NCBI RefSeq assembly: GCF_001983955.1
Contig: NZ_CP019562.1
Span: 620,001-684,000 of the forward strand
Direction: 5' to 3'
Source of the DNA: Streptococcus oralis
GTDB lineage: Bacteria > Bacillota > Bacilli > Lactobacillales > Streptococcaceae
DNA: 64,000 nt
The translations under genes and the position numbers were made by a program. Below the pieces are notes generated by a model. It was not told the origin of the DNA. It did not search any database and saw nothing but the letters and a program-made list of their open reading frames with translations. This document shows, piece after piece, positions 1 through 64,000 of this stretch (its first letter is position 1; each line of letters opens with the position of its first letter).

Positions 1-2
1 GT

Positions 3-212
3 GGACTTGGATCGATTACTGGTACCATCGTTTCAGCGATTGTTTTAGGAATTTTAAATATGCTCCTTCAGGATGTAGCAAGCGTACGTATGATCATCTA
101 CGCTTTGGCTCTTGTATTGGTCATGATTTTCAGACCAGGTGGACTTCTTGGGACATGGGAATTGAGTCTATCACGTTTCTTTAAAAAATCGAAGAAGGAG
201 GGACAAAACTAA
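3..212 (+). CDS. livM: LivM, branched-chain amino acid ABC transporter permease (C-terminal fragment)
   Basis: Partial gene: the window opens inside it. The visible 69 residues start GLGSITGTIVSAIVLG and end with a basic tail (KKSKKEGQN). They form the last membrane segments of a LivM-type permease, including the typical end motif MIFRPGGLLG. The family imports leucine, isoleucine and valine through the cytoplasmic membrane together with LivH, LivG, LivF and a binding protein. The identity rests on that end motif and on the directly following livG and livF. The stop codon overlaps the livG start (TAATG), which indicates translational coupling. Confidence 0.85.
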   Translation, partial: GLGSITGTIVSAIVLGILNMLLQDVASVRMIIYALALVLVMIFRPGGLLGTWELSLSRFFKKSKKEGQN

Positions 213-976
213 TGGCATTACTTGAAGTTAAACAGTTAACCAAACATTTTGGCGGTCTAACAGCTGTTGGAGATGTCACTCTTGAATTGAACGAGGGAGA
301 GTTGGTTGGTCTGATTGGACCAAACGGGGCTGGTAAAACAACCCTTTTCAATCTCCTGACTGGCGTTTATGAACCAAGCGAAGGTACTGTGACACTAGAT
401 GGACATCTCCTAAATGGGAAAACTCCCTATAAGATTGCCTCACTTGGTCTCAGTCGTACTTTCCAAAATATTCGTTTGTTCAAGGACTTGACAGTTTTGG
501 AAAATGTTTTGATTGCATTTAGCAATCATCATAAACAACATGTCCTTGCGAGCTTTCTACGCCTACCAGCTTTTTATAAGAACGAGGAAGAATTAAAAAG
601 CAAAGCTTTGGACTTGCTGAAGATTTTTGATTTGGATAGTGACGCAAATACTCTTGCCAAGAATCTGGCCTATGGTCAACAACGTCGATTAGAAATTGTT
701 CGTGCTCTGGCAACTGAACCTAAAATCCTCTTTTTGGACGAACCTGCAGCTGGTATGAATCCACAAGAAACAGCTGAATTGACAGAATTGATCCGTCGTA
801 TCAAAGATGAATTTAAAATTACCATCATGCTTATCGAACATGATATGAATTTGGTTATGGAAGTCACTGAGCGTATCTATGTTCTTGAATATGGTCGGTT
901 GATTGCTCATGGGACTCCGGATGAGATCAAGAACAACAAACGCGTTATCGAAGCTTATCTAGGAGGTGAAGCCTGA
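212..976 (+). CDS. livG: LivG, branched-chain amino acid ABC transporter ATP-binding protein
   Basis: 254-residue ATPase subunit of the LIV-type importer, acting on the inner face of the membrane. Visible motifs are Walker A (GPNGAGKT, near residue 37), an unusual signature LAYGQQRRLEI, Walker B (ILFLDEPAAG) and the switch histidine in LIEHDMNLV. The Q-loop region SRTFQNIRLF and the long insertion before the signature are typical of LivG rather than LivF. The start codon overlaps the livM stop, and its own stop overlaps the livF start by one base, so the three genes are one operon. Family assignment is firm; the substrate is taken from the family. Confidence 0.93.
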   Translation: MALLEVKQLTKHFGGLTAVGDVTLELNEGELVGLIGPNGAGKTTLFNLLTGVYEPSEGTVTLDGHLLNGKTPYKIASLGLSRTFQNIRLFKDLTVLENVLIAFSNHHKQHVLASFLRLPAFYKNEEELKSKALDLLKIFDLDSDANTLAKNLAYGQQRRLEIVRALATEPKILFLDEPAAGMNPQETAELTELIRRIKDEFKITIMLIEHDMNLVMEVTERIYVLEYGRLIAHGTPDEIKNNKRVIEAYLGGEA

Positions 977-1686
977 TGTCTATGTTAAAAGTTGAAAACC
1001 TCTCTGTGCATTACGGAATGATTCAAGCGGTTCGTGATGTAAGTTTCGAGGTTAATGAAGGTGAAGTTGTTTCCTTGATAGGTGCTAATGGTGCTGGTAA
1101 AACAACCATTCTTCGTACCCTTTCAGGTTTGGTTCGTCCAAGTGCTGGTAAAATTGAGTTTTTGGGAAAAGAAATTCAAAAGTTGCCAGCGCAAAAAATC
1201 GTAGCAGGTGGCCTTTCACAAGTTCCTGAGGGACGCCATGTTTTTCCAGGCTTGACTGTTATGGAAAACTTGGAAATGGGAGCCTTTTTAAAGAAAAATC
1301 GTGAAGAAAATCAAGCTAACTTGAAAAAAGTTTTCTCACGCTTCCCACGTCTTGAAGAGCGTAAAAACCAAGATGCGGCAACTCTTTCAGGTGGTGAACA
1401 GCAGATGCTGGCTATGGGACGCGCTCTCATGTCTACACCTAAGCTCCTTCTCTTGGATGAGCCGTCAATGGGACTTGCCCCGATCTTTATCCAAGAAATT
1501 TTCGATATCATTCAAGATATTCAGAAGCAAGGAACAACGGTTCTCCTAATTGAACAGAACGCTAACAAGGCCCTTGCTATCTCTGACCGAGGTTATGTAC
1601 TTGAAACAGGCAAGATCGTCCTATCAGGAACAGGAAAAGAACTCGCAGCATCAGATGAAGTCAGAAAAGCATATCTAGGTGGCTAA
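976..1686 (+). CDS. livF: LivF, branched-chain amino acid ABC transporter ATP-binding protein
   Basis: 236-residue second ATPase of the LIV importer, pairing with LivG. It has Walker A GANGAGKT, the signature LSGGEQQM, Walker B LLLLDEPSMG followed by LAPI (typical of LivF), and the H-loop position occupied by glutamine (LIEQNANKAL), also typical of LivF. Last gene of the liv operon; translation begins on the last base of the livG stop. The downstream sequence goes straight into a tract of terminator-like hairpin repeats. Confidence 0.94.
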   Translation: MSMLKVENLSVHYGMIQAVRDVSFEVNEGEVVSLIGANGAGKTTILRTLSGLVRPSAGKIEFLGKEIQKLPAQKIVAGGLSQVPEGRHVFPGLTVMENLEMGAFLKKNREENQANLKKVFSRFPRLEERKNQDAATLSGGEQQMLAMGRALMSTPKLLLLDEPSMGLAPIFIQEIFDIIQDIQKQGTTVLLIEQNANKALAISDRGYVLETGKIVLSGTGKELAASDEVRKAYLGG

Positions 1687-1690
1687 AAAG

Positions 1691-1952
1691 GTCCCGGGGA
1701 CCTTTTTAGTCGGTAGATAAGGATTGCGCAAGCAATCTCTCTATAGTCCGGGGGACCTTTTTAGTCGGAGGATAAGGATTGCATAAGCAATTCTCCTCTA
1801 GTCTGGGAGACTAGTTTAGGTTGTGGATGGAGATTGCGCACGCAATCCCTCTATAGTCTGGGGGGCCTTTTTAGTCGGAGGATAAGAATTGTGCAGCTAT
1901 TCTCCTTTAGTCTGGTAGACTAGTTTAGGTTGTGGATGGAGATGATAATAGG
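1691..1952 (+). repeat. 55-bp tandem repeat tract of hairpins downstream of livF
   Basis: Five head-to-tail units start at 1691, 1746, 1801, 1856 and 1910 (lengths 55, 55, 55, 54 and a partial last unit). Each begins GTCC or GTCT followed by G-runs and closes a short hairpin (for example GGTCCCGGGGACC then TTTTTAG). Units 1 and 3 carry a clean second dyad (GATTGCGCAAGCAATC in unit 1). Units 1, 2 and 4 form one subtype (CCTTTTTAGTCGG) and units 3 and 5 another (ACTAGTTTAGGTTGTGGATGG), giving the order A-A-B-A-B. The first hairpin probably ends liv transcription; the amplification is unexplained. Confidence 0.8.
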
Positions 1953-2024
1953 TTTTCAATACTAGTTGCTAGTATCCTTAACAACTGAAAGAAATATAAA
2001 TAATGTTTGCTAACTTGCACATAT

Positions 2025-2050
2025 AGAGCTCTAGATTAGAGCTCTTTTTT
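2025..2050 (+). terminator. Rho-independent terminator before the CBS gene
   Basis: AGAGCTCTAGATTAGAGCTC folds into a GAGCTC-type hairpin followed by six T. It separates the repeat tract from the next transcription unit. Confidence 0.75.
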
Positions 2051-2097
2051 GTAAAAGACTCAGATTATTCAAAATCTTGAAAAAGAGATGAAAGCGT

Positions 2098-2126
2098 TTG
2101 ATAGATTTTCTAAGAAAGTGTATAAT
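2098..2126 (+). promoter_or_regulatory. Promoter of the CBS/ACT gene
   Basis: -35 TTGATA at 2098-2103 and -10 TATAAT at 2121-2126 with a 17-bp spacer. A ribosome binding site (AGAAGGAG) follows before the ATG at 2156. Confidence 0.8.
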
Positions 2127-2155
2127 AAAAGTAGCAATATAGAAGGAGAAGTCTC

Positions 2156-2812
2156 ATGGCAGTTAAAGATTTCATGACCCGTAAGGTAGTTTATATCAGT
2201 CCAGATACAACTGTAGCACACGCAGCAGATTTGATGCGCGAGCAAGGTTTGCACCGTTTACCTGTTATCGAAAATGATCAATTAGTCGGATTGGTAACAG
2301 AAGGAACCATTGCGGAAGCCAGCCCATCTAAAGCAACCAGTCTCTCTATCTATGAGATGAATTATCTTCTGAATAAAACCAAAGTAAAAGATGTAATGAT
2401 TCGAGATGTCGTGACGGTTTCTGGCTATGCTAGTCTAGAAGATGCGACCTACCTGATGCTGAAAAATAAAATTGGGATATTACCAGTCGTAGACAATCAT
2501 CAAGTCTACGGCGTTATTACAGACCGCGATGTTTTTCAGGCTTTCTTGGAAATCGCCGGATACGGAGAAGAGGGGATTCGTGTTCGTTTCATTACAGAAA
2601 ATGAAGTCGGAGTACTGGGGAAAATTGTAGCTTTAATTGTAGAAGAGGATTTAAATATTTCCCATACTGTAAACATTCCACGTAAGGATGGCAAGGTCGT
2701 CATCGAAGTTCAAATTGATGGAAAAATCGATTTGACTGCATTAAAGGATAAGTTTGAAAAAGAAGGAATTCAAGTGGAGGAGATCACTCATACCTCTGCC
2801 AAAGTCCTTTAA
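2156..2812 (+). CDS. CBS-domain pair with ACT domain (AcuB-like)
   Basis: 218-residue soluble protein with two CBS domains (about residues 1-60 and 75-135; VKDFMTRKVVYISPDTTV and VKDVMIRDVVTVSGYASL are the two domain starts) and an ACT-like C-terminal part (about 140-210). CBS pairs usually bind adenine nucleotides, and ACT domains bind small ligands such as amino acids. The architecture is often labelled AcuB, but nothing here ties it to acetoin use. It has its own promoter and terminator and lies between the liv operon and prfB. A ligand-sensing role is inference; the substrate is unknown. Confidence 0.85.
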   Translation: MAVKDFMTRKVVYISPDTTVAHAADLMREQGLHRLPVIENDQLVGLVTEGTIAEASPSKATSLSIYEMNYLLNKTKVKDVMIRDVVTVSGYASLEDATYLMLKNKIGILPVVDNHQVYGVITDRDVFQAFLEIAGYGEEGIRVRFITENEVGVLGKIVALIVEEDLNISHTVNIPRKDGKVVIEVQIDGKIDLTALKDKFEKEGIQVEEITHTSAKVL

Positions 2813-2814
2813 AC

Positions 2815-2838
2815 AAGAGGCTTTAGAGCCTCTTTTCT
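2815..2838 (+). terminator. Terminator after the CBS/ACT gene
   Basis: GAGGCTTTAGAGCCTC hairpin followed by TTTTC directly after the stop codon. Confidence 0.75.
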
Positions 2839-2889
2839 TCTGTCATCAAAAGCGGTGAAAAGCAAAATATGGAAAGAAATGAGAGATTA

Positions 2890-2898
2890 TGGTATAAT
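2890..2898 (+). promoter_or_regulatory. Extended -10 promoter of prfB-ftsEX
   Basis: TGGTATAAT is an extended -10 (TGnTATAAT). No good -35 is visible at the usual distance. It lies about 25 bp upstream of the prfB ATG. Confidence 0.65.
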
Positions 2899-2922
2899 AA
2901 AACGATATGAAAAGGAGTATCT

Positions 2923-4018
2923 ATGGACATTTCAGAAATTCGTCAAAAAATTGACGCAAATCGTGAAAAATTAGCTTCTTTTAGGGGGTCTCTTTGACCT
3001 CGAAGGCTTAGAGGAAGAGATTGCCATCTTGGAAAACAAGATGACAGAACCTGATTTTTGGAACGATAATATCGCGGCCCAAAAAACGTCGCAAGAATTA
3101 AATGAATTAAAAAACACCTACAACACCTTCCGTAAAATGGAAGAGTTGCAGGATGAAGTTGAGATTTTATTGGACTTTTTAGCAGAAGATGAGTCAGTCC
3201 ATGATGAACTGGTCGAACAGTTGACAGAACTGGATAAGATGATGACCAGCTACGAGATGACCCTTCTCTTGTCAGAACCTTATGACCATAATAATGCAAT
3301 CTTGGAAATCCATCCAGGATCTGGTGGTACTGAGGCACAGGACTGGGGCGATATGCTGCTTCGTATGTATACTCGTTATGGAAATGCCAAAGGCTTTAAA
3401 GTAGAAGTCTTGGATTACCAGGCTGGTGATGAAGCAGGTATCAAGTCTGTGACCTTGTCTTTTGAAGGACCCAATGCATACGGCCTACTTAAATCAGAAA
3501 TGGGTGTTCACCGTTTAGTCCGTATTTCGCCATTTGACTCTGCCAAACGCCGCCATACTTCCTTTACATCCGTAGAGGTTATGCCTGAGTTGGATGATAC
3601 CATCGAAGTGGAGATTCGTGAAGATGATATCAAAATGGATACCTTCCGTTCAGGTGGTGCTGGTGGACAAAACGTCAATAAGGTTTCAACAGGTGTGCGT
3701 TTGACACACATTCCTACGGGAACTGTCGTCCAATCAACGGTCGATCGTACCCAGTATGGAAATAGAGATCGTGCCATGAAGATGTTGCAGGCTAAGATCT
3801 ATCAAATGGAGCAAGAAAAGAAAGCTGCGGAAGTTGATTCCCTTAAAGGTGAGAAAAAAGAAATCACATGGGGAAGCCAAATCCGTTCATATGTTTTCAC
3901 GCCTTATACTATGGTAAAAGATCACCGTACAAGCTTTGAAGTTGCTCAGGTAGATAAGGTGATGGATGGAGACCTTGATGGTTTTATCGATGCCTACCTC
4001 AAGTGGCGAATCAGCTAA
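2923..4018 (+). CDS. prfB: Peptide chain release factor 2, with programmed +1 frameshift
   Basis: RF2 releases finished proteins at UGA and UAA codons. Translation starts at ATG 2923 after AAAGGAG. After 24 codons it meets an in-frame TGA at 2995-2997 in the context AGGGGG TCT CTT TGA C, which is the classic RF2 autoregulatory site: a Shine-Dalgarno-like run just upstream and a slippery CTT. Reading continues at 2996 (GAC CTC GAA), giving about 364 residues, the normal RF2 length. The specificity tripeptide SPF ([15 protein letters not shown]) and the catalytic GGQ ([10 protein letters not shown]) are both present. An annotation starting at TTG 3029 would miss the true N-terminus. ftsE follows 17 bp downstream. 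Confidence 0.96.
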
Positions 4019-4035
4019 GATAGAAAGGAACTCAT

Positions 4036-4728
4036 ATGTCAATCATTGAAATGAGAGATGTTGTCAAAAAGTATGACAATGGAACGACTGCCCTGCGTGG
4101 AGTGTCTGTTACCATTGAACCAGGAGAGTTTGCCTATATCGTAGGACCTTCTGGAGCAGGTAAGTCAACCTTTATTCGAGCTTTATACCGAGAAGTAAAG
4201 ATCGAAAAAGGAAGCCTAACAGTTGCAGGCTTTAATTTAGTTAAAATTAAGAAGAAAGATGTCCCACTGCTACGTCGTAGTGTCGGGGTAGTCTTTCAGG
4301 ATTACAAACTCTTGCCTAAGAAGACTGTTTATGAGAATATTGCCTATGCAATGGAAGTAATCGGTGAGAGCCGTCGCAACATCAAAAAACGTGTTATGGA
4401 AGTATTGGACCTGGTTGGTTTGAAACATAAGGTTCGCTCTTTCCCTAATGAACTCTCAGGTGGAGAGCAGCAACGGATTGCGATTGCTCGTGCGATTGTC
4501 AACAATCCTAAAGTATTGATTGCCGATGAACCAACAGGAAACTTGGACCCAGATAATTCATGGGAAATTATGAATCTGTTGGAACGCATCAATCTCCAAG
4601 GTACTACTGTCTTGATGGCAACCCACAATAGCCAGATTGTAAATACCTTGCGCCACCGTGTCATTGCCATTGAAAATGGTCGTGTCGTTCGTGACGAAGC
4701 TAAAGGAGAATATGGATACGATGATTAG
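4036..4728 (+). CDS. ftsE: FtsE, cell division ATPase
   Basis: 230-residue ABC-type ATPase that works with FtsX at the division site. Walker A GPSGAGKS, Q-loop VFQDYKLLP, signature LSGGEQQR, Walker B VLIADEPTGN and switch histidine ATHNSQ are all present. In pneumococci FtsEX controls the secreted peptidoglycan hydrolase PcsB; that role is transferred from the family. The stop codon overlaps the ftsX start region, which indicates tight coupling. It probably shares the prfB transcript, since only 17 bp separate the two. Confidence 0.96.
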   Translation: MSIIEMRDVVKKYDNGTTALRGVSVTIEPGEFAYIVGPSGAGKSTFIRALYREVKIEKGSLTVAGFNLVKIKKKDVPLLRRSVGVVFQDYKLLPKKTVYENIAYAMEVIGESRRNIKKRVMEVLDLVGLKHKVRSFPNELSGGEQQRIAIARAIVNNPKVLIADEPTGNLDPDNSWEIMNLLERINLQGTTVLMATHNSQIVNTLRHRVIAIENGRVVRDEAKGEYGYDD

Positions 4729-5647
4729 TAGATTTTTTCGCCATTTATTTGAATCATTAAAAAGTTTAAAACGAAATGGCTGGATGACAGTAGCAGCAGT
4801 GAGTTCGGTTATGATTACCTTGACACTTGTTGCCCTGTTTGCATCTGTAATTTTTAATACAGCAAAACTGGCTACCGACATTGAAAACAACGTTCGGGTC
4901 ATGGTTTACATTCGTAAGGATGTAGCTGATAACAGTGAAACGATTGAAAAAGAAGGTCAGACAGTTACCAACAATGACTACCACAAGGTCTATGATGCTT
5001 TGAAAGCTATGCCAGCTGTAAAAAGTGTCACCTTCTCAAGTAAAGAAGAACAGTACGAAAAACTAACGGAAACAATGGGTGACGATTGGAAGGTCTTTGA
5101 AGGAGATGCAAACCCTCTCTATGATGCTTATATCGTCGATACAAATTCTCCGAGTGATGTTAAAACGGTAGCTGAAGAAGCTAAGAAAATTGAGGGAGTA
5201 TCAGAGGTTCAAGATGGTGGAGCCAACACTCAACGACTTTTCGAACTAGCTTCCTTTATCCGTGTTTGGGGATTGGTTATTGCAGGGCTCTTGATTTTTA
5301 TCGCAGTCTTCCTCATTTCCAATACCATCCGTATCACCATTATTTCACGTAGTCGTGAGATTCAGATCATGCGTCTGGTAGGAGCGAAAAATGGCTATAT
5401 CCGTGGTCCATTCTTGCTAGAAGGTGCTTTTATTGGCTTGCTTGGTGCAGCGATTCCTTCAGTCCTTGTATTCTTTGTTTACAATATGGTTTATCAATCG
5501 GTCAATAAATCCTTGGTAGGTCAAAACTTGTCAATGATTACGCCAGATGTGTTTATCCCTCTGATGACAGTCCTATTATTTATAATCGGAATTTTCATTG
5601 GTTCAATTGGTTCAGGGATTTCGATGCGTCGATTCTTGAAGATCTAG
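4721..5647 (+). CDS. ftsX: FtsX, cell division permease-like protein
   Basis: 308-residue membrane partner of FtsE. One membrane segment lies near residues 20-42 (WMTVAAVSSVMITLTLVALF). It is followed by an extracellular domain of roughly 125 residues, which in pneumococcus contacts PcsB, and then three more segments after about residue 175, the usual FtsX layout. The motif RSREIQIMRLVGA is typical. I chose the ATG at 4721 (MISRFF), about 12 nt after GGAG. An alternative ATG at 4712 would add three residues but sits only 3 nt after GGAG. The open frame extends up to 4658, but that part overlaps ftsE heavily and lacks a ribosome binding site. Confidence 0.93.
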   Translation: MISRFFRHLFESLKSLKRNGWMTVAAVSSVMITLTLVALFASVIFNTAKLATDIENNVRVMVYIRKDVADNSETIEKEGQTVTNNDYHKVYDALKAMPAVKSVTFSSKEEQYEKLTETMGDDWKVFEGDANPLYDAYIVDTNSPSDVKTVAEEAKKIEGVSEVQDGGANTQRLFELASFIRVWGLVIAGLLIFIAVFLISNTIRITIISRSREIQIMRLVGAKNGYIRGPFLLEGAFIGLLGAAIPSVLVFFVYNMVYQSVNKSLVGQNLSMITPDVFIPLMTVLLFIIGIFIGSIGSGISMRRFLKI

Positions 5648-5698
5648 TTGGATTTAAATGCAAATTGCAGTACAAATCAGAAAAATAATACATATTTA

Positions 5699-5732
5699 AA
5701 AGAGAAGTTTTTGTAAACTTCTCTTTTTCCTT
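5699..5732 (+). terminator. Terminator after ftsX
   Basis: AAGAGAAGTTT TTGT AAACTTCTCTTTTTCC forms a stable hairpin with a T-run. It ends the prfB-ftsE-ftsX unit. Confidence 0.85.
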
Positions 5733-5773
5733 TTTAAAAATTAAAAAAAATAGACAATTTTTTTATAAAAGCC

Positions 5774-5842
5774 TTTACAAAAAAAATAAAAGTGGTATAA
5801 TTAATACATAACCAAATGCAAACGTTTTCGTAAAACGTTTGC
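5774..5842 (+). promoter_or_regulatory. Promoter and cre-like palindrome of the glucose PTS gene
   Basis: -35 TTTACA at 5774-5779, 16-bp spacer, extended -10 TGGTATAAT ending at 5801. At 5818-5842, just downstream of the transcription start, lies an inverted repeat with 11-bp arms (GCAAACGTTTT and AAAACGTTTGC) around CGT. TGCAAACGTTTTCG at 5817-5830 matches the CcpA consensus TGWAARCGYTWNCW at 12 of 14 positions. The position would suit a roadblock operator for CcpA or another LacI-family regulator. Confidence 0.7.
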
Positions 5843-5866
5843 CTAAATAAAATAAAGGAGATTTGA

Positions 5867-8053
5867 ATGATGAAAGCTACATTCAAAAATGTCTTGTCTT
5901 TCGAATTTTGGCAAAAATTCGGTAAGGCTTTAATGGTGGTTATCGCCGTTATGCCAGCGGCGGGATTGATGATCTCAATCGGTAAATCAATCGTGATGAT
6001 CGACCCAAACCTTGCTCCTCTAGTGATTACAGGTGGAATCCTTGAGCAAATTGGTTGGGGGGTTATCGGTAACCTTCATATCTTGTTTGCCCTTGCTATT
6101 GGGGGAAGCTGGGCAAAAGAACGTGCAGGTGGTGCATTTGCAGCTGGACTTGCCTTTATCTTGATTAACCGTATCACAGGTGCTATCTTCGGTGTTACAG
6201 GTGATATGTTGAAAAACCCTGAAGCAATGGTTACTACCTTCTTTGGTGGTTCAATCAAGGTTGCTGACTACTTTATCAGCGTTCTTGAGGCACCAGCTCT
6301 TAACATGGGGGTTTTTGTAGGGATTATCTCTGGTTTTGTTGGGGCAACAGCTTATAACAAATACTACAACTTCCGTAAACTTCCTGATGCCCTTTCATTC
6401 TTCAATGGTAAACGTTTCGTACCATTCGTCGTTATTCTTCGTTCAGCTATTGCTGCAATTCTACTTGCTGCCTTTTGGCCAGTAGTTCAAACAGGTATCA
6501 ACAACTTCGGTATTTGGATTGCCAACTCACAAGAAACTGCTCCAGTCCTTGCACCATTCTTGTATGGTACTTTGGAACGTTTGCTCTTGCCATTCGGTCT
6601 TCACCACATGTTGACAATCCCAATGAACTATACAGCTCTTGGTGGAACATACGAAGTGTTAACTGGTGCAGCAAAAGGAACACAAGTATTTGGTCAAGAT
6701 CCCCTTTGGCTTGCATGGGTAACTGACCTTGTTAACCTTAAAGGTTCAAATGCTGACCAATACCAACACCTTCTTACAACAGTCACTCCAGCTCGTTTCA
6801 AAGTTGGACAAATGATCGGTTCATTTGGTATCTTGATGGGTGTCATCGTTGCTATCTACCGCAATGTTGATGCTGACAAGAAACACCAATACAAGGGTAT
6901 GATGATTGCGACAGCCCTTGCAACATTCTTGACAGGGGTTACTGAACCTATCGAGTATATGTTCATGTTCATCGCAACACCGCTTTACCTTGTTTATTCA
7001 GTAGTTCAAGGTGCTGCCTTTGCTATGGCAGATATTGTTCACCTTCGTGTCCACTCATTCGGTTCAATTGAATTCTTGACTCGTACACCATTGGCAATTA
7101 ATGCTGGTATTGGTATGGATATCGTTAACTTTATCTGGGTAACTGTTCTCTTTGCGGTTATCATGTACTTCATTGCCAACTTCATGATCAAGAAATTCAA
7201 CTACGCAACTCCAGGACGTAACGGAAACTACGAAACAGCTGAAGGAGCATCAGAAGAAGCAGCTTCTGGAACTCCAAAAGTTGCAGCAGCTTCTCAAGCC
7301 GTAAATATCATTAACCTTCTTGGTGGTCGTGCAAATATCGTAGATGTGGATGCATGTATGACTCGTCTTCGTGTAACTGTTAAAGACGCAGATCGCGTTG
7401 GTACTGAGGAACAATGGAAAGCAGAAGGAGCTATGGGGCTTGTCATGAAAGGACAAGGTGTCCAAGCTATCTACGGACCAAAAGCTGATGTATTGAAATC
7501 TGATATCCAAGATATCCTTGACTCAGGTGAAGTAATTCCTGAAACTCTTCCAAGTCAAATGACAGAAACTCAACAAAATACTGTCCATTTCAAAGGTGTA
7601 ACTGAGGAAGTTTACTCAGTAGCTGACGGTCAAGTTGTTGCCTTGGAACAAGTGGAAGATCCAGTTTTTGCTCAAAAAATGATGGGTGATGGATTTGCAG
7701 TAGAGCCAGCAAATGGCAACATTGTATCTCCAGTTACTGGTACTGTATCAAGTATCTTCCCAACAAAACACGCTCTTGGTCTTGTCACTGACTCAGGTCT
7801 TGAAGTGCTTGTTCATATTGGTTTGGATACAGTAAGTCTTGAAGGAAAACCATTTACTGTTCATGTCTCTGAAGGACAAAAAGTGGTTGCTGGTGATCTT
7901 CTTGTCACAGCTGACTTGGATGCTATTCGAGAAGCAGGACGCAAAACATCAACAGTGGTTGTCTTCACAAATGGTGATGTCCTCAAATCAGTTAAATTAG
8001 AACAAACAGGTTCTCTTGCAGCTAAAACAGCAGTTGCTAAAGTAGAATTGTAA
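5867..8053 (+). CDS. ptsG: Glucose-type PTS transporter, fused EIICBA
   Basis: 728-residue membrane protein that takes up and phosphorylates a hexose, with phosphate passing from HPr through EIIA to EIIB. Order: EIIC (about 1-440, about ten membrane segments, with the GITEP-type motif LTGVTEPIEYMF), EIIB (about 475-555) with its phosphocysteine at Cys497 (DACMTRLRV), and EIIA (about 590-720) with the histidine pair His635 (TKHALG) and phospho-His650 (LVHIGLDTV). All catalytic residues are intact. Two ATGs stand in tandem; the first is used here. It is monocistronic, with its own promoter and a cre-like palindrome. Glucose or glucosamine is the likely substrate by family; exact specificity cannot be read from sequence. 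Confidence 0.9.
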   Translation: MMKATFKNVLSFEFWQKFGKALMVVIAVMPAAGLMISIGKSIVMIDPNLAPLVITGGILEQIGWGVIGNLHILFALAIGGSWAKERAGGAFAAGLAFILINRITGAIFGVTGDMLKNPEAMVTTFFGGSIKVADYFISVLEAPALNMGVFVGIISGFVGATAYNKYYNFRKLPDALSFFNGKRFVPFVVILRSAIAAILLAAFWPVVQTGINNFGIWIANSQETAPVLAPFLYGTLERLLLPFGLHHMLTIPMNYTALGGTYEVLTGAAKGTQVFGQDPLWLAWVTDLVNLKGSNADQYQHLLTTVTPARFKVGQMIGSFGILMGVIVAIYRNVDADKKHQYKGMMIATALATFLTGVTEPIEYMFMFIATPLYLVYSVVQGAAFAMADIVHLRVHSFGSIEFLTRTPLAINAGIGMDIVNFIWVTVLFAVIMYFIANFMIKKFNYATPGRNGNYETAEGASEEAASGTPKVAAASQAVNIINLLGGRANIVDVDACMTRLRVTVKDADRVGTEEQWKAEGAMGLVMKGQGVQAIYGPKADVLKSDIQDILDSGEVIPETLPSQMTETQQNTVHFKGVTEEVYSVADGQVVALEQVEDPVFAQKMMGDGFAVEPANGNIVSPVTGTVSSIFPTKHALGLVTDSGLEVLVHIGLDTVSLEGKPFTVHVSEGQKVVAGDLLVTADLDAIREAGRKTSTVVVFTNGDVLKSVKLEQTGSLAAKTAVAKVEL

Positions 8054-8062
8054 TATACTTGG

Positions 8063-8090
8063 GGTTGGAAGCTGTTTTCCAACCTCTTGT
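8063..8090 (+). terminator. Hairpin between the PTS gene and the EEP-family gene
   Basis: GGTTGGAA ... TTCCAACC (arms 8063-8070 and 8077-8084) followed by TCTTGTTTT. The T-run is broken, so it may be a leaky terminator that lets some transcripts read into the next gene 20 bp downstream. Confidence 0.55.
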
Positions 8091-8104
8091 TTTAGGAGAA
8101 AAGC

Positions 8105-8920
8105 ATGAAATTTCTAACACTCAATACCCACAGTTGGATGGAGAAGGAAGCAGAGGAAAAATTCCAAATCTTACTCCAAGACATTCTTGATAAGGATTAT
8201 GATTTGATTTGTTTCCAAGAAATCAATCAAGAAATGACTTCGCCTGAGGGAGAGGTTAACAATCACTATCAAGCTTTACCATCAGCAGAACCCATTCATC
8301 AGGATCACTATGTCCGACTTCTGGTTGAAAAATTGGCTGAGAAAGGGAAAAACTACTACTGGACTTGGGCTTACAATCATATTGGCTATGACCGCTACCA
8401 TGAAGGCGTAGCTATCTTATCTAAAACACCTATTAAGGCGCGTGAGATTTTAGTATCAGATGTAGATGATCCAACGGACTACCATACTCGTCGCGTTGCC
8501 TTGGCTGAGACAGAGGTTGAAGGTAAGGAACTTGCTCTTGCAAGCGTTCATCTCTCTTGGTGGGATAAAGGTTTCCAAGAAGAATGGGCACGATTTGAGG
8601 CTGTACTAAAAGAGTTGAACAAACCTCTGATTTTAGCAGGTGATTTTAATAATCCAGCTGGTCAGGAAGGCTATCAAGCGATTTTAGCTAGCCCATTAGG
8701 ATTACAAGACGCGTTTGAAGTTGCGAAAGAAAGAAGTGGTAGCTACACCGTTCCACCAGAAATTGATGGTTGGAAAGGCAATACCGAGCCATTACGAATC
8801 GACTACGTCTTTACGACCAAAGAGTTAGAAGTAGAGAGTTTGCAAGTAGTTTTTGATGGCCAAAATAGTCCACAAGTCAGTGATCATTATGGTTTGAATG
8901 CTGTATTGACCTGGAAATAA
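8105..8920 (+). CDS. Endonuclease/exonuclease/phosphatase (EEP) family protein
   Basis: 271-residue cytoplasmic protein of the EEP fold, which includes phosphodiesterases, nucleases and sphingomyelinases that cleave phosphoester bonds with divalent metal. Motifs in order: FLTLNTHSW, CFQEIN (metal-binding Glu), ASVHLSWW, LAGDFNNPA (catalytic Asp and Asn), RIDYVF and the final SDHYGLNAV (catalytic His). There is no signal peptide. It starts 51 bp after the PTS gene and is flanked by two GTTGGAA hairpins. The substrate is not recognisable; the genomic link to sugar uptake hints at, but does not show, a sugar-phosphate or nucleotide substrate. Confidence 0.85.
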   Translation: MKFLTLNTHSWMEKEAEEKFQILLQDILDKDYDLICFQEINQEMTSPEGEVNNHYQALPSAEPIHQDHYVRLLVEKLAEKGKNYYWTWAYNHIGYDRYHEGVAILSKTPIKAREILVSDVDDPTDYHTRRVALAETEVEGKELALASVHLSWWDKGFQEEWARFEAVLKELNKPLILAGDFNNPAGQEGYQAILASPLGLQDAFEVAKERSGSYTVPPEIDGWKGNTEPLRIDYVFTTKELEVESLQVVFDGQNSPQVSDHYGLNAVLTWK

Positions 8921-8928
8921 TGAAAGAG

Positions 8929-8956
8929 GTTGGAACCAGAGAGTTCCAACTTTTTA
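8929..8956 (+). terminator. Terminator after the EEP-family gene
   Basis: GTTGGAAC ... GTTCCAAC hairpin (8929-8936 with 8943-8950) followed by five T. Confidence 0.85.
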
Positions 8957-9019
8957 ATCTATTCGAATCTTTACTACAGGACTGAGACTCAAATGGGGCT
9001 ACTGCAATAGGACAAAATA

Positions 9020-9028
9020 TGGTATAAT
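9020..9028 (+). promoter_or_regulatory. Extended -10 promoter of the DEAD-box helicase gene
   Basis: TGGTATAAT, with no convincing -35. It lies 24 bp before the ATG. Confidence 0.6.
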
Positions 9029-9052
9029 TGAAAGGATAGAATCGAGGATAGT

Positions 9053-10396
9053 ATGTCATTTAAGAAATTTCAATTTAAAAATTATATAGTAGAAGCCTTG
9101 GAGGAGTTGAAGTTTACGACTCCTACCGAGGTTCAGGAAAAGTTGATTCCTATTGTCTTGGCAGGTCGTGACTTGGTGGGCGAGTCAAAAACAGGTTCAG
9201 GAAAGACTCATACTTTCTTATTACCCATTTTCCAGCAATTAGATGAAACTAGCGATAGTGTGCAAGCGGTCATTACTGCACCAAGTCGTGAGTTGGCCAC
9301 TCAAATATACCAAGCAGCTCGTCAGATTGCAGTTCACTCAGATGTCGAAGTTCGTGTGGTTAATTATGTAGGTGGTACGGATAAGGCGCGTCAGATTGAA
9401 AAACTTGCCAGCAACCAACCACATATCGTTATCGGAACGCCAGGTCGCATCTATGACTTGGTCAAGTCTGGTGATTTGGCTATTCACAAGGCCAAGACCT
9501 TTGTAATTGATGAAGCAGATATGACCTTGGATATGGGATTCTTGGAAACCGTTGATAAGATTGCAGGGAGCCTTCCAAAAGACTTGCAATTCATGGTTTT
9601 TTCAGCGACGATTCCTCAAAAATTGCAACCATTCTTGAAGAAATACTTGTCAAATCCTGTCATGGAAAAAATCAAGACTAAAACAGTTATCTCAGCTACC
9701 ATTGATAACTGGTTGATTTCGACCAAGGGCCGCGACAAAAATGCTCAGATTTACCAGCTGACTCAGTTGATGCAGCCTTATTTAGCAATGATTTTTGTTA
9801 ACACAAAAACGCGTGCTGATGAGTTACATGCCTACTTGACTGCTCAAGGATTGAAGGTAGCTAAGATTCATGGAGACATTGCTCCTCGTGAACGCAAACG
9901 GATCATGAATCAGGTGAAAAATCTGGATTTTGAGTACATTGTCGCAACGGACTTGGCAGCGCGTGGAATTGATATTGAAGGGGTCAGCCATGTTATCAAT
10001 GATGCCATTCCGCAAGACTTGTCTTTCTTTGTTCACCGTGTTGGACGAACTGGGCGCAACGGACTGCCTGGTACAGCGATTACCCTTTACCAGCCAAGTG
10101 ATGACTCGGATATCCGTGAGTTAGAAAAATTAGGGATCAAGTTTACTCCTAAGATGGTCAAAGACGGAGAGTTTCAAGATACCTATGACCGTGATCGTCG
10201 TGCCAATCGTGAAAAGAAGCAGGATAAGCTTGATATTGAAATGATTGGCTTGGTCAAAAAGAAAAAGAAAAAGGTCAAACCAGGCTATAAGAAGAAGATT
10301 CAATGGGCGGTGGATGAAAAACGCCGCAAAACCAAGCGTGCTGAAAATCGCGCACGTGGCCGTGCAGAGCGAAAAGCCAAACGCCAAACATTTTAA
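9053..10396 (+). CDS. DEAD-box RNA helicase
   Basis: 447-residue ATP-dependent RNA helicase. Motifs: Q-motif region FTTPTEVQEKLIP, Walker A TGSGKT, PSRELATQ, TPGR, DEAD box (VIDEADMTLD), SAT, RGID and HRVGRTGR. The last 90 residues are very basic (a KKKKKVKPGYKKK stretch and several RGRAERKAKR-like segments) and would bind RNA. Size and tail suggest a CshB-like enzyme in cold adaptation, ribosome assembly or mRNA decay, but the exact orthologue is not certain. Own promoter and a strong terminator make it monocistronic. Confidence 0.9.
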   Translation: MSFKKFQFKNYIVEALEELKFTTPTEVQEKLIPIVLAGRDLVGESKTGSGKTHTFLLPIFQQLDETSDSVQAVITAPSRELATQIYQAARQIAVHSDVEVRVVNYVGGTDKARQIEKLASNQPHIVIGTPGRIYDLVKSGDLAIHKAKTFVIDEADMTLDMGFLETVDKIAGSLPKDLQFMVFSATIPQKLQPFLKKYLSNPVMEKIKTKTVISATIDNWLISTKGRDKNAQIYQLTQLMQPYLAMIFVNTKTRADELHAYLTAQGLKVAKIHGDIAPRERKRIMNQVKNLDFEYIVATDLAARGIDIEGVSHVINDAIPQDLSFFVHRVGRTGRNGLPGTAITLYQPSDDSDIRELEKLGIKFTPKMVKDGEFQDTYDRDRRANREKKQDKLDIEMIGLVKKKKKKVKPGYKKKIQWAVDEKRRKTKRAENRARGRAERKAKRQTF

Positions 10397-10435
10397 AAAC
10401 TCAGTAGAATCACCTGATTCTACTGAGTTTTTATT
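10397..10435 (+). terminator. Strong terminator after the DEAD-box gene
   Basis: AAACTCAGTAGAATCA and TGATTCTACTGAGTTT form a 16-bp perfect stem around CC, followed by T-rich sequence. Confidence 0.9.
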
Positions 10436-10553
10436 TCCGGAAATATTCAAAGGAGATAATAATTATATATTTTAAATAATTTAATTTATAAAACAGTAAT
10501 TGCTTTAAAACCTTTTTTAGACCAATATTTTATTGAAATCGTAAGGAAAAAAA

Positions 10554-10616
10554 TTGAAAACTATACAAAATTGTGTTATCATACTATAAAAAAATCGGAT
10601 TATATAATATGATCCG
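10554..10616 (+). promoter_or_regulatory. Promoter region of the vWA surface protein
   Basis: Candidate -35 TTGAAA at 10554-10559, 17-bp spacer, extended -10 TGTTATCAT ending at 10582. Further on, CGGAT at 10596-10600 and ATCCG at 10612-10616 flank TATATAATAT, forming a short inverted repeat that could be an operator or an alternative start site. The stretch from 10436 holds no gene. Confidence 0.5.
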
Positions 10617-10637
10617 TGAAAAGAAAAGGGGACTTCT

Positions 10638-12017
10638 ATGGATAAATCATTTATGAAACAACAACGTTTTTCATTCCGTAAAATGAAAGTTGGGTTGGCT
10701 TCTGTAGCAATTTTGTTTGCTTTTGCTCAGGTCGGACAAGTGTCTGCAGATGAAACAACACAACCGGCATCTACTTCAGCTGAAACAGTAAAGAAAACCG
10801 AAGCAAATAAATCTGCAGTCGAAGCTGCTTTAGCAGAAATTAAAGCTGATGAGGCGAAACCAGTCGTTAACCAATCAGATGCAAAACCTGGAGAACTTGT
10901 TGATGTTTCTAAGAAGGTTTCACCTATTGACGTGAAAGAACGCCAAGAAGGTGATCAAAAGATTCATGAAGAAACTGCAACAGTCGAAGTCACAAAGACA
11001 GAAGTGGCACCTGTAAAAAGTGAAGAACTTCCTGCTCCAAAGACTGAAACAACTGAGAGTACAGTGAGTGGGAAAGATGAAGATGGAAATTCTTATACCC
11101 AATATGAACGTGTTGATAAAACAACTACAGTCGAAATTAAGAAAGCGACAAGAACGATTTCAAAATCTAACTCTGCCGATATCGTTTTTGTTGTTGACCG
11201 TTCAGCATCTATGTATCGAACTATTGACACTGTCCGTAACAATATCAATGAGTTTGCAAGAAATCTTGCTAAAGATGGAGTAGCAGCACGTTTTGGATTA
11301 GCTACCTTTAGTGATGAAGTATATGGACGTATAGGTGGATTAGCAGATGAGGGTACAATTTTAACAAAATTTAATGAATCTTATTTTACCTCTGACCCAG
11401 CTGAGCTTGAAAAAGCCTTAGCAGGCATTAAGATTGCACATAGTGGAGACTTCCCTGAAACATCTACACCTGCTCTTACACAAATTATTTCAACCTACGA
11501 CTGGTCTAAGTCACCTAAAAATAAAAAGTTTGTCGTATTGTTGACAGATGCTCCAATGAAGGAGGATCCTTCAATTCCAACGATGGCGAATACTCTTGCG
11601 TCTTTGAAAGCCGCAAAAATCGAAAGAATTGTTGCAACTTCGACAGGGACCGATATTAGCTATAAAGATTTTGTATCTGAAGGTCGATTAATGAATATTG
11701 ATCGTAACTTGGCTGATTCTTTAACTAAGGATGCAACTACATGGATTGTTGAAACTGTAACTGAAGGACACAATTACAAGGTAACGAAAGATAATTACCA
11801 ATTTTACCTAGAACGTCGTACAACACTACCTATTGCTCAGACAGGAAGTGCGACTCCAACTACCACAGTTCCAGTAGCTACAGCTTATAAAAAAGAAGTG
11901 GCGAAACTCCCTGATACAGGAAGTAATGATACAGCGAACTATGGTATTGTGGGACTTGGCCTCCTAATGGCTGGACTTGGCTTAACTGTAAGCAATAGAA
12001 AGTCTAAGGAACAGTAA
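10638..12017 (+). CDS. LPxTG-anchored von Willebrand factor A domain protein
   Basis: 459-residue cell-wall protein. Residues 1-37 form a signal peptide of YSIRK type (FSFRKMKVGLASVAILFAFA, cleavage near VSA-DE). Residues 40-160 are Thr/Glu/Lys-rich and probably extended. A vWA domain (about 175-380) follows with an intact MIDAS metal site: DRSAS (DxSxS), a Thr after PETST, and Asp in LLTDAPM. The C-terminus is LPDTG, a membrane segment and a basic tail, for sortase A. vWA domains bind host proteins or other surface proteins through the metal. It is monocistronic, between a strong terminator and the metK leader. The vWA family is clear; the ligand is unknown. It could be an adhesin related to pilus-tip proteins but is far shorter than those. 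Confidence 0.88.
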   Translation: MDKSFMKQQRFSFRKMKVGLASVAILFAFAQVGQVSADETTQPASTSAETVKKTEANKSAVEAALAEIKADEAKPVVNQSDAKPGELVDVSKKVSPIDVKERQEGDQKIHEETATVEVTKTEVAPVKSEELPAPKTETTESTVSGKDEDGNSYTQYERVDKTTTVEIKKATRTISKSNSADIVFVVDRSASMYRTIDTVRNNINEFARNLAKDGVAARFGLATFSDEVYGRIGGLADEGTILTKFNESYFTSDPAELEKALAGIKIAHSGDFPETSTPALTQIISTYDWSKSPKNKKFVVLLTDAPMKEDPSIPTMANTLASLKAAKIERIVATSTGTDISYKDFVSEGRLMNIDRNLADSLTKDATTWIVETVTEGHNYKVTKDNYQFYLERRTTLPIAQTGSATPTTTVPVATAYKKEVAKLPDTGSNDTANYGIVGLGLLMAGLGLTVSNRKSKEQ

Positions 12018-12144
12018 GCCTAACTGGAAGATTGTTTGTAAGAATATTGTGATAAAAAATAGGTAGTTTGTAAACGAAGTATGCAGATAAGCATAGGTAT
12101 GAGCTTCTGTATTATGGAGTACAAACCGAATTTTTATGACCAGA

Positions 12145-12168
12145 AAAGAGCCGTAAGGTTCTTTTTTC
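12145..12168 (+). terminator. Terminator before the metK leader
   Basis: AAGAGCC GTAA GGTTCTT followed by a T-run. It lies about 130 bp after the vWA gene; 12018-12144 between them shows nothing recognisable. Confidence 0.65.
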
Positions 12169-12203
12169 GATTTCGAGAAAATACTGCAAAAAAAAGTAAA
12201 AAG

Positions 12204-12212
12204 TGGTATAAT
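12204..12212 (+). promoter_or_regulatory. Extended -10 promoter of metK
   Basis: TGGTATAAT. Transcription would start near 12219, just before the riboswitch P1 strand at 12227. Confidence 0.7.
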
Positions 12213-12226
12213 GATAAGGTTATATA

Positions 12227-12465
12227 GTCCCGATAAGATGGTAGAAATTTCTATCAGTACTTTGTAACTCGCAAAGAATGACGGCTCCAAAGTCGCTCGT
12301 CCTTCTACGGTTGCCGCTATAACGCGATCACCCTATGCGCCTTACTAGCTTCAGAAATAAAAAAGTATCGTTTATATTTCTTTCGAGTCGTAACTCTTAG
12401 ACGATAGAAATACCTATCAGTACTTTGTAACTCTATAACAATATTTTTTAAGGGGGGACATTTTT
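12227..12465 (+). promoter_or_regulatory. SMK (SAM-III) riboswitch upstream of metK
   Basis: This riboswitch class, known from Lactobacillales metK leaders, binds S-adenosylmethionine and hides the ribosome binding site. GUCCC at 12227-12231 can pair with GGGAC at 12455-12459, inside the AAGGGGGGAC Shine-Dalgarno region, to form P1. Downstream of the 5' strand come CGAUAAGAUGG, a GGUAGAAAUUUCUAUC hairpin and AGUACUUUGUAAC, which parallel the conserved SMK core (CCCGAAAGGAUGG ... GCCUUGUAACC). Oddly, the 34-nt block 12237-12270 recurs at 12400-12433 with four changes, and about 130 nt lie between the copies. Class assignment is from memory of the consensus. Confidence 0.8.
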
Positions 12466-13656
12466 ATGTCAGAACGTAAATTATTCACGTCTGAATCTGT
12501 ATCTGAGGGGCATCCGGATAAGATTGCAGACCAAATTTCAGATGCGATTTTGGATGCTATTTTAGCTAAAGATCCAGATGCGCACGTTGCTGCCGAGACA
12601 GCTGTATACACAGGTTCGGTTCATGTTTTTGGTGAAATTTCTACACATGCTTATGTAGATATTAACCGAGTGGTTCGTGATACCATTGCAGAGATTGGTT
12701 ATACCAATACAGAGTATGGTTTTTCTGCGGAGACCGTTGGAGTTCATCCGTCACTTGTTGAGCAGTCACCAGATATCGCCCAAGGTGTTAACGAAGCCTT
12801 GGAAGTTCGTGGAAATGCGGATCAAGATCCACTGGACTTGATTGGAGCTGGAGACCAAGGTCTCATGTTTGGATTTGCAGTAGATGAGACAGAGGAACTC
12901 ATGCCATTGCCAATTTCACTCAGTCATAAACTGGTTCGTCGTTTGGCAGAACTTCGCAAGTCTGGTGAAATCAGCTATCTTCGCCCTGATGCTAAATCAC
13001 AAGTTACAGTTGAGTATGATGAAAATGACCGTCCAGTGCGCGTGGACACAGTCGTAATTTCAACTCAGCACGATCCAGAAGTCAGCAACGAACAAATTCA
13101 CAAAGATGTGATTAACAAGGTCATTAAAGAAGTTATTCCGGCTTCTTACTTGGATGAGCAAACAAAATTCTTCATCAATCCAACTGGTCGTTTTGTAATC
13201 GGTGGACCTCAAGGAGACTCAGGTTTGACTGGTCGTAAGATTATCGTGGATACCTATGGTGGCTACTCTCGTCATGGTGGTGGTGCCTTCTCAGGTAAGG
13301 ATGCGACGAAGGTGGACCGTTCAGCCTCTTATGCAGCTCGCTACATTGCCAAGAACATCGTTGCAGCAGGCCTTGCTAAGAAGGCAGAAGTACAATTGGC
13401 CTATGCTATCGGGGTGGCGCAACCTGTTTCTGTTCGTATCGATACTTTTGGTACAGGAACAGTAGCTGAAAGCAAGCTTGAAAAAGCAGCGCGTCAAATC
13501 TTTGACCTTCGTCCTGCAGGAATTATCCAAATGCTAGACCTTAAACGTCCAATTTACCGTCAAACAGCGGCTTATGGACACATGGGACGTACAGATATTG
13601 ACCTTCCATGGGAACGTTTGGACAAGGTAGATGCATTAAAAGAAGCTGTGAAATAA
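12466..13656 (+). CDS. metK: S-adenosylmethionine synthetase
   Basis: 396-residue cytosolic enzyme that makes S-adenosylmethionine from methionine and ATP. The N-terminal [13 protein letters not shown], the ATP-binding [12 protein letters not shown] and the P-loop-like GGGAFSGKD are all intact, and the length is normal. The ATG at 12466 follows AGGGGGG by a usual distance, and that ribosome binding site is the 3' strand of the SMK riboswitch, so translation should fall when SAM is plentiful. Monocistronic, with a terminator directly after. Confidence 0.97.
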
Positions 13657-13660
13657 AATT

Positions 13661-13695
13661 AAAAGATTGGTAGCTGTGAACTACCAATCTTTTTT
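13661..13695 (+). terminator. Terminator after metK
   Basis: AAAAGATTGGTAG CTGTGAA CTACCAATCTTTTTT. Confidence 0.88.
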
Positions 13696-13699
13696 GCAA

Positions 13700-13730
13700 A
13701 AGAAAACCAGCTTTTGGCTGGTCTTCTTAT
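13700..13730. terminator. Terminator between metK and DUF1827 (bidirectional)
   Basis: AGAAAACCAGC TTTT GGCTGGTCTTCT stem with T-rich flank. On the minus strand it follows the DUF1827 stop codon. Confidence 0.7.
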
Positions 13731-14026
13731 TTTATAGGGATTGAAATCTCAATCAATTTATCTGAATAAAGCGTCTTGATATTGGCTTCATCAATGCTAC
13801 CTTTGTCGATTTTACGTTTCAAGAAGAAGTCTTGGATGGTTTCGATTTCAGGTTCACGAATAGCTCGGTGTTTGTTGGAAATGAGGATTTCATAGTGAAG
13901 CGGGGCTTGCGTGAAAACTACATCTGTGTTTCCAGCAGAATAAACCTCGACAAGAGTTGCGTCTGTGCTTTCTAATTGGCTTTTAACAAGTTGCGAGTGT
14001 GAGTTTGTCGTATTGATAAGCTTCAT
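13727..14026 (-). CDS. DUF1827 family protein
   Basis: 99-residue small soluble protein with no signal peptide or membrane segment. The start MKLINTTNSHSQLVKSQL and the core TLVEVYSAGNTDVVFTQAP match my memory of the DUF1827 family of streptococci and lactococci, whose function is not known. It lies downstream of the Nudix gene on the same strand (58 bp gap) and convergent with metK. Family recognition is from memory, so moderate confidence; the gene itself is well supported by an intact frame between clear signals. Confidence 0.75.
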   Translation of the reverse strand: MKLINTTNSHSQLVKSQLESTDATLVEVYSAGNTDVVFTQAPLHYEILISNKHRAIREPEIETIQDFFLKRKIDKGSIDEANIKTLYSDKLIEISIPIK

Positions 14027-14084
14027 AACAGTTCCTCCGATTTTCTAACTCTATTATAGCACTTTTTGGATAAAATCGTGTATT

Positions 14085-14537
14085 TTAGTCAATTCCATGC
14101 TGGATTTTCCAAGCTTCTATTCCCCATTTATGGCTACCACGTTTGAGTTTTTCTATTGCCTCGTCAATAGGGAACCAGGCGATATGATTAAAATCTTCCA
14201 ATGGTTTTTGTACTTCTTGGAAAGAAATAGCTTCATAGAGATAAGCTGGGTTGTAGTAGTAGGTATCACGGTGGCGAGAGTAGAAATACTCATCAGCTTG
14301 TCCATAATAGGTTCCAATCTCAGCTGTAAAGCCAAGTTCTTCGATTAGTTCTCTCTTCAGTGCTTCTTGATGATCTTCGCCTGCTTCAATCTCTCCACCT
14401 GGCAAGAACCAAGCACCATTGGGAGCTTGGACTAAGACGATTTGTTTTTTCTCCACATCCGGAATAACTGCGTACACGCCATAGCGAGGCTGGTAAGTCA
14501 CATTCTCTTTTTTTTCACCAAAAGTTGGGTTTGCCAT
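14085..14537 (-). CDS. Nudix hydrolase (MutT family)
   Basis: 150-residue Nudix enzyme that hydrolyses a nucleoside diphosphate linked to another group, using magnesium. The Nudix box GX5EX7REX2EEXG is perfect (GEIEAGE ... RELIEELGF). The open frame reaches 14600, but I take the Met at 14537 (MANPTFGEK) because the upstream part contains the promoter. The substrate is unknown; streptococcal relatives are named only as MutT/Nudix. It may be co-transcribed with DUF1827. Confidence 0.9.
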   Translation of the reverse strand: MANPTFGEKKENVTYQPRYGVYAVIPDVEKKQIVLVQAPNGAWFLPGGEIEAGEDHQEALKRELIEELGFTAEIGTYYGQADEYFYSRHRDTYYYNPAYLYEAISFQEVQKPLEDFNHIAWFPIDEAIEKLKRGSHKWGIEAWKIQHGID

Positions 14538-14571
14538 TGCATTTTCCTCATTCTCTAGTATCTTTATTATT

Positions 14572-14600
14572 ATCATAATGGACGAGGGGCTAGCTGTCAA
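14572..14600 (-). promoter_or_regulatory. Promoter of the Nudix gene
   Basis: On the minus strand: -35 TTGACA (14600-14595), 17-bp spacer, -10 TATGAT (14577-14572). Its position inside the longer open frame decides for the shorter protein start at 14537. Confidence 0.8.
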
Positions 14601-14618
14601 GGTTTTACAGTTATTTTA

Positions 14619-14656
14619 GTAAAAAAGGTGCAGAAAATGATAGACTTTCTGCACTT
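14619..14656 (-). terminator. Terminator after clpE
   Basis: Minus strand: GTGCAGAAA ... TTTCTGCAC followed by CTTTTTT. Confidence 0.85.
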
Positions 14657-14667
14657 GTTAGATAGAT

Positions 14668-16926
14668 TTATTCTTCTCTTTCAGAAGCAATCTCTTCTGT
14701 TTTTTCAGTTTTTTTGGCAGATTTGATTTGAATCTTGCCATTGCTTGTCATAACTGCCTTGAGGTCTTTTTCACTTGGGTTTTCAAGGTAGTAGTCTGTG
14801 ATAGCATCCTCGATATGGTCTTGAATGGTACGGCGGAGTGGGCGCGCCCCCATTTTTGGATCATAACCTAGGTCAACTAACTTTTCCTTGACTTTGTCCG
14901 TTACATCTAAATGAATGTTGTTGCTGGAGAGGCGTTTGTTAACATCTACTAGCATGAGTTCGACGATTTGAAGAAGGTTGTCCTTGCTGAGAGCTTTGAA
15001 CTCGATGATGCCGTCAAAACGGTTCATAAACTCTGGACTAAAGAAGTTGCCAAGTTCACCAAGGACAGAGTTGGTTCGCCCTTCACGAGCGGCTCCAAAA
15101 CCAACGCTGGCTTCGGCCTTACCAGTTCCAGCATTTGAAGTCATGATAATGATGGCATCCTTAAAGCTAACTGTGCGTCCTTGCCCATCTGTCAAACGAC
15201 CATCGTCCAAGACTTGAAGGAACATGTGCATCACATCTGGATGGGCTTTCTCGACCTCATCGAGAAGGATGAGAGAATATGGGTTGCGACGAACCTTTTC
15301 AGTCAGCTGCCCAGCTTCATCATAACCAACATAACCTGGAGGGGCTCCGACCAATTTAGCCACACTGTGTTTTTCCATGTATTCACTCATATCAAAGCGA
15401 ATCATGCTGTCAGCAGAACCAAAGAGCTCAATGGCTAGTTGTTTAGAGAGTTCTGTCTTACCGACACCAGTTGGTCCGACAAAGAGGAAGCTTCCGATTG
15501 GGCGGTTAGGAGTTCCAAGTCCAACACGATTACGACGGATGGCCTTGGCAATCTTATCGACAGCTTCATCTTGACCAATGACATGAGCTTTGAGGTCGTC
15601 TGCTAGATGGATAAGCTGAGACTGTTCTTTTTCTTTGAGTTCTCCAACAGGGATATTGGTTTTCTGCTCAATGATATGTTCGATTGTTTTCTCGCTGATG
15701 ATTGGAGTATCCTGATCTGTCACCTTGTTCTTTTGCATTTCTTTGTACTTGGCAATCTGATCGCGGAAATAAGCAGCCTTTTCAAAGTCTTCCTCTCGTG
15801 TAGCTTGCGCCTTGAGATTTTCAGCTTCAATTAAACGCTGATCAATCACTTTAGGATCAACAAAATTCAGTGTCAGATTCATCTTAGAACCAGCTTCATC
15901 CAACAGGTCAATAGCCTTGTCTGGCAAGAAGCGGTCTTGGATATAGCGGTTGGAAAGATTTGCAGCAGCTTCGATAGCAGCATCAGTATACTTGACGTGA
16001 TGGTAGTCTTCGTATTTCTTTTGAACTCCTTTAAGGATGATAATGGTTTCTTCGACAGTTGGTTCATCTACCTTGACAGGCTGCATACGGCGCTCTAGAG
16101 CAGCATCTTTTTCAATGATGCGGTATTCATTGAGAGTAGTGGCACCAACCATTTGCAATTCACCACGGGCAAGAGCAGGTTTGAGGATATTTCCTGCATC
16201 CATATTGCCATCGCCAGCAGATCCTGCACCAACAATTTCATGGATTTCGTCGATAAAGAGGATGATGTCCTCACGTTTGCGAATTTCTTCCATGAGTTTT
16301 TGCATACGTTCTTCAAATTGGCCTCGAATCCCTGTTCCTTGAACTAGACTAACCACATCCAGACGGATGACCTGCTTGCCTTGGAGTTTATGGGGAACAT
16401 CACCATCGACAATCTTCTGAGCTAGACCCTCAACAACAGCTGTTTTACCAACACCTGGTTCTCCGATAAGGACAGGATTGTTCTTGGTTCGACGGTTGAG
16501 GATTTCAATAACGCGGATAATCTCCTCATCTCGACCGATAACAGGGTCGATATCTCCCCGACGAGCAATCTCAGTAATATTGATACCATATTCCTCTAGG
16601 AGTCCTTTTTCTTGACTAGGAGGTGTTTGAACAGGTCCGCGGTTTTGAGGTCCATAACCACCGTTTCCTCCATATCCTCCACCAGATTGAGTTGGAGGGA
16701 CGTTATTTGAAGAAGGTTTGAAATTGTTCAAATCATTGAAAAAGTCGCCGAAAGGATCAAAGTCATGATTGTTTAAGTCAGTCATTCCTTTAAAGAGGGT
16801 ATTATTTGGATCTGTTTTGATAATTTTATAGCAATTTTGACAGAGATCAATTTGCTTTTGCTGTCCATTGATATTGGTATACAGATGAATTGTTGAGTCG
16901 TTAATTTTACAGTTTTGACAGAGCAT
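14668..16926 (-). CDS. clpE: ClpE, Clp protease ATP-binding subunit
   Basis: 752-residue AAA+ unfoldase that feeds damaged proteins to ClpP. An N-terminal zinc finger (Cys3, Cys6, Cys29, Cys32) is the mark of ClpE. A Gly/Asn-rich linker follows. The first AAA+ module has Walker A GEPGVGKT, the second GPTGVGKT, with a UVR-like segment between ([17 protein letters not shown]) and the C-terminal Clp domain ending near [16 protein letters not shown]. In streptococci clpE is heat-induced and repressed by CtsR; a CtsR box is visible upstream. All motifs are intact. Confidence 0.96.
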
Positions 16927-16967
16927 ACATCTACCTCATTTCATTCTTATTCTTGGCCTAAGAAAAA

Positions 16968-17025
16968 GGTCAAGAATAGTCAAAGTTTTATACTCTCATT
17001 ATAGCATGATTAAGGTGTAAAGCAA
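16968..17025 (-). promoter_or_regulatory. clpE promoter with CtsR operator
   Basis: Minus strand: -35 TTGCTT (17025-17020), 16-bp spacer, extended -10 TGCTATAAT (-10 hexamer 17003-16998). On the plus strand 16968-16984 reads GGTCAAGAATAGTCAAA, which matches the CtsR heptad repeat GGTCAAANANRGTCAAA at all but one position and sits at the transcription start. This predicts CtsR repression of clpE and induction by heat. Confidence 0.85.
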
Positions 17026-17095
17026 GTAAAAAGATTGGGAAGTGGTCGTTTTTAAAAGAAGGATCTATGGAGAATCCAGCGACATTGAAGGTAAG

Positions 17096-17163
17096 AAAAA
17101 ATCCCATTTGTGGTGACAAAAAGGATTCTCATTCATCGGGCCTTACTGCCCGTTGTTTTTATA
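17096..17163. terminator. Opposed terminators downstream of the YkuJ-like gene
   Basis: Minus strand: AATCC ... GGGATT followed by TTTTTC (17128-17096) would end the minus-strand gene. Plus strand: CGGGC CTTACT GCCCG TTGTTTTT (17138-17160) faces the other way although no plus-strand gene ends here. Confidence 0.6.
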
Positions 17164-17394
17164 TTAGTAAAGGAGTTCGTAGATCTCCATTGCAATCAAA
17201 TCAATGCTATCAAAGGTATAAGTTTCACGAGCTTCTACATCGCGAAGGGTGAAGAGTGATCCGTTTTCTTCGTCGTGGCTGTATGCAACTTCTGCGACAA
17301 CAACACCTTCACGTTCAAAATTACGTTTTAGATTTCCACCATCTTTTGTCATTGCTTCTAGGCGGTTAATGATTCTAACCAAATGTGATTCCAT
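17164..17394 (-). CDS. DUF1797 / YkuJ-like small protein
   Basis: 76-residue soluble protein. The pattern LVRIINRLEAMTKDGG ... RNFEREG ... YTFDSIDLIAMEIYELL closely follows Bacillus subtilis YkuJ (DUF1797), a conserved Firmicutes protein of unknown function. It has a ribosome binding site (GGAGGAGAATC on the minus strand) and its own terminator. It is divergent from the amino acid transporter genes and unrelated to clpE. Nothing in the sequence gives a biochemical role. Confidence 0.85.
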   Translation of the reverse strand: MESHLVRIINRLEAMTKDGGNLKRNFEREGVVVAEVAYSHDEENGSLFTLRDVEARETYTFDSIDLIAMEIYELLY

Positions 17395-17523
17395 TTTGAT
17401 TCTCCTCCATTTCTTATCGTTTCTATTTTACCATAAACAAGAGGTAGTTGACTAGAAAAAAACTGTGATTTCTCTCTATTTCTCTATTCTATCAAGTTAA
17501 TTGTTAAAATTAGGGAAAAAGGA

Positions 17524-17552
17524 TTGCATTTTAATTCAATTCATGTTATAAT
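17524..17552 (+). promoter_or_regulatory. Promoter of the amino acid transporter operon
   Basis: -35 TTGCAT at 17524-17529, 17-bp spacer, extended -10 TGTTATAAT ending at 17552. Confidence 0.75.
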
Positions 17553-17585
17553 AATACAATCTAATACATAGAAAGTTGATTGAAT

Positions 17586-18269
17586 ATGAATTTTTCTTTT
17601 TTACCAAAGTATTTACCGTATTTTAACTATGGTGCTCTGATTACCGTATTGATTTCCATCCTTGTTGTCTGCTTAGGGACCATTATAGGTGTGTTACTGG
17701 CCTTTGCCCAACGTTCACGCTTTAAACCGCTCGTTTGGTTTGCAAATGTCTATGTTTGGATTTTCCGTGGGACGCCAATGATGGTTCAAATAATGATTGC
17801 CTTTGCTCTTATGCATATCAATGCTCCGACTATCCAAGTGGGAATTTTAGGAGTTGATCTTTCTCGTTTGATTCCTGGTATTCTGATTATTTCTATGAAT
17901 AGTGGTGCTTACGTTTCAGAAACTGTTCGTGCGGGGATCAATGCCGTTCCTAAAGGGCAGTTAGAGGCTGCATATTCTCTAGGTATTCGTCCCAAAAATG
18001 CCATGCGTTATGTCATTTTGCCACAAGCTATCAAAAATATTCTTCCAGCTCTGGGAAATGAATTTATCACCATTATCAAGGATAGTTCCCTCTTGTCTGC
18101 GATTGGAGTTATGGAGTTGTGGAATGGTGCAACGACAGTAGCAACAACAACGTATTTACCGTTGACTCCTCTTTTATTTGCGGCCTTTTACTATTTGATT
18201 ATGACCTCTGTTTTGACAGTGGCGTTGAAAGCATTTGAAAAACATATTGGACAAGGAGACAAGAAATAA
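17586..18269 (+). CDS. Amino acid ABC transporter permease (HisM/GlnP family)
   Basis: 227-residue membrane permease of the polar amino acid family, with about five membrane segments. The EAA-like coupling motif is [24 protein letters not shown], and [10 protein letters not shown] is the usual N-terminal motif. I start at ATG 17586 (MNFSFLP); a TTG two codons earlier is possible. The ribosome binding site is weak. Its stop codon shares a base with the ATPase start, so the two form one operon. No substrate-binding protein gene is adjacent, so it must be encoded elsewhere and the amino acid cannot be named. Confidence 0.9.
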
Positions 18270-19003
18270 TGACAGAAACCTTGATTAAAATTGAAGAACT
18301 ACATAAGTCTTTTGGGAAAAATGAAGTTTTAAAAGGCATCAACCTTGAGATTAAACGAGGAGAAGTTGTGGTCATTATCGGTCCGTCAGGGAGCGGGAAA
18401 TCAACTCTCCTTCGTTCGATGAATCTCCTTGAAGAAGCAAGTAAAGGTAAGGTTATCTTTGAAGGAGTTGATATCACTGATAAGAAAAATGACCTTTTTG
18501 CTATGCGTGAAAAGATGGGCATGGTATTCCAACAATTCAACCTCTTTCCCAATATGACAGTGATGGAAAATATCACTTTATCACCAATTAAAACCAAAGG
18601 TGAAAGCAAGGAAGTTGCGGAGAAAAGAGCACAGGAACTGTTAGAAAAAGTTGGCTTGCCAGACAAGGCAACGGCCTACCCACAGAGTTTGTCAGGTGGT
18701 CAGCAACAACGGATTGCCATTGCACGTGGACTTGCTATGGAACCAGATGTTTTGCTCTTTGATGAGCCGACTTCAGCCCTAGACCCTGAGATGGTTGGAG
18801 AAGTCCTAGCTGTTATGCAAGACCTCGCTAAATCAGGGATGACTATGGTGATTGTGACGCATGAAATGGGCTTTGCGCGTGAGGTAGCAGACCGTGTTAT
18901 CTTTATGGCGGATGGGGTTGTTGTCGAAGATGGAACACCAGAGGAGATTTTCGATCAAACAAAAGAACAACGGACCAAGGAATTTTTGAGTAAGGTTTTG
19001 TAA
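18269..19003 (+). CDS. Amino acid ABC transporter ATP-binding protein (GlnQ/HisP family)
   Basis: 244-residue ATPase of the same importer as the preceding permease. It has Walker [10 protein letters not shown]-loop [16 protein letters not shown], signature LSGGQQQR, Walker [15 protein letters not shown] and switch histidine [11 protein letters not shown], all typical of GlnQ-type subunits. No clear terminator follows; transcription may run into the AT-rich gene downstream. Function is firm as an amino acid importer ATPase; glutamine, arginine or another polar amino acid is possible. Confidence 0.93.
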
Positions 19004-19109
19004 AGAGAAGATTTTAATTTACTAACAACCTGATAAACTAGTAACTTAAAATTAGAAGAAAGCTTTTAATTTGACTTTAAGCTACACAAAAATTATAGGA
19101 GAATCAAAT

Positions 19110-20273
19110 ATGGATTTTGAAAATCTATTTCCTAAAATTGTATTTAACACACTTATGAATCAGTTTGAGATTCCGAGTGACTCTAAATGTATATGTCTTT
19201 CAGGTAAACTTTATAAAAATTGTTGTAAAGCCTATGTTGATTCTCTTAACGAAGCTACAAGAGATTACGAAACAATTAGTAAAAAGATTGGATTAAAGAA
19301 ATTTCAGAATGCAAAACAAAGAACTGATAAACGAAGTGCGCCAAATATCTTAGGGGAAAAGATTGAAAAACGAGCTCGCAAAAAATTATCGTTTTGCTTT
19401 GTCAGAGAACTATTTGAGGAAGATAATATTTCTATGAATTGTTCGTCTAAAATTATTAAGGCACATACAATAGCAGAGAAAAATTTAAAGAAATTACAAA
19501 CAGAGACAGAGGAGTTGTATACTTTCAATGATCATGCTTTTGTTGAAGAGTTCGATATTGAGCATGTTGATTTATTTTATAAGAAAATAAATCCAACAAC
19601 TGCAAGCAAGTATACAATGTTTTGTGGTAATCATGATAATTTAATTTTTTCAGATATTGAGAATGATAATAAGGTTTTTTTCAAGAAAGAAAAAGAGTAC
19701 ATAGAGGCGTTAGAATATTCAATAAAAGCTGCTTCTTTTGAACTATACTATAAATTGTTGCAGATTTTTTATCTAGCTGAGTATTTTATAGATTCGAAAG
19801 AAATTTATAACTCAGATTTTATTAGAGCATATAAAAGTGAAATTGACTATTATTGTGTGTTTAAAAAATATTTAAAACGATTATTAATTGATTACAAGGA
19901 ATATACAACTTATGGTAAAATTAATATGAATTTTAAATATGATATTAGGCATTTACAAACTTCAAAGATTGGATTCTCGTTATCGGAGTGTATGACGAAT
20001 GATTGCGATGAAGTTGTTTTTGTTAATGTATTTAACAGTGAGAATGCTTATGTTGTATTATCCACTTATGGTGATTTTGGTAAAAAAATTGAAGACTATG
20101 AATTAATAGAGTTTATATTGATTAATTCTACCAATATATTCTTTAATAAAGAATTTTTTGAAAATCTATCAAGAGAAGAGAAAAGTTCCCTATTTAAAAT
20201 TAGAAGAGGATTAAATAATTTTGAAGATGGAATCAATTTATTAAGTGTTTTAAGAAAATTACTAAACTATTAA
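19110..20273 (+). CDS. Hypothetical protein with SEC-C zinc motif and HNH-like motif (probable acquired gene)
   Basis: 387-residue protein I cannot name. Residues 27-39 read CICLSGKLYKNCC, a SEC-C type zinc knuckle (Cys27, Cys29, Cys38, Cys39). Residues 111-121 (CSSKIIKAHTI) and 165-184 (ASKYTMFCGNHDNLIFSDIE) resemble an HNH/treble-clef arrangement: AH-x-I, then CxxHD with a following F (Cys111, His119, Cys172, His175). The rest is Lys/Asn/Ile-rich helix. The gene is visibly more AT-rich than its neighbours and is inserted between a transporter operon and folD, with a good ribosome binding site (AGGAG, 8 nt before ATG 19110). The open frame extends to 19071, but that start has no site. A nuclease or phage-defence role is inference only. 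Confidence 0.75.
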   Translation: MDFENLFPKIVFNTLMNQFEIPSDSKCICLSGKLYKNCCKAYVDSLNEATRDYETISKKIGLKKFQNAKQRTDKRSAPNILGEKIEKRARKKLSFCFVRELFEEDNISMNCSSKIIKAHTIAEKNLKKLQTETEELYTFNDHAFVEEFDIEHVDLFYKKINPTTASKYTMFCGNHDNLIFSDIENDNKVFFKKEKEYIEALEYSIKAASFELYYKLLQIFYLAEYFIDSKEIYNSDFIRAYKSEIDYYCVFKKYLKRLLIDYKEYTTYGKINMNFKYDIRHLQTSKIGFSLSECMTNDCDEVVFVNVFNSENAYVVLSTYGDFGKKIEDYELIEFILINSTNIFFNKEFFENLSREEKSSLFKIRRGLNNFEDGINLLSVLRKLLNY

Positions 20274-20303
20274 AGAAAAGCTTGACAAGGGCTTTTTCTT
20301 ATA
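20273..20303 (+). terminator. Terminator after the SEC-C gene
   Basis: AAGAAAAGC TTGACAAG GGCTTTTTCTT hairpin with a T-run in its 3' arm, immediately after the stop. Confidence 0.65.
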
Positions 20304-20358
20304 GTTTCAGACTATAAGGTCCATTAGGCAAGAAGTGTTAGGATGGCGAATTATTTTT

Positions 20359-20367
20359 TGATATAAT
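20359..20367 (+). promoter_or_regulatory. Extended -10 promoter of folD
   Basis: TGATATAAT, no clear -35; it lies about 30 bp before the folD ATG at 20398. Confidence 0.6.
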
Positions 20368-20397
20368 AGAGGATATTTGATAGAAAAGAGAAGAGAT

Positions 20398-21255
20398 ATG
20401 GCACAGATTATCGATGGGAAGGCTCTTGCAGCTAAGTTACAAGGACAGTTGGCTGAAAAGACGGCCAAACTAAAAGAAGAAACAGGTCTAGTTCCAGGAT
20501 TGGTGGTGATTTTGGTGGGGGACAATCCTGCCAGCCAAGTCTACGTTCGCAACAAGGAACGATCAGCTCTCGCTGCTGGCTTCCGTAGTGAAGTAGTGCG
20601 AGTTCCAGAGACCATTACCCAAGCGGAATTGTTAGACTTGATTGCCAAATACAATCAAGATCCAGCTTGGCATGGGATTTTGGTCCAGTTACCTTTACCC
20701 AAACATATCGATGAAGAGGCAGTTTTATTAGCCATTGACCCCGAAAAAGACGTGGATGGTTTCCATCCTCTAAACATGGGTCGCCTCTGGTCTGGTCATC
20801 CAGTTATGATTCCTTCAACACCTGCAGGAATTATGGAAATGTTTCATGAATATGGGATTGATCTAGAAGGTAAAAATGCGGTTGTCATCGGTCGTTCAAA
20901 TATTGTTGGAAAACCGATGGCTCAGCTTCTTTTGGCTAAAAATGCAACAGTGACTTTGACTCACTCACGTACCCATCATCTTGCCAAGGTGGCTGCTAAA
21001 GCAGATATTCTGGTGGTTGCTATCGGTCGCGCTAAGTTTGTGACTGCTGACTTTGTCAAACCAGGAGCGGTTGTCATTGATGTTGGGATGAACCGAGATG
21101 AAAATGGAAAGCTTTGTGGAGATGTTGACTATGATGCTGTTGAACCACTTGCTAGTCACATCACACCTGTACCGGGTGGAGTTGGTCCTATGACGATTAC
21201 CATGCTAATGGAGCAAACCTATCAGGCAGTACTTCGAACACTGAACAAGGATTAG
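20398..21255 (+). CDS. folD: FolD, methylenetetrahydrofolate dehydrogenase/cyclohydrolase
   Basis: 285-residue bifunctional enzyme of one-carbon metabolism that converts methylene-THF to formyl-THF through methenyl-THF, using NADP. Characteristic segments: [18 protein letters not shown] (with the catalytic Lys), [33 protein letters not shown] and the end [19 protein letters not shown] 20398 ([10 protein letters not shown]) gives the usual length; an in-frame TTG at 20377 is upstream of the GAAGAGAT ribosome binding site and is rejected. The HAD gene starts 4 bp downstream, so it is co-transcribed. Confidence 0.96.
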
Positions 21256-21259
21256 GAAG

Positions 21260-22033
21260 ATGAAATTCGTATTTGATCTGGATGGGACGCTGTCTTTTGA
21301 CTATATGACCATTGATGAGGAGATTAAGCAGGTTCTTTTAAAGGCTGAAGATTATGGGCATGAGATTGTGTTTGCTTCAGCTCGCTCTTATCGGGATTGT
21401 TTGGGTTTATTAGGCCCTGAACTCAGTCAGCGCTTGGTTATAGGTTTGAATGGTGGTGTAGCCTATTATCTGGGGAAAGCTATCTATGAAAGAAATCTCG
21501 ATGCTAGAGTTTATCAGGCGCTAGTGGATTATTGCCAGACTTATAATCTCCCTTTCTTTGTAGATGATCGCTTTGACTATAGTGGTCAGATTGTAGAGAA
21601 GATTCCATTTATTTCCAGTGTGGATCCCCTAAAGGTGGCTCGTCATCAGAAACTTGAGGACTTAGGGACTCCGATTAAGGTAGTCGTTTATATGGGTGAC
21701 CATGAGGATTTGCTTGATGATCTGCTTGGTCAGCTAGAAAGACTAGGCCAGGCTCATCTCTCCTATCATGCGCATGAAAAGTGCCTTTATGTTAATCCAT
21801 TGGATACTCATAAGGCGACAACTGTTGAAAAGTTATGCGGGGAGAACTTCATCGCTTTTGGAAATGACCAAAACGATATTGAATTGTTTAAAACGTCTCT
21901 TTATTCAGTCCAGATAGGAGATTTTGCTGGTCTTACTCCATATGCAGATGACACGTTAGAGCTAAAAGGAGCTCCTTCTCCAGCAGTGGCAGCTAAGATC
22001 TTACAGACTTTTGCGGAATTTAAGGGAAAATAG
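21260..22033 (+). CDS. Cof-type HAD superfamily hydrolase
   Basis: 257-residue cytosolic phosphatase of the HAD superfamily, IIB (Cof/YidA) type. Motif I is FDLDGTLSFD near the N-terminus, and motif IV is FGNDQNDIELF near residue 200; the cap domain lies between. Such enzymes dephosphorylate sugar phosphates, flavin or pyridoxal phosphates with broad specificity. It is co-transcribed with folD (4 bp apart) and followed by a terminator. The substrate cannot be inferred. Confidence 0.88.
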   Translation: MKFVFDLDGTLSFDYMTIDEEIKQVLLKAEDYGHEIVFASARSYRDCLGLLGPELSQRLVIGLNGGVAYYLGKAIYERNLDARVYQALVDYCQTYNLPFFVDDRFDYSGQIVEKIPFISSVDPLKVARHQKLEDLGTPIKVVVYMGDHEDLLDDLLGQLERLGQAHLSYHAHEKCLYVNPLDTHKATTVEKLCGENFIAFGNDQNDIELFKTSLYSVQIGDFAGLTPYADDTLELKGAPSPAVAAKILQTFAEFKGK

Positions 22034-22034
22034 T

Positions 22035-22060
22035 GTAGAAGGAGGTTCGCCTTCTTTTTA
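22035..22060 (+). terminator. Terminator after the HAD gene
   Basis: AGAAGGAGGTTCGCCTTCT followed by TTTTA. Confidence 0.8.
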
Positions 22061-22251
22061 TGTAGAGTAATGCAGTCTATAAACTATAAATTTGAAGTTT
22101 GAAAAAGATATTAATGGAATTCAATTTGTAGTAGAAAGAGTCTAGAACCGAAAGCTATTTTCATTGCAACTATTCCTTTTAAATGACCCCTTCTTATATA
22201 TCATTTTATTGGGTTAAATTAATGGAAAATAATTGCAATTTAAGGTGCCTT

Positions 22252-22346
22252 TTGATATATTTAATATATAAAATATATTATAAAACTTGGTACTTGTTTG
22301 TGTATTCAGAAGGAGGTTATTTTTTAAAATAAAGTAAACGCTTACT
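22252..22346 (+). promoter_or_regulatory. Regulatory region of the BgaA-like gene with a cre site
   Basis: The gap 22061-22376 is very AT-rich. A possible promoter is TTGATA at 22252-22257 with TATATT at 22274-22279 (16-bp spacer). At 22333-22346 the sequence AGTAAACGCTTACT matches the CcpA consensus TGWAARCGYTWNCW at 13 of 14 positions. This suggests repression of the beta-galactosidase by preferred sugars. The rest of the gap shows no gene. Confidence 0.7.
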
Positions 22347-22376
22347 TTGAATCAAGAAAAAGAAATGAGGATTTTA

Positions 22377-25300
22377 ATGAACAAAAGACTTTTTGATAAA
22401 CGTTGTCATTATAGCATTCGTAAATTTGCAATAGGTGCGGCATCTGTAATGATTGGGGCTAGTATATTTGGTATTTCTGCTGTACAAGCTGAGGAGGTGG
22501 CTTCATCCAATGCTAAAACAGAAGAAACAACTGTTCATCAAGCTCAACCTTTAGATAAGCTTCCCGATGATGTGGTAGCTGCTATTGCAAAGGCTGATGA
22601 GAATGGTGGGCGTGAGTTTGTAAAACCAAAAGCTGAATCGGCAGAAGACAAAGTGACTAAGGATACAGAACCTACTACACCTACTAACGAGAGTAGTCGT
22701 GAATTGGTTAGTCCTAAAGGGGAAACTCCAAATAAAGTAGAAGAAGGAAACAAGGCTGATAACAAACAGAAATCTGAAGAGGCAAATCCAAAGCCTGTTG
22801 AATCTGCAGTAACAGCTGGAACAGAAGTGAAAGAGGATTCTAAAAAAACTTCTGAAAAGGACCAAGTGAAAGCAGACACAGAGATTAAACCTTCTTCTGA
22901 AAAATCGCAAGTGCTGTCTAGAGAGTCAAACAAAGCCGAAGTTGAAAAGGAAAAACAGCTATTATCGGAACGAAAACAAGATTTTAATAAAGATTGGTAT
23001 TTTAAACTAAATGCCCAAGGAGATTTTTCAAAAAAAGATGTGGATGTTCATGATTGGTCTAAATTGAATCTTCCTCATGATTGGAGTATTTATTTTGACT
23101 TTGATCACAAGTCTCCCGCTCGTAATGAAGGTGGGCAGTTAAATGGTGGAACAGCTTGGTATCGTAAGACTTTCATATTAGACGAAGCAGACAAGAATAA
23201 GGATGTTCGTATCAATTTTGATGGGGTTTACATGGATTCAAAGGTCTATGTAAATGGTAAATTTGTCGGACATTATCCAAGTGGCTATAATCATTTTTCA
23301 TATGATATCACAGAATTTTTAAACAAGGATGGTAGTGAAAATTCAATTACTGTTCAAGTGACCAATAAGCAACCAAGTAGTCGTTGGTATTCAGGAAGTG
23401 GGATTTATCGTGATGTAACCCTTAGTTATCGTGATAAAGTCCATGTTGCCGAAAATGGTAATCATATCAATACTCCAAAACTTGCTGAGCAAAAAGAAGG
23501 GAATGTTGAAACACAGGTTCAAAGTAAGATTAAAAATACGGATAAGAAGGCTGCTAAAGTCTTTGTGGAACAACAAATTTTTACTAAGGAAGGTAAGGTT
23601 GTTTCAGAATTAGTCCGCTCTGAAACGAAGAATTTAGCAGAAAATGAAACTGCAGATTTCAGACAAACAATCCTAGTTAATAAACCAACTCTTTGGACGA
23701 CAAAAAGTTATCATCCTCAACTGTATGTGTTGAAAACAAAGGTTTATAAAGAAGGTCAACTGGTTGATGTAACAGAAGATACATTTGGTTACCGTTATTT
23801 CAATTGGACTGCTAAGGAAGGTTTCTCTCTGAATGGTGAACGCATGAAATTCCACGGAGTAAGTATTCACCATGACAATGGAGCCTTGGGGGCAGAAGAG
23901 AATTATAAGGCTACCTATCGTAAATTAAAACTCTTGAAAGATATGGGGGTTAACTCTATTCGAACAACCCACAATCCAGCGAGTCCTCAGTTGCTTGATG
24001 CTGCAGCTAGTTTAGGTCTTTTGGTTCAAGAGGAAGCTTTTGATACTTGGTATGGTGGCAAGAAGACTTACGACTATGGACGGTTCTTTGATCAAGATGC
24101 AACTCATCCGGAGGCTAAGAAGGGTGAGAAGTGGTCTGATTTTGATCTCAGAACAATGGTAGAACGTGATAAGAACAATCCGTCTATCGTCATGTGGTCT
24201 CTTGGAAATGAGGTAGAGGAGGCAAATGGTAGTCCTCGTTCTATCGAAACTGCTAAACGCTTGAAGGCAGTTATCAAAGCGATTGATACTGAGCGTTATG
24301 TAACCATGGGGGAAAACAAATTTAGTCGTGCGGCGACAGGTGATTTCTTGAAACTCGCGGAAATTATGGATGCTGTCGGTATGAACTATGGTGAACGTAA
24401 TTATGATGCTGTTCGTAGAGCGCATCCAGACTGGCTCATTTATGGTTCTGAAACTTCTTCAGCTACTAGGACGCGTGATTCTTATTATAACCCTGCTCAA
24501 ATCCTTGGACATGACAATCGTCCAAATCGTCACTATGAACAATCTGACTATGGTAATGACCGTGTTGGATGGGGAAGAACAGCTACTGAATCATGGACTT
24601 TTGACCGTGATCGTGCTGGCTATGCTGGACAATTTATCTGGACAGGAATTGACTATATTGGAGAACCGACTCCATGGCATAACCAAGATAGTACACCTGT
24701 CAAGAGCTCTTACTTTGGTATTATTGATACAGCTGGTTTACCAAAGAATGATTTCTACCTTTACCGTAGTGAATGGTATAGTGCTAAAGAAAAGCCAACT
24801 GTTCGCATTTTACCACATTGGAACTGGACTGAAGAGACCCTTAAGGATCGCAAGATGCTGATTGATGGAAAGGTTCCGGTTCGTACCTTCTCAAATGCTG
24901 CAAGCGTCGAATTGTTCTTAAATGGAGAGTCGCTTGGTAAAAAGGAATTTACTAAGAAAAGGACAGAAGATGGACGTCCATATCATGAGGGAGCTAAACC
25001 AAGTGAATTGTATCTTGAGTGGCTTGTGAAATACCAACCAGGCACACTGACTGCGATTGCTCGAGATGAAAATGGCAACGAAATTGCGCGTGATAGTGTG
25101 ACAACTGCTGGGGAGCCAGCAAGAGTTCGTCTGACTAAAGAAGAGCATGTTATCACTGCAGATGGAAAGGACCTATCCTACATCCATTATGAAATTGTTG
25201 ATGGCGATGGTAATGTGGTTCCTACAGCTAACAATCTTGTTCATTTCAATCTTCATGGTCAGGGACAAATCGTTGGTGTGGATAATGGAGAACAAGCTAG

Positions 25301-28300
25301 TCGTGAACGCTACAAAGCTCAAGCAGATGGAACATGGCAAAGACGTGCTTTCAATGGTAAAGGGATTGTCATTGTAAAATCAACAGAAAAAGAAGGTAAA
25401 TTTACTCTTTATGCAGATTCTGCTGGTTTGACATCTGATAGCGCAACGGTCGCAACGGTGTCTGGTAAGAAAGAAAATCGTCACTTTGTAGCCTTTGCTC
25501 CTGTAAAAGCAACAACTGATGTGACGACAAATCCTGAATTACCTCAAACAGTAACAGCTATTTATAGTGACGGTAGTGTTGAGGAAAAGACTGTAACTTG
25601 GGAAATGCCATCTGACTTGCTTACAAGCGCAGGTGAGAAAAAAGTATCTGGACGTGTAGAAGGTTTGGAAACTAAAGCTGAGGCACTTGTTAAAGTGATT
25701 GCTTTAGATAGATGGTTACCAAAAGTTGCTACAGTCCCAGTTGGAACGAATGCGGCTGATTTGGATAAAACGGTCACAGCTGTTCTGACAGATGGTAGCT
25801 TGATTGATACTGATGTTGTTTCTTGGACCTTGAAAGACCCTGCTGCTTTGAACAAGGAAGGTGGACGTACGGAGGCTACTGGTAAATTGGTAGATGACGA
25901 CCGTGAAGTGACTGCAACCTTTATCGCAAGTAGTAAGGAAACAACAAGTAGCATTACAGGACTTACTGTTGGGGATAAAGCTCTTGAGAATTTTGAGTCT
26001 GGCAAGACCTATTACCGTGTATCCCTTCCTTACACTGCAACTATTCCAAGTGTTGGAGCTCAGACTACCGGATATCAAGTAACTGTTCAGCAAGCTTCTG
26101 CTGATAATGGTTATCAGGCTTCTGTCTTCTTGAGTGACCAAAAGGGTGACTTGGTTCAAACTTACTTAATTCAGTTTGTGAAGGAAGCTCCTGCTTTGAA
26201 ACGTTTGGAAGTGGTTGTAGAAGGAAAAGAAACTGCCACTGAAGATCAAGTATTAACTTATCACGTCATTGGTCGTTATGAGGATGGTTCACAAACAGAG
26301 TTTTCGGCTTCAGATATTCACTTAGAAGCTAAATCATCTGATGGGGGACATCTTGAGGTGAATGGTCAGAATATATTCCTCTATACTAAGGGAAGAGTGA
26401 CTTTGACACCTCGAATCGATAATCAAACAGAGAAAACAGAATCTGTAACCACTGAAGTGGTGATTAAAGAAAATAAAGTCAGCAAGAAGATTGTGAAACT
26501 TCATCCTGTGTCTGTTTCTACAGATATCAATCAGCAACCGAATCTACCTAAAGAAGTTGGAGCAGAATTTGATAAGGGCTTGCCACGCAAAGTATCTGTA
26601 GCTTGGGATAAGGTAGATGAAAAAGAGTTGAGGCACTATCATAGCTTTACGCTTAAAGGACATGTGGAAGGCACAGATATTGAAGCTCAAGCGACTGTAA
26701 CGGTTGAAGGATTGCAAGTTGCAGAGGAAATCAGTCTCACAGTACCTAAGGGTGAGACGGTTCAATTGCCAGCTAATGTTCGGGCTTACCATTCTAACGG
26801 AACAACTATCTATAAAGATGTTGTTTGGGATCAGGTTCCAGCCAACTTTAGTCAAACTGAAGGGGTCTATGAAATCAATGGTCGTTTAGTAGGTAGCAAT
26901 CTGACAACTAAAGCTTATGTTCGAGTGTCTAGTCAAGTGGTTGCTGGAAATAATATCTCTAAACAATGGACAGGTTCACAATTACCAGCTGCCATTGTAT
27001 CCAATACAGGAGGAGATGACACAGCCAACACCTTGAACGATTTGACTGTATCAAGAACGCCATCAGATGCTAAAAATAGATGGACTACTTGGAGAACAAA
27101 TACTGATAATGACTGGGCTTCTATCTTATTTGGTAATTCAGGAGACTTGACGAAGCGTTTTGTCAACAATTTGTCGGTTGATTTCTATACTGATGGAGCA
27201 ATTGGTCTTCCAAAAGAATATGTAGTTGAATATTATGTAGGTAAAGAAATTCCAGATTTACCAAGTGATGTCAGTCATGCGCAACGAGATAGCAATCATC
27301 CATTTAATAATCCAGACAATTGGAAAGCAGTTGAAAACTTACATGCTCCAAGTCAGCTGTCTGCAACTCAAACCAATCACTTCACATTTGACAAGGTCGA
27401 AACCTACGCTGTTCGTATTCGTATGAAGAAAGCAGATGGAACATCAGGTGTTGGTCTGACAGAGCTAACTGTGCTTGGAAACAAGGTCTTAAGTGAAACA
27501 AGTTCAGAGATTTCTATCAAGGTAGATGGCAAGGATCTTGAACATTTTAATCCATCTAAGACAGATTACTATATTCCTCAATCTAGCAAAGAAATCACAG
27601 CAACAGCTAGCAATAATGGTTTGGTAACAGTTGTTCCTGCAACAAGTCCAAAAGGTGCAACACGTCTCATCTTGAAAGCAGAAGATGGTACGGTGTTGAA
27701 AGAATATCGAATTTTCCGCAATGATGAGAGAGAAACTAGTCAACCTCTTGCTGCAGAAAACAGTGCTAAAATCTTGAATGTTGGAGACAATCTTCAACTT
27801 CCTTCAGAAGTAAGTGTTTATTATCCAACTTCAACTAATTGGACTACAGATAAACTTGCAGTGAAGTGGGATGCTATTCCTGAACATGCGACAGAGCATG
27901 AGGGAACATTTGAAGTTACCGGTCATGTCATTGGTACAAATCTAACGACTAAAATGCAGGTGACAGTTGTTGCTAAAGGCAATCAAGTCATTTCAGAAAA
28001 TCCAAGCAACAATGAAACTGATTCTAAAGCCTTTGCTTCGACAACGAACGATACTCAAGCAGCTTCACATGATCGAATTTTCTATATCAATGATGGAAAA
28101 TACAATGAAGATGGACGTTGGACAAACTGGTCTCGTACTCCGAAAAATCAAGAAACTTCTGTTGGATTACTCTTTAAGAAGGATGGAAAAATTGCTTCTC
28201 AATCTATTGGGAAAGTAGCCATTCAGTTCTTTAAAGATAGTGGCACAGATGCTCCAGAGAAAATGGTTCTAGAAAGATATATTGGTCCTGCTTTTACAGA

Positions 28301-29489
28301 ACCAAGTACGATTTCTCGTTACGAAGAAAATGCCGATCATCCATTTAACAAGGCAGAAAATTGGGTACCAATTTCTTACAAAGCTTCTGGAGAATTAGTA
28401 GCTGGTAAACCAATCGAGTTTAACTTTGAACCGGTTCAAACGACAGCTATTCGTGCGCGCATGACTCGTAAGGCTACCACCAATGGTCTTGCACTTGTAG
28501 AATTTACAGCCTACTCTGCAGGCAAGGGATCAGAAGTGGAAACACCATCAGCGACTATTTCGATCGACGGAAAAGCATTGGAAAACTTTGATCCAAATGT
28601 GACAGATTACACTCTAACAACAATGGGTTCAAAACCAAAAGTCACTGCAACAACTAGTGGATATGGAGTAGTTACAGTTGTGGATTCTGGAAATGCCAAT
28701 CTTCCAACACTGGTTCGTCTTGTTTCCAAAGATGGAAATCTGGTGAAAGAATATCGTTTACACTTTAAGTCTACCTTCCAAACAACACCAACAGAAGGCG
28801 TTAAGAACTTAGTAGCAGAAACTCCAAGTTTGGAAATTGAAAAGACTCCGCTTCCGTTTAAAGAAGTTATTCGTGAAAACCCTGAACTTGCTCAAGGTCA
28901 ACGTCGTATCGTTTCTGAAGGACAAGATGGAGAAAAAGTTGACTATATTCAAGTTTTGGGTACTACTAGAAGTCTTGTTCATTCTGAAGAAAGAAAGGCT
29001 CAGGATCGCATTGTTGAAGTAGGAGTGAAAGCATCTATTTCAAGTAGTAAAGGCGAGGAGCCAGCTCCAGTCAATGAAGTTCCAGAATTCAAAGGAGGTG
29101 CTAACTTTGTAGAAGCAGCAGTAAACGAAGTTCCAGAATACACAGGAACTCTTGCTACTGTAGGAGATCAAGCGGCACCAAGCGTTGAGAAACCTGAATT
29201 TAAGGGTGGCGTTAATGCTGTAATGGCTCTAGAACATAAACTTCCAGAGTATCGTGGTGTTCTAGCCACGGTAGGAAATGAGGAAGCGCCTGTTCTTGAA
29301 AAACCAGATTATCCAGTAGAGCTATTAGCTCATGACCAGACTATAAAACCAAATGTTTCAGTAGTAAAAGAAGAGCAAAATAGATTACCAGAAACAGGTG
29401 AGGGAGAATCTGAAACAGCCATTTTCTTGGCAGGTGTTAGCTTGGCCTTGTCAGCAGCCCTATTAACTGCAAAACGAAAAGAGGATTAG
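22377..29489 (+). CDS. bgaA: BgaA-like cell-wall beta-galactosidase (GH2) with CBM71 modules
   Basis: 2370-residue surface enzyme close to pneumococcal BgaA, which removes terminal beta-1,4 galactose from host glycans and also promotes adhesion. Order: YSIRK signal peptide (to about residue 40), acidic linker (to about 200), GH2 sugar-binding, Ig-like and TIM-barrel domains (about 200-800) with acid/base Glu612 (SLGNEVEE) and nucleophile Glu692 (IYGSETSS). Then come Big_4-type Ig-like repeats (about 1040-1500), two CBM71-like galactose-binding modules (about 1520-1700 and 1875-2050), two 37-residue stalk repeats, and LPETG at 2337-2341 with membrane anchor. I start at ATG 22377 after ATGAGGA; the TTG at 22347 overlaps the cre site. 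Module boundaries are approximate and from memory of BgaA. Confidence 0.92.
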   Translation: MNKRLFDKRCHYSIRKFAIGAASVMIGASIFGISAVQAEEVASSNAKTEETTVHQAQPLDKLPDDVVAAIAKADENGGREFVKPKAESAEDKVTKDTEPTTPTNESSRELVSPKGETPNKVEEGNKADNKQKSEEANPKPVESAVTAGTEVKEDSKKTSEKDQVKADTEIKPSSEKSQVLSRESNKAEVEKEKQLLSERKQDFNKDWYFKLNAQGDFSKKDVDVHDWSKLNLPHDWSIYFDFDHKSPARNEGGQLNGGTAWYRKTFILDEADKNKDVRINFDGVYMDSKVYVNGKFVGHYPSGYNHFSYDITEFLNKDGSENSITVQVTNKQPSSRWYSGSGIYRDVTLSYRDKVHVAENGNHINTPKLAEQKEGNVETQVQSKIKNTDKKAAKVFVEQQIFTKEGKVVSELVRSETKNLAENETADFRQTILVNKPTLWTTKSYHPQLYVLKTKVYKEGQLVDVTEDTFGYRYFNWTAKEGFSLNGERMKFHGVSIHHDNGALGAEENYKATYRKLKLLKDMGVNSIRTTHNPASPQLLDAAASLGLLVQEEAFDTWYGGKKTYDYGRFFDQDATHPEAKKGEKWSDFDLRTMVERDKNNPSIVMWSLGNEVEEANGSPRSIETAKRLKAVIKAIDTERYVTMGENKFSRAATGDFLKLAEIMDAVGMNYGERNYDAVRRAHPDWLIYGSETSSATRTRDSYYNPAQILGHDNRPNRHYEQSDYGNDRVGWGRTATESWTFDRDRAGYAGQFIWTGIDYIGEPTPWHNQDSTPVKSSYFGIIDTAGLPKNDFYLYRSEWYSAKEKPTVRILPHWNWTEETLKDRKMLIDGKVPVRTFSNAASVELFLNGESLGKKEFTKKRTEDGRPYHEGAKPSELYLEWLVKYQPGTLTAIARDENGNEIARDSVTTAGEPARVRLTKEEHVITADGKDLSYIHYEIVDGDGNVVPTANNLVHFNLHGQGQIVGVDNGEQASRERYKAQADGTWQRRAFNGKGIVIVKSTEKEGKFTLYADSAGLTSDSATVATVSGKKENRHFVAFAPVKATTDVTTNPELPQTVTAIYSDGSVEEKTVTWEMPSDLLTSAGEKKVSGRVEGLETKAEALVKVIALDRWLPKVATVPVGTNAADLDKTVTAVLTDGSLIDTDVVSWTLKDPAALNKEGGRTEATGKLVDDDREVTATFIASSKETTSSITGLTVGDKALENFESGKTYYRVSLPYTATIPSVGAQTTGYQVTVQQASADNGYQASVFLSDQKGDLVQTYLIQFVKEAPALKRLEVVVEGKETATEDQVLTYHVIGRYEDGSQTEFSASDIHLEAKSSDGGHLEVNGQNIFLYTKGRVTLTPRIDNQTEKTESVTTEVVIKENKVSKKIVKLHPVSVSTDINQQPNLPKEVGAEFDKGLPRKVSVAWDKVDEKELRHYHSFTLKGHVEGTDIEAQATVTVEGLQVAEEISLTVPKGETVQLPANVRAYHSNGTTIYKDVVWDQVPANFSQTEGVYEINGRLVGSNLTTKAYVRVSSQVVAGNNISKQWTGSQLPAAIVSNTGGDDTANTLNDLTVSRTPSDAKNRWTTWRTNTDNDWASILFGNSGDLTKRFVNNLSVDFYTDGAIGLPKEYVVEYYVGKEIPDLPSDVSHAQRDSNHPFNNPDNWKAVENLHAPSQLSATQTNHFTFDKVETYAVRIRMKKADGTSGVGLTELTVLGNKVLSETSSEISIKVDGKDLEHFNPSKTDYYIPQSSKEITATASNNGLVTVVPATSPKGATRLILKAEDGTVLKEYRIFRNDERETSQPLAAENSAKILNVGDNLQLPSEVSVYYPTSTNWTTDKLAVKWDAIPEHATEHEGTFEVTGHVIGTNLTTKMQVTVVAKGNQVISENPSNNETDSKAFASTTNDTQAASHDRIFYINDGKYNEDGRWTNWSRTPKNQETSVGLLFKKDGKIASQSIGKVAIQFFKDSGTDAPEKMVLERYIGPAFTEPSTISRYEENADHPFNKAENWVPISYKASGELVAGKPIEFNFEPVQTTAIRARMTRKATTNGLALVEFTAYSAGKGSEVETPSATISIDGKALENFDPNVTDYTLTTMGSKPKVTATTSGYGVVTVVDSGNANLPTLVRLVSKDGNLVKEYRLHFKSTFQTTPTEGVKNLVAETPSLEIEKTPLPFKEVIRENPELAQGQRRIVSEGQDGEKVDYIQVLGTTRSLVHSEERKAQDRIVEVGVKASISSSKGEEPAPVNEVPEFKGGANFVEAAVNEVPEYTGTLATVGDQAAPSVEKPEFKGGVNAVMALEHKLPEYRGVLATVGNEEAPVLEKPDYPVELLAHDQTIKPNVSVVKEEQNRLPETGEGESETAIFLAGVSLALSAALLTAKRKED
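29082..29303 (+). repeat. Two 37-codon stalk repeats at the C-terminal end of the GH2 protein
   Basis: Units begin PEFKGGANFVEA and PEFKGGVNAVMA; each runs to EK just before the next P-[ED]-[FY]. They match the stalk repeats of the neighbouring GH84 protein and resemble those of StrH. Confidence 0.85.
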
Positions 29490-29564
29490 TTTGTGCGTCT
29501 AATGCTATCCTATTGGTATAGCTTGGTCGATGATAAAAAATCACATCGATAAATGAGTTGAAGA

Positions 29565-29621
29565 GATGGAGAGGACCGATTGGCCTCTCCGTCTTTACTA
29601 GTAAAAATGGAATCGTTTACT
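29565..29621 (+). promoter_or_regulatory. Hairpin and cre-like site between the two glycosidase genes
   Basis: GATGGAGAGG (29565-29574) pairs with CCTCTCCGTC (29584-29593), a probable terminator though the T-run is poor. TGGAATCGTTTACT at 29608-29621 matches the cre consensus at 12 of 14 positions. The second glycosidase gene may have its own, weakly CcpA-controlled expression or share the first gene's transcript. Confidence 0.5.
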
Positions 29622-29653
29622 TTCGTTTTTGGATGAAAGGAGATAAGATAAAG

Positions 29654-32600
29654 ATGGATAAAAATTTTTTCAATAAACGTTGTCATTACAGTATTCGTAA
29701 ATTCGCTATTGGAGTAGCTTCTATTATGATTGGTGCCAGTATCTTTGGTGTTAATTTAGTAGAGGCGGCAGAAACAGGTAATGTAGGAGATAAAGAGGGA
29801 ACTATAACTCAAGCTCAGCCATTGGAAAAGTTACCTGATGAACTTGCAGCAGTTTTGAAGAAAGCAGAGGAAAATGCTGGGAAGGAAGCTAGCTCGACAG
29901 TTGAAAATGGAGAAACTACAGGAACGATTGGTTCTACTGATTCGACAAATAATCTTAAACCAGCTGAAGCACCTAGAATTCCAGAGAATGAAACAAAGCC
30001 GTCTGAAGCCATGAGTGGAGGACAAAATGATAAAGAAATCGCTAAACCTAGTCAACCAATTACACCTGAAACTCCAAAAGTAGAGCAAACAGGTGATGGA
30101 ACAGTTGAATTGGCCAATCAATTTACGGCAAGCAAACCAGCTAGCGAAGCCAGTATTGAAGCTGCCAGCGAGAGCTCAGACTATCTCAAAAAAGAGTACA
30201 AGGTCTTTCCAACTCCACAAAAAGTGACTTATGAAGAAGGAGTCACAGCCCTTCGTAAGCAAGTCAATCTGGTCATGGGCGATCAACTCGATATCTATAC
30301 TCGCAATCGCTTGAAGAGTGTCTTGCAGGACAATCAAGTATCTTATACAACTGGTAAGGCAGCAATCGCTGGCGCAACCAATATCTATCTTGGAGTGCAT
30401 GGACAAGGTTCACAAGCAGAGCAAAACTTGTCCAATGTTTCAGCAGGTCTCTTTGACAAGATTGACGCCTATGTCTTGAGTATCAAGGATAATTCGATTT
30501 CTATCGTCGGAAAAGACACTGATGCAGTCTTCTATGGTTTGACAACCTTGAAACACATGCTCAAGGAAAGTCAAGTACCAGTCCTTCGCAATGTTACAGT
30601 AGAAGATTACGCAGAGCTCAAGAACCGTGGTTTCATCGAAGGTTACTATGGCAATCCATGGTCTAATGAAAATCGTAAAGAATTGATGCGTTATGGAAGT
30701 GAATTGAAGTTAACTCAATACTATTTCGCACCAAAAGATGATCCATACCACAATAAGAAATGGCGTGAACTTTACCCAGAAGAAAAACTGGCTGAAATCC
30801 GAGAACTTGCACGTGTCGGTAATCAAACGAAAACACGTTATGTTTGGACCATCCATCCATTTATGAACAATCGTATCCGCTTTGGCAATGAAGCGCACTA
30901 CCAGGCTGATCTTGCAACCATAAAGGCTAAGTTTACTCAGTTGTTGGACGTGGGAGTGCGTGAATTTGGTGTGCTTGCAGATGATGCACCAAGCCCAGTT
31001 GGTGGTTACCATAGTTATGTTCGTTTGATGAAAGATATCACAAATTGGTTGACTGAAAAACAAACAACATACAGTGGTCTCCGTAAAGATATGATTTTTG
31101 TTCCTGCCTGGTACATGGGGCAAGGAACTGAAGCTGAACTTCGGACCTTGAATGAACATCTTCCTGAAAATGTCCATTTAACTCTTACTGGTGGAAAGGT
31201 CTGGGGGGCTGTTGACCAAACATTTTTAACGAACTTAAAGAAAAATTTAACAGAAGGTGGTAAGACTTACCGTCCAATTCAGTTCTGGATTAACTGGCCA
31301 TGTAATGACAATACAAAACCCCACCTAATTCTTGGAGGTGGTGAAAAATTCTTACATCCAAATGTTGATTTATCCCTTGCACAAGGAATTATGCTAAATC
31401 CAATGCAACAATCTGAAGCATCTAAAGTGGCACTTTTTGATATGGCTCAGTATGGATGGAAGCAATGGAGAAGTGCAGAAGAAGCAGAACAAATCAACGA
31501 TATGGCCTTTAACTATGTAGTCAATGATCATTTTGAAGAAAGCAGTGTTTCAAAGGCTTTTCGAGAACTCGGAAAACACATGCGCAATCAAAATAGACCT
31601 CCCCATGTCACTAAATTAGAAGAGTCTGTAGAATTGGCTCCAAAATTGACAGAATTCTATAACAAACTCAAATCTGGTCAAAATCTGGATTCTGAAAGAA
31701 AAGAGTTGAGGGACATTTTTGCTGGTTTGAAAGCCAATGCTCTTCTGCTTAAAGAAAAAGGCGATCAGAAATTAATCGAACAAATTCACTATTGGTTAGA
31801 GAATACAGTAGATCAAATGAACGCGCTTGAGGCTTTCCTAACAGCTACAGAAGGTCTTACTGAAAAGAATGATGCCAAGGTGTGGGAGTATTATCAGGCC
31901 GGAGTCAAACATTATGACCAGTCAGTTAAGTATGCCTTCTTTTACGTTGACCATTATGAATACGCAGAATTTGGTGTCCAACATATTCGACCATTTATCA
32001 ATAATCTCAAAGAATACTTAGCCTTACATATCCAAGCAATGTTGAATCCAGATAAATTTGTGACAACATTTATTACGAATCGTGCTGGAATAGAAGGCGG
32101 ATTGAAAGAAGTCACAGATGGTGACTTTGATACACATGTGATTGCCAAAACAACCATTGTGATTGAGAGAGGCGATTATGTAGGCTTGCGCTTTAATAAG
32201 GCAATTAAAATACACAAATTAGGTTTCGCTACGGGTACTAATACGGCCGATAATTATACCTTTAGTAATGCTCTTGTTGAGTATCAAAATGAACATGGAG
32301 AATGGGTAGCCATAACGAGCCCCGCTTATACTGGTAGAGAACGTATTCTGGAATTTAATGACCTCGATATCACAGCTCAAGCTGTTCGTATGATAGCAAC
32401 AGCTAAGAAGGATAATGCTTGGCTTGCCATGCGTGAAATTGCTGTTAACAGACCCCTAGAATTGGGTAGTAAGAAGGTTAGGGGCACTATTAGTTTAAGT
32501 CCAAACCTTGTTTACAAATATGGAACAAGTGTTGTTCAGATGCAAGATGGTCGAGAAAACACAGAATCCATGATGGCACATGTTGATCAGACCAATGTCA

Positions 32601-34666
32601 CACCAGCGCAAGCCTGGGTAAAAATGGACTTAGGTGGGCTGCACAAAGTAAAACGAGTTCATCTGATGCAAGGGGAACGAGACAAACTAGCATCTGGTGT
32701 CATCGAATATTCTGCAGATGGTACAAATTGGACAACGCTTCAAAATTTATCAGGGCAACGAACTTCTGATATTGTGAAAGAATTTACAACTCGTTTTGTT
32801 CGCATTCGCAATACACAAACCTTAAATAAGTGGTGGAGAATTGCGGAATTTACAGTAGATGTCGATAGTCCAAATTTTGACTTAACAGACACCAACGTGG
32901 AATCCTTGAAGGAAACGCCGGTAGTGGGTAGCTTGGGCAGTTACGAGCTTCAAATTCCAGCTGGAACCAAACTCCCTGCTCATAGCTATCTAGGAATGAA
33001 GCTTGACCGTATCCATCAGATCAAGAGCATCCAACTCCAAGGTCAGGCCAATCCAGCTCTTAATCTAGAGTACTCTGCAAATGCGCAAGAATGGACGCCA
33101 GCTAGCCAGTTGACTGATAGATCTGCAGCAAGCCACTTAGTACGTTATGTGCGTTTGGTCAACAAAACAGATCAGGAGCAAGCTATTACAGCGACTTCTC
33201 TCCTTGTGACGACTAAAGAAGTGCAACCAACCAAACTAGAATCTACAACAATGGGCATTCATCCAACATACGGAAGCAATGATGTTCGTAAGCTGAACAA
33301 CCTAGATCAACTATTTGACGGTGTTTATAACAACTTCGTTGAATTTTCAGACTACGCCCATAAAGATGGTCACGTAACCTTGAAACTTGGTAGCGAACGT
33401 ACCATCAAGAAGATCAGAGCCTACATCCAAGACGGAACTCAAAACTACCTTCGTGATGGTAAGATCCAAGTCAGCCAAGACGGTAAAACTTGGACAGATG
33501 TCGTGACAGTAGGAGATGGTGTGGCCAATAGCCAACACGATGATTCATTGACAGATGGTTGGACACATGATTCTAAGATGCCAGGAAATCGCTACGTCGA
33601 GGGCGAATTGACGACACCAGTTAAAGCTAACTATCTCCGAGTCCTCTATACAACAGATTATGATGCCCGTTTTGTAGGCTTTACAGAATTGGTCATTAAC
33701 GATGGTGAATTTGTCAAACCAATCAATGATCCTACAGTAGAAGGAAGTAGTGGAGAAAGTCAGGGCAACCTTTATAATAATCTTGTAGACGGAAAAGTCT
33801 TGACCAGCTACAAGTCTGAAAAAGATAAGGGTGAATTGGTGTATCACTTATCTGATCCAACCAATGCCAACCACCTTCGTATCGTTTCCAGTCTTCCTGA
33901 AGGAGCTAAGGCACGTGTTCTTGCTAGAACACTCAAGGATGGTCAAGACAGTTGGACAGACCTCGGTGCCATTACATCTAGTCTCCAAACCTTCGCTATC
34001 CGAAATGGTGGCTCTCTTCTAGACGTCAAATTAGTCTGGGAAGGCGGCAAGGCTGAGTTTTATGAATTGGCAAGCTTCCATCAAGAATTGACAGAAGAAC
34101 CGATCCAATCAAGCAAGGGTGAAGAACCAGCACCTGTTCTTGAGGTTCCTGAATTCACAGGTGGTGTCAATGCAGTTGAAGCCTTGGTACATGAGCTTCC
34201 AGAGTACACAGGTGCAGTAGCAACAGTAGGTGACCAAGCTGCTCCAACAGTAGAGAAACCTGAGTTCAAGGGTGGCGTCAATGCAGTGATGGCTCTAGTG
34301 CATGAATTGCCAGAATACACAGGCCCGCTAGCAACAGTAGGTGATCAAACTGCTCCAATGGTAGAGAAACCTGAGTTCCAGGGCGGAGTCAACTCCGTTA
34401 TGGCCTTTAAACATGAGCTCCCAGCTTACACAGGTCCCTTATCAACAGTAGGCGACCAGGCAGCACCGACAGTAGAGAAACCAGAGTTCAAGCTAAGTTT
34501 GTTAGAAAAAACTCAGACTTCAGGAGCACCAGTTCAAATTGCCAAAGAAGACAAGAGATTGCCAGAAACTGGTGAGAAACAGTCAGAAACAGCTATTTTC
34601 TTGGCAAGTGTTGGACTAGCTCTATCTGCTATCTTTGTCGCAAAAAGTAAAAAAGAAATTAATTGA
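29654..34666 (+). CDS. Cell-wall GH84 beta-N-acetylglucosaminidase / hyaluronidase-like protein
   Basis: 1670-residue surface glycosidase. Order: YSIRK signal peptide almost identical to the upstream GH2 protein's; linker (to about 175); GH20b-like domain (about 180-310, YKVFPTPQKVTYEEG); GH84 barrel (about 315-610) with RGFIEGYYGNPWS and the catalytic pair Asp443-Asp444 (VLADDAPSP). Then helices and several galactose-binding-like (F5/8 C, CBM32-type) domains (about 790-1450), three 37-residue stalk repeats, and LPETG at 1636-1640. GH84 enzymes cleave N-acetylglucosamine from proteins or glycans by substrate-assisted catalysis, and some act on hyaluronan; which applies here cannot be read. 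The start is ATG 29654 (MDKNFFNKR) after GGAGATAAG. With the GH2 enzyme it would strip galactose then GlcNAc from host glycans. Confidence 0.9.
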   Translation: MDKNFFNKRCHYSIRKFAIGVASIMIGASIFGVNLVEAAETGNVGDKEGTITQAQPLEKLPDELAAVLKKAEENAGKEASSTVENGETTGTIGSTDSTNNLKPAEAPRIPENETKPSEAMSGGQNDKEIAKPSQPITPETPKVEQTGDGTVELANQFTASKPASEASIEAASESSDYLKKEYKVFPTPQKVTYEEGVTALRKQVNLVMGDQLDIYTRNRLKSVLQDNQVSYTTGKAAIAGATNIYLGVHGQGSQAEQNLSNVSAGLFDKIDAYVLSIKDNSISIVGKDTDAVFYGLTTLKHMLKESQVPVLRNVTVEDYAELKNRGFIEGYYGNPWSNENRKELMRYGSELKLTQYYFAPKDDPYHNKKWRELYPEEKLAEIRELARVGNQTKTRYVWTIHPFMNNRIRFGNEAHYQADLATIKAKFTQLLDVGVREFGVLADDAPSPVGGYHSYVRLMKDITNWLTEKQTTYSGLRKDMIFVPAWYMGQGTEAELRTLNEHLPENVHLTLTGGKVWGAVDQTFLTNLKKNLTEGGKTYRPIQFWINWPCNDNTKPHLILGGGEKFLHPNVDLSLAQGIMLNPMQQSEASKVALFDMAQYGWKQWRSAEEAEQINDMAFNYVVNDHFEESSVSKAFRELGKHMRNQNRPPHVTKLEESVELAPKLTEFYNKLKSGQNLDSERKELRDIFAGLKANALLLKEKGDQKLIEQIHYWLENTVDQMNALEAFLTATEGLTEKNDAKVWEYYQAGVKHYDQSVKYAFFYVDHYEYAEFGVQHIRPFINNLKEYLALHIQAMLNPDKFVTTFITNRAGIEGGLKEVTDGDFDTHVIAKTTIVIERGDYVGLRFNKAIKIHKLGFATGTNTADNYTFSNALVEYQNEHGEWVAITSPAYTGRERILEFNDLDITAQAVRMIATAKKDNAWLAMREIAVNRPLELGSKKVRGTISLSPNLVYKYGTSVVQMQDGRENTESMMAHVDQTNVTPAQAWVKMDLGGLHKVKRVHLMQGERDKLASGVIEYSADGTNWTTLQNLSGQRTSDIVKEFTTRFVRIRNTQTLNKWWRIAEFTVDVDSPNFDLTDTNVESLKETPVVGSLGSYELQIPAGTKLPAHSYLGMKLDRIHQIKSIQLQGQANPALNLEYSANAQEWTPASQLTDRSAASHLVRYVRLVNKTDQEQAITATSLLVTTKEVQPTKLESTTMGIHPTYGSNDVRKLNNLDQLFDGVYNNFVEFSDYAHKDGHVTLKLGSERTIKKIRAYIQDGTQNYLRDGKIQVSQDGKTWTDVVTVGDGVANSQHDDSLTDGWTHDSKMPGNRYVEGELTTPVKANYLRVLYTTDYDARFVGFTELVINDGEFVKPINDPTVEGSSGESQGNLYNNLVDGKVLTSYKSEKDKGELVYHLSDPTNANHLRIVSSLPEGAKARVLARTLKDGQDSWTDLGAITSSLQTFAIRNGGSLLDVKLVWEGGKAEFYELASFHQELTEEPIQSSKGEEPAPVLEVPEFTGGVNAVEALVHELPEYTGAVATVGDQAAPTVEKPEFKGGVNAVMALVHELPEYTGPLATVGDQTAPMVEKPEFQGGVNSVMAFKHELPAYTGPLSTVGDQAAPTVEKPEFKLSLLEKTQTSGAPVQIAKEDKRLPETGEKQSETAIFLASVGLALSAIFVAKSKKEIN
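34148..34480 (+). repeat. Three 37-codon stalk repeats at the C-terminal end of the GH84 protein
   Basis: Units begin PEFTGGVNAVEA, PEFKGGVNAVMA and PEFQGGVNSVMA; a truncated fourth (PEFKLSLL) follows. They have the same period and consensus (HELPEYTG, ATVGDQAAP, VEK) as in the GH2 protein. Confidence 0.88.
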
Positions 34667-34687
34667 CTTTGAAAAAAGAGATATTTC

Positions 34688-34715
34688 GTAGAGGGGCTTT
34701 GTCCCCTCTTTTTCT
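34688..34715 (+). terminator. Terminator after the GH84 gene
   Basis: AGAGGGG CTTTGT CCCCTCTTTTT. Confidence 0.88.
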
Positions 34716-34792
34716 ATATGAAGGAAGAGATTTATGTTTAAAATGCAAGGTCAATAAACTTTATAGTATAATGAATAGAGAGGGAAAAAACG

Positions 34793-35644
34793 ATGAAAGT
34801 GATTGATCAAGCTTTATTAGAAAAAGTTATTATTGAACGTTGTCGTCACAGCCATAAGGGAGATTACGGTCGCCTGCTCTTGCTGGGAGGGACCTATCCT
34901 TATGGGGGAGCTATCATCATGCCAGCCATTGCAGCTGTCGAAAGTGGGGCAGGGTTGGTGACTGTTGGCACGGATAAGGAAAATATTCCGGCTCTGCACA
35001 GTCATTTACCTGAGGCCATGGCATTTTCTCTTCAAGATCAGCAATTGTTAAAAGAGCAGTTGGAAAAGGCAGAAGTTGTCTTGTTAGGTCCGGGTTTGCG
35101 AGAAGATGCATTCGGAGAAGAACTCGTAAAACGGGTCTTTGACAGCCTTAGAAAAGACCAGATTTTGATTGCAGACGGCGGTGCTTTGGGCATCTTAGCA
35201 AAAGCTCATTTGACATTCCCATCTAGTCAGCTCATCCTAACTCCCCACCAAAAGGAATGGGAAAGACTGTCTGGTATAGTTCTTGACCATCAAAATACAG
35301 AGGCGACTGCTAGTGCTCTTTCAGCGTTTCCTCAAGGAACGATTCTAGTTGAGAAAGGTCCGGCAACTCGTATCTGGCAAGTCGGTCAGCCTGAATATTA
35401 TCAATTAGAAGTCGGAGGCCCCTATCAAGCAACTGGTGGAATGGGAGATACACTTGCTGGGATGATTGCAGGTTTTGCAGGTCAGTTTCATCAAGTCAGC
35501 CTCTATGAAAGAGTGGTGGCAGCAACCCACCTTCATTCAGTTATCGCGCAAGAACTTGCTCAAGAACACTACCTTGTCTTGCCAACAGAAATTAGCAAGC
35601 TACTTCCGAAAGCAATGAAAAAAATATCTCAAAAAGGCAGCTAA
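34793..35644 (+). CDS. nnrD: ADP-dependent NAD(P)H-hydrate dehydratase
   Basis: 283-residue member of the YjeF C-terminal / ribokinase-like family, which repairs damaged (hydrated) NADH and NADPH. Seen: HKGDYGRLLLLGGT near the N-terminus, VLLGPGLRED, LTPHQKEWERL and the nucleotide/active-site loop GGMGDTLAGMIAGF. There is no N-terminal epimerase domain, so this is the stand-alone form. A TATAAT at 34767-34772 is the probable -10. Followed by a terminator. Confidence 0.92.
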   Translation: MKVIDQALLEKVIIERCRHSHKGDYGRLLLLGGTYPYGGAIIMPAIAAVESGAGLVTVGTDKENIPALHSHLPEAMAFSLQDQQLLKEQLEKAEVVLLGPGLREDAFGEELVKRVFDSLRKDQILIADGGALGILAKAHLTFPSSQLILTPHQKEWERLSGIVLDHQNTEATASALSAFPQGTILVEKGPATRIWQVGQPEYYQLEVGGPYQATGGMGDTLAGMIAGFAGQFHQVSLYERVVAATHLHSVIAQELAQEHYLVLPTEISKLLPKAMKKISQKGS

Positions 35645-35666
35645 TACCTTAGTTGTCTTTTTTTTG
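35633..35666 (+). terminator. Terminator after nnrD
   Basis: AAGGCAGCT AATACCTT AGTTGTCTT followed by T-run; the 5' arm overlaps the end of nnrD. Confidence 0.75.
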
Positions 35667-35814
35667 TTGATGTAGCTTTGTTAATAAGGTTTTCAAATAC
35701 CTCAGAATCAGGAATCAACTGCTGAATTTGCGAGAAATTCTCACTTTTAAGGTCTTGATTTTTAGTCAAACTCGCAAGGAAAGTGAGATTGTTATCAAAG
35801 TTGAGGGGTGTCAA
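35641..35814 (-). pseudogene. Possible remnant of a minus-strand coding sequence
   Basis: The nnrD/DinG-like gap contains an uninterrupted 58-codon minus-strand frame with protein-like content (begins LTPLNFDNNLTFLASL, ends TSTKKRQLRY then stop). It has no ATG and no ribosome binding site. Its stop codon overlaps the end of nnrD, and its upstream end runs into the promoter of the next gene. I do not recognise it. It may be the tail of a decayed gene or chance. Confidence 0.25.
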
Positions 35815-35827
35815 ATCATGCTTTTTT

Positions 35828-35836
35828 TGATATAAT
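35828..35836 (+). promoter_or_regulatory. Extended -10 directly before the DinG-like start codon
   Basis: TGATATAAT ends 5 nt before the first ATG at 35842; transcription would start at or near the start codon, and no ribosome binding site is present. Confidence 0.65.
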
Positions 35837-35841
35837 TTTTA

Positions 35842-38334
35842 ATGATGAATGCAAGAAATGATCGGTATGTAGTCGTTGATTTAGAGGCGACCAGCACCGG
35901 AAGCAAGGCAAAAATTATTCAAGTAGGCATTGTGGTGATTGAGAATGGTGAAATCATCGATCAGTATGCGACTGATGTCAATCCCCATGAACCCTTGGAT
36001 TCTCATATCAAAGAATTAACGGGTCTGACCGATCAGCGTTTGGCTGTGGCACCAGAATTTTCTCAGGTGGCTGGAAAAATTTTTGAATTGGTTAAGGACG
36101 GTATTTTTGTTGCGCACAATGTACAGTTTGATGCCAACCTTCTTGCAGAATTTCTCTTTTTTGAAGGATATGAATTGCGCACACCTCGGGTGGATACAGT
36201 TGAGCTTGCCCAAGTTCTATATCCTCAGTTTGAAAAATACAATCTAGGTATCCTTTGTCAAGAATTGGGCATTGAGCTGGAACATGCCCATACTGCCCTG
36301 TCAGATGCTCAGGCAACAGCTGAACTCTTGCTTTACATGCGTCAAAAACTTTTTGAGCTACCTAAAGGGCTTTTAGAAAGCTTATTAAACCTTGCAGACA
36401 ACCTTCTCTATGAAAGTTATCTTGTGATTGAGGAAGTCTATCAGCAACAATCTCTCTTATCTTCGCCCGACTTGATGGAACTTCATGGGCTTTTCCTCAG
36501 AAAGGAAAGCAAAGGCTTAGTCCCACGAAAGTTATCCAAAGACTTTGCTAAAAACATTTCTTTATTGGGGCTGGAGGAGCGTCCGCAACAGTTGGAATTT
36601 GCGGAGAAGATTGAGCAATTATTGGAAGAACACCAGATTTCCTTTATCCAAGCCCAAACGGGACTGGGTAAGACTTATGGTTATCTCCTCCCAGCTTTGA
36701 ACTTGGAGAGTCAAGCAGGTATCCTAGTGAGTGTTCCGACCAAAATTCTTCAAAATCAAATCATGCAAGAAGAAGGTCAGCGCTTAAAAGAGGTTTTCCA
36801 TCTGGAGATTCATAGTCTCAAGGGGCCTCAAAATTACTTAAAACTGGATGCCTTTCACCAAGTCTTCCATCGACCGGAGTCCAATCGCCTTTTCACTCGC
36901 TTTAAGATGCAACTGCTTATCTGGCTAACAGAGACAGAAACAGGTGACTTGGACGAAATCGGGCAACTTTACCGCTACCAGCATTTTCTGCCAGAACTAG
37001 TCCACGATGGCAAGCTTTCAAAGAAAAGTTTATTTGCTACAGAGGATTTTTGGAAACGAGGGCAGGAAAAGTGCAAGACCAGTCGTGTTCTTCTGACCAA
37101 TCATGCCTATCTGGTCACTCGTTTGGAAGACAATCCAGAGTTTGTTGATAACCGTTTGGTAATTTTGGATGAAGCTCAAAAAATGCTGCTAGCTCTCGAA
37201 AATCTAGCCCAGCAGGCTTATCACCTTGAGGATCTTGTAACTCAAATTGAAAAGTCCTTAGAGTCAGAGGAAGATTTGGTTCAGAAACGCTTGCTTGAGA
37301 GTATTAGCTTTGAATGTCGATACTTGATGGAGCAGTATCAATCAGGTCTTAAGAATGGAAAGTGGTTGGATTCTCTTGAAGAGTTGCGCCAGCATTTTTC
37401 GGAGTTAGCTCTCCCAGAGTATAGAGAGATTGCAAACTTTTTCACCTCGGACCGTGAATTTTGGCTTGCTACAGCAGAAAAATCGAGCAAGGATGTCTTG
37501 ATTTGTTCAAGTAAAAAAGGCCGCTTTATACTAGCAGACCTATTGCCAGAAGATTGCAGGCTCCTAGGAGTATCTGCCACTCTTGAAATCAGCAATCGGG
37601 TTTCCCTAGCAGATTTATTGGGATTTCCAGACGCTCCGCTTGTTAAGCTTGATGTAGCAAAACAGGAGCAACAAGAAGTCTTTCTAGTCAATGACTTTCC
37701 TCTTGTGACAGAAGTTTCGCCTTTTGACTATGCTAGTGAAGTGGCTTCTGTTATCCGAAGGTTACAAGCCTTTCAAGAACCCTTATTGGTCTTGTTTACC
37801 TCAAAAGAAATGCTGCTGGCAGTTTCGGACCTGCTCGACCAACCGCATCTAGCTCAGTATAAAAATGGGGAACCAAGCCAACTGAAAAAACGTTTTGAAA
37901 AAGGTGAACGCCAGATCTTGCTTGGAACAGGCAGTTTCTGGGAAGGAGTTGATTTTTCAACCCATCCTTGCGTGATTCAAGTGATTCCGAGATTGCCTTT
38001 CCAAAACCACCAAGAACCTTTAACAAAAAAATTAAACCAAGAACTGCGTCAAGAAGGGAAAAATCCTTTCTATGATTATCAGTTGCCGATGGCGATTATT
38101 CGGCTAAAACAAGCCCTTGGTCGTACTGTTAGACGACCTGACCAAGGTTCGGTTGCTGTAATCTTAGACAGTCGAGTTGTCAGCAAGCGTTACGGCAAAC
38201 AAATCGCCCAGGCCTTGTCAAAAGAAAGGGCTGTTCAGGTTCTTTCTATAGAACAGCTAGAGCCTGCTGTAGCTGATTTTCTCCAATTTCGTCGCAATAG
38301 AATGAAAGAAAAATCCCAGAAAGAGAAAAGGTAA
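35842..38334 (+). CDS. dinG: DinG-like protein: DnaQ-type exonuclease fused to a DEAD/DEAH helicase
   Basis: 830-residue cytosolic protein. Residues 1-175 are a DnaQ-like 3'-5' exonuclease (DLEAT with the first two metal ligands, VAHNVQFDANLL, HTALSDAQATAELL). The rest is an XPD/DinG-type helicase: Walker A AQTGLGKT, LLTNHAYLV, DEAQ in VILDEAQKML, SATLE, FWEGVDF and QALGRTVRR. No four-cysteine Fe-S cluster pattern is evident, as in Firmicutes DinG, where this fusion is normal and is reported as a nuclease. Start: tandem ATGs at 35842 and 35845 with no ribosome binding site. Likely operon with rodA (5 bp apart). Confidence 0.9.
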   Translation: MMNARNDRYVVVDLEATSTGSKAKIIQVGIVVIENGEIIDQYATDVNPHEPLDSHIKELTGLTDQRLAVAPEFSQVAGKIFELVKDGIFVAHNVQFDANLLAEFLFFEGYELRTPRVDTVELAQVLYPQFEKYNLGILCQELGIELEHAHTALSDAQATAELLLYMRQKLFELPKGLLESLLNLADNLLYESYLVIEEVYQQQSLLSSPDLMELHGLFLRKESKGLVPRKLSKDFAKNISLLGLEERPQQLEFAEKIEQLLEEHQISFIQAQTGLGKTYGYLLPALNLESQAGILVSVPTKILQNQIMQEEGQRLKEVFHLEIHSLKGPQNYLKLDAFHQVFHRPESNRLFTRFKMQLLIWLTETETGDLDEIGQLYRYQHFLPELVHDGKLSKKSLFATEDFWKRGQEKCKTSRVLLTNHAYLVTRLEDNPEFVDNRLVILDEAQKMLLALENLAQQAYHLEDLVTQIEKSLESEEDLVQKRLLESISFECRYLMEQYQSGLKNGKWLDSLEELRQHFSELALPEYREIANFFTSDREFWLATAEKSSKDVLICSSKKGRFILADLLPEDCRLLGVSATLEISNRVSLADLLGFPDAPLVKLDVAKQEQQEVFLVNDFPLVTEVSPFDYASEVASVIRRLQAFQEPLLVLFTSKEMLLAVSDLLDQPHLAQYKNGEPSQLKKRFEKGERQILLGTGSFWEGVDFSTHPCVIQVIPRLPFQNHQEPLTKKLNQELRQEGKNPFYDYQLPMAIIRLKQALGRTVRRPDQGSVAVILDSRVVSKRYGKQIAQALSKERAVQVLSIEQLEPAVADFLQFRRNRMKEKSQKEKR

Positions 38335-38339
38335 AAAAT

Positions 38340-39563
38340 ATGAAACGTTCACTCGACTCTCGAGTCGATTATAGCCTTCTCCTACCAGTGTTTTGTTTAC
38401 TGGTGATTGGAGTAGTGGCCATTTATATAGCAGTTAGTCATGACTATCCAAATAATGTATTACCAATTCTAGGTCAGCAAATCGCTTGGATTGCCTTGGG
38501 TCTTGTCATTGGATTTGTGGTCATGTTCTTTAATACCGAGTTTTTATGGAAGGTGACTCCCTATCTTTATGGTCTAGGGCTAGCTTTGATGGTCCTCCCT
38601 CTTGTTTTCTACAATCCAAATCTTGTAGCGTCAACAGGTGCCAAGAACTGGGTATCGATTGGTGGAACGACACTTTTCCAGCCATCGGAATTCATGAAGA
38701 TTTCCTATATCTTGATGTTGGCTCGAGCCATTGTAAGATTCACTCAAAAACACAAGGAATGGCGACGGACTATTCCCTTGGATTTCCTATTGATTGGTTG
38801 GATGATCGCCTTTACCATACCAGTCTTGATCCTCTTAGCCCTACAAAGTGACTTAGGGACTGCCTTGGTCTTTGTAGCTATTTTTTCCGGTATGGTTCTC
38901 CTTTCAGGTGTTTCGTGGAAGATTATCATTCCGGTTTTTGCGACAGGAGTGACTGCTGTTGCAGGCTTTATGGCCATTTTTATAAGCAAGGATGGACGTG
39001 CCTTCTTGCATCAGATTGGAATGCCAACTTACCAGATCAACCGCATCTTGGCTTGGCTCAATCCCTTTGACTTTGCGCAAACAACGACTTACCAACAGGC
39101 GCAGGGACAAATTGCGATTGGAAGTGGTGGCTTGTTTGGACAAGGTTTCAATGTGTCCAATCTCCTCATTCCAGTACGCGAGAGCGATATGATTTTCACC
39201 GTGATTGCTGAAGATTTCGGCTTCATTGGTTCGGTCTTTGTGGTTGCCCTGTACTTGCTTCTTATTTACCGGATGTTGAAGATTACGCTCAGGTCAAATA
39301 ACCAGTTCTACACCTACATTTCGACTGGATTTATCATGATGTTGCTCTTCCATATCTTTGAAAATATCGGTGCCGTGACAGGCTTACTTCCTTTGACAGG
39401 GATTCCTCTACCTTTCATCTCTCAAGGGGGCTCCGCAATTATTAGCAACCTCATTGGTGTCGGTCTCCTCTTATCTATGAGTTACCAGACCAACCTAGCG
39501 GAGGAGAAAAGTGGAAAAGTTCCATTCAAACGAAAGAAAGTCGTCCTAAAACAAATCAAATAA
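38340..39563 (+). CDS. rodA: RodA, SEDS peptidoglycan glycosyltransferase
   Basis: 407-residue polytopic membrane protein (about ten segments) of the SEDS family, which polymerises lipid II during peripheral cell-wall growth with a class B PBP. Diagnostic: LQSDLGTALVF (catalytic Asp), NRILAWLNPF, SGGLFGQG, and the end LPLTGIPLPFISQGGSAII. The start MKRSLDSRVDYSLLLPVF and total length match pneumococcal RodA rather than FtsW in my memory. It sits between dinG and a DJ-1 gene, 10 bp before the latter. Confidence 0.93.
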   Translation: MKRSLDSRVDYSLLLPVFCLLVIGVVAIYIAVSHDYPNNVLPILGQQIAWIALGLVIGFVVMFFNTEFLWKVTPYLYGLGLALMVLPLVFYNPNLVASTGAKNWVSIGGTTLFQPSEFMKISYILMLARAIVRFTQKHKEWRRTIPLDFLLIGWMIAFTIPVLILLALQSDLGTALVFVAIFSGMVLLSGVSWKIIIPVFATGVTAVAGFMAIFISKDGRAFLHQIGMPTYQINRILAWLNPFDFAQTTTYQQAQGQIAIGSGGLFGQGFNVSNLLIPVRESDMIFTVIAEDFGFIGSVFVVALYLLLIYRMLKITLRSNNQFYTYISTGFIMMLLFHIFENIGAVTGLLPLTGIPLPFISQGGSAIISNLIGVGLLLSMSYQTNLAEEKSGKVPFKRKKVVLKQIK

Positions 39564-39573
39564 GGAGGCCACT

Positions 39574-40128
39574 ATGGCAACAGTAGCAGTTATCTTGGCC
39601 CAAGGTTTTGAAGAAATTGAAGCCTTGACAGTAGTCGATGTCTTGCGTCGAGCAAACATTTCCTGTGATATGGTAGGATTTGAAGAGCACGTGACAGGAT
39701 CACATGGCATTCAGGTAAAAGCTGACCGTATCTTTGATAGTGATTTGTCTGACTATGACTTGGTAGTTCTTCCGGGTGGCATGCCAGGATCAGCTCACCT
39801 ACGGGATAATCAAGCCCTCATTTCTGAGATTAAAGCCTTTGACAAAGCTGGAAAGAAAATTGCTGCCATCTGTGCAGCCCCAATCGCCCTCCATCAAGCA
39901 GGTGTCCTGAAAGACAAGCACTTTACTTGTTATGACGGAGTTCAGGAGCAAATTACTGACGGAATTTATCAAAAGCAAACAGTGGTTGTAGATGGCAATC
40001 TAACAACCAGCCGAGGACCGTCAACCGCACTTGCCTTTGCCTATGAGTTGGTAGAGCAGTTGGGAGGAGATGCTGAAAGTTTACGAGTTGGCATGCTCTA
40101 TCGAGATGTCTTTGGAAATCAACAGTAA
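39574..40128 (+). CDS. DJ-1/PfpI (ThiJ) family protein
   Basis: 184-residue cytosolic protein of the DJ-1 superfamily. The reactive cysteine lies in the nucleophile elbow KIAAICAAPIALH, and the acidic partner is in AQGFEEIEA. Members act as glyoxalase or deglycase, or as oxidative-stress chaperones; older annotations call it a thiazole monophosphate biosynthesis protein, which is not supported here by other thiamine genes. Last gene of the dinG-rodA unit, with a terminator after it. Confidence 0.88.
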   Translation: MATVAVILAQGFEEIEALTVVDVLRRANISCDMVGFEEHVTGSHGIQVKADRIFDSDLSDYDLVVLPGGMPGSAHLRDNQALISEIKAFDKAGKKIAAICAAPIALHQAGVLKDKHFTCYDGVQEQITDGIYQKQTVVVDGNLTTSRGPSTALAFAYELVEQLGGDAESLRVGMLYRDVFGNQQ

Positions 40129-40129
40129 G

Positions 40130-40155
40130 ACGAGAGTTCGGCTCTCGTTTTTTAC
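40130..40155 (+). terminator. Terminator after the DJ-1 gene
   Basis: ACGAGAG TTCGG CTCTCGTTTTTT. Confidence 0.85.
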
Positions 40156-40196
40156 TTGGAAAAATCTAGGAAATCATCGCTTTTTTCATAAAAAAA

Positions 40197-40205
40197 TGGT
40201 ATAAT
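40197..40205 (+). promoter_or_regulatory. Extended -10 directly before the HAD gene
   Basis: TGGTATAAT ends 7 nt before the ATG at 40213. There is no ribosome binding site, so the transcript is probably leaderless. Confidence 0.65.
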
Positions 40206-40212
40206 GAAGGGT

Positions 40213-42736
<2,524 letters not shown>

Positions 42737-42816
42737 AAAATGTGGGAAATAGTTCCCTTGGTTTAAAAAATATGATATAATCATTACGATTGTTTCTAGT
42801 ATAAAAGGAGTTTGAT

Positions 42817-44544
42817 ATGTCTAATGGACAACTAATTTATCTAATGGTTGCGATTGCAGTCATTCTGATCTTAGCTTATGTAACAGCTATCTTTTTACGT
42901 AAGCGTAATGTAAGCAGATTAACGGCCCTTGAAGAAAGAAAAGAAGAACTCTACAACCTTCCTGTAAATGATGAGGTTGAAGCAGTTAAAAACATGCACT
43001 TGATTGGTCAAAGTCAGGTGACCTTCCGTGAATGGAACCAAAAATGGGTTGATTTATCTCTGAATTCATTTGCTGATATTGAAAATCACCTCTTTGAAGC
43101 TGAAAGCTACAATAATTCTTTCCGTTTTTTCAAAGCTGCTCACAAGATTGATCAAATTGAAAGCCAAATTGGCTTGATTGAAGAAGATATTGCAGCTATT
43201 CGCAATGCCCTTTCTGAACTTGAAAAGCAAGAATCTAAGAATAGTGGCCGTGTCCTTCATGCCTTGGACTTGTTTGAATCCCTTCAACATACCGTTGCAG
43301 AAGACTCGGAGAAATATGGGAAGGCCCTTCCTGAGATTGAGAAACAATTGGAAAACATCCAATCTGAATTCTCTCAATTTGTTACCCTAAATTCATCAGG
43401 TGACCCAGTTGAAGCGGCAGCAATTCTTGATTCAACTGAAAATCATATTCTTGCTTTGACACACATCGTTGAGCGAATTCCAGCTCTTGTTGAAACCTTG
43501 ACAAAGGAACTGCCAGAACAATTAGCAGATTTGGAAGAAGGCTATCGCAAGCTGTTGGATGCCAACTACCACTTTACAGAAACAGATATCGAGTCTCGTT
43601 TCCAACTTTTGCATGAATCTTTGAAGAATAATCAAGAAAACATCCGTCAGTTGGAGTTGGACAATGCAGAGTATGAAAATAATCGCATCCAAGAAGAAAT
43701 CAACGCCCTTTATGATATCTTCACTCGTGAAATTGCAGCTCAAAAAGTAGTTGAAAGTCTTCTTGCTACATTACCAACTTATCTCAACCACTTGAAAGAA
43801 AATAATCAGGTGCTTGTTCAAGATCTTGAACGCTTGACTAAAACCTACCTTCTTCCTGAAAGTGATGGAAATCATGTTCGTCGTCTTCAAGCAGAATTGG
43901 CTGCATTTGATACGGCAATCATGGAAGTGACAGAGGATCAAGGTGAGTCAACACAAGCCTACTCTGCTCTTGAAGAACAGTTGGAAATGCTTCAAAGCAA
44001 CCTCAAGGATATAGAGGATGAGCAAATCTCTGTTAGCGAACGACTTGCGCAAATTGAAAAAGACGACCTCAATGCTCGCCAAAAAGCAAATGTCTATGTG
44101 AACCGTTTGCATACTATCAAACGTTACATGGAGAAGAGAAACTTGCCAGGTATTCCTCAAAGTTTCTTGAAACTTTTCTTTACTGCAAGTCATAACACAG
44201 AAGATTTGATGGCAGAGTTAGAACAACCACAAGTGAATATTGAATCGGTTAAACGAATTCTTGAAATTGCAACAAATGATATGGAAGCACTTGAAACAGA
44301 AACCTATGATATCGTTCAATATGCAACCTTGACGGAGCAACTACTCCAATACTCAAACCGTTACCGTTCATTTGATGAGCGTATCCAAGAGGCCTTCAAC
44401 GAAGCGCTTGAAATTTTTGAAAAAGAGTTTGACTACCAGGCATCATTTGAAAAAATTTCACAAGCCTTGGAAGTTGCTGAACCAGGGGTTACAAACCGTT
44501 TTGTAACTTCATATGAGAAAACACGTGAAGCGATTCGTTTTTAA
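42817..44544 (+). CDS. ezrA: EzrA, septation ring regulator
   Basis: 575-residue protein with one N-terminal membrane segment (about residues 4-26, LIYLMVAIAVILILAYVTAIFL) and a long cytoplasmic part made of coiled-coil spectrin-like repeats. It regulates FtsZ ring formation and links division with cell-wall synthesis in Gram-positive cocci. An extended -10 (TGATATAAT ending at 42781) lies upstream, and AAAGGAG gives a good ribosome binding site. It follows gyrB as in pneumococcus. A terminator follows. Confidence 0.95.
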   Translation: MSNGQLIYLMVAIAVILILAYVTAIFLRKRNVSRLTALEERKEELYNLPVNDEVEAVKNMHLIGQSQVTFREWNQKWVDLSLNSFADIENHLFEAESYNNSFRFFKAAHKIDQIESQIGLIEEDIAAIRNALSELEKQESKNSGRVLHALDLFESLQHTVAEDSEKYGKALPEIEKQLENIQSEFSQFVTLNSSGDPVEAAAILDSTENHILALTHIVERIPALVETLTKELPEQLADLEEGYRKLLDANYHFTETDIESRFQLLHESLKNNQENIRQLELDNAEYENNRIQEEINALYDIFTREIAAQKVVESLLATLPTYLNHLKENNQVLVQDLERLTKTYLLPESDGNHVRRLQAELAAFDTAIMEVTEDQGESTQAYSALEEQLEMLQSNLKDIEDEQISVSERLAQIEKDDLNARQKANVYVNRLHTIKRYMEKRNLPGIPQSFLKLFFTASHNTEDLMAELEQPQVNIESVKRILEIATNDMEALETETYDIVQYATLTEQLLQYSNRYRSFDERIQEAFNEALEIFEKEFDYQASFEKISQALEVAEPGVTNRFVTSYEKTREAIRF

Positions 44545-44548
44545 AAAT

Positions 44549-44578
44549 AGAAGCTTAGAAGATTTCTAAGCTTTTTTA
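44549..44578 (+). terminator. Terminator after ezrA
   Basis: AGAAGCTTAGAA GAT TTCTAAGCTTTTTTA. Confidence 0.88.
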
Positions 44579-44612
44579 TTTTCCTAAAAAAAGACAGAAT
44601 CCCTGTTTATCA

Positions 44613-44641
44613 TTGAAATAATAGCCTCGATTTGATATGAT
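44613..44641 (+). promoter_or_regulatory. Promoter of pgdA, 7 nt from the start codon
   Basis: -35 TTGAAA at 44613-44618, 17-bp spacer, extended -10 TGATATGAT ending at 44641. The ATG at 44648 is six bases further on, so the mRNA should begin at or next to the start codon. Confidence 0.75.
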
Positions 44642-44647
44642 GGAAAT

Positions 44648-46039
44648 ATGAAAAAAAATAGAGCGAAACGTGTTTCTCACGATAAAACGAGAAGGCTATT
44701 GCTTTCCCTTGTTGGAATCTTAGGAATTGCTACGATTCTATTAGGGAGTGCTATTGGTTATAAGCTACTACAAAAGCAATCTTACGAACAAAAAATTGAA
44801 GCGCTAAAAAGCGAAAAGGACCAGCAATTCAACTCAGGTAGTCAGAAGGACCATTTCCGAAAAGGTCAAGCTGAGGTGATTGCCTACTACCCTCTGCAAG
44901 GAGAGGAAGTCATTGCGTCTGTTAGAGAAAAAATCAACCAGGATATCAAAGAAAAGCTGGAAGATAAAGAGGATTTGGTCTTTTATTATAGTGAGCAGTT
45001 GGACCCAGTCTTAAAGGGAGTTGTTGCTCGTAGTATCAGTAAGCAAGTCTACGATTTGTCTGCATCAAAGGTTGAAGAAAAAGAAAAGACTTCCTTAGGG
45101 AAAATTTTCTTGACTGAAGATGGGAAAGATTTTGACCTTAGCAAACTCTTCAAAGATGCTAGCAAGGCTAAGGAACTCTTACTGACTCAAATCAAAACAA
45201 CTCTAGAAGATAAGAAACTTGACCAGGCAAAAATTGATCAAGTTATAAAGAGCTTCACAGACCAAGAATTGACATCTTGGAGCTTTGATTATAAGGATAG
45301 TCAAATCATCCTTTATCCTGCTAATCCTGGAGAGACTGTTGAGGAAATTGCTCTACCCATATCCAGTTTCTTTGATGTTTTGGAGTCCTCTTATCTATTA
45401 GAAAAAGATGCTGAACTCTATCAAGCTTACTTTGCACAAAAAGACAAAAAAGTTGTAGCACTGACCTTTGATGATGGTCCAAATCCGTCTACAACTACAC
45501 AAGCTTTGGATACATTAGCTAAGTACAAAGTAAAAGCGACCTTCTTTGTACTTGGTAAAAACATCGCTGGTAATGAAGACATCCTTAAACGGATGAAGTC
45601 TGAAGGTCATGTTGTAGGAAACCACAGCTGGAGTCATCCCGTTCTTTCACAACTTTCGCTCGAAGATGCTAAAAAGCAAATCACTGATACAGAAGATCTG
45701 TTAACTCAAGTTTTAGGATCAAGCTCTAAACTGATGCGCCCACCTTATGGTGCCATCACTGATGATATTCGAAACGGCCTTGATTTAAGCTTCATCATGT
45801 GGGACGTGGATAGTTTGGACTGGAAGAGTAAAAACGAGACAGCCATTTTGACAGAGATACAGCGCCAGGTTCGCAATGGTTCTATCATTCTCATGCATGA
45901 TATCCATGGTCCTTCTGTTAATTCTCTACCAAGTGTTATTGAGTATTTAAAGGGTGAAGGGTATACATTTGTGACCGTTCCTGAATTACTCAATTCTCGC
46001 TTAAAAGCTCACGAGATCTATTACGATCGTGATCAATAA
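44648..46039 (+). CDS. pgdA: PgdA, peptidoglycan N-acetylglucosamine deacetylase
   Basis: 463-residue membrane-anchored surface enzyme. Residues 1-40 hold a basic start and one membrane segment ([21 protein letters not shown]); a middle domain (about 60-265) precedes the NodB polysaccharide deacetylase domain (about 270-440). Metal and catalytic residues are visible: TFDDGPNP (two Asp), GNHSWSHP (two His), RPPYGA, and LMHDIH near the end. It removes acetyl groups from cell-wall GlcNAc, giving lysozyme resistance. No ribosome binding site precedes the ATG; see the promoter entry. A long hairpin (46050-46098, AAATCTAAAG pairing with CTTTAGATTT) follows. Confidence 0.94.
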
Positions 46040-46120
46040 TTTTTAAAATCTAAAGGAGCAAGTGTTCTGATAATCAGGATTTTGTTTCTTTAGATTTTCT
46101 TCACATAGAAAGGAAAAACG

Positions 46121-46963
46121 ATGAAATCTTATACCCTTAATAATGGAATTTCAATTCCTGTACTAGGATTTGGAACATGGAAAGCTGAAAATGGAGAGGT
46201 AGCCTACCAAGCCGTTTTAGAAGCCTTAAAGGATGGTTATCGACATATCGATACTGCAGCTATCTATAAAAATGAGGAAAGTGTTGGTCGTGCTATTCGA
46301 GATAGCGGTATTCCAAGACAAGAAATCTTTGTAACGACCAAACTCTGGAATACCAATCACAGCTATGATGAAGCTCGCCAAGCATTTGAAGAATCAATGG
46401 AAAAACTGGGATTGGATTATCTAGATTTGTACCTTATCCATTGGCCAAATCCAAAACCTTTAAGAGAAAATGACGAATGGAAAACTCGCAATGCTGAAGT
46501 CTGGAGAGCGATGGAGGATCTTTACCAAGAAGGCAAAATCCGTGCTATCGGCGTTAGTAATTTCCTTCCTCATCATTTGGATGCCTTGCTTGAGACAGCA
46601 AGAGTCATTCCAGCGGTCAATCAGGTGCGCTTGGCACCAGGAGTTTATCAAGAGGAAGTGGTTGACTACTGTAGAGAGAAAGGAATTCTCTTAGAGGCTT
46701 GGGGGCCATTTGGACAAGGAGAGTTGTTTGAACAGAAAGAAGTCCAAGAAATTGCTGATAAGCATGGGAAATCAGTGGCTCAAATCTCCTTGGCTTGGAG
46801 TTTGGCAGAAGGATTTTTACCCCTACCCAAGTCAGTGACAGCCTCTCGTATCCAGAGCAATCTTGACTGTTTTGGGATTGAACTCAGCAAAGACGAGCGA
46901 CAAGTCTTAAAGACAATTTCAGTGACTTCGGGCGCACCTCGTGTGGATGAGATGGATTTTTAG
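46121..46963 (+). CDS. Aldo/keto reductase
   Basis: 280-residue NADPH-dependent oxidoreductase of the AKR family. Signature segments GYRHIDTAAIYKNE (catalytic Asp and Tyr), FVTTKLWNTNH (Lys), YLIHWPNP (His), AIGVSNFLPHHL and the C-terminal LPKSVTASRIQSNL (cofactor binding) are all intact. Such enzymes reduce aldehydes, methylglyoxal or 2,5-diketogluconate. It follows pgdA as a separate gene with an AAAGGAAA ribosome binding site. The substrate is unknown. Confidence 0.92.
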   Translation: MKSYTLNNGISIPVLGFGTWKAENGEVAYQAVLEALKDGYRHIDTAAIYKNEESVGRAIRDSGIPRQEIFVTTKLWNTNHSYDEARQAFEESMEKLGLDYLDLYLIHWPNPKPLRENDEWKTRNAEVWRAMEDLYQEGKIRAIGVSNFLPHHLDALLETARVIPAVNQVRLAPGVYQEEVVDYCREKGILLEAWGPFGQGELFEQKEVQEIADKHGKSVAQISLAWSLAEGFLPLPKSVTASRIQSNLDCFGIELSKDERQVLKTISVTSGAPRVDEMDF

Positions 46964-46979
46964 AAAGTAAGAAAAAGAA

Positions 46980-47008
46980 TTGTAAATTTTGTACCTTTCT
47001 GATATAAT
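46980..47008 (+). promoter_or_regulatory. Promoter of the glyQS T-box operon
   Basis: -35 TTGTAA at 46980-46985, 17-bp spacer, extended -10 TGATATAAT ending at 47008. Confidence 0.8.
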
Positions 47009-47014
47009 ATTCAA

Positions 47015-47203
47015 CAGGAAAGAAAGTCTTATGGCGTTCTTCAGCGAGCTTGGGATAGTGGGAGCCAAGTAGGACAAGGTAAGAAACTGGCGCTTTCTGT
47101 CGTATTTTTAAAAACAATGAAGTAATAAATTAGGGTGGAACCGCGTTTCTGACGCCCCTAGGTTAAATCAACCTAGGATTGTCGGATGCGGTTCTTTTGT
47201 TTA
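47015..47203 (+). promoter_or_regulatory. Glycine T-box leader
   Basis: T-box RNAs sense uncharged tRNA and then prevent termination. The T-box core AGGGTGGAACCGCG is at 47132-47145. Stem I runs from about 47014 to 47097; the specifier is probably GGC at 47089-47091 (after AAACT), reading tRNA-Gly. The terminator pairs GAACCGCGT (47138-47146) with ATGCGGTTC (47186-47194) and encloses CCTAGGTT/AACCTAGG, followed by TTTTGTTT. It controls the next three genes, up to glyS unless the intervening element interferes. Confidence 0.92.
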
Positions 47204-47235
47204 TTCAGCCTATGTGTGTAAAAGAAAGGAGAGTC

Positions 47236-47997
47236 GTGGATAACCTTTATCTTGTAAAAGATGATAGCCAACTAGTTGCATTTCGTGATTTTGTATTAAG
47301 AAATACTGAAAAGTTGGAGGCTTATCAATCTTTTTTAAAGAATGAACTTGCAGTCTACGATTTACCGCAAGCCATCATTTGGTCAGGTTTTAATGCTGCT
47401 ACACAGATTATTAGGGAAATTCCTGTTCCTGCCTATACAAATAATAGACGAATGGTTATGACGCCTGATTTAACTGTTTGGAAAGAGCTGTATTTGTATC
47501 AGTTGATGGACTACGAGCGTTCTCAGCAAACTCAAGCAATAGAAAGTCACTATCATTCTTTATCTGAAAATTTCCTCTTACAGATTGTAGGACATGAGTT
47601 AGCTCATTGGTCGGAGCATTTTTCAGATGATTTTGATGGTTACGACTCTTACATCTGGTTTGAAGAAGGGATGGTTGAATATATTAGTCGCAAGTATTTC
47701 TTGACAGAAGAGGAATTTCAAGCGGAAAAAATTTGTAATCAATCTCTCGTAGAACTTTATCAGAAGAAGTATGGTTGGCATTCATTGAATGATTTTGGTT
47801 CCTCTACTTATGATAAGAACTATGCAAGTATTTTTTACGAATACTGGCGTAGTTTTTTGACAGTAGATAAGTTGGTAGAAAATCTAGGTAGTGTACAAGC
47901 GGTCTTCGATTCTTATCATCTATGGGCAAACACAGATAAAACTCTTCCCTTGTTAAATTGGTTTGTTCAGCAGAAATTAATTGAAAAAGAAATATAA
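47236..47997 (+). CDS. Zinc-metallopeptidase-like protein in the glyQS operon
   Basis: 253-residue cytosolic protein. The motif GHELAHWSEHF (about residues 137-147) is an HExxH zinc site, and WFEEGMVEYISRKYF (about 160-175) supplies a glutamate and a helix as in gluzincin peptidases. No signal peptide or membrane segment is seen. I start at GTG 47236 after AAAGGAGA (MDNLYLVKDD). The frame extends upstream to TTG 47179, but that lies within the T-box terminator. It sits between the T-box and glyQ (18 bp gap), so it should respond to uncharged tRNA-Gly. A related gene sits here in pneumococcus in my memory, of unknown function. Peptidase activity is inference from the motif. Confidence 0.78.
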   Translation: MDNLYLVKDDSQLVAFRDFVLRNTEKLEAYQSFLKNELAVYDLPQAIIWSGFNAATQIIREIPVPAYTNNRRMVMTPDLTVWKELYLYQLMDYERSQQTQAIESHYHSLSENFLLQIVGHELAHWSEHFSDDFDGYDSYIWFEEGMVEYISRKYFLTEEEFQAEKICNQSLVELYQKKYGWHSLNDFGSSTYDKNYASIFYEYWRSFLTVDKLVENLGSVQAVFDSYHLWANTDKTLPLLNWFVQQKLIEKEI

Positions 47998-48015
47998 AAA
48001 CTAAAGGAGTATTCA

Positions 48016-48933
48016 ATGTCTAAGAAATTAACATTTCAAGAAATTATTTTGACTTTGCAACAATTTTGGAATGACCAAGGTTGTATGCTGATGCAGGCTT
48101 ATGATAATGAGAAAGGTGCGGGGACGATGAGTCCTTACACTTTCCTTCGTGCTATTGGTCCTGAGCCATGGAATGCGGCTTATGTGGAGCCATCACGCCG
48201 TCCTGCTGATGGTCGTTATGGAGAAAATCCTAACCGTCTTTACCAACACCACCAATTCCAAGTGGTTATGAAGCCTTCTCCATCAAACATCCAAGAACTT
48301 TACCTTGAGTCTTTGGAAAAATTGGGCATCAATCCATTGGAACACGATATTCGCTTCGTTGAGGATAACTGGGAAAATCCATCGACTGGATCTGCAGGTC
48401 TCGGTTGGGAAGTTTGGCTTGATGGGATGGAAATCACTCAGTTCACTTATTTCCAACAAGTTGGTGGATTGGCAACGGGCCCTGTGACTGCGGAAGTTAC
48501 CTATGGTTTGGAGCGCTTGGCTTCTTACATCCAAGAAGTAGACTCTGTTTATGATATCGAGTGGGCAGATGGTGTAAAATATGGAGAAATCTTTATCCAG
48601 CCTGAGTACGAGCATTCAAAATATTCATTTGAAATTTCGGACCAAGAAATGTTGCTTGAAAACTTTGATAAGTTTGAAAAGGAAGCTGGTCGTGCCTTGG
48701 AAGAAGGCTTGGTTCACCCTGCCTATGACTATGTTCTCAAATGTTCACACACCTTTAATCTGCTTGATGCGCGTGGTGCCGTTTCCGTAACGGAGCGTGC
48801 AGGCTATATCGCCCGTATCCGTAACCTGGCCCGTGTCGTAGCCAAAACATTTGTCGCAGAACGTAAACGCCTAGGCTACCCACTTCTGGATGAAGCAACA
48901 CGAGCTAAACTCCTAGCAGAAGACGCAGAATAG
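48016..48933 (+). CDS. glyQ: Glycyl-tRNA synthetase alpha subunit
   Basis: 305-residue alpha chain of the tetrameric bacterial glycyl-tRNA synthetase, carrying the class II catalytic core that activates glycine. Characteristic segments: [70 protein letters not shown] and [10 protein letters not shown]. Length is typical. Part of the T-box operon; 263 bp of structured sequence separate it from glyS. Confidence 0.97.
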
Positions 48934-48964
48934 TAAGTAATACTGTGCTCTAAAATCGTTAAAG

Positions 48965-48981
48965 GCAAGTCTAAGACTTGC
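48965..48981 (+). other. Small perfect hairpin after glyQ
   Basis: GCAAGTC TAA GACTTGC, without a T-run, so probably a processing or stability hairpin and not a terminator. Confidence 0.5.
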
Positions 48982-48987
48982 TAGAGG

Positions 48988-49160
48988 GATATGCACCGCC
49001 GTACTGTTATGTGGGGATTTTTGAAACCTTGGGTTCAAAAATCAGTCAGCTAAATCCACTTTGATGAGACTGTTGGAAATCTTAGTTTATTTGGTATAAG
49101 ATTTCCTTACAGACTCACAAAAGTTAGTTAGCGACATCCCCAGTACCTAAGGTGCATATC
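48988..49160 (+). other. 173-nt highly folded element between glyQ and glyS
   Basis: Outer stem GATATGCACC (48988-48997) with GGTGCATATC (49151-49160), 10 bp perfect; next GTACTG (49001-49006) with CAGTAC (49141-49146); then GGGAT (49014-49018) with ATCCC (49136-49140). Inside are a hairpin GATTTTTGAA/TTCAAAAATC (49016-49043, competing with the last stem) and a long arm: GTC-A-GCTAA with TTAGC-GAC, ACTTTG with CAAAAGT, GAGACTGT with ACAGACTC, and GGAAATCTTA (49075-49084) with TAAGATTTCC (49097-49106). This could be a structured RNA or a small mobile palindromic element. No known class is recognised. Confidence 0.6.
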
Positions 49161-49196
49161 AAAAGAAAAGATTGAAGAAGATGTAAAGGAAAAAAC

Positions 49197-51233
49197 ATGA
49201 CAAAAAACTTATTAGTAGAACTCGGTCTTGAAGAGTTACCAGCCTACGTAGTAACTCCAAGCGAAAAACAACTAGGTGAAAAAATGGCAGCCTTCCTCAA
49301 GGAAAACCGCCTGTCTTTTGAAGCTATTCAAACCTTCTCCACACCACGCCGTTTGGCTGTTCGTGTGACTGGACTTGCAGACAAACAGTCTGATTTGACA
49401 GAAGATTTCAAGGGTCCAGCAAAGAAAATCGCCTTGGATAGTGATGGAAACTTCACCAAAGCAGCTCAAGGATTTGTCCGTGGAAAAGGCTTGACAGTTG
49501 AAGATATTGAATTCCGTGAAATCAAAGGTGAAGAATATGTCTATGTTACCAAGGAAGAAGTGGGGCAACCAGTTGAAGCCATTGTTCCAGGTGTAGTAGA
49601 CGTCTTGAAGTCACTAACTTTCCCTGTCAGCATGCACTGGGCTAATAACACCTTTGAATATATCCGCCCCGTACACACTTTAACTGTTCTTTTAGATGAA
49701 GAAGAGTTTGATTTGGATTTCCTTGATATTAAGGGTGGTCGTGTGAGCCGTGGTCATCGTTTCCTAGGACAAGAAACCAAGATTCAGTCAGCTTTGAGCT
49801 ACGAAGAAGATCTTCGTAAGCAGTTTGTAATCGCGGATCCTCGTGAACGTGAGCAAATGATTGTTGACCAAATCAAGGCAATTGAAGCTGAACATGGTGT
49901 ACGTATCGAAATTGATGCCGACTTGCTGAACGAAGTCTTGAACTTGGTTGAATACCCAACTGCCTTTATGGGAAGTTTTGATGCTAAATACCTTGACGTT
50001 CCAGAAGAAGTTTTGGTGACTTCGATGAAGGAACACCAACGATACTTTGTTGTTCGTGATCAAGATGGCAAGCTCTTGCCAAACTTCATTTCAGTCCGTA
50101 ACGGAAATGCAGAGTATTTGGAAAATGTCATCAAGGGGAATGAAAAAGTCCTAGTTGCCCGCTTGGAAGACGGAGAATTCTTCTGGCGTGAAGACCAAAA
50201 ATTGGTCATTTCAGATCTTGTTGAAAAATTGAACCATGTGACTTTCCATGAGAAGATTGGTTCCCTTCGTGAACACATGATTCGTACAGGGCAGATTGCC
50301 ATTCTCTTGGCAGAAAAAGCTGGTTTGTCAGTGGATGAAACAGTTGACCTAGCGCGTGCAGCAGCTATTTACAAGTTTGACTTGTTGACGGGTATGGTTG
50401 GTGAGTTTGATGAACTCCAAGGAATTATGGGTGAGAAATATGCTCTTCTTGCTGGAGAAACTCCAGCGGTGGCAGCTGCTATTCGTGAACACTACATGCC
50501 TACATCAGCTGACGGAGCTCTTCCAGAGAGTAAGGTGGGAGCCATTCTAGCCATTGCAGACAAATTGGATACGATTTTGAGTTTCTTCTCAGTAGGCTTG
50601 ATTCCATCAGGTTCTAATGACCCTTATGCCCTTCGTCGTGCGACTCAAGGTGTAGTTCGTATCTTGGATGCTTTTGGTTGGCACATTGCTATGGATGAGC
50701 TGATTGATAGCCTTCATACCCTGAAATTCGACAGTTTGACTTATGAAAATAAAGCGGAGGTCATGGACTTTATCAAGGCTCGTGTCGATAAGATGATGGG
50801 TTCTACTCCAAAAGATATCAAGGAAGCAGTTCTTGCAAGTTCAAACTTTGTTGTGGCGGATATGTTGGAAGCAGCAAGTGCTCTTGTCGAAGCAAGCAAG
50901 AAAGAAGATTTCAAATCGTCTGTCGAATCCCTATCACGTGCTTTCAACTTGGCTGAGAAGGCAGAAGGTTCTGACACGATCGATCCTGTTCTCTTTGAGA
51001 ATGAAGAAGAGAAAGCCTTGGCGGAAGCAGTAGAATCACTCGTTTTGTCAGGAACTGCAAGTCAGCAATTAGAACAACTCTTTGCGCTTAGCCCAGTTAT
51101 TGATGCTTTCTTTGAAAACACCATGGTAATGGCTGAAGATCAGACTGTTCGACAAAATCGTTTGGCAATCTTGTCACAACTAACCAAGAAAGCAGCTAAG
51201 CTCGCTCGTTTTAACCAAATCAATACGAAATAA
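49197..51233 (+). CDS. glyS: Glycyl-tRNA synthetase beta subunit
   Basis: 678-residue beta chain, which binds tRNA-Gly through its HD-like and anticodon-binding regions. The N-terminus [16 protein letters not shown], the segment [12 protein letters not shown] and [13 protein letters not shown] are characteristic. AAAGGAAAAAAC precedes the ATG. It works only with GlyQ. Transcribed after the folded element, 41 bp before the DUF896 gene. Confidence 0.97.
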
Positions 51234-51274
51234 ACTCAGTCGAACGGACTGTATCTTATTACAAAGGAGAAGAA

Positions 51275-51532
51275 ATGGATCCGAAAAAAATCGCTCGTAT
51301 CAACGAGCTTGCAAAAAAGAAAAAAACAGAAGGCTTAACCTCTGCTGAAAAAGTGGAACAAGCTAAACTTCGTGAGGAGTATATCGAAGGCTATCGTCGT
51401 TCTGTTCGTCACCACATTGAAGGATTCAAAGTTGTGGACGAGGAAGGAAATGACGTTACACCAGAAAAACTACGTCAAGTACAACGTGAAAAAGGTTTGC
51501 ACGGCCGTAGTCTTGATGATCCAAATTCATAA
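51275..51532 (+). CDS. DUF896 family protein (YnzC-like)
   Basis: 85-residue highly charged, mostly helical small protein. The pattern [25 protein letters not shown] ... [19 protein letters not shown] is diagnostic for DUF896, related to Bacillus YnzC, which lies in an SOS operon there; no such link is visible here. It comes 41 bp after glyS with its own ribosome binding site and is followed by a strong terminator. Function unknown. Confidence 0.92.
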
Positions 51533-51538
51533 AATTCA

Positions 51539-51572
51539 AGGGTTTTGTAGATGATCTACAAAACCCTTTTTG
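51539..51572 (+). terminator. Terminator of the glyQS-DUF896 unit
   Basis: AGGGTTTTGTAGAT and ATCTACAAAACCCT form a 14-bp stem around G, followed by TTTTTG. Confidence 0.93.
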
Positions 51573-51721
51573 TTATGTGACTATTAGTCCGTCTCGCTCC
51601 GCAAGGTGCGAGACAAATAAACCACCCGCTATGCGGGTGCGCATCGAAGGTTAGACCAAAAAACTCCAAACGCGATACAATAAAGGTGTTCAAGCCAATT
51701 GTAAAGCGAAAGGAGAAAAAT

Positions 51722-52186
51722 ATGGCACAAAAGGCACATAGTTTATCACACACAAAGTGGATGTGTAAATATCACATTGTGTTCACCCCTAAGTATAGAC
51801 GAAAAGTAATTTATAATCAATATCGAAGCAGTTTGGGAGAAATATTCCATCGATTATGTAGTTATAAAGGTGTTGAGATTATCGAAGGCCACTTAATGCC
51901 AGACCATGTACATATGTTAGTCAGTATTCCACCGAGGATAAGTGTTTCAAGTTTCATGGGGTATTTAAAAGGTAAAAGTGCACTCATGATGTTTGACAAA
52001 CACGTCAACCTCAAGTACAAGTTTGGGAATCGGCATTTCTGGGCAGAAGGTTATTATGTAAGTACAGTAGGGCTTAATGAAGCCACAATTAAGAAATATA
52101 TTCAAGAACAGGAAAAGTATGATATAGCACTAGATAAATTAAGTGTAAAAGAATATGAGGATCCCTTTAGGGATAGTGGTAAGTAA
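51722..52186 (+). CDS. tnpA: IS200-family HUH transposase TnpA
   Basis: 154-residue Y1 transposase that moves single-stranded DNA. The HUH metal motif is DHVHML (about residues 61-66), and the nucleophilic tyrosine lies in TIKKYIQEQ near residue 125. Typical start: KAHSLSHTKWMCKYHIVFTPKYRRKVI. I start at ATG 51722 after AAAGGAGAAAA; the frame extends to 51686 without a ribosome binding site. It appears intact. No tnpB follows. Confidence 0.93.
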   Translation: MAQKAHSLSHTKWMCKYHIVFTPKYRRKVIYNQYRSSLGEIFHRLCSYKGVEIIEGHLMPDHVHMLVSIPPRISVSSFMGYLKGKSALMMFDKHVNLKYKFGNRHFWAEGYYVSTVGLNEATIKKYIQEQEKYDIALDKLSVKEYEDPFRDSGK

Positions 52187-52189
52187 TAC

Positions 52190-52323
52190 TAAAGCCTCTT
52201 TAAGAGGCAAGTGACGAGTCAAGAGCAATGAGGCTTGAACAACGTGAAAGCCAGCGCCTTTAGGCGCTGGCTGGTAATTTGGGCTTATAGCCCTGGTGCA
52301 AACCACCCGTTTGACGGGTGGTT
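52190..52323 (+). ncRNA. Structured 3' non-coding end of the IS200 element
   Basis: After tnpA come four hairpins in 130 nt: GCCTCTT/AAGAGGC (52194-52208), GCCAGCGCC TTTA GGCGCTGGC (52250-52271), GGGCT TAT AGCCC (52281-52293) and the right-end hairpin (52301-52323). This layout resembles the 3' guide-RNA scaffold of TnpB-carrying relatives, which also ends at the right-end hairpin. Whether it is transcribed as a separate RNA is not known. Confidence 0.4.
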
Positions 52324-52339
52324 ATGATTATTAACAAAA

Positions 52340-52370
52340 AAGAAGGAGCCATTAGGCTCCTTTTGATTTC
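52340..52370 (-). terminator. Terminator of the apbE operon
   Basis: Minus strand: AAGGAGCC TAAT GGCTCCTT CTTTTTTG. Confidence 0.88.
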
Positions 52371-53612
52371 TTAGTTGCTTGCGCCAGAAGTAGCGTCAGC
52401 GCCTACATGACCTCCGCCGTCAGGAGTATCAGAAGCGCCAGAAGTAGCATCGGCGTCTCCATGACCTCCAGCTGCAGGAGCAAATGGTCCGCTACCACCT
52501 ACCAAACGTTGACCAGTTTCTTGTAAGTACCAGTCAAGCCATGGTTGGAAGTTAAAGACGATTTCATTGATTCCAGCGTATGATCCATCAGGATAGTACA
52601 TTGCTTGGTAGTTGTGGGTGTTGATGACACCTGCAGGAGAACCTGGAACGATCGTGCGGACGTATTCTTGGTTTCCGTTGCGAAGTGTTCCGATAACCCA
52701 CTCTACATTCTTCATCCGAGCTGGTGGAAGAGAACCATGAACAGTCGACATACGGCTACCTGATTGAGGTGGTACGCGTTTAGCAAACATGGTGTCTGGA
52801 TCTTGGTGAGCGTTGTTGTAGTAGAGGAATTGGTTGTTGTCGTCAGCGTATGTCAATTCAAATGGCATAGCTTTCAAGAACATATCAATTTGGTTAACTG
52901 TCAGGATACCGTGGTCCAATTTGACATAGGTATCACCAGAAACAGCACCAGTGATTGCTGCAACTTTTTCTACCCATTCTGGATCATCAGGGTCAACTTC
53001 TGTAATGGTTGTAGCAATTGGTTTTCCACAATCCAAGTCTTCTGGTTCGATTGGTTTTGGTTTTTTCAATTTCGAAACGACTCCTACGTATTTAACAAAG
53101 TTATCTAAGCAAGTTTCAAGGAATTTAACAGTGCCTTCGTTGGTGATGTTTCCATTGTTATCAAAAGCTTCTTTGGCTTTACCAAGAAGGAACTCATTTC
53201 CTGGAAGTGTGTAGGCATTGACACCTGGAGCGTCAAGGATTTTACGAAGGTGAACCTGGGCACGTGATGTTCCTTGGTCATAGTATGATGCACCCACAAT
53301 CATAACAGGCTTGTTTTCAAATGGATGAACTTCGTATGAAAGCCATTCAAGTACAGATTTGAGCGAAGCTGAGATAGTGTGGTTGTGCTCAGGAGTGGCG
53401 ATAATGACACCATCAGCACGTGTAATCTTGTTATACAAGAAACGCAATTGGAAGCTTTCGTCCCATTTTTCGTCTTGGTTAAACATTGGAACTTCGTCGA
53501 TTTCAAGGACTTCTAATTCAAATTTGAATTTGAAATTGCGACGGATAAATTCCAAGAGTTTGCGGTTATATGATTGATCGTAGTTTGATCCAACAAGTCC
53601 AACAAATTTCAT
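52371..53612 (-). CDS. NADPH-dependent flavin reductase with PAS domain and two ApbE-type flavinylation motifs
   Basis: 413-residue cytosolic oxidoreductase. Residues 1-175 are an NADPH-dependent FMN reductase domain (GLVGSNYDQSYNRKLL, IIATPEHNHTISASLKSVLEWLSY). Residues about 215-370 resemble a PAS_10-type domain (MPFELTYADDNNQFLYYN ... YPDGSYAGINEIVF). The tail is a Gly/Ala/Asp-rich stretch with two copies of an 18-residue repeat, each holding DATSGAS (388-394 and 406-412). This fits Dxx[ST]GA[ST], the site where ApbE attaches FMN to Ser or Thr. apbE lies in the same operon. No signal peptide. Covalent flavinylation is inference; domain calls are from motifs. Confidence 0.85.
   Translation of the reverse strand: MKFVGLVGSNYDQSYNRKLLEFIRRNFKFKFELEVLEIDEVPMFNQDEKWDESFQLRFLYNKITRADGVIIATPEHNHTISASLKSVLEWLSYEVHPFENKPVMIVGASYYDQGTSRAQVHLRKILDAPGVNAYTLPGNEFLLGKAKEAFDNNGNITNEGTVKFLETCLDNFVKYVGVVSKLKKPKPIEPEDLDCGKPIATTITEVDPDDPEWVEKVAAITGAVSGDTYVKLDHGILTVNQIDMFLKAMPFELTYADDNNQFLYYNNAHQDPDTMFAKRVPPQSGSRMSTVHGSLPPARMKNVEWVIGTLRNGNQEYVRTIVPGSPAGVINTHNYQAMYYPDGSYAGINEIVFNFQPWLDWYLQETGQRLVGGSGPFAPAAGGHGDADATSGASDTPDGGGHVGADATSGASN
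52373..52470 (-). repeat. Direct repeat encoding the DATSGAS tails
   Basis: Two 54-bp in-frame units (18 codons) at the 3' end of the flavin reductase gene encode GGHGDADATSGAS and GGHVGADATSGAS separated by a DTPDG linker. Confidence 0.75.
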
Positions 53613-53629
53613 TCTTTCGGTCTCCTATC

Positions 53630-54235
53630 TTACAAATTTTCCCAGTCAAATTCTTCTGCATCTTTGCGAAGCAATTCTTGCGCATTGCGCAATTTCTCAG
53701 TAATTTTCACAAAGATACGGAAGTCATCAAAGATGGCATCCAATTTCTTGATGACATCAAGGTCAACCAAGTCACCACTTGGGTTAAATGCTTGAAGAGA
53801 GTGAGAAAGCAAGAATTCATCTGGTAGAACATTTGCCTTAATTTCAGGAGCGTTCAAGATTTGACGAAGTTGCAATTGCGCACGAGATGAACCAAGAGTT
53901 CCGTAAGAAGCACCAGTGATCATGATTGGTTTGTTCAAAAGTGGGTAGATACCGTAAGATAGCCAAGCAAGAGCGCTCATCAAAACTGCAGGGATTGAGT
54001 GGTCGTACTCAGGGGTGCCGATGATGACACCATCAGATGCTTCAATTTTAGCAGCAATTTCAAGAATTTCAGCAGGAAGAAGTTTATCTGCTGGTTTGTT
54101 GAAAACAGGAATGTCCTTGATTTCAACAAGTTCAATTTCAGCTTTATCCGCAAAGTGTTTTTGCATGTATTGGAGCAATTGGCGGTTTGTAGAACGTTTA
54201 GAGTTCGTTCCAACAATGGCAATAAGTTTTAGCAT
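53630..54235 (-). CDS. NADPH-dependent FMN reductase
   Basis: 201-residue flavodoxin-like reductase, clearly paralogous to the N-terminal domain of the next gene (compare GTPEYDHSIPAVLMSALAWLSYGIYPLLNKPIMITGAS there and here). It uses NADPH to reduce FMN or a quinone-type acceptor. It lacks a PAS domain and a DATSGAS tail. It lies 33 bp after apbE and 17 bp before the larger reductase on the minus strand, so the three are one operon. Confidence 0.9.
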   Translation of the reverse strand: MLKLIAIVGTNSKRSTNRQLLQYMQKHFADKAEIELVEIKDIPVFNKPADKLLPAEILEIAAKIEASDGVIIGTPEYDHSIPAVLMSALAWLSYGIYPLLNKPIMITGASYGTLGSSRAQLQLRQILNAPEIKANVLPDEFLLSHSLQAFNPSGDLVDLDVIKKLDAIFDDFRIFVKITEKLRNAQELLRKDAEEFDWENL

Positions 54236-54268
54236 GAGATTTCCTTTCTCTTTTTACATAATACAAAT

Positions 54269-55216
54269 TTAAAGGCCTGAAGAACATGTAAGGTTCCCCT
54301 CTTTGTCGATGAGAATGGCTTCGATACCATCTAAACCTTCGACTTGCCAGAGGATAGAAGCGCTACGTTCTCCGAATAGGCGGGTTGTCCAAATCTCACC
54401 ATCGACGGATTTATCTGAGATAATCGTTAGGCTAGCGAGCTCTGTTTCGACAGGGAATCCTGTCTCGCTATCAAAAATATGGTGGTAGTCTTTTCCATCT
54501 ACTGTCAGGTGGCGTTCATAGATACCTGAAGTGACAACGGATTTGTTAGAAGCTGGGATGGTTAGGAGATGATTGCCACGAGGATTTCGCGGATCTTGAA
54601 TCCCAATCTGCCAGGCTTTCCCTTCTTTGGCTTGGTTATTCCCGATGGTGAGGATATTTCCTCCGAGATTGATCAAGGCAGAGGTGACACCGTGTGTTTT
54701 CAAATACTGGGCAACCTTATCTGCACTATAGCCCTTGGCTAAACAACCTAAATCAAGCTTCATTCCTTTCTTCTCTAAAAATACAGTAGAGCTAGCGGGA
54801 TCTAACTTGATAAAATGCGGGTCAACTAGAGGCAAGACAGCTTCGATTTCGTTTAGCTCGGGGAGTCGAGCATCTGAAAAACCGATTCGCCAGGTTTGAA
54901 TCAAGGGGCCAATGCTGATATTTAGATGGCTAGATGGAGCTAGACTATGTTCTAACCCAAGAGCAATCAGTTCAAATAAGTCAGGATGGACCTTGACCGG
55001 AGCAATTCCAGCCTGGTGATTGATTTCCATCAATTCGGATTCTTGACTGTTGGCGTTGAAGCGGTACTCGAGCTCTCTGAGTAAATTAAAGGCTCCTTGA
55101 AGCAGGCAATCTACCTGTTCATCTACTAATGAAATAGTGATAGTTGTTCCCATTAGTCGTTCAGAACGTGAACGAAGAGGCAAGCTACCAACTCCTTTCT
55201 CTTTATAGGAAATCAT
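54269..55216 (-). CDS. apbE: ApbE, FAD:protein FMN transferase
   Basis: 315-residue flavinyl transferase that moves FMN from FAD to Thr or Ser in target proteins. Motifs: LMGTTITISL, MKLDLGCLAKGYSADKV, SALINLGGNI and the end region DGKDYHHIFDSETGFPVE. Unlike exported ApbE lipoproteins it has no signal peptide or lipobox, which points to cytosolic targets. The start MISYKEKGVGS is at 55216, with AAAGGAG-like sequence before it. First gene of the operon with two flavin reductases, divergent from nox. In older annotation it is called a thiamine biosynthesis protein, which is outdated. Confidence 0.92.
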   Translation of the reverse strand: MISYKEKGVGSLPLRSRSERLMGTTITISLVDEQVDCLLQGAFNLLRELEYRFNANSQESELMEINHQAGIAPVKVHPDLFELIALGLEHSLAPSSHLNISIGPLIQTWRIGFSDARLPELNEIEAVLPLVDPHFIKLDPASSTVFLEKKGMKLDLGCLAKGYSADKVAQYLKTHGVTSALINLGGNILTIGNNQAKEGKAWQIGIQDPRNPRGNHLLTIPASNKSVVTSGIYERHLTVDGKDYHHIFDSETGFPVETELASLTIISDKSVDGEIWTTRLFGERSASILWQVEGLDGIEAILIDKEGNLTCSSGL

Positions 55217-55273
55217 TCAATATAAGGTCGTTAAACAAAAATTGAACCCCTTACATTTTATTTCCATGTTTCT

Positions 55274-55302
55274 AGCATAACATAAAGTCAGCGTTTTCAC
55301 AA
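55274..55302 (-). promoter_or_regulatory. apbE operon promoter overlapping a cre site
   Basis: Minus strand: -35 TTGTGA (55302-55297), 17-bp spacer, extended -10 TGTTATGCT (hexamer 55279-55274). Minus-strand 55299-55286 reads TGAAAACGCTGACT, matching the cre consensus at 13 of 14 positions and overlapping the -35 and spacer, so CcpA should repress. Confidence 0.8.
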
Positions 55303-55330
55303 ATAAATTTTAACAAAAAGTCAAGAAATA

Positions 55331-55417
55331 TGCTCAGAATTAATATGAAAACGATAGAAAAATTAGATTTATCAATGTTAAGTGTATTTTTTTCTGAAAA
55401 AAAGAGAATTCTGAGCA
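55331..55417. other. Wide inverted repeat between the apbE and nox promoters
   Basis: TGCTCAGAATT (55331-55341) and AATTCTGAGCA (55407-55417), perfect 11-bp arms separated by 65 bp. Each arm lies just upstream of one of the divergent -35 boxes. A possible paired operator for an unknown regulator. The gap 55217-55490 holds no gene. Confidence 0.55.
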
Positions 55418-55423
55418 AATACC

Positions 55424-55452
55424 TTGTAAACGCTAACAGTAAATGGTATACT
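55424..55452 (+). promoter_or_regulatory. nox promoter overlapping a perfect cre site
   Basis: -35 TTGTAA at 55424-55429, 17-bp spacer, extended -10 TGGTATACT ending at 55452. TGTAAACGCTAACA at 55425-55438 matches the CcpA consensus TGWAARCGYTWNCW at all 14 positions and covers the -35, predicting catabolite repression. Confidence 0.85.
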
Positions 55453-55490
55453 AGAAAGGTAAATCAAAAATTAAAGGTAGGAATTTTTCT

Positions 55491-56870
55491 ATGAGTAAAA
55501 TCGTTGTAGTTGGTGCTAACCACGCTGGTACAGCTTGTATTAATACGATGTTGGACAACTTCGAACATGAGAACGAAATCGTAGTATTTGACCAAAACTC
55601 AAATATTTCATTCCTTGGATGTGGAATGGCGCTTTGGATCGGGGAACAAATTGATGGCCCAGAAGGTCTCTTCTACTCTGATAAAGAAAAATTGGAAGCA
55701 AAAGGTGCTAAAGTTTACATGAACTCACCAGTTCTTTCAATTGACTACGATAACAAAGTTGTGACTGCAGAAGTTGAAGGTAAAGAACACAAAGAGTCTT
55801 ATGACAAATTGATCTTTGCAACTGGTTCAACTCCAATCTTGCCTCCAATCGAAGGTGTTGAAATCGTTAAGGGCAACCGCGAATTCAAAGCAACTCTTGA
55901 AAATGTACAATTTGTTAAGTTGTACCAAAACGCAGAAGAAGTTATCGAAAAACTTGCTGACAAGAGCAAACACCTTGAGCGCATCGCAGTTGTTGGTGGT
56001 GGTTATATCGGTGTTGAACTTGCTGAAGCTTTCGAACGTCTTGGAAAAGAAGTTGTTCTTGTTGACATCGTAGACACTGTTTTGAACGGCTACTACGACA
56101 AAGACTTCACTCAAATGATGGCGAAGAACTTGGAAGACAACAACATCCGCTTGGCACTTGGTCAAACAGTAAAAGCTATCCAAGGTGATGGTAAAGTTGA
56201 ACGCTTGGTAACAGACAAAGAAACATTTGATGTGGATATGGTTGTTCTTGCAGTTGGTTTCCGTCCAAACACAGCTCTTGCTGATGGTAAGATTGAACTC
56301 TTCCGTAACGGTGCCTTCCTTGTAGACAAGAAACAAGAAACATCAATTCCAGGTGTTTATGCAGTAGGTGACTGTGCGACTGTTTATGACAACGCTCGTA
56401 AAGACACTAGCTACATCGCGCTTGCTTCAAACGCTGTTCGTACTGGTATCGTTGGTGCTTATAACGCTTGTGGACACGAACTTGAAGGAATCGGTGTACA
56501 AGGATCAAACGGTATCTCAATCTACGGTCTTCACATGGTTTCAACTGGTTTGACTCTTGAAAAAGCTAAAGCTGCTGGTTACAATGCAACTGAAACAGGC
56601 TTTAACGATCTTCAAAAACCAGAATTTATCAAACATGACAACCACGAAGTTGCCATCAAGATTGTCTTTGACAAAGACAGCCGCGAAATCCTTGGTGCAC
56701 AAATGGTTTCACATGATGCTGCTATCAGTATGGGAATCCACATGTTCTCACTTGCTATCCAAGAGCATGTAACCATTGATAAATTGGCTTTGACAGACCT
56801 ATTCTTCTTGCCACACTTTAACAAACCATACAATTATATTACAATGGCTGCACTTACAGCTGAAAAATAA
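55491..56870 (+). CDS. nox: NADH oxidase (water-forming)
   Basis: 459-residue FAD enzyme that reduces oxygen to water with NADH. Seen: FAD-binding [13 protein letters not shown], the single redox cysteine Cys44 (ISFLGCGM), the NADH-binding [13 protein letters not shown], the second FAD motif [11 protein letters not shown], and the C-terminal dimer domain. In streptococci it removes oxygen and regenerates NAD for glycolysis. Divergent from the apbE operon with shared cre control. A terminator follows. Confidence 0.95.
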
Positions 56871-56881
56871 CAATAGCTGAG

Positions 56882-56920
56882 CTATCTGGCCTTAAATTAA
56901 GGTCAGATAGTTTTTTTTAA
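56882..56920 (+). terminator. Terminator after nox
   Basis: CTATCTGGCCTTAA and TTAAGGTCAGATAG form a 14-bp stem with one G·T pair, followed by a T-run. Confidence 0.92.
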
Positions 56921-56955
56921 TCCATTTGTACCCATACAATCCAGCTTATTTCATC

Positions 56956-56984
56956 TTGTTCTTCTCCTATTTCTAGCTTAAAAT
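56956..56984 (+). promoter_or_regulatory. Promoter of pdxST
   Basis: -35 TTGTTC at 56956-56961, 17-bp spacer, -10 TAAAAT at 56979-56984. Confidence 0.65.
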
Positions 56985-57023
56985 AAAACTGTAGCTACTA
57001 ATACAAGTGATGAGGATTAAGAA

Positions 57024-57899
57024 ATGACTGAAAATCGTTATGAACTAAATAAAAACTTGGCACAGATGCTCAAAGGTGGGGTTATCATGGACGTTCAGAA
57101 CCCTGAACAGGCTCGTATCGCAGAGGCTGCTGGTGCGGCAGCTGTTATGGCCTTGGAGCGGATTCCAGCTGATATTCGTGCAGCCGGTGGGGTTTCCCGC
57201 ATGAGCGATCCAAAGATGATTAAGGAAATCCAAGAAGCGGTCAGCATTCCAGTGATGGCCAAGGTCAGAATCGGGCATTTTGTTGAAGCTCAGATTTTAG
57301 AGGCTATTGAGATTGACTATATCGATGAGAGTGAAGTGCTGTCTCCAGCAGACGACCGTTTTCATGTGGACAAGAAAGAATTCCAAGTTCCTTTTGTCTG
57401 TGGAGCTAAGGACTTGGGTGAAGCCTTGCGTCGTATCGCTGAAGGAGCTTCCATGATTCGGACAAAAGGAGAACCGGGTACAGGAGACATCGTTCAAGCC
57501 GTTCGTCATATGCGCATGATGAATCAGGAAATACGCCGTATTCAAAATCTACGCGAAGATGAACTTTATGTGGCTGCCAAGGACTTGCAAGTCCCTGTAG
57601 AATTGGTCCAATACGTCCATGAACACGGAAAATTACCAGTTGTCAACTTTGCAGCCGGAGGTGTGGCAACACCTGCAGATGCTGCGCTGATGATGCAATT
57701 GGGGGCAGAGGGCGTCTTTGTCGGTTCAGGTATTTTCAAGTCAGGAGATCCTGTTAAACGAGCAAGTGCTATTGTCAAAGCCGTAACCAACTACCAAAAT
57801 CCTCAAATTTTGGCTCAAATCTCTGAAGACCTAGGGGAAGCCATGGTTGGTATCAATGAGAATGAAATTCAAATTCTCATGGCAGAGCGAGGAAAATAG
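57024..57899 (+). CDS. pdxS: PdxS, pyridoxal 5'-phosphate synthase lyase subunit
   Basis: 291-residue synthase subunit that makes vitamin B6 (pyridoxal phosphate) from ribose 5-phosphate, glyceraldehyde 3-phosphate and ammonia supplied by PdxT. Highly typical: [40 protein letters not shown], the active-site Lys in [10 protein letters not shown], and [11 protein letters not shown]. The stop codon is immediately followed by the pdxT ATG, so the two are co-translated. No PdxR-type regulator gene is adjacent. Confidence 0.97.
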
Positions 57900-58481
57900 A
57901 TGAAAATCGGAATATTAGCCTTGCAAGGCGCCTTTGCAGAGCATGCAAAAGTGTTAGATAAATTAGGAGTCACTGGTGTCGAAATCAGAAATTTAGATGA
58001 TTTTCAACAACATCAGAGTGACTTGTCGGGTTTGATATTACCTGGCGGTGAGTCTACAACCATGGGCAAGCTTTTGCGTGACCAACAGATGTTGATTCCT
58101 ATCCGAGAAGTCATTCTATCTGGATTACCAGTCTTTGGAACTTGTGCGGGCTTAATCTTGCTAGCTAAGGAAATCACTTCTCAGGAAGAAAGTCATCTTG
58201 GAATCATGGATATAGTGGTTGAGCGCAACGCTTATGGGCGCCAACTAGGAAGCTTCTATACAGAGGCAGAATGTAAGGGAGTCGGTCAGATTCCCATGAC
58301 TTTTATCCGTGGACCGATTATCAGTAGTGTTGGAGAGGGTGTAGAAATTCTAGCAACAGTTGATAATCAAATCGTTGCTGCGCAAGAACAGAATATGCTG
58401 GTAACCTCTTTTCATCCAGAATTGACAGATGATGCTCGCTTGCACCAGTACTTTATCAATATGTGTAAAGAAAAAAGTTGA
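57900..58481 (+). CDS. pdxT: PdxT, glutaminase subunit of pyridoxal phosphate synthase
   Basis: 193-residue class I glutamine amidotransferase delivering ammonia to PdxS. The oxyanion/substrate motif [13 protein letters not shown], the nucleophile Cys in [11 protein letters not shown] and the His/Glu pair near the end ([10 protein letters not shown]) are present. It starts directly after the pdxS stop. A terminator shared with the opposing gene follows. Confidence 0.96.
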
Positions 58482-58506
58482 GAAAAGATTCTCAACTTTT
58501 TTACAT
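58474..58506. terminator. Bidirectional terminator between pdxT and the hemolysin III gene
   Basis: AAAAAAGTTGAGAA AAGA TTCTCAACTTTTTT, with A and T runs at both sides. Confidence 0.9.
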
Positions 58507-59148
58507 GTAATAAACAATGGCAATATATTGGAGTGCAGACGCAGCTAGGATAAAGAGATGCCAAATCATGTGGAAATAAGGTTTTTTCTTAGCGTAAAAT
58601 CCAGCTCCAACTGTATAACAGAGTCCGCCAGTTACCATGAGACTCCAGAAAATTGGTGTTGTTTGACTGATAATGGCAGGAATGATAGCCAGAACCAACC
58701 AGCCCATAATCAGGTAAAGGGCAAGGCTGAATTTCTCATTGACCTTTTTAGCAAAGATTTTATAGAGGATGCCAAAGATGGTCGTTCCCCACTGAATGGC
58801 AATGATCAGATAGCCAAACCAGTTATTCATCAAAGTCAATACGACCGGCGTATATGAGCCTGCGATAGCCACGTAAATCATAGAATGGTCGATGATTCGC
58901 AAGACGTATTTGTGGGTCGAACCATAGGCCATAGAGTGGTAAATGGTTGACGAGAGGAACATGAGAAAGAGACTGATAACAAAGATTGAAACACCAAAAG
59001 ATGATAAAAATCCGTGTGCTTCATAACTATAGGTGGATGAAATAGGGAGCAAGATGAGCATGATAACGGCACCCACAGCATGGGTCACGCTATTAGCAAT
59101 TTCCTCTCCAAAACTGAGTTTTTTACTGAGTTTTAGACTGGTATTCAT
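58501..59148 (-). CDS. Hemolysin III / TrhA (PAQR) family membrane protein
   Basis: 215-residue protein with about seven membrane segments. The conserved zinc-ligand motifs are present: NSVTHAVGA near the start, STIYHSM in the second segment and MIWHLFILAA near the end. The family (YqfA, hemolysin III) is related to progestin/adiponectin receptors; its role in membrane homeostasis is reported for some bacteria, while true hemolysis is doubtful. Its start overlaps the stop of the DUF1836 gene by four bases, so the two are translationally coupled. Confidence 0.88.
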   Translation of the reverse strand: MNTSLKLSKKLSFGEEIANSVTHAVGAVIMLILLPISSTYSYEAHGFLSSFGVSIFVISLFLMFLSSTIYHSMAYGSTHKYVLRIIDHSMIYVAIAGSYTPVVLTLMNNWFGYLIIAIQWGTTIFGILYKIFAKKVNEKFSLALYLIMGWLVLAIIPAIISQTTPIFWSLMVTGGLCYTVGAGFYAKKKPYFHMIWHLFILAASALQYIAIVYYM

Positions 59149-59597
59149 TGGATTTCCTCCTCTTCTTTGATAAGGATTAAGTCTAGAGTTTGATGATAGA
59201 GTTTAACCGTTTGGCAGCTAGTTTGGATAATAGGATTTTCTGGATCAATCCCATGGTTCATGTAGTCTACAAAAGCGTCGTAGAGCTGGTCTGAGTTCGC
59301 TTGAGTTTGTAAAGTATTAAGTGTTTGAGCGATTTCTTGGATCGAAAAGACAGACTTGAGAGTGGTGATGGCAATCAAACGAGCAATCTGTTTGCGTTGG
59401 TATTTTTTCTTGTCTGGCTTTGTCAAGTAACCATTTTTGACATAGTTATTAACCATGGATGCTGTTAGCCCCTTGTCTTTATCTGGAGAGATAGGAGCAC
59501 AGACTTGATTGACATAAAGTAAAACCTGATCCAGATAGAGGTCAATGTTTGGAATGTCTTCCCATTTTGGGTAGGAAAAGTTAGAATTCATTTCCAA
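59145..59597 (-). CDS. DUF1836 family protein, possible DNA-binding regulator
   Basis: 150-residue soluble protein. The segment LTASMVNNYVKNGYLTKPDKKKYQRKQIARLIAI (about residues 44-77) resembles a MerR-like helix-turn-helix, and the whole matches my memory of DUF1836. The rest is helical and acidic at the end (KEEEEIQ). It precedes and overlaps the hemolysin III gene. An 8-bp-arm palindrome (ATCTAGTT/AACTAGAT) overlaps its -10, so autoregulation is plausible. DNA binding is inference. Confidence 0.8.
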   Translation of the reverse strand: MEMNSNFSYPKWEDIPNIDLYLDQVLLYVNQVCAPISPDKDKGLTASMVNNYVKNGYLTKPDKKKYQRKQIARLIAITTLKSVFSIQEIAQTLNTLQTQANSDQLYDAFVDYMNHGIDPENPIIQTSCQTVKLYHQTLDLILIKEEEEIQ

Positions 59598-59606
59598 CTC
59601 CTTTTT

Positions 59607-59654
59607 ATCTAGTTTTAATAACTAGATTATAAAATAATAAAAAACAAAAGTCAA
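59607..59654 (-). promoter_or_regulatory. Promoter and operator-like palindrome of the DUF1836 operon
   Basis: Minus strand: -35 TTGACT (59654-59649), 17-bp spacer, -10 TATAAT (59631-59626). ATCTAGTT (59607-59614) and AACTAGAT (59620-59627) form a perfect palindrome around TTAAT, overlapping the -10 and transcription start. Confidence 0.75.
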
Positions 59655-59665
59655 GTTTCAACTGC

Positions 59666-59708
59666 TTGTAGAAAGCTTTAAATTATGCTATGATGAGAGA
59701 AACTAGTT
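59666..59708 (+). promoter_or_regulatory. Promoter of the GNAT-ogt-ArsC-like operon with AACTAGTT site
   Basis: -35 TTGTAG at 59666-59671, 17-bp spacer, extended -10 TGCTATGAT ending at 59694. The transcription start region carries AACTAGTT (59701-59708), a self-complementary 8-mer using the same CTAGTT core as the divergent DUF1836 operator. Confidence 0.65.
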
Positions 59709-59725
59709 AGAAATGAGGGGAAGAG

Positions 59726-60220
59726 ATGGAGATTCGTTTAGCTTTTCCAAACGAAGTAGATGCGATTATGCAGGTGATGGAGGATGCCAAAAAGTGTTTA
59801 GCCAATTCTGGTAGTGACCAGTGGCAAAATGGCTATCCAAATGCCGAAATCATTATTGATGATATCATCTCTGGTCAAGCCTATGTGGCCTTAGAAGAGG
59901 GAGAACTGTTAGCCTATGCTGCTGTGACCAAGAACCCAGAGGAAGCCTATGAAGCCATTTATGAAGGAAGTTGGCAGGGGGAAGAATCAGAATATCTGGT
60001 CTTTCACCGTATCGCTGTCGCAACAGATGTCCAAGGACAAGGAGTTGCGCAGACTTTCCTAGAAGGCTTGATTGAAGGTTTTGATTACCTAGATTTTCGT
60101 TCAGATACACATGCAGAAAACAAGACCATGCAGCATATCTTTGAAAAACTTGGATTTAGTCAGGTCGGTAAGGTTCCAGTTGATGGGGAACGCTTGGCCT
60201 ATCAGAAATTAAAAAAATGA
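59726..60220 (+). CDS. GNAT family N-acetyltransferase
   Basis: 164-residue acetyltransferase. The acetyl-CoA binding motif A is VFHRIAVATDVQGQGVAQTFLEG (about residues 90-112), with a following RSDTHAENKTMQHIFEKLGF. The acceptor (amino acid, peptide or small molecule) cannot be inferred. The stop overlaps the ogt start by four bases, so they are coupled in one operon. Confidence 0.9.
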   Translation: MEIRLAFPNEVDAIMQVMEDAKKCLANSGSDQWQNGYPNAEIIIDDIISGQAYVALEEGELLAYAAVTKNPEEAYEAIYEGSWQGEESEYLVFHRIAVATDVQGQGVAQTFLEGLIEGFDYLDFRSDTHAENKTMQHIFEKLGFSQVGKVPVDGERLAYQKLKK

Positions 60221-60732
60221 AGCAGAAAAAGTACGCAAAAATGCTCTACCCGTCGCCAATTGGGACCTTATCCTTAGTTGCTGACGAGCAATATCTGTAT
60301 GGAATTTGGGTACAGGACCAAACTCATTTTGAGAGGGGATTAGGAGACGAAACGATAGAAGAAGTTGCTGGCCATCCTGTATTAGAGCAAGTTATTTCCT
60401 ATTTAGATACCTATTTCGAAGGCAGTGTTCAGGATCTATCTGACTTACCTTTGGCTCCCATTGGAACGGATTTTGAAAACCGGGTCTGGGCTTACTTACA
60501 GGCCATTCCTTATGGTCAAACAGTAACTTACGGACAAATAGCTCAAGACTTGCAAGTGGCTTCTGCCCAAGCGATTGGCGGAGCAGTGGGGCGTAATCCT
60601 TGGTCCATCCTCGTACCCTGTCATCGGGTGCTAGGATCAGGCAATCGCTTGACAGGCTATGCATCTGGAGTCGAAAAAAAAGCCTGGCTCTTGCAACATG
60701 AAGGTGTAGCATTTCAAGAAAATAAAAAATAG
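60217..60732 (+). CDS. ogt: Methylated-DNA-[protein]-cysteine S-methyltransferase
   Basis: 171-residue suicide DNA repair protein that takes the methyl group from O6-methylguanine. The acceptor is Cys135 in LVPCHRVLG, and the helix-turn-helix/arginine-finger region is YGQTVTYGQIAQDL ... AIGGAVGRNPW. There is an N-terminal ribonuclease-like domain. Overlaps the GNAT gene; the ArsC-like gene follows 12 bp downstream. Confidence 0.95.
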   Translation: MKQKKYAKMLYPSPIGTLSLVADEQYLYGIWVQDQTHFERGLGDETIEEVAGHPVLEQVISYLDTYFEGSVQDLSDLPLAPIGTDFENRVWAYLQAIPYGQTVTYGQIAQDLQVASAQAIGGAVGRNPWSILVPCHRVLGSGNRLTGYASGVEKKAWLLQHEGVAFQENKK

Positions 60733-60744
60733 AAAGAAAAGAAG

Positions 60745-61101
60745 ATGTTAGAATTTATCGAATACCCAAAATGTTCAACTTGTAAGAAAGCAAAAAATGA
60801 ACTAGACCAACTCGGTGTGAACTATAAAGCTGTCCACATCGTAGAAGAAACACCAAGTGAAGACGTCATTTTGGACTGGTTGGAAACTTCCGGTTTTGAA
60901 GTGAAACAATTTTTCAATACTAGCGGGATTAAATACCGTGAACTGGGCTTGAAAGATAAGGTGGGAAGTTTGTCAAAACAAGAAGCAGCCAAGCTTCTAG
61001 CGAGTGATGGTATGTTATTGAAACGTCCCATTTTGGTGGAGAATGGTGCTGTTAAACAAATCGGCTATAGAAAACCCTATGAGGACTTAGGTTTGAGATA
61101 G
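60745..61101 (+). CDS. ArsC/Spx family protein
   Basis: 118-residue thioredoxin-fold protein. CSTC (residues 10-13) lies in the redox loop YPKCSTCKKAKNEL, and RPILVENGAV follows in the second half. Family members are arsenate reductases or RNA-polymerase-binding Spx/MgsR regulators. The RPI motif is common to both; no ars genes are nearby, so a YffB/Spx-like role is equally possible. Third gene of the GNAT-ogt operon. Confidence 0.85.
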   Translation: MLEFIEYPKCSTCKKAKNELDQLGVNYKAVHIVEETPSEDVILDWLETSGFEVKQFFNTSGIKYRELGLKDKVGSLSKQEAAKLLASDGMLLKRPILVENGAVKQIGYRKPYEDLGLR

Positions 61102-61202
61102 TTTTTATTTATCTCCTTGATAGGTAAAATATATAGCCTCCCTGTTTTAAAGTGTGATAAACTAGAAGATAGACAAAGTCTGAGTAGCCCGTAGCAAATA
61201 AT

Positions 61203-61230
61203 TTGCTTGCGAGCAGAAGTATGGTAGAAT
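61203..61230 (+). promoter_or_regulatory. Promoter of the second amino acid ABC transporter
   Basis: -35 TTGCTT at 61203-61208, 16-bp spacer, extended -10 TGGTAGAAT ending at 61230. The gap 61102-61202 shows only a weak GAGATA/TATCTC hairpin. Confidence 0.6.
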
Positions 61231-61257
61231 GAATCATTATCAGGAGAGGATGTTTTT

Positions 61258-62058
61258 ATGACTGTTACAACATTTTTAGCATCAGATTGGTACCAAAGTT
61301 TGATGCAACTCATTCCGGATGGTAAGCTCTTTAGTTTGCGTTCGGTCTTTGATGGAATTCCAAGGATTGTCCAACAATTGCCTACAACCTTGATGTTGAC
61401 GCTTGGAGGTGCACTCTTTGGTTTGCTGCTTGCCCTGATTTTTGCCATTGTTAAGATCAATCGTGTTAGGATTTTATATCCCTTGCAAGCCTTTTTCGTC
61501 AGCTTCTTAAAAGGTACCCCAATCCTAGTTCAACTTATGTTGACCTACTACGGAATTCCTTTGGCACTGAAAGCTATCAACCAACAATGGGGAACTGGTC
61601 TCAATATCAATGCGATTCCAGCGGCATTTTTTGCGATTGTGGCCTTTGCTTTTAATGAGGCGGCTTATGCAAGTGAAACGATTCGTGCAGCTATCCTTTC
61701 TGTTAATCCAGGTGAGATTGAGGCGGCGCGTAGTCTGGGTATGACTCGAGCTCAAGTTTATCGTCGTGTGATTATTCCAAATGCGGCCGTTGTGGCGACA
61801 CCGACTTTGATCAACTCCCTTATCGGTTTGACCAAGGGAACTTCTCTAGCCTTTAGCGCAGGTGTTGTGGAGGTCTTTGCCCAAGCACAGATTTTAGGTG
61901 GAGCTGATTATCGCTATTTTGAACGTTTCATCTCCGTAGCCCTTGTCTATTGGGTAGTCAATATCGGAATTGAAAGCCTCGGCCGTTTCATCGAGAGAAA
62001 AATGGCTATCTCAGCACCGGATACAGTGTCTACAGATGTGAAAGGAGACCTTCGTTAA
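61258..62058 (+). CDS. Amino acid ABC transporter permease
   Basis: 266-residue polar amino acid permease with about five membrane segments. KGTPILVQLMLTYYGIPLAL and the coupling motif GEIEAARSLGMTRAQVYRRVIIPNA are diagnostic for the HisM/TcyB group. It is longer at the N-terminus than the permease at 17586. The ATPase start overlaps its last base. No binding-protein gene is adjacent, so the substrate is open; a cystine-type importer would suit the trxB neighbour but is a guess. Confidence 0.9.
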   Translation: MTVTTFLASDWYQSLMQLIPDGKLFSLRSVFDGIPRIVQQLPTTLMLTLGGALFGLLLALIFAIVKINRVRILYPLQAFFVSFLKGTPILVQLMLTYYGIPLALKAINQQWGTGLNINAIPAAFFAIVAFAFNEAAYASETIRAAILSVNPGEIEAARSLGMTRAQVYRRVIIPNAAVVATPTLINSLIGLTKGTSLAFSAGVVEVFAQAQILGGADYRYFERFISVALVYWVVNIGIESLGRFIERKMAISAPDTVSTDVKGDLR

Positions 62059-62801
62059 TGATTAAGATTTCGAATTTAAGCAAATCCTTTTCAGGACAGA
62101 CAGTCTTGAATCATCTGAACTTGGATATTCAAAAAGGTGAGGTAGTGGCTTTGATTGGTTCATCTGGAGCTGGGAAATCAACCTTTCTTCGTAGTTTGAA
62201 CTACCTTGAAACTCCAGATAGTGGAACGATTCAGATTGACAATTTTAAAGTTGATTTTTCGCAGATTAGCCAAGAAGAGATCCTAACCCTTCGTCGCAAG
62301 TTATCTATGGTTTTCCAACAGTTTAATTTGTTTGAACGCCGAACAGCTCTTGACAATGTCAAGGAAGGTTTGGTTGTCGTTAAAAAATTATCGGACGAGG
62401 AAGCAACAAAAATCGCCAAGGAAGAGTTGGCTAAGGTTGGACTTTCTGACCGTGAAAACCATTACCCTCGCCACTTATCAGGTGGACAGAAGCAACGGGT
62501 TGCCCTTGCGCGTGCGCTTGCTATGAAACCAGATGTCTTGCTATTGGACGAACCCACTTCAGCCCTCGACCCAGAATTGGTCGGTGAAGTAGAAAAGTCT
62601 ATTGCAGATGCTGCCAAGTCAGGTCAGACCATGATTTTGGTCAGTCACGATATGTCTTTTGTAGCCCAAGTGGCAGACAAGGTTTTATTCCTAGATAAAG
62701 GGAAAATCATCGAGTCTGGCACACCGGATGAAATCATCAATCATCCAAAAGAAGAACGGACAAAAGAATTCTTCGCTAGTTACAAACGGACTTATATTTG
62801 A
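62058..62801 (+). CDS. Amino acid ABC transporter ATP-binding protein
   Basis: 247-residue ATPase partner of the preceding permease: Walker A GSSGAGKS, Q-loop [16 protein letters not shown], signature LSGGQKQR, Walker [15 protein letters not shown], switch VSHDMSFV. Overlaps the permease by one base and is followed by a terminator. Confidence 0.93.
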   Translation: MIKISNLSKSFSGQTVLNHLNLDIQKGEVVALIGSSGAGKSTFLRSLNYLETPDSGTIQIDNFKVDFSQISQEEILTLRRKLSMVFQQFNLFERRTALDNVKEGLVVVKKLSDEEATKIAKEELAKVGLSDRENHYPRHLSGGQKQRVALARALAMKPDVLLLDEPTSALDPELVGEVEKSIADAAKSGQTMILVSHDMSFVAQVADKVLFLDKGKIIESGTPDEIINHPKEERTKEFFASYKRTYI

Positions 62802-62815
62802 TATAATAGAAAAAG

Positions 62816-62856
62816 GAAAACTCAGTTAGTTGGACTAGCTGAGTTTACTCTTTAAA
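62816..62856 (+). terminator. Terminator after the ABC transporter
   Basis: AAACTCAGTTAGT TGG ACTAGCTGAGTTT, then ACTCTTT; one G·T pair in the stem. Confidence 0.85.
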
Positions 62857-62878
62857 AAAGATAGAAACGAGAGAGATC

Positions 62879-63103
62879 ATGCTACTGCATCTATTTTCTT
62901 TGTATTTCGAGAGTTTGATCTTAACGACCATCCTTGTCGTGACTTTTCTGGGGATTTGGATTGGATTGAGAGCCATGTCTGGTGTGGACAAGACAGCCAA
63001 AGCTCGCCAAGCCCATCTCTATGATATGATTATGATTGGAGTTTTGGTCATTCCGGTGTTATCCTTTGCCGTCATGAGTTTGCTCTTGGTTTTCAAGGCA
63101 TAA
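62879..63103 (+). CDS. DUF4059 family membrane protein
   Basis: 74-residue protein with two membrane segments (about 8-30, LYFESLILTTILVVTFLGIWIG, and 50-72) joined by a short charged loop (DKTAKARQAHLYD). It matches my memory of DUF4059, a small streptococcal family upstream of trxB, of unknown function. AACGAGAGAG precedes the ATG. Could assist the neighbouring transporter or redox enzyme, but no evidence. Confidence 0.78.
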   Translation: MLLHLFSLYFESLILTTILVVTFLGIWIGLRAMSGVDKTAKARQAHLYDMIMIGVLVIPVLSFAVMSLLLVFKA

Positions 63104-63106
63104 TCC

Positions 63107-63135
63107 TTGCGTGACTAGCAAGAATGAGTTAGAAT
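63107..63135 (+). promoter_or_regulatory. Promoter of trxB
   Basis: -35 TTGCGT at 63107-63112, 17-bp spacer, -10 TAGAAT at 63130-63135. Confidence 0.65.
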
Positions 63136-63168
63136 AAAGATAGTTACAACAAGAAAGAAGGAATCGAA

Positions 63169-64000
63169 ATGTACGATACGATTATTGTCGGTGCTGGACC
63201 TGCGGGAATGACCGCTGCCTTATATGCTGCTCGCAGCAATCTGAAAGTGGCTTTGATTGAAGGTGGTCTGCCAGGCGGGCAAATGAACAACACATCTGAT
63301 ATTGAAAACTATCCAGGTTATGCCAACATCAGTGGACCTGAATTGGCTGAAAAGATGTTTGAACCTCTTGAAAACCTTGGAGTGGAGCATCTTTATGGCT
63401 ATGTTGAAAATATTGAAGACCAGGGTGACTATAAGAAGGTCATCACTGATGATCAAGTTTACGAAACCCGTACTGTCATTGTAGCAACTGGGTCAAAACA
63501 CCGTCTTTTGGGGGTTCCTGGAGAAGAAGAACTGAACAGTCGTGGTGTTTCTTACTGTGCCGTATGTGATGGAGCTTTCTTCCGTGATCAAGACTTGCTC
63601 GTAGTTGGTGGTGGAGATTCAGCGGTAGAAGAAGCTCTCTTCTTGACTCGCTTTGCCAAGACTGTTACCATTGTTCACCGTCGTGACCAACTTCGTGCCC
63701 AAAAGGTTTTGCAAGACCGTGCTTTTGCAAATGAGAAAGTCAACTTTATCTGGGATTCTGTTGTCAAGGAAATCAAAGGTGAAAACCGAGTAGAGTCAGT
63801 TGTATTTGAAAATGTGAAAACTGGTCAAGTGACAGAGCAAGCCTTTGGAGGTGTCTTTATCTATGTTGGTTTGGATCCTGTTAGTGATTTTGTTAAGGAT
63901 TTGAATATCCAAGACCAGGCAGGCTGGATTGTGACAGACAATCACATGAAAACTAGCGTTGATGGCATCTTTGCAGTTGGGGATGTTCGCCAAAAAGATC
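63169..64000 (+). CDS. trxB: Thioredoxin reductase (partial, cut by the window end)
   Basis: 277 residues are visible of a protein usually slightly above 300. This FAD enzyme passes electrons from NADPH to thioredoxin. FAD-binding GAGPAGMTAALYAAR, the redox pair in CAVCDG (about residues 131-134), the NADPH-binding VVGGGDSAVEEALFLT and the late FAD motif DGIFAVGDVR are present and in order. AAGGAATCG precedes the ATG at 63169. The end is missing only because of the window. Confidence 0.95.
   Translation, partial: MYDTIIVGAGPAGMTAALYAARSNLKVALIEGGLPGGQMNNTSDIENYPGYANISGPELAEKMFEPLENLGVEHLYGYVENIEDQGDYKKVITDDQVYETRTVIVATGSKHRLLGVPGEEELNSRGVSYCAVCDGAFFRDQDLLVVGGGDSAVEEALFLTRFAKTVTIVHRRDQLRAQKVLQDRAFANEKVNFIWDSVVKEIKGENRVESVVFENVKTGQVTEQAFGGVFIYVGLDPVSDFVKDLNIQDQAGWIVTDNHMKTSVDGIFAVGDVRQKD

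Follow-up and report, generated by a model that had tools for sequence, protein, structure and literature searches.

A streptococcal operon pairing ApbE with a reductase whose predicted FMN-bearing tail lies beside a PAS_10 domain

We propose, with moderate confidence, that an operon of Streptococcus oralis encodes a cytosolic, NAD(P)H-oxidising pair of reductase chains in which FMN attached by ApbE to a flexible tail relays electrons to a PAS_10 domain. ApbE would attach FMN to Ser394 and Ser412 in the disordered tail of a 413-residue protein, an HcrA/HcrB-type pair of FMN_red chains would take hydride from NAD(P)H, and the tethered FMNs would accept these electrons and carry them like a swinging arm to the neighbouring PAS_10 domain. 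That domain would serve as their docking and delivery site, either as a redox relay to an acceptor or as a reader for one. We infer the covalent FMN on this protein from experiments by others on Lactococcus proteins, and we likewise infer the heterodimer, the direction of electron flow and docking on the PAS domain. Electron shuttling is the likeliest use of the tail. The acceptor side, in which an earlier, sequence-only reading had given the PAS domain no role, is better placed at that domain.

The operon and its proteins

In the window, the whole 64,000-nucleotide stretch that was analysed, the operon comprises three open reading frames on the same strand, of 413, 201 and 315 residues, separated by gaps of 17 and 33 bases:

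52343..52362, minus strand: terminator-like stem-loop 3' of the operon (6 such found in the region against 2.8 expected)
52371..53612, minus strand: gene for FMN_red + PAS_10 + flavinylation-motif tail, 413 aa (open reading frame, Pfam, AlphaFold2)
53172..53612, minus strand: its FMN_red (NAD(P)H-dependent FMN reductase) domain, residues 1-147 (Pfam)
52548..52889, minus strand: its PAS_10 domain, residues 242-355 (Pfam; 2qkp by profile and Foldseek)
52374..52496, minus strand: its disordered tail, residues 373-413 (pLDDT below 50)
52431..52451, minus strand: flavinylation motif 1, DATSGAS, residues 388-394, predicted FMN on Ser394 (sequence, conservation)
52377..52397, minus strand: flavinylation motif 2, DATSGAS, residues 406-412, predicted FMN on Ser412 (sequence, conservation)
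53630..54235, minus strand: second FMN_red gene, 201 aa, HcrA-like partner (Pfam, adjacency in loci, tree)
54269..55216, minus strand: ApbE FAD:protein FMN transferase gene, 315 aa, no signal peptide seen (Pfam, 7esa match, hydropathy)
54371..54409, minus strand: ApbE segment SVDGEIWTTRLFG, with Glu at the presumed metal-ligand position

Open reading frames, Pfam and the sequence itself confirm what the sequence-only reading had described, a 413-residue protein with two copies of DATSGAS at a spacing of 18, in an operon with apbE. The PAS_10 domain scores 75.2 bits against a Pfam cut-off of 22.1, and this region matches 2qkp, the C-terminal domain of SMU_1151c (profile E 1.2e-31), a match with which Foldseek agrees; His333, Tyr335, Asn349 and Glu350 are invariant in a 72-sequence alignment. 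The rows of VIA-align span mostly residues 1-184 and carry little information on the PAS domain, and an AlphaFold2 model of the PAS domain alone, from 17 sequences, was discarded (mean pLDDT 51). The model of the whole protein (mean pLDDT 83.5, pTM 0.56) falls below 50 at residues 373-413, in support of the flexibility that had been suggested for the tail.

ApbE was identified over residues 22-301 by Pfam (253.4 bits against a curated cut-off of 25.6, E 3.4e-75) and matches 7esa (E 6.1e-77). The acidic metal-ligand residue of ApbE presumably sits in an Asp-x-x-[ST]-Thr motif; at this position Glu replaces the usual Asp, present in 7esa, in 58 of 58 aligned operon-type ApbEs. That neither ApbE nor the 413-residue protein has a signal peptide, as first proposed, agrees with hydropathy, which was used here in place of a predictor: the 15-residue maximum over residues 1-40 is 1.01 for ApbE, 0.01 for the 413-residue protein and 0.40 for the second reductase. 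In the available parts of PMC11334425 and PMC8238504, flavinylation by ApbE is discussed mostly for redox work outside the cytosol. The soluble fumarate reductase of Klebsiella pneumoniae likewise combines a cytosolic ApbE with a cytosolic flavoprotein (PMC12052999, available part); unlike that system, the window protein contains neither FAD_binding_2 nor FMN_bind by Pfam.

Conservation of the motif and of its link with ApbE

At least one motif, in a widened form, occurs in all 59 fused relatives across the order, and 45 of them have the strict form. Shuffling the window tail 20,000 times never produced two strict motifs. Counted with Ser accepted in place of Gly, 55 order-wide tails hold 145 motifs (the four of the 59 proteins that exceed 500 aa were excluded), whereas after shuffling the count averaged 0.65 and never exceeded 4; residues 1-360 of the same proteins hold none. 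Since the motif is kept in every relative and is almost never found in shuffled tails, it is not there by chance, and it is retained in tails that are otherwise variable. The sequence-only reading had looked to orthologues that lack the motif and keep apbE as evidence against itself; with the widest motif form there were none among the 59 order-wide proteins or in 80 Streptococcus loci. Among the loci tested, L177 is the sole case with Ala-for-Ser/Thr forms alone. The suggestion of two FMNs per chain survives as two predicted sites in the window protein, not as a fixed number: order-wide single-PAS proteins other than L177 carry 1 to 4 motifs, the single-PAS L194 carries 7 and four multi-PAS proteins carry 6 to 9.

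In one set of 120 homologues, three proteins lack a motif past residue 350, of which P0013 and P0076 are short and have it before that residue, and P0028 has Ala or Ser variants alone. In a second set of 120, the strict form is missing past residue 330 in 40 proteins and any form in two: P0150 replaces the Asp by Asn or His, and P0216 is cut short. A scan of the window genome with a motif pattern gave 7 matches, all outside long open frames except the one in the 413-residue gene; the pattern omits AGY serine codons and hence found one of the two motifs in this gene.

The 201-residue FMN_red gene adjoins the fused gene in 59/59 order-wide and 80/80 Streptococcus loci. apbE is co-localised with the fused gene in 79 of the 80 and lies within 3.5 kb of it in 52 of the 59; each of the seven genomes in which it does not has two ApbE genes. 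The window genome has a single ApbE, and a search for FMN_bind domains found none at a threshold as loose as E 1. In a sample of 395 genomes, ApbE was present in all 197 with a match to the PAS module, against 155 of 198 without one, where the 197 include matches to other PAS_10 proteins and the query contained the tail, which may favour motif-bearing matches; the sole match in G067 is of the DUF438/hemerythrin type. A phylum-wide search found the fused family in only 2 of 398 genomes, both of the window's genus and the window's own among them. Virgibacillus, Amphibacillus, Oceanobacillus and Gracilibacillus are among the names of the homologues, which makes the family rare but present outside the Lactobacillales.

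We take SP_1470 to SP_1472 to be the pneumococcal counterparts of the operon genes. In the parts available, PMC11559097 names SP_1470 once and PMC8965153 names ApbE once. A search of open-licence literature, judged by titles and the starts of abstracts, found no paper on the streptococcal operon or on a flavinylated PAS protein.

The reductase pair and the tails of Lactococcus

FMN_red tails that receive covalent flavin have already been described in Lactococcus. In Lactococcus lactis and L. taiwanensis, such proteins have C-terminal motifs and are encoded beside apbE; they were flavinylated upon co-expression in E. coli, their Ala variants were not, and the tail flavin was proposed to dock at the FMN_red flavin site (PMC11334425, available part). 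The core idea of the sequence-only reading was thus not new. Judged against the same part of that paper, the window protein shares an FMN_red domain, an unstructured C-terminal extension with Dxx[ST]GA[ST] and a co-localised apbE with the Lactococcus proteins; unlike them, it has PAS_10 between FMN_red and tail, plus a second FMN_red gene. The term PAS is absent from the text of PMC11334425, and the PAS part looks new; neither the HcrA/HcrB-type grouping nor the recurrence of PAS_10 with flavinylation motifs was found in print. Five tailed FMN_red proteins of Lactococcus-like genomes form a clade separate from the window protein, in a tree that leaves the proteins of PMC11334425 outside. Among 11 Lactococcus-like loci, a separate PAS gene of 158-165 aa adjoins the tailed FMN_red gene in six, and five (L278, near a contig end, L283, L284, L285 and L292) have the tailed FMN_red and apbE with no PAS gene in the stretch, which indicates that a flavin arm does not need PAS everywhere.

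Comparison of the FMN_red sequences suggests that the two chains most likely form an HcrA/HcrB-type pair. In an unrooted tree of 47 FMN_red domains, the clade of the window's 413-residue protein joins the N-terminal domain of 803-808-aa FMN_red + FMN_bind + FAD_binding_2 proteins (99/96), an architecture assigned by Pfam on one such pair, and the clade of the 201-residue protein joins the 202-212-aa neighbours of those proteins (99/90). We take these look-alikes, L294, L295 and L287, to be Hcr-like by their architecture; A chains group with A and B with B, the Lactiplantibacillus plantarum sequences being outside the tree. The HcrB-like chain (one was checked) continues into FMN_bind and FAD_binding_2, the window protein into PAS_10 and the motif tail, and with such a B chain we rejected the window pair as a member of HcrAB itself. 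As in HcrA/HcrB of L. plantarum, the FMN_red chains are an adjacent pair; there, HcrB pairs with HcrA as a heterodimer, requires NADH and FMN, and is the minimum requirement, the A chain being inactive alone (PMC10295242, available part). The second FMN_red of the window may therefore only stabilise its partner. It groups with HcrA-like partners in the tree, and the electron-accepting role first offered for it is unlikely.

PAS_10 in other settings and competing explanations

We tentatively suggest, at a little under an even chance, that PAS_10 with at least one ApbE-flavinylated flexible arm forms a redox module in general use among lactic acid bacteria and their relatives, in which the PAS domain docks the tethered FMN. 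The module would be part of cytosolic reductase pairs, form triples whose linkers carry motifs, leave the cytosol on lipoproteins or be joined to FMN_bind, giving one PAS-based carrier on both sides of the membrane. With Ser allowed for Gly, motifs occur in every linker of four multi-PAS proteins (L172-L174, and L154 with a partial match for its third PAS). Motifs also occur on nine apparent PAS_10 lipoproteins (P0249-P0257) and on the FMN_bind + PAS fusions L149, P0241-P0244, P0246 and P0247. Of the distinct PAS open reading frames without FMN_red, 11/13 carry a motif, a count that excludes two of the DUF438/hemerythrin type and six split PAS genes; the split genes have no motif of their own, and with them the figure is 11/19. 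L200, a double PAS, lacks the motif, and L192 has forms ending in Gly-Pro-Ser alone. The second open reading frame of L155, L204 and SMU_1151c are, we assume, DUF438 proteins. The window's PAS_10 shares family and fold with 2qkp and with the DUF438/hemerythrin-type proteins, and unlike the window protein, the two open reading frames of this type (L155 second, L204) carry no flavinylation motif.

The covalent FMNs might instead secure the flavin of an FMN_red active site, their own chain's or the partner's, in an ordinary NAD(P)H-dependent quinone, azo or chromate-type reductase with its cofactor locked in and the PAS domain an unrelated regulatory part. We consider this unlikely, at about one chance in four, although it has been proposed for the Lactococcus proteins (PMC11334425, available part). 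ChrR and FerB are the closest solved folds of the FMN_red domain, and the five Lactococcus-like loci with no PAS gene also fit it; at least two motifs per chain outnumber one active site, however; multi-PAS proteins have motifs between their PAS domains, and PAS proteins that lack FMN_red carry them too. It is still less probable that the arm is a redox sensor, the tethered FMN telling the PAS domain of the NAD(P)H state and a change in PAS conformation signalling to a partner. PAS domains are commonly sensory, and in 74 of 80 Streptococcus loci the operon and nox, the NADH oxidase gene, diverge; yet Pfam finds no fused output domain in the window protein, none was noticed among the relatives read, and apparent surface lipoproteins fit cytosolic signalling poorly.

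Very improbable, in our judgement, is a tail that is an unflavinylated repetitive linker, with another substrate for ApbE. Three streptococcal genomes (G051, G067 and G121) do keep apbE with neither FMN_bind nor the fused protein, so ApbE may have uses not yet known; against this stand the conservation of the motif, the operon, the absence of FMN_bind from the window genome and the experiments of others on the related Lactococcus proteins (PMC11334425, available part). An apparently dedicated ApbE, in an operon without export signals, here accompanies a tail that differs between species in its number of motifs. Docking of the tail FMN on PAS, if it occurs, would give covalent flavin a new location; it would also assign a function to a PAS family spread through much of the Lactobacillales and connect these proteins with HcrAB-type reductases, through which fermenting bacteria use other electron acceptors.

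The region between apbE and nox holds two weak matches to the cre consensus:

55217..55490: region between apbE and the divergent nox, with weak near-cre sequences inside
55285-55300, minus strand: near-cre sequence, one mismatch to the consensus
55424-55439, plus strand: near-cre sequence, one mismatch to the consensus

The Rex half-site TTGTGA is present between the two genes and TCACAA was not found there; neither nox nor apbE occurs in PMC3198803, on CcpA. One-mismatch near-cre matches number 28 in the window against 20.7 expected, so what speaks for these two is their conservation, seen by eye in the alignment.

The operon and its tailed reductase

The operon comprises apbE, a 201-aa FMN_red protein and a 413-aa protein (the window protein), encoded in that order with spacings of 33 and then 17 bases:

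54269-55216, minus strand: apbE
54371-54409, minus strand: ApbE segment with Glu at the presumed metal ligand (alignment, 58/58 rows)
53630-54235, minus strand: FMN_red, 201 aa
52371-53612, minus strand: window protein, 413 aa

The shared strand and short gaps bear out the sequence-only reading, which had placed apbE in one operon with the window protein. Pfam assigns FMN_red to residues 1-147 of the latter and PAS_10 to residues 242-355, and its tail does carry DATSGAS twice, at 388-394 and 406-412, as had been read. ApbE and the reductase had been described as lacking signal peptides and, by hydropathy, a strongly hydrophobic N terminus is absent from all three operon proteins. In an AlphaFold2 model built from a 72-sequence alignment (mean pLDDT 83.5, pTM 0.56), residues 373-413 fall below a pLDDT of 50. 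By structure comparison the FMN_red half has the ChrR/FerB fold, and the PAS half has the same fold as 2qkp, the C-terminal domain of SMU_1151c. An IS200-like Y1 transposase (PF01797) lies just downstream at 51686-52186, pointing toward the operon end.

Among the named Streptococcus loci, the operon is divergent from a gene for H2O-forming NADH oxidase (NF046103) in 74/80. Within 55217-55490, upstream of apbE, the block TTGTGAAAACG looks conserved and resembles a cre site; near-cre sequences in this region number one per side.

Conservation of the motif tail and of the locus

We examined 59 fused FMN_red+PAS proteins drawn from 60 order-wide stretches, which were hand-picked, mostly one or two per genus, among the matches listed with coordinates; sampling beyond those matches consisted of 25 genomes searched again. 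A comparison of orthologues had been proposed earlier as a check on whether the tail motif is conserved, and counts across these loci indicate that it is: the strict flavinylation motif Dxx[ST]GA[ST] occurs in 45/59 order-wide proteins, a form permitting Ser for Gly in 58/59 and the widest form in 59/59, and named Streptococcus loci have the strict motif in 79/80 and the Ser-for-Gly form in 80/80. In proteins of up to 500 aa, 55 tails hold 145 motifs, compared with a mean of 0.65 and a maximum of 4 when the same tails are shuffled, and residues 1-360 of these proteins contain none. Between motifs, tail stretches vary in both length and residues among relatives.

The FMN_red gene adjoins the fused gene at all loci (59/59 order-wide, 80/80 named Streptococcus), and apbE lies within 3.5 kb in 52/59 and 79/80, respectively. 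Among 395 genomes sampled from the order, ApbE is present in 197/197 genomes with a PAS-module match versus 155/198 without, an association among related genomes rather than an independent test. Since the S. oralis genome of the window has a single ApbE and no FMN_bind domain, no ApbE substrate other than the tailed protein is recognised in it; this situation is not general in the genus, because relatives such as genomes G129 and G328 have an FMN_bind protein. In three other streptococci (G051, G067 and G121; loci L231-L233), an ApbE of similar type was seen and neither FMN_bind nor the fused protein was found. Outside Lactobacillales the family is rare: a phylum-wide search found it in 2/398 genomes, both of the window's genus, and protein matches name it in Virgibacillus, Amphibacillus, Oceanobacillus and Gracilibacillus.

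In 58/58 aligned operon-type ApbEs, Glu replaces the usual Asp at what is presumably a metal-ligand position. The Glu-bearing segments resemble GEIWTTRLFG; 7esa, which we take to be Listeria FmnB, reads GDGLST at the same place.

Relation to known reductases and a proposed electron path

The core of the finding, an FMN_red tail predicted to be flavinylated by ApbE, is already known in kind from Lactococcus FMN_red flavinylation and from a cytosolic ApbE of Klebsiella, which, according to a review, acts for a soluble enzyme (PMC12052999). Huang et al. 2024 (mSystems, PMC11334425) describe FMN_red proteins, mostly of Firmicutes, whose C-terminal region is extended and bears one to two motifs, with apbE co-localised; those of Lactococcus lactis and L. 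taiwanensis were flavinylated in E. coli, and changing the site to Ala abolished this. The word PAS is absent from the text of that paper.

We built a tree from 47 FMN_red domains and rooted it at its midpoint for drawing. The clade of the window protein's domain groups there with the N-terminal domain of proteins 803-808 aa long (support 99/96), the clade of the 201-aa protein groups with the small FMN_red preceding those proteins (99/90), and a third clade (100/99) holds the tailed FMN_red of Lactococcus-like genomes. The one 803-808-aa protein scanned with Pfam has FMN_red, FMN_bind and FAD_binding_2, which we take to be the HcrB-type architecture. HcrB-like long chains would carry an FMN_bind/FAD part, and the window protein carries PAS_10 and a motif tail; the likeness to Hcr is judged from look-alikes rather than from L. 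plantarum sequences. A review describes HcrA and HcrB as a heterodimer in which HcrB requires NADH and FMN and HcrA by itself is inactive, its participation in electron transfer not being established (PMC10295242). We infer that the A/B FMN_red pair serves as an old front end for NAD(P)H, joined in one case to an FMN_bind/FAD reductase and in the other to PAS_10 plus a motif tail. At two places (G145:C23:40945-41520 and G152:C4:38546-39108), the FMN_red parts of Hcr-like genes appear broken by an internal TGA or split frames.

In the order that we favour, NAD(P)H would, on homology, reduce the FMN_red pair; the pair would then reduce FMN tethered on the tail, as the Lactococcus experiments of others and motif conservation suggest; and the tethered FMN may pass electrons to the PAS domain, a step to which gene fusion, fission and motif placement point. 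Huang et al. propose that the motif site holds flavin in place where FMN_red binds it (PMC11334425). That the number of motifs varies and that the linker abounds in Gly, Ala, Ser, Asp and His suits an arm better than a fixed site.

PAS_10 and motifs in other contexts

A PAS_10 gene of 158-165 aa, itself without a motif, adjoins the tailed FMN_red in 6/11 Lactococcus-like loci, genomes that probably include Lactococcus. Functional partners would be expected to alternate in this way, with PAS_10 a separate gene in some genomes and fused in others. At the other 5/11 no PAS_10 gene was found within the stretch, so the arm can also stand without PAS.

Loci L154 and L172-L174 encode FMN_red proteins with three PAS modules (the third of L154 a partial match) and a motif, Ser permitted for Gly, in every linker; each of these four chains has between 6 and 9 motif-like sites, and the single-PAS protein of L194 (534 aa) has 7. 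Motifs also occur in 11/13 distinct PAS ORFs without FMN_red (L149, L158 second ORF, L192, L196, L197, L198, L199, L200, L201, which is a 70-residue fragment, L203, L206, L208 and the second PAS of L210), a set that leaves out two DUF438/hemerythrin-type ORFs (L155 second ORF and L204); L200 has no motif and L192 only Gly-Pro-Ser endings. Including the six split PAS genes, the total is 11/19. Among protein matches, P0249-P0257 look lipoprotein-like, judged from a lipobox spotted by eye, and FMN_bind is joined to PAS_10 in P0241-P0244, P0246 and P0247; every one of these proteins has at least one motif. P0245, N-terminally cut, is named Dolosigranulum pigrum. The apparent lipoprotein at 7998-9200 of L149, to which P0241 is near-identical (97%), runs from FMN_bind (DQISGAT) through a DADSGAS linker and PAS_10 to a DADSSAS tail. 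At L212 (7935-9870, by Pfam) and L216 (8087-9734, by look), genes for DUF3290 and YetF (DUF421) come after a gene that encodes PAS alone and ends in a motif tail.
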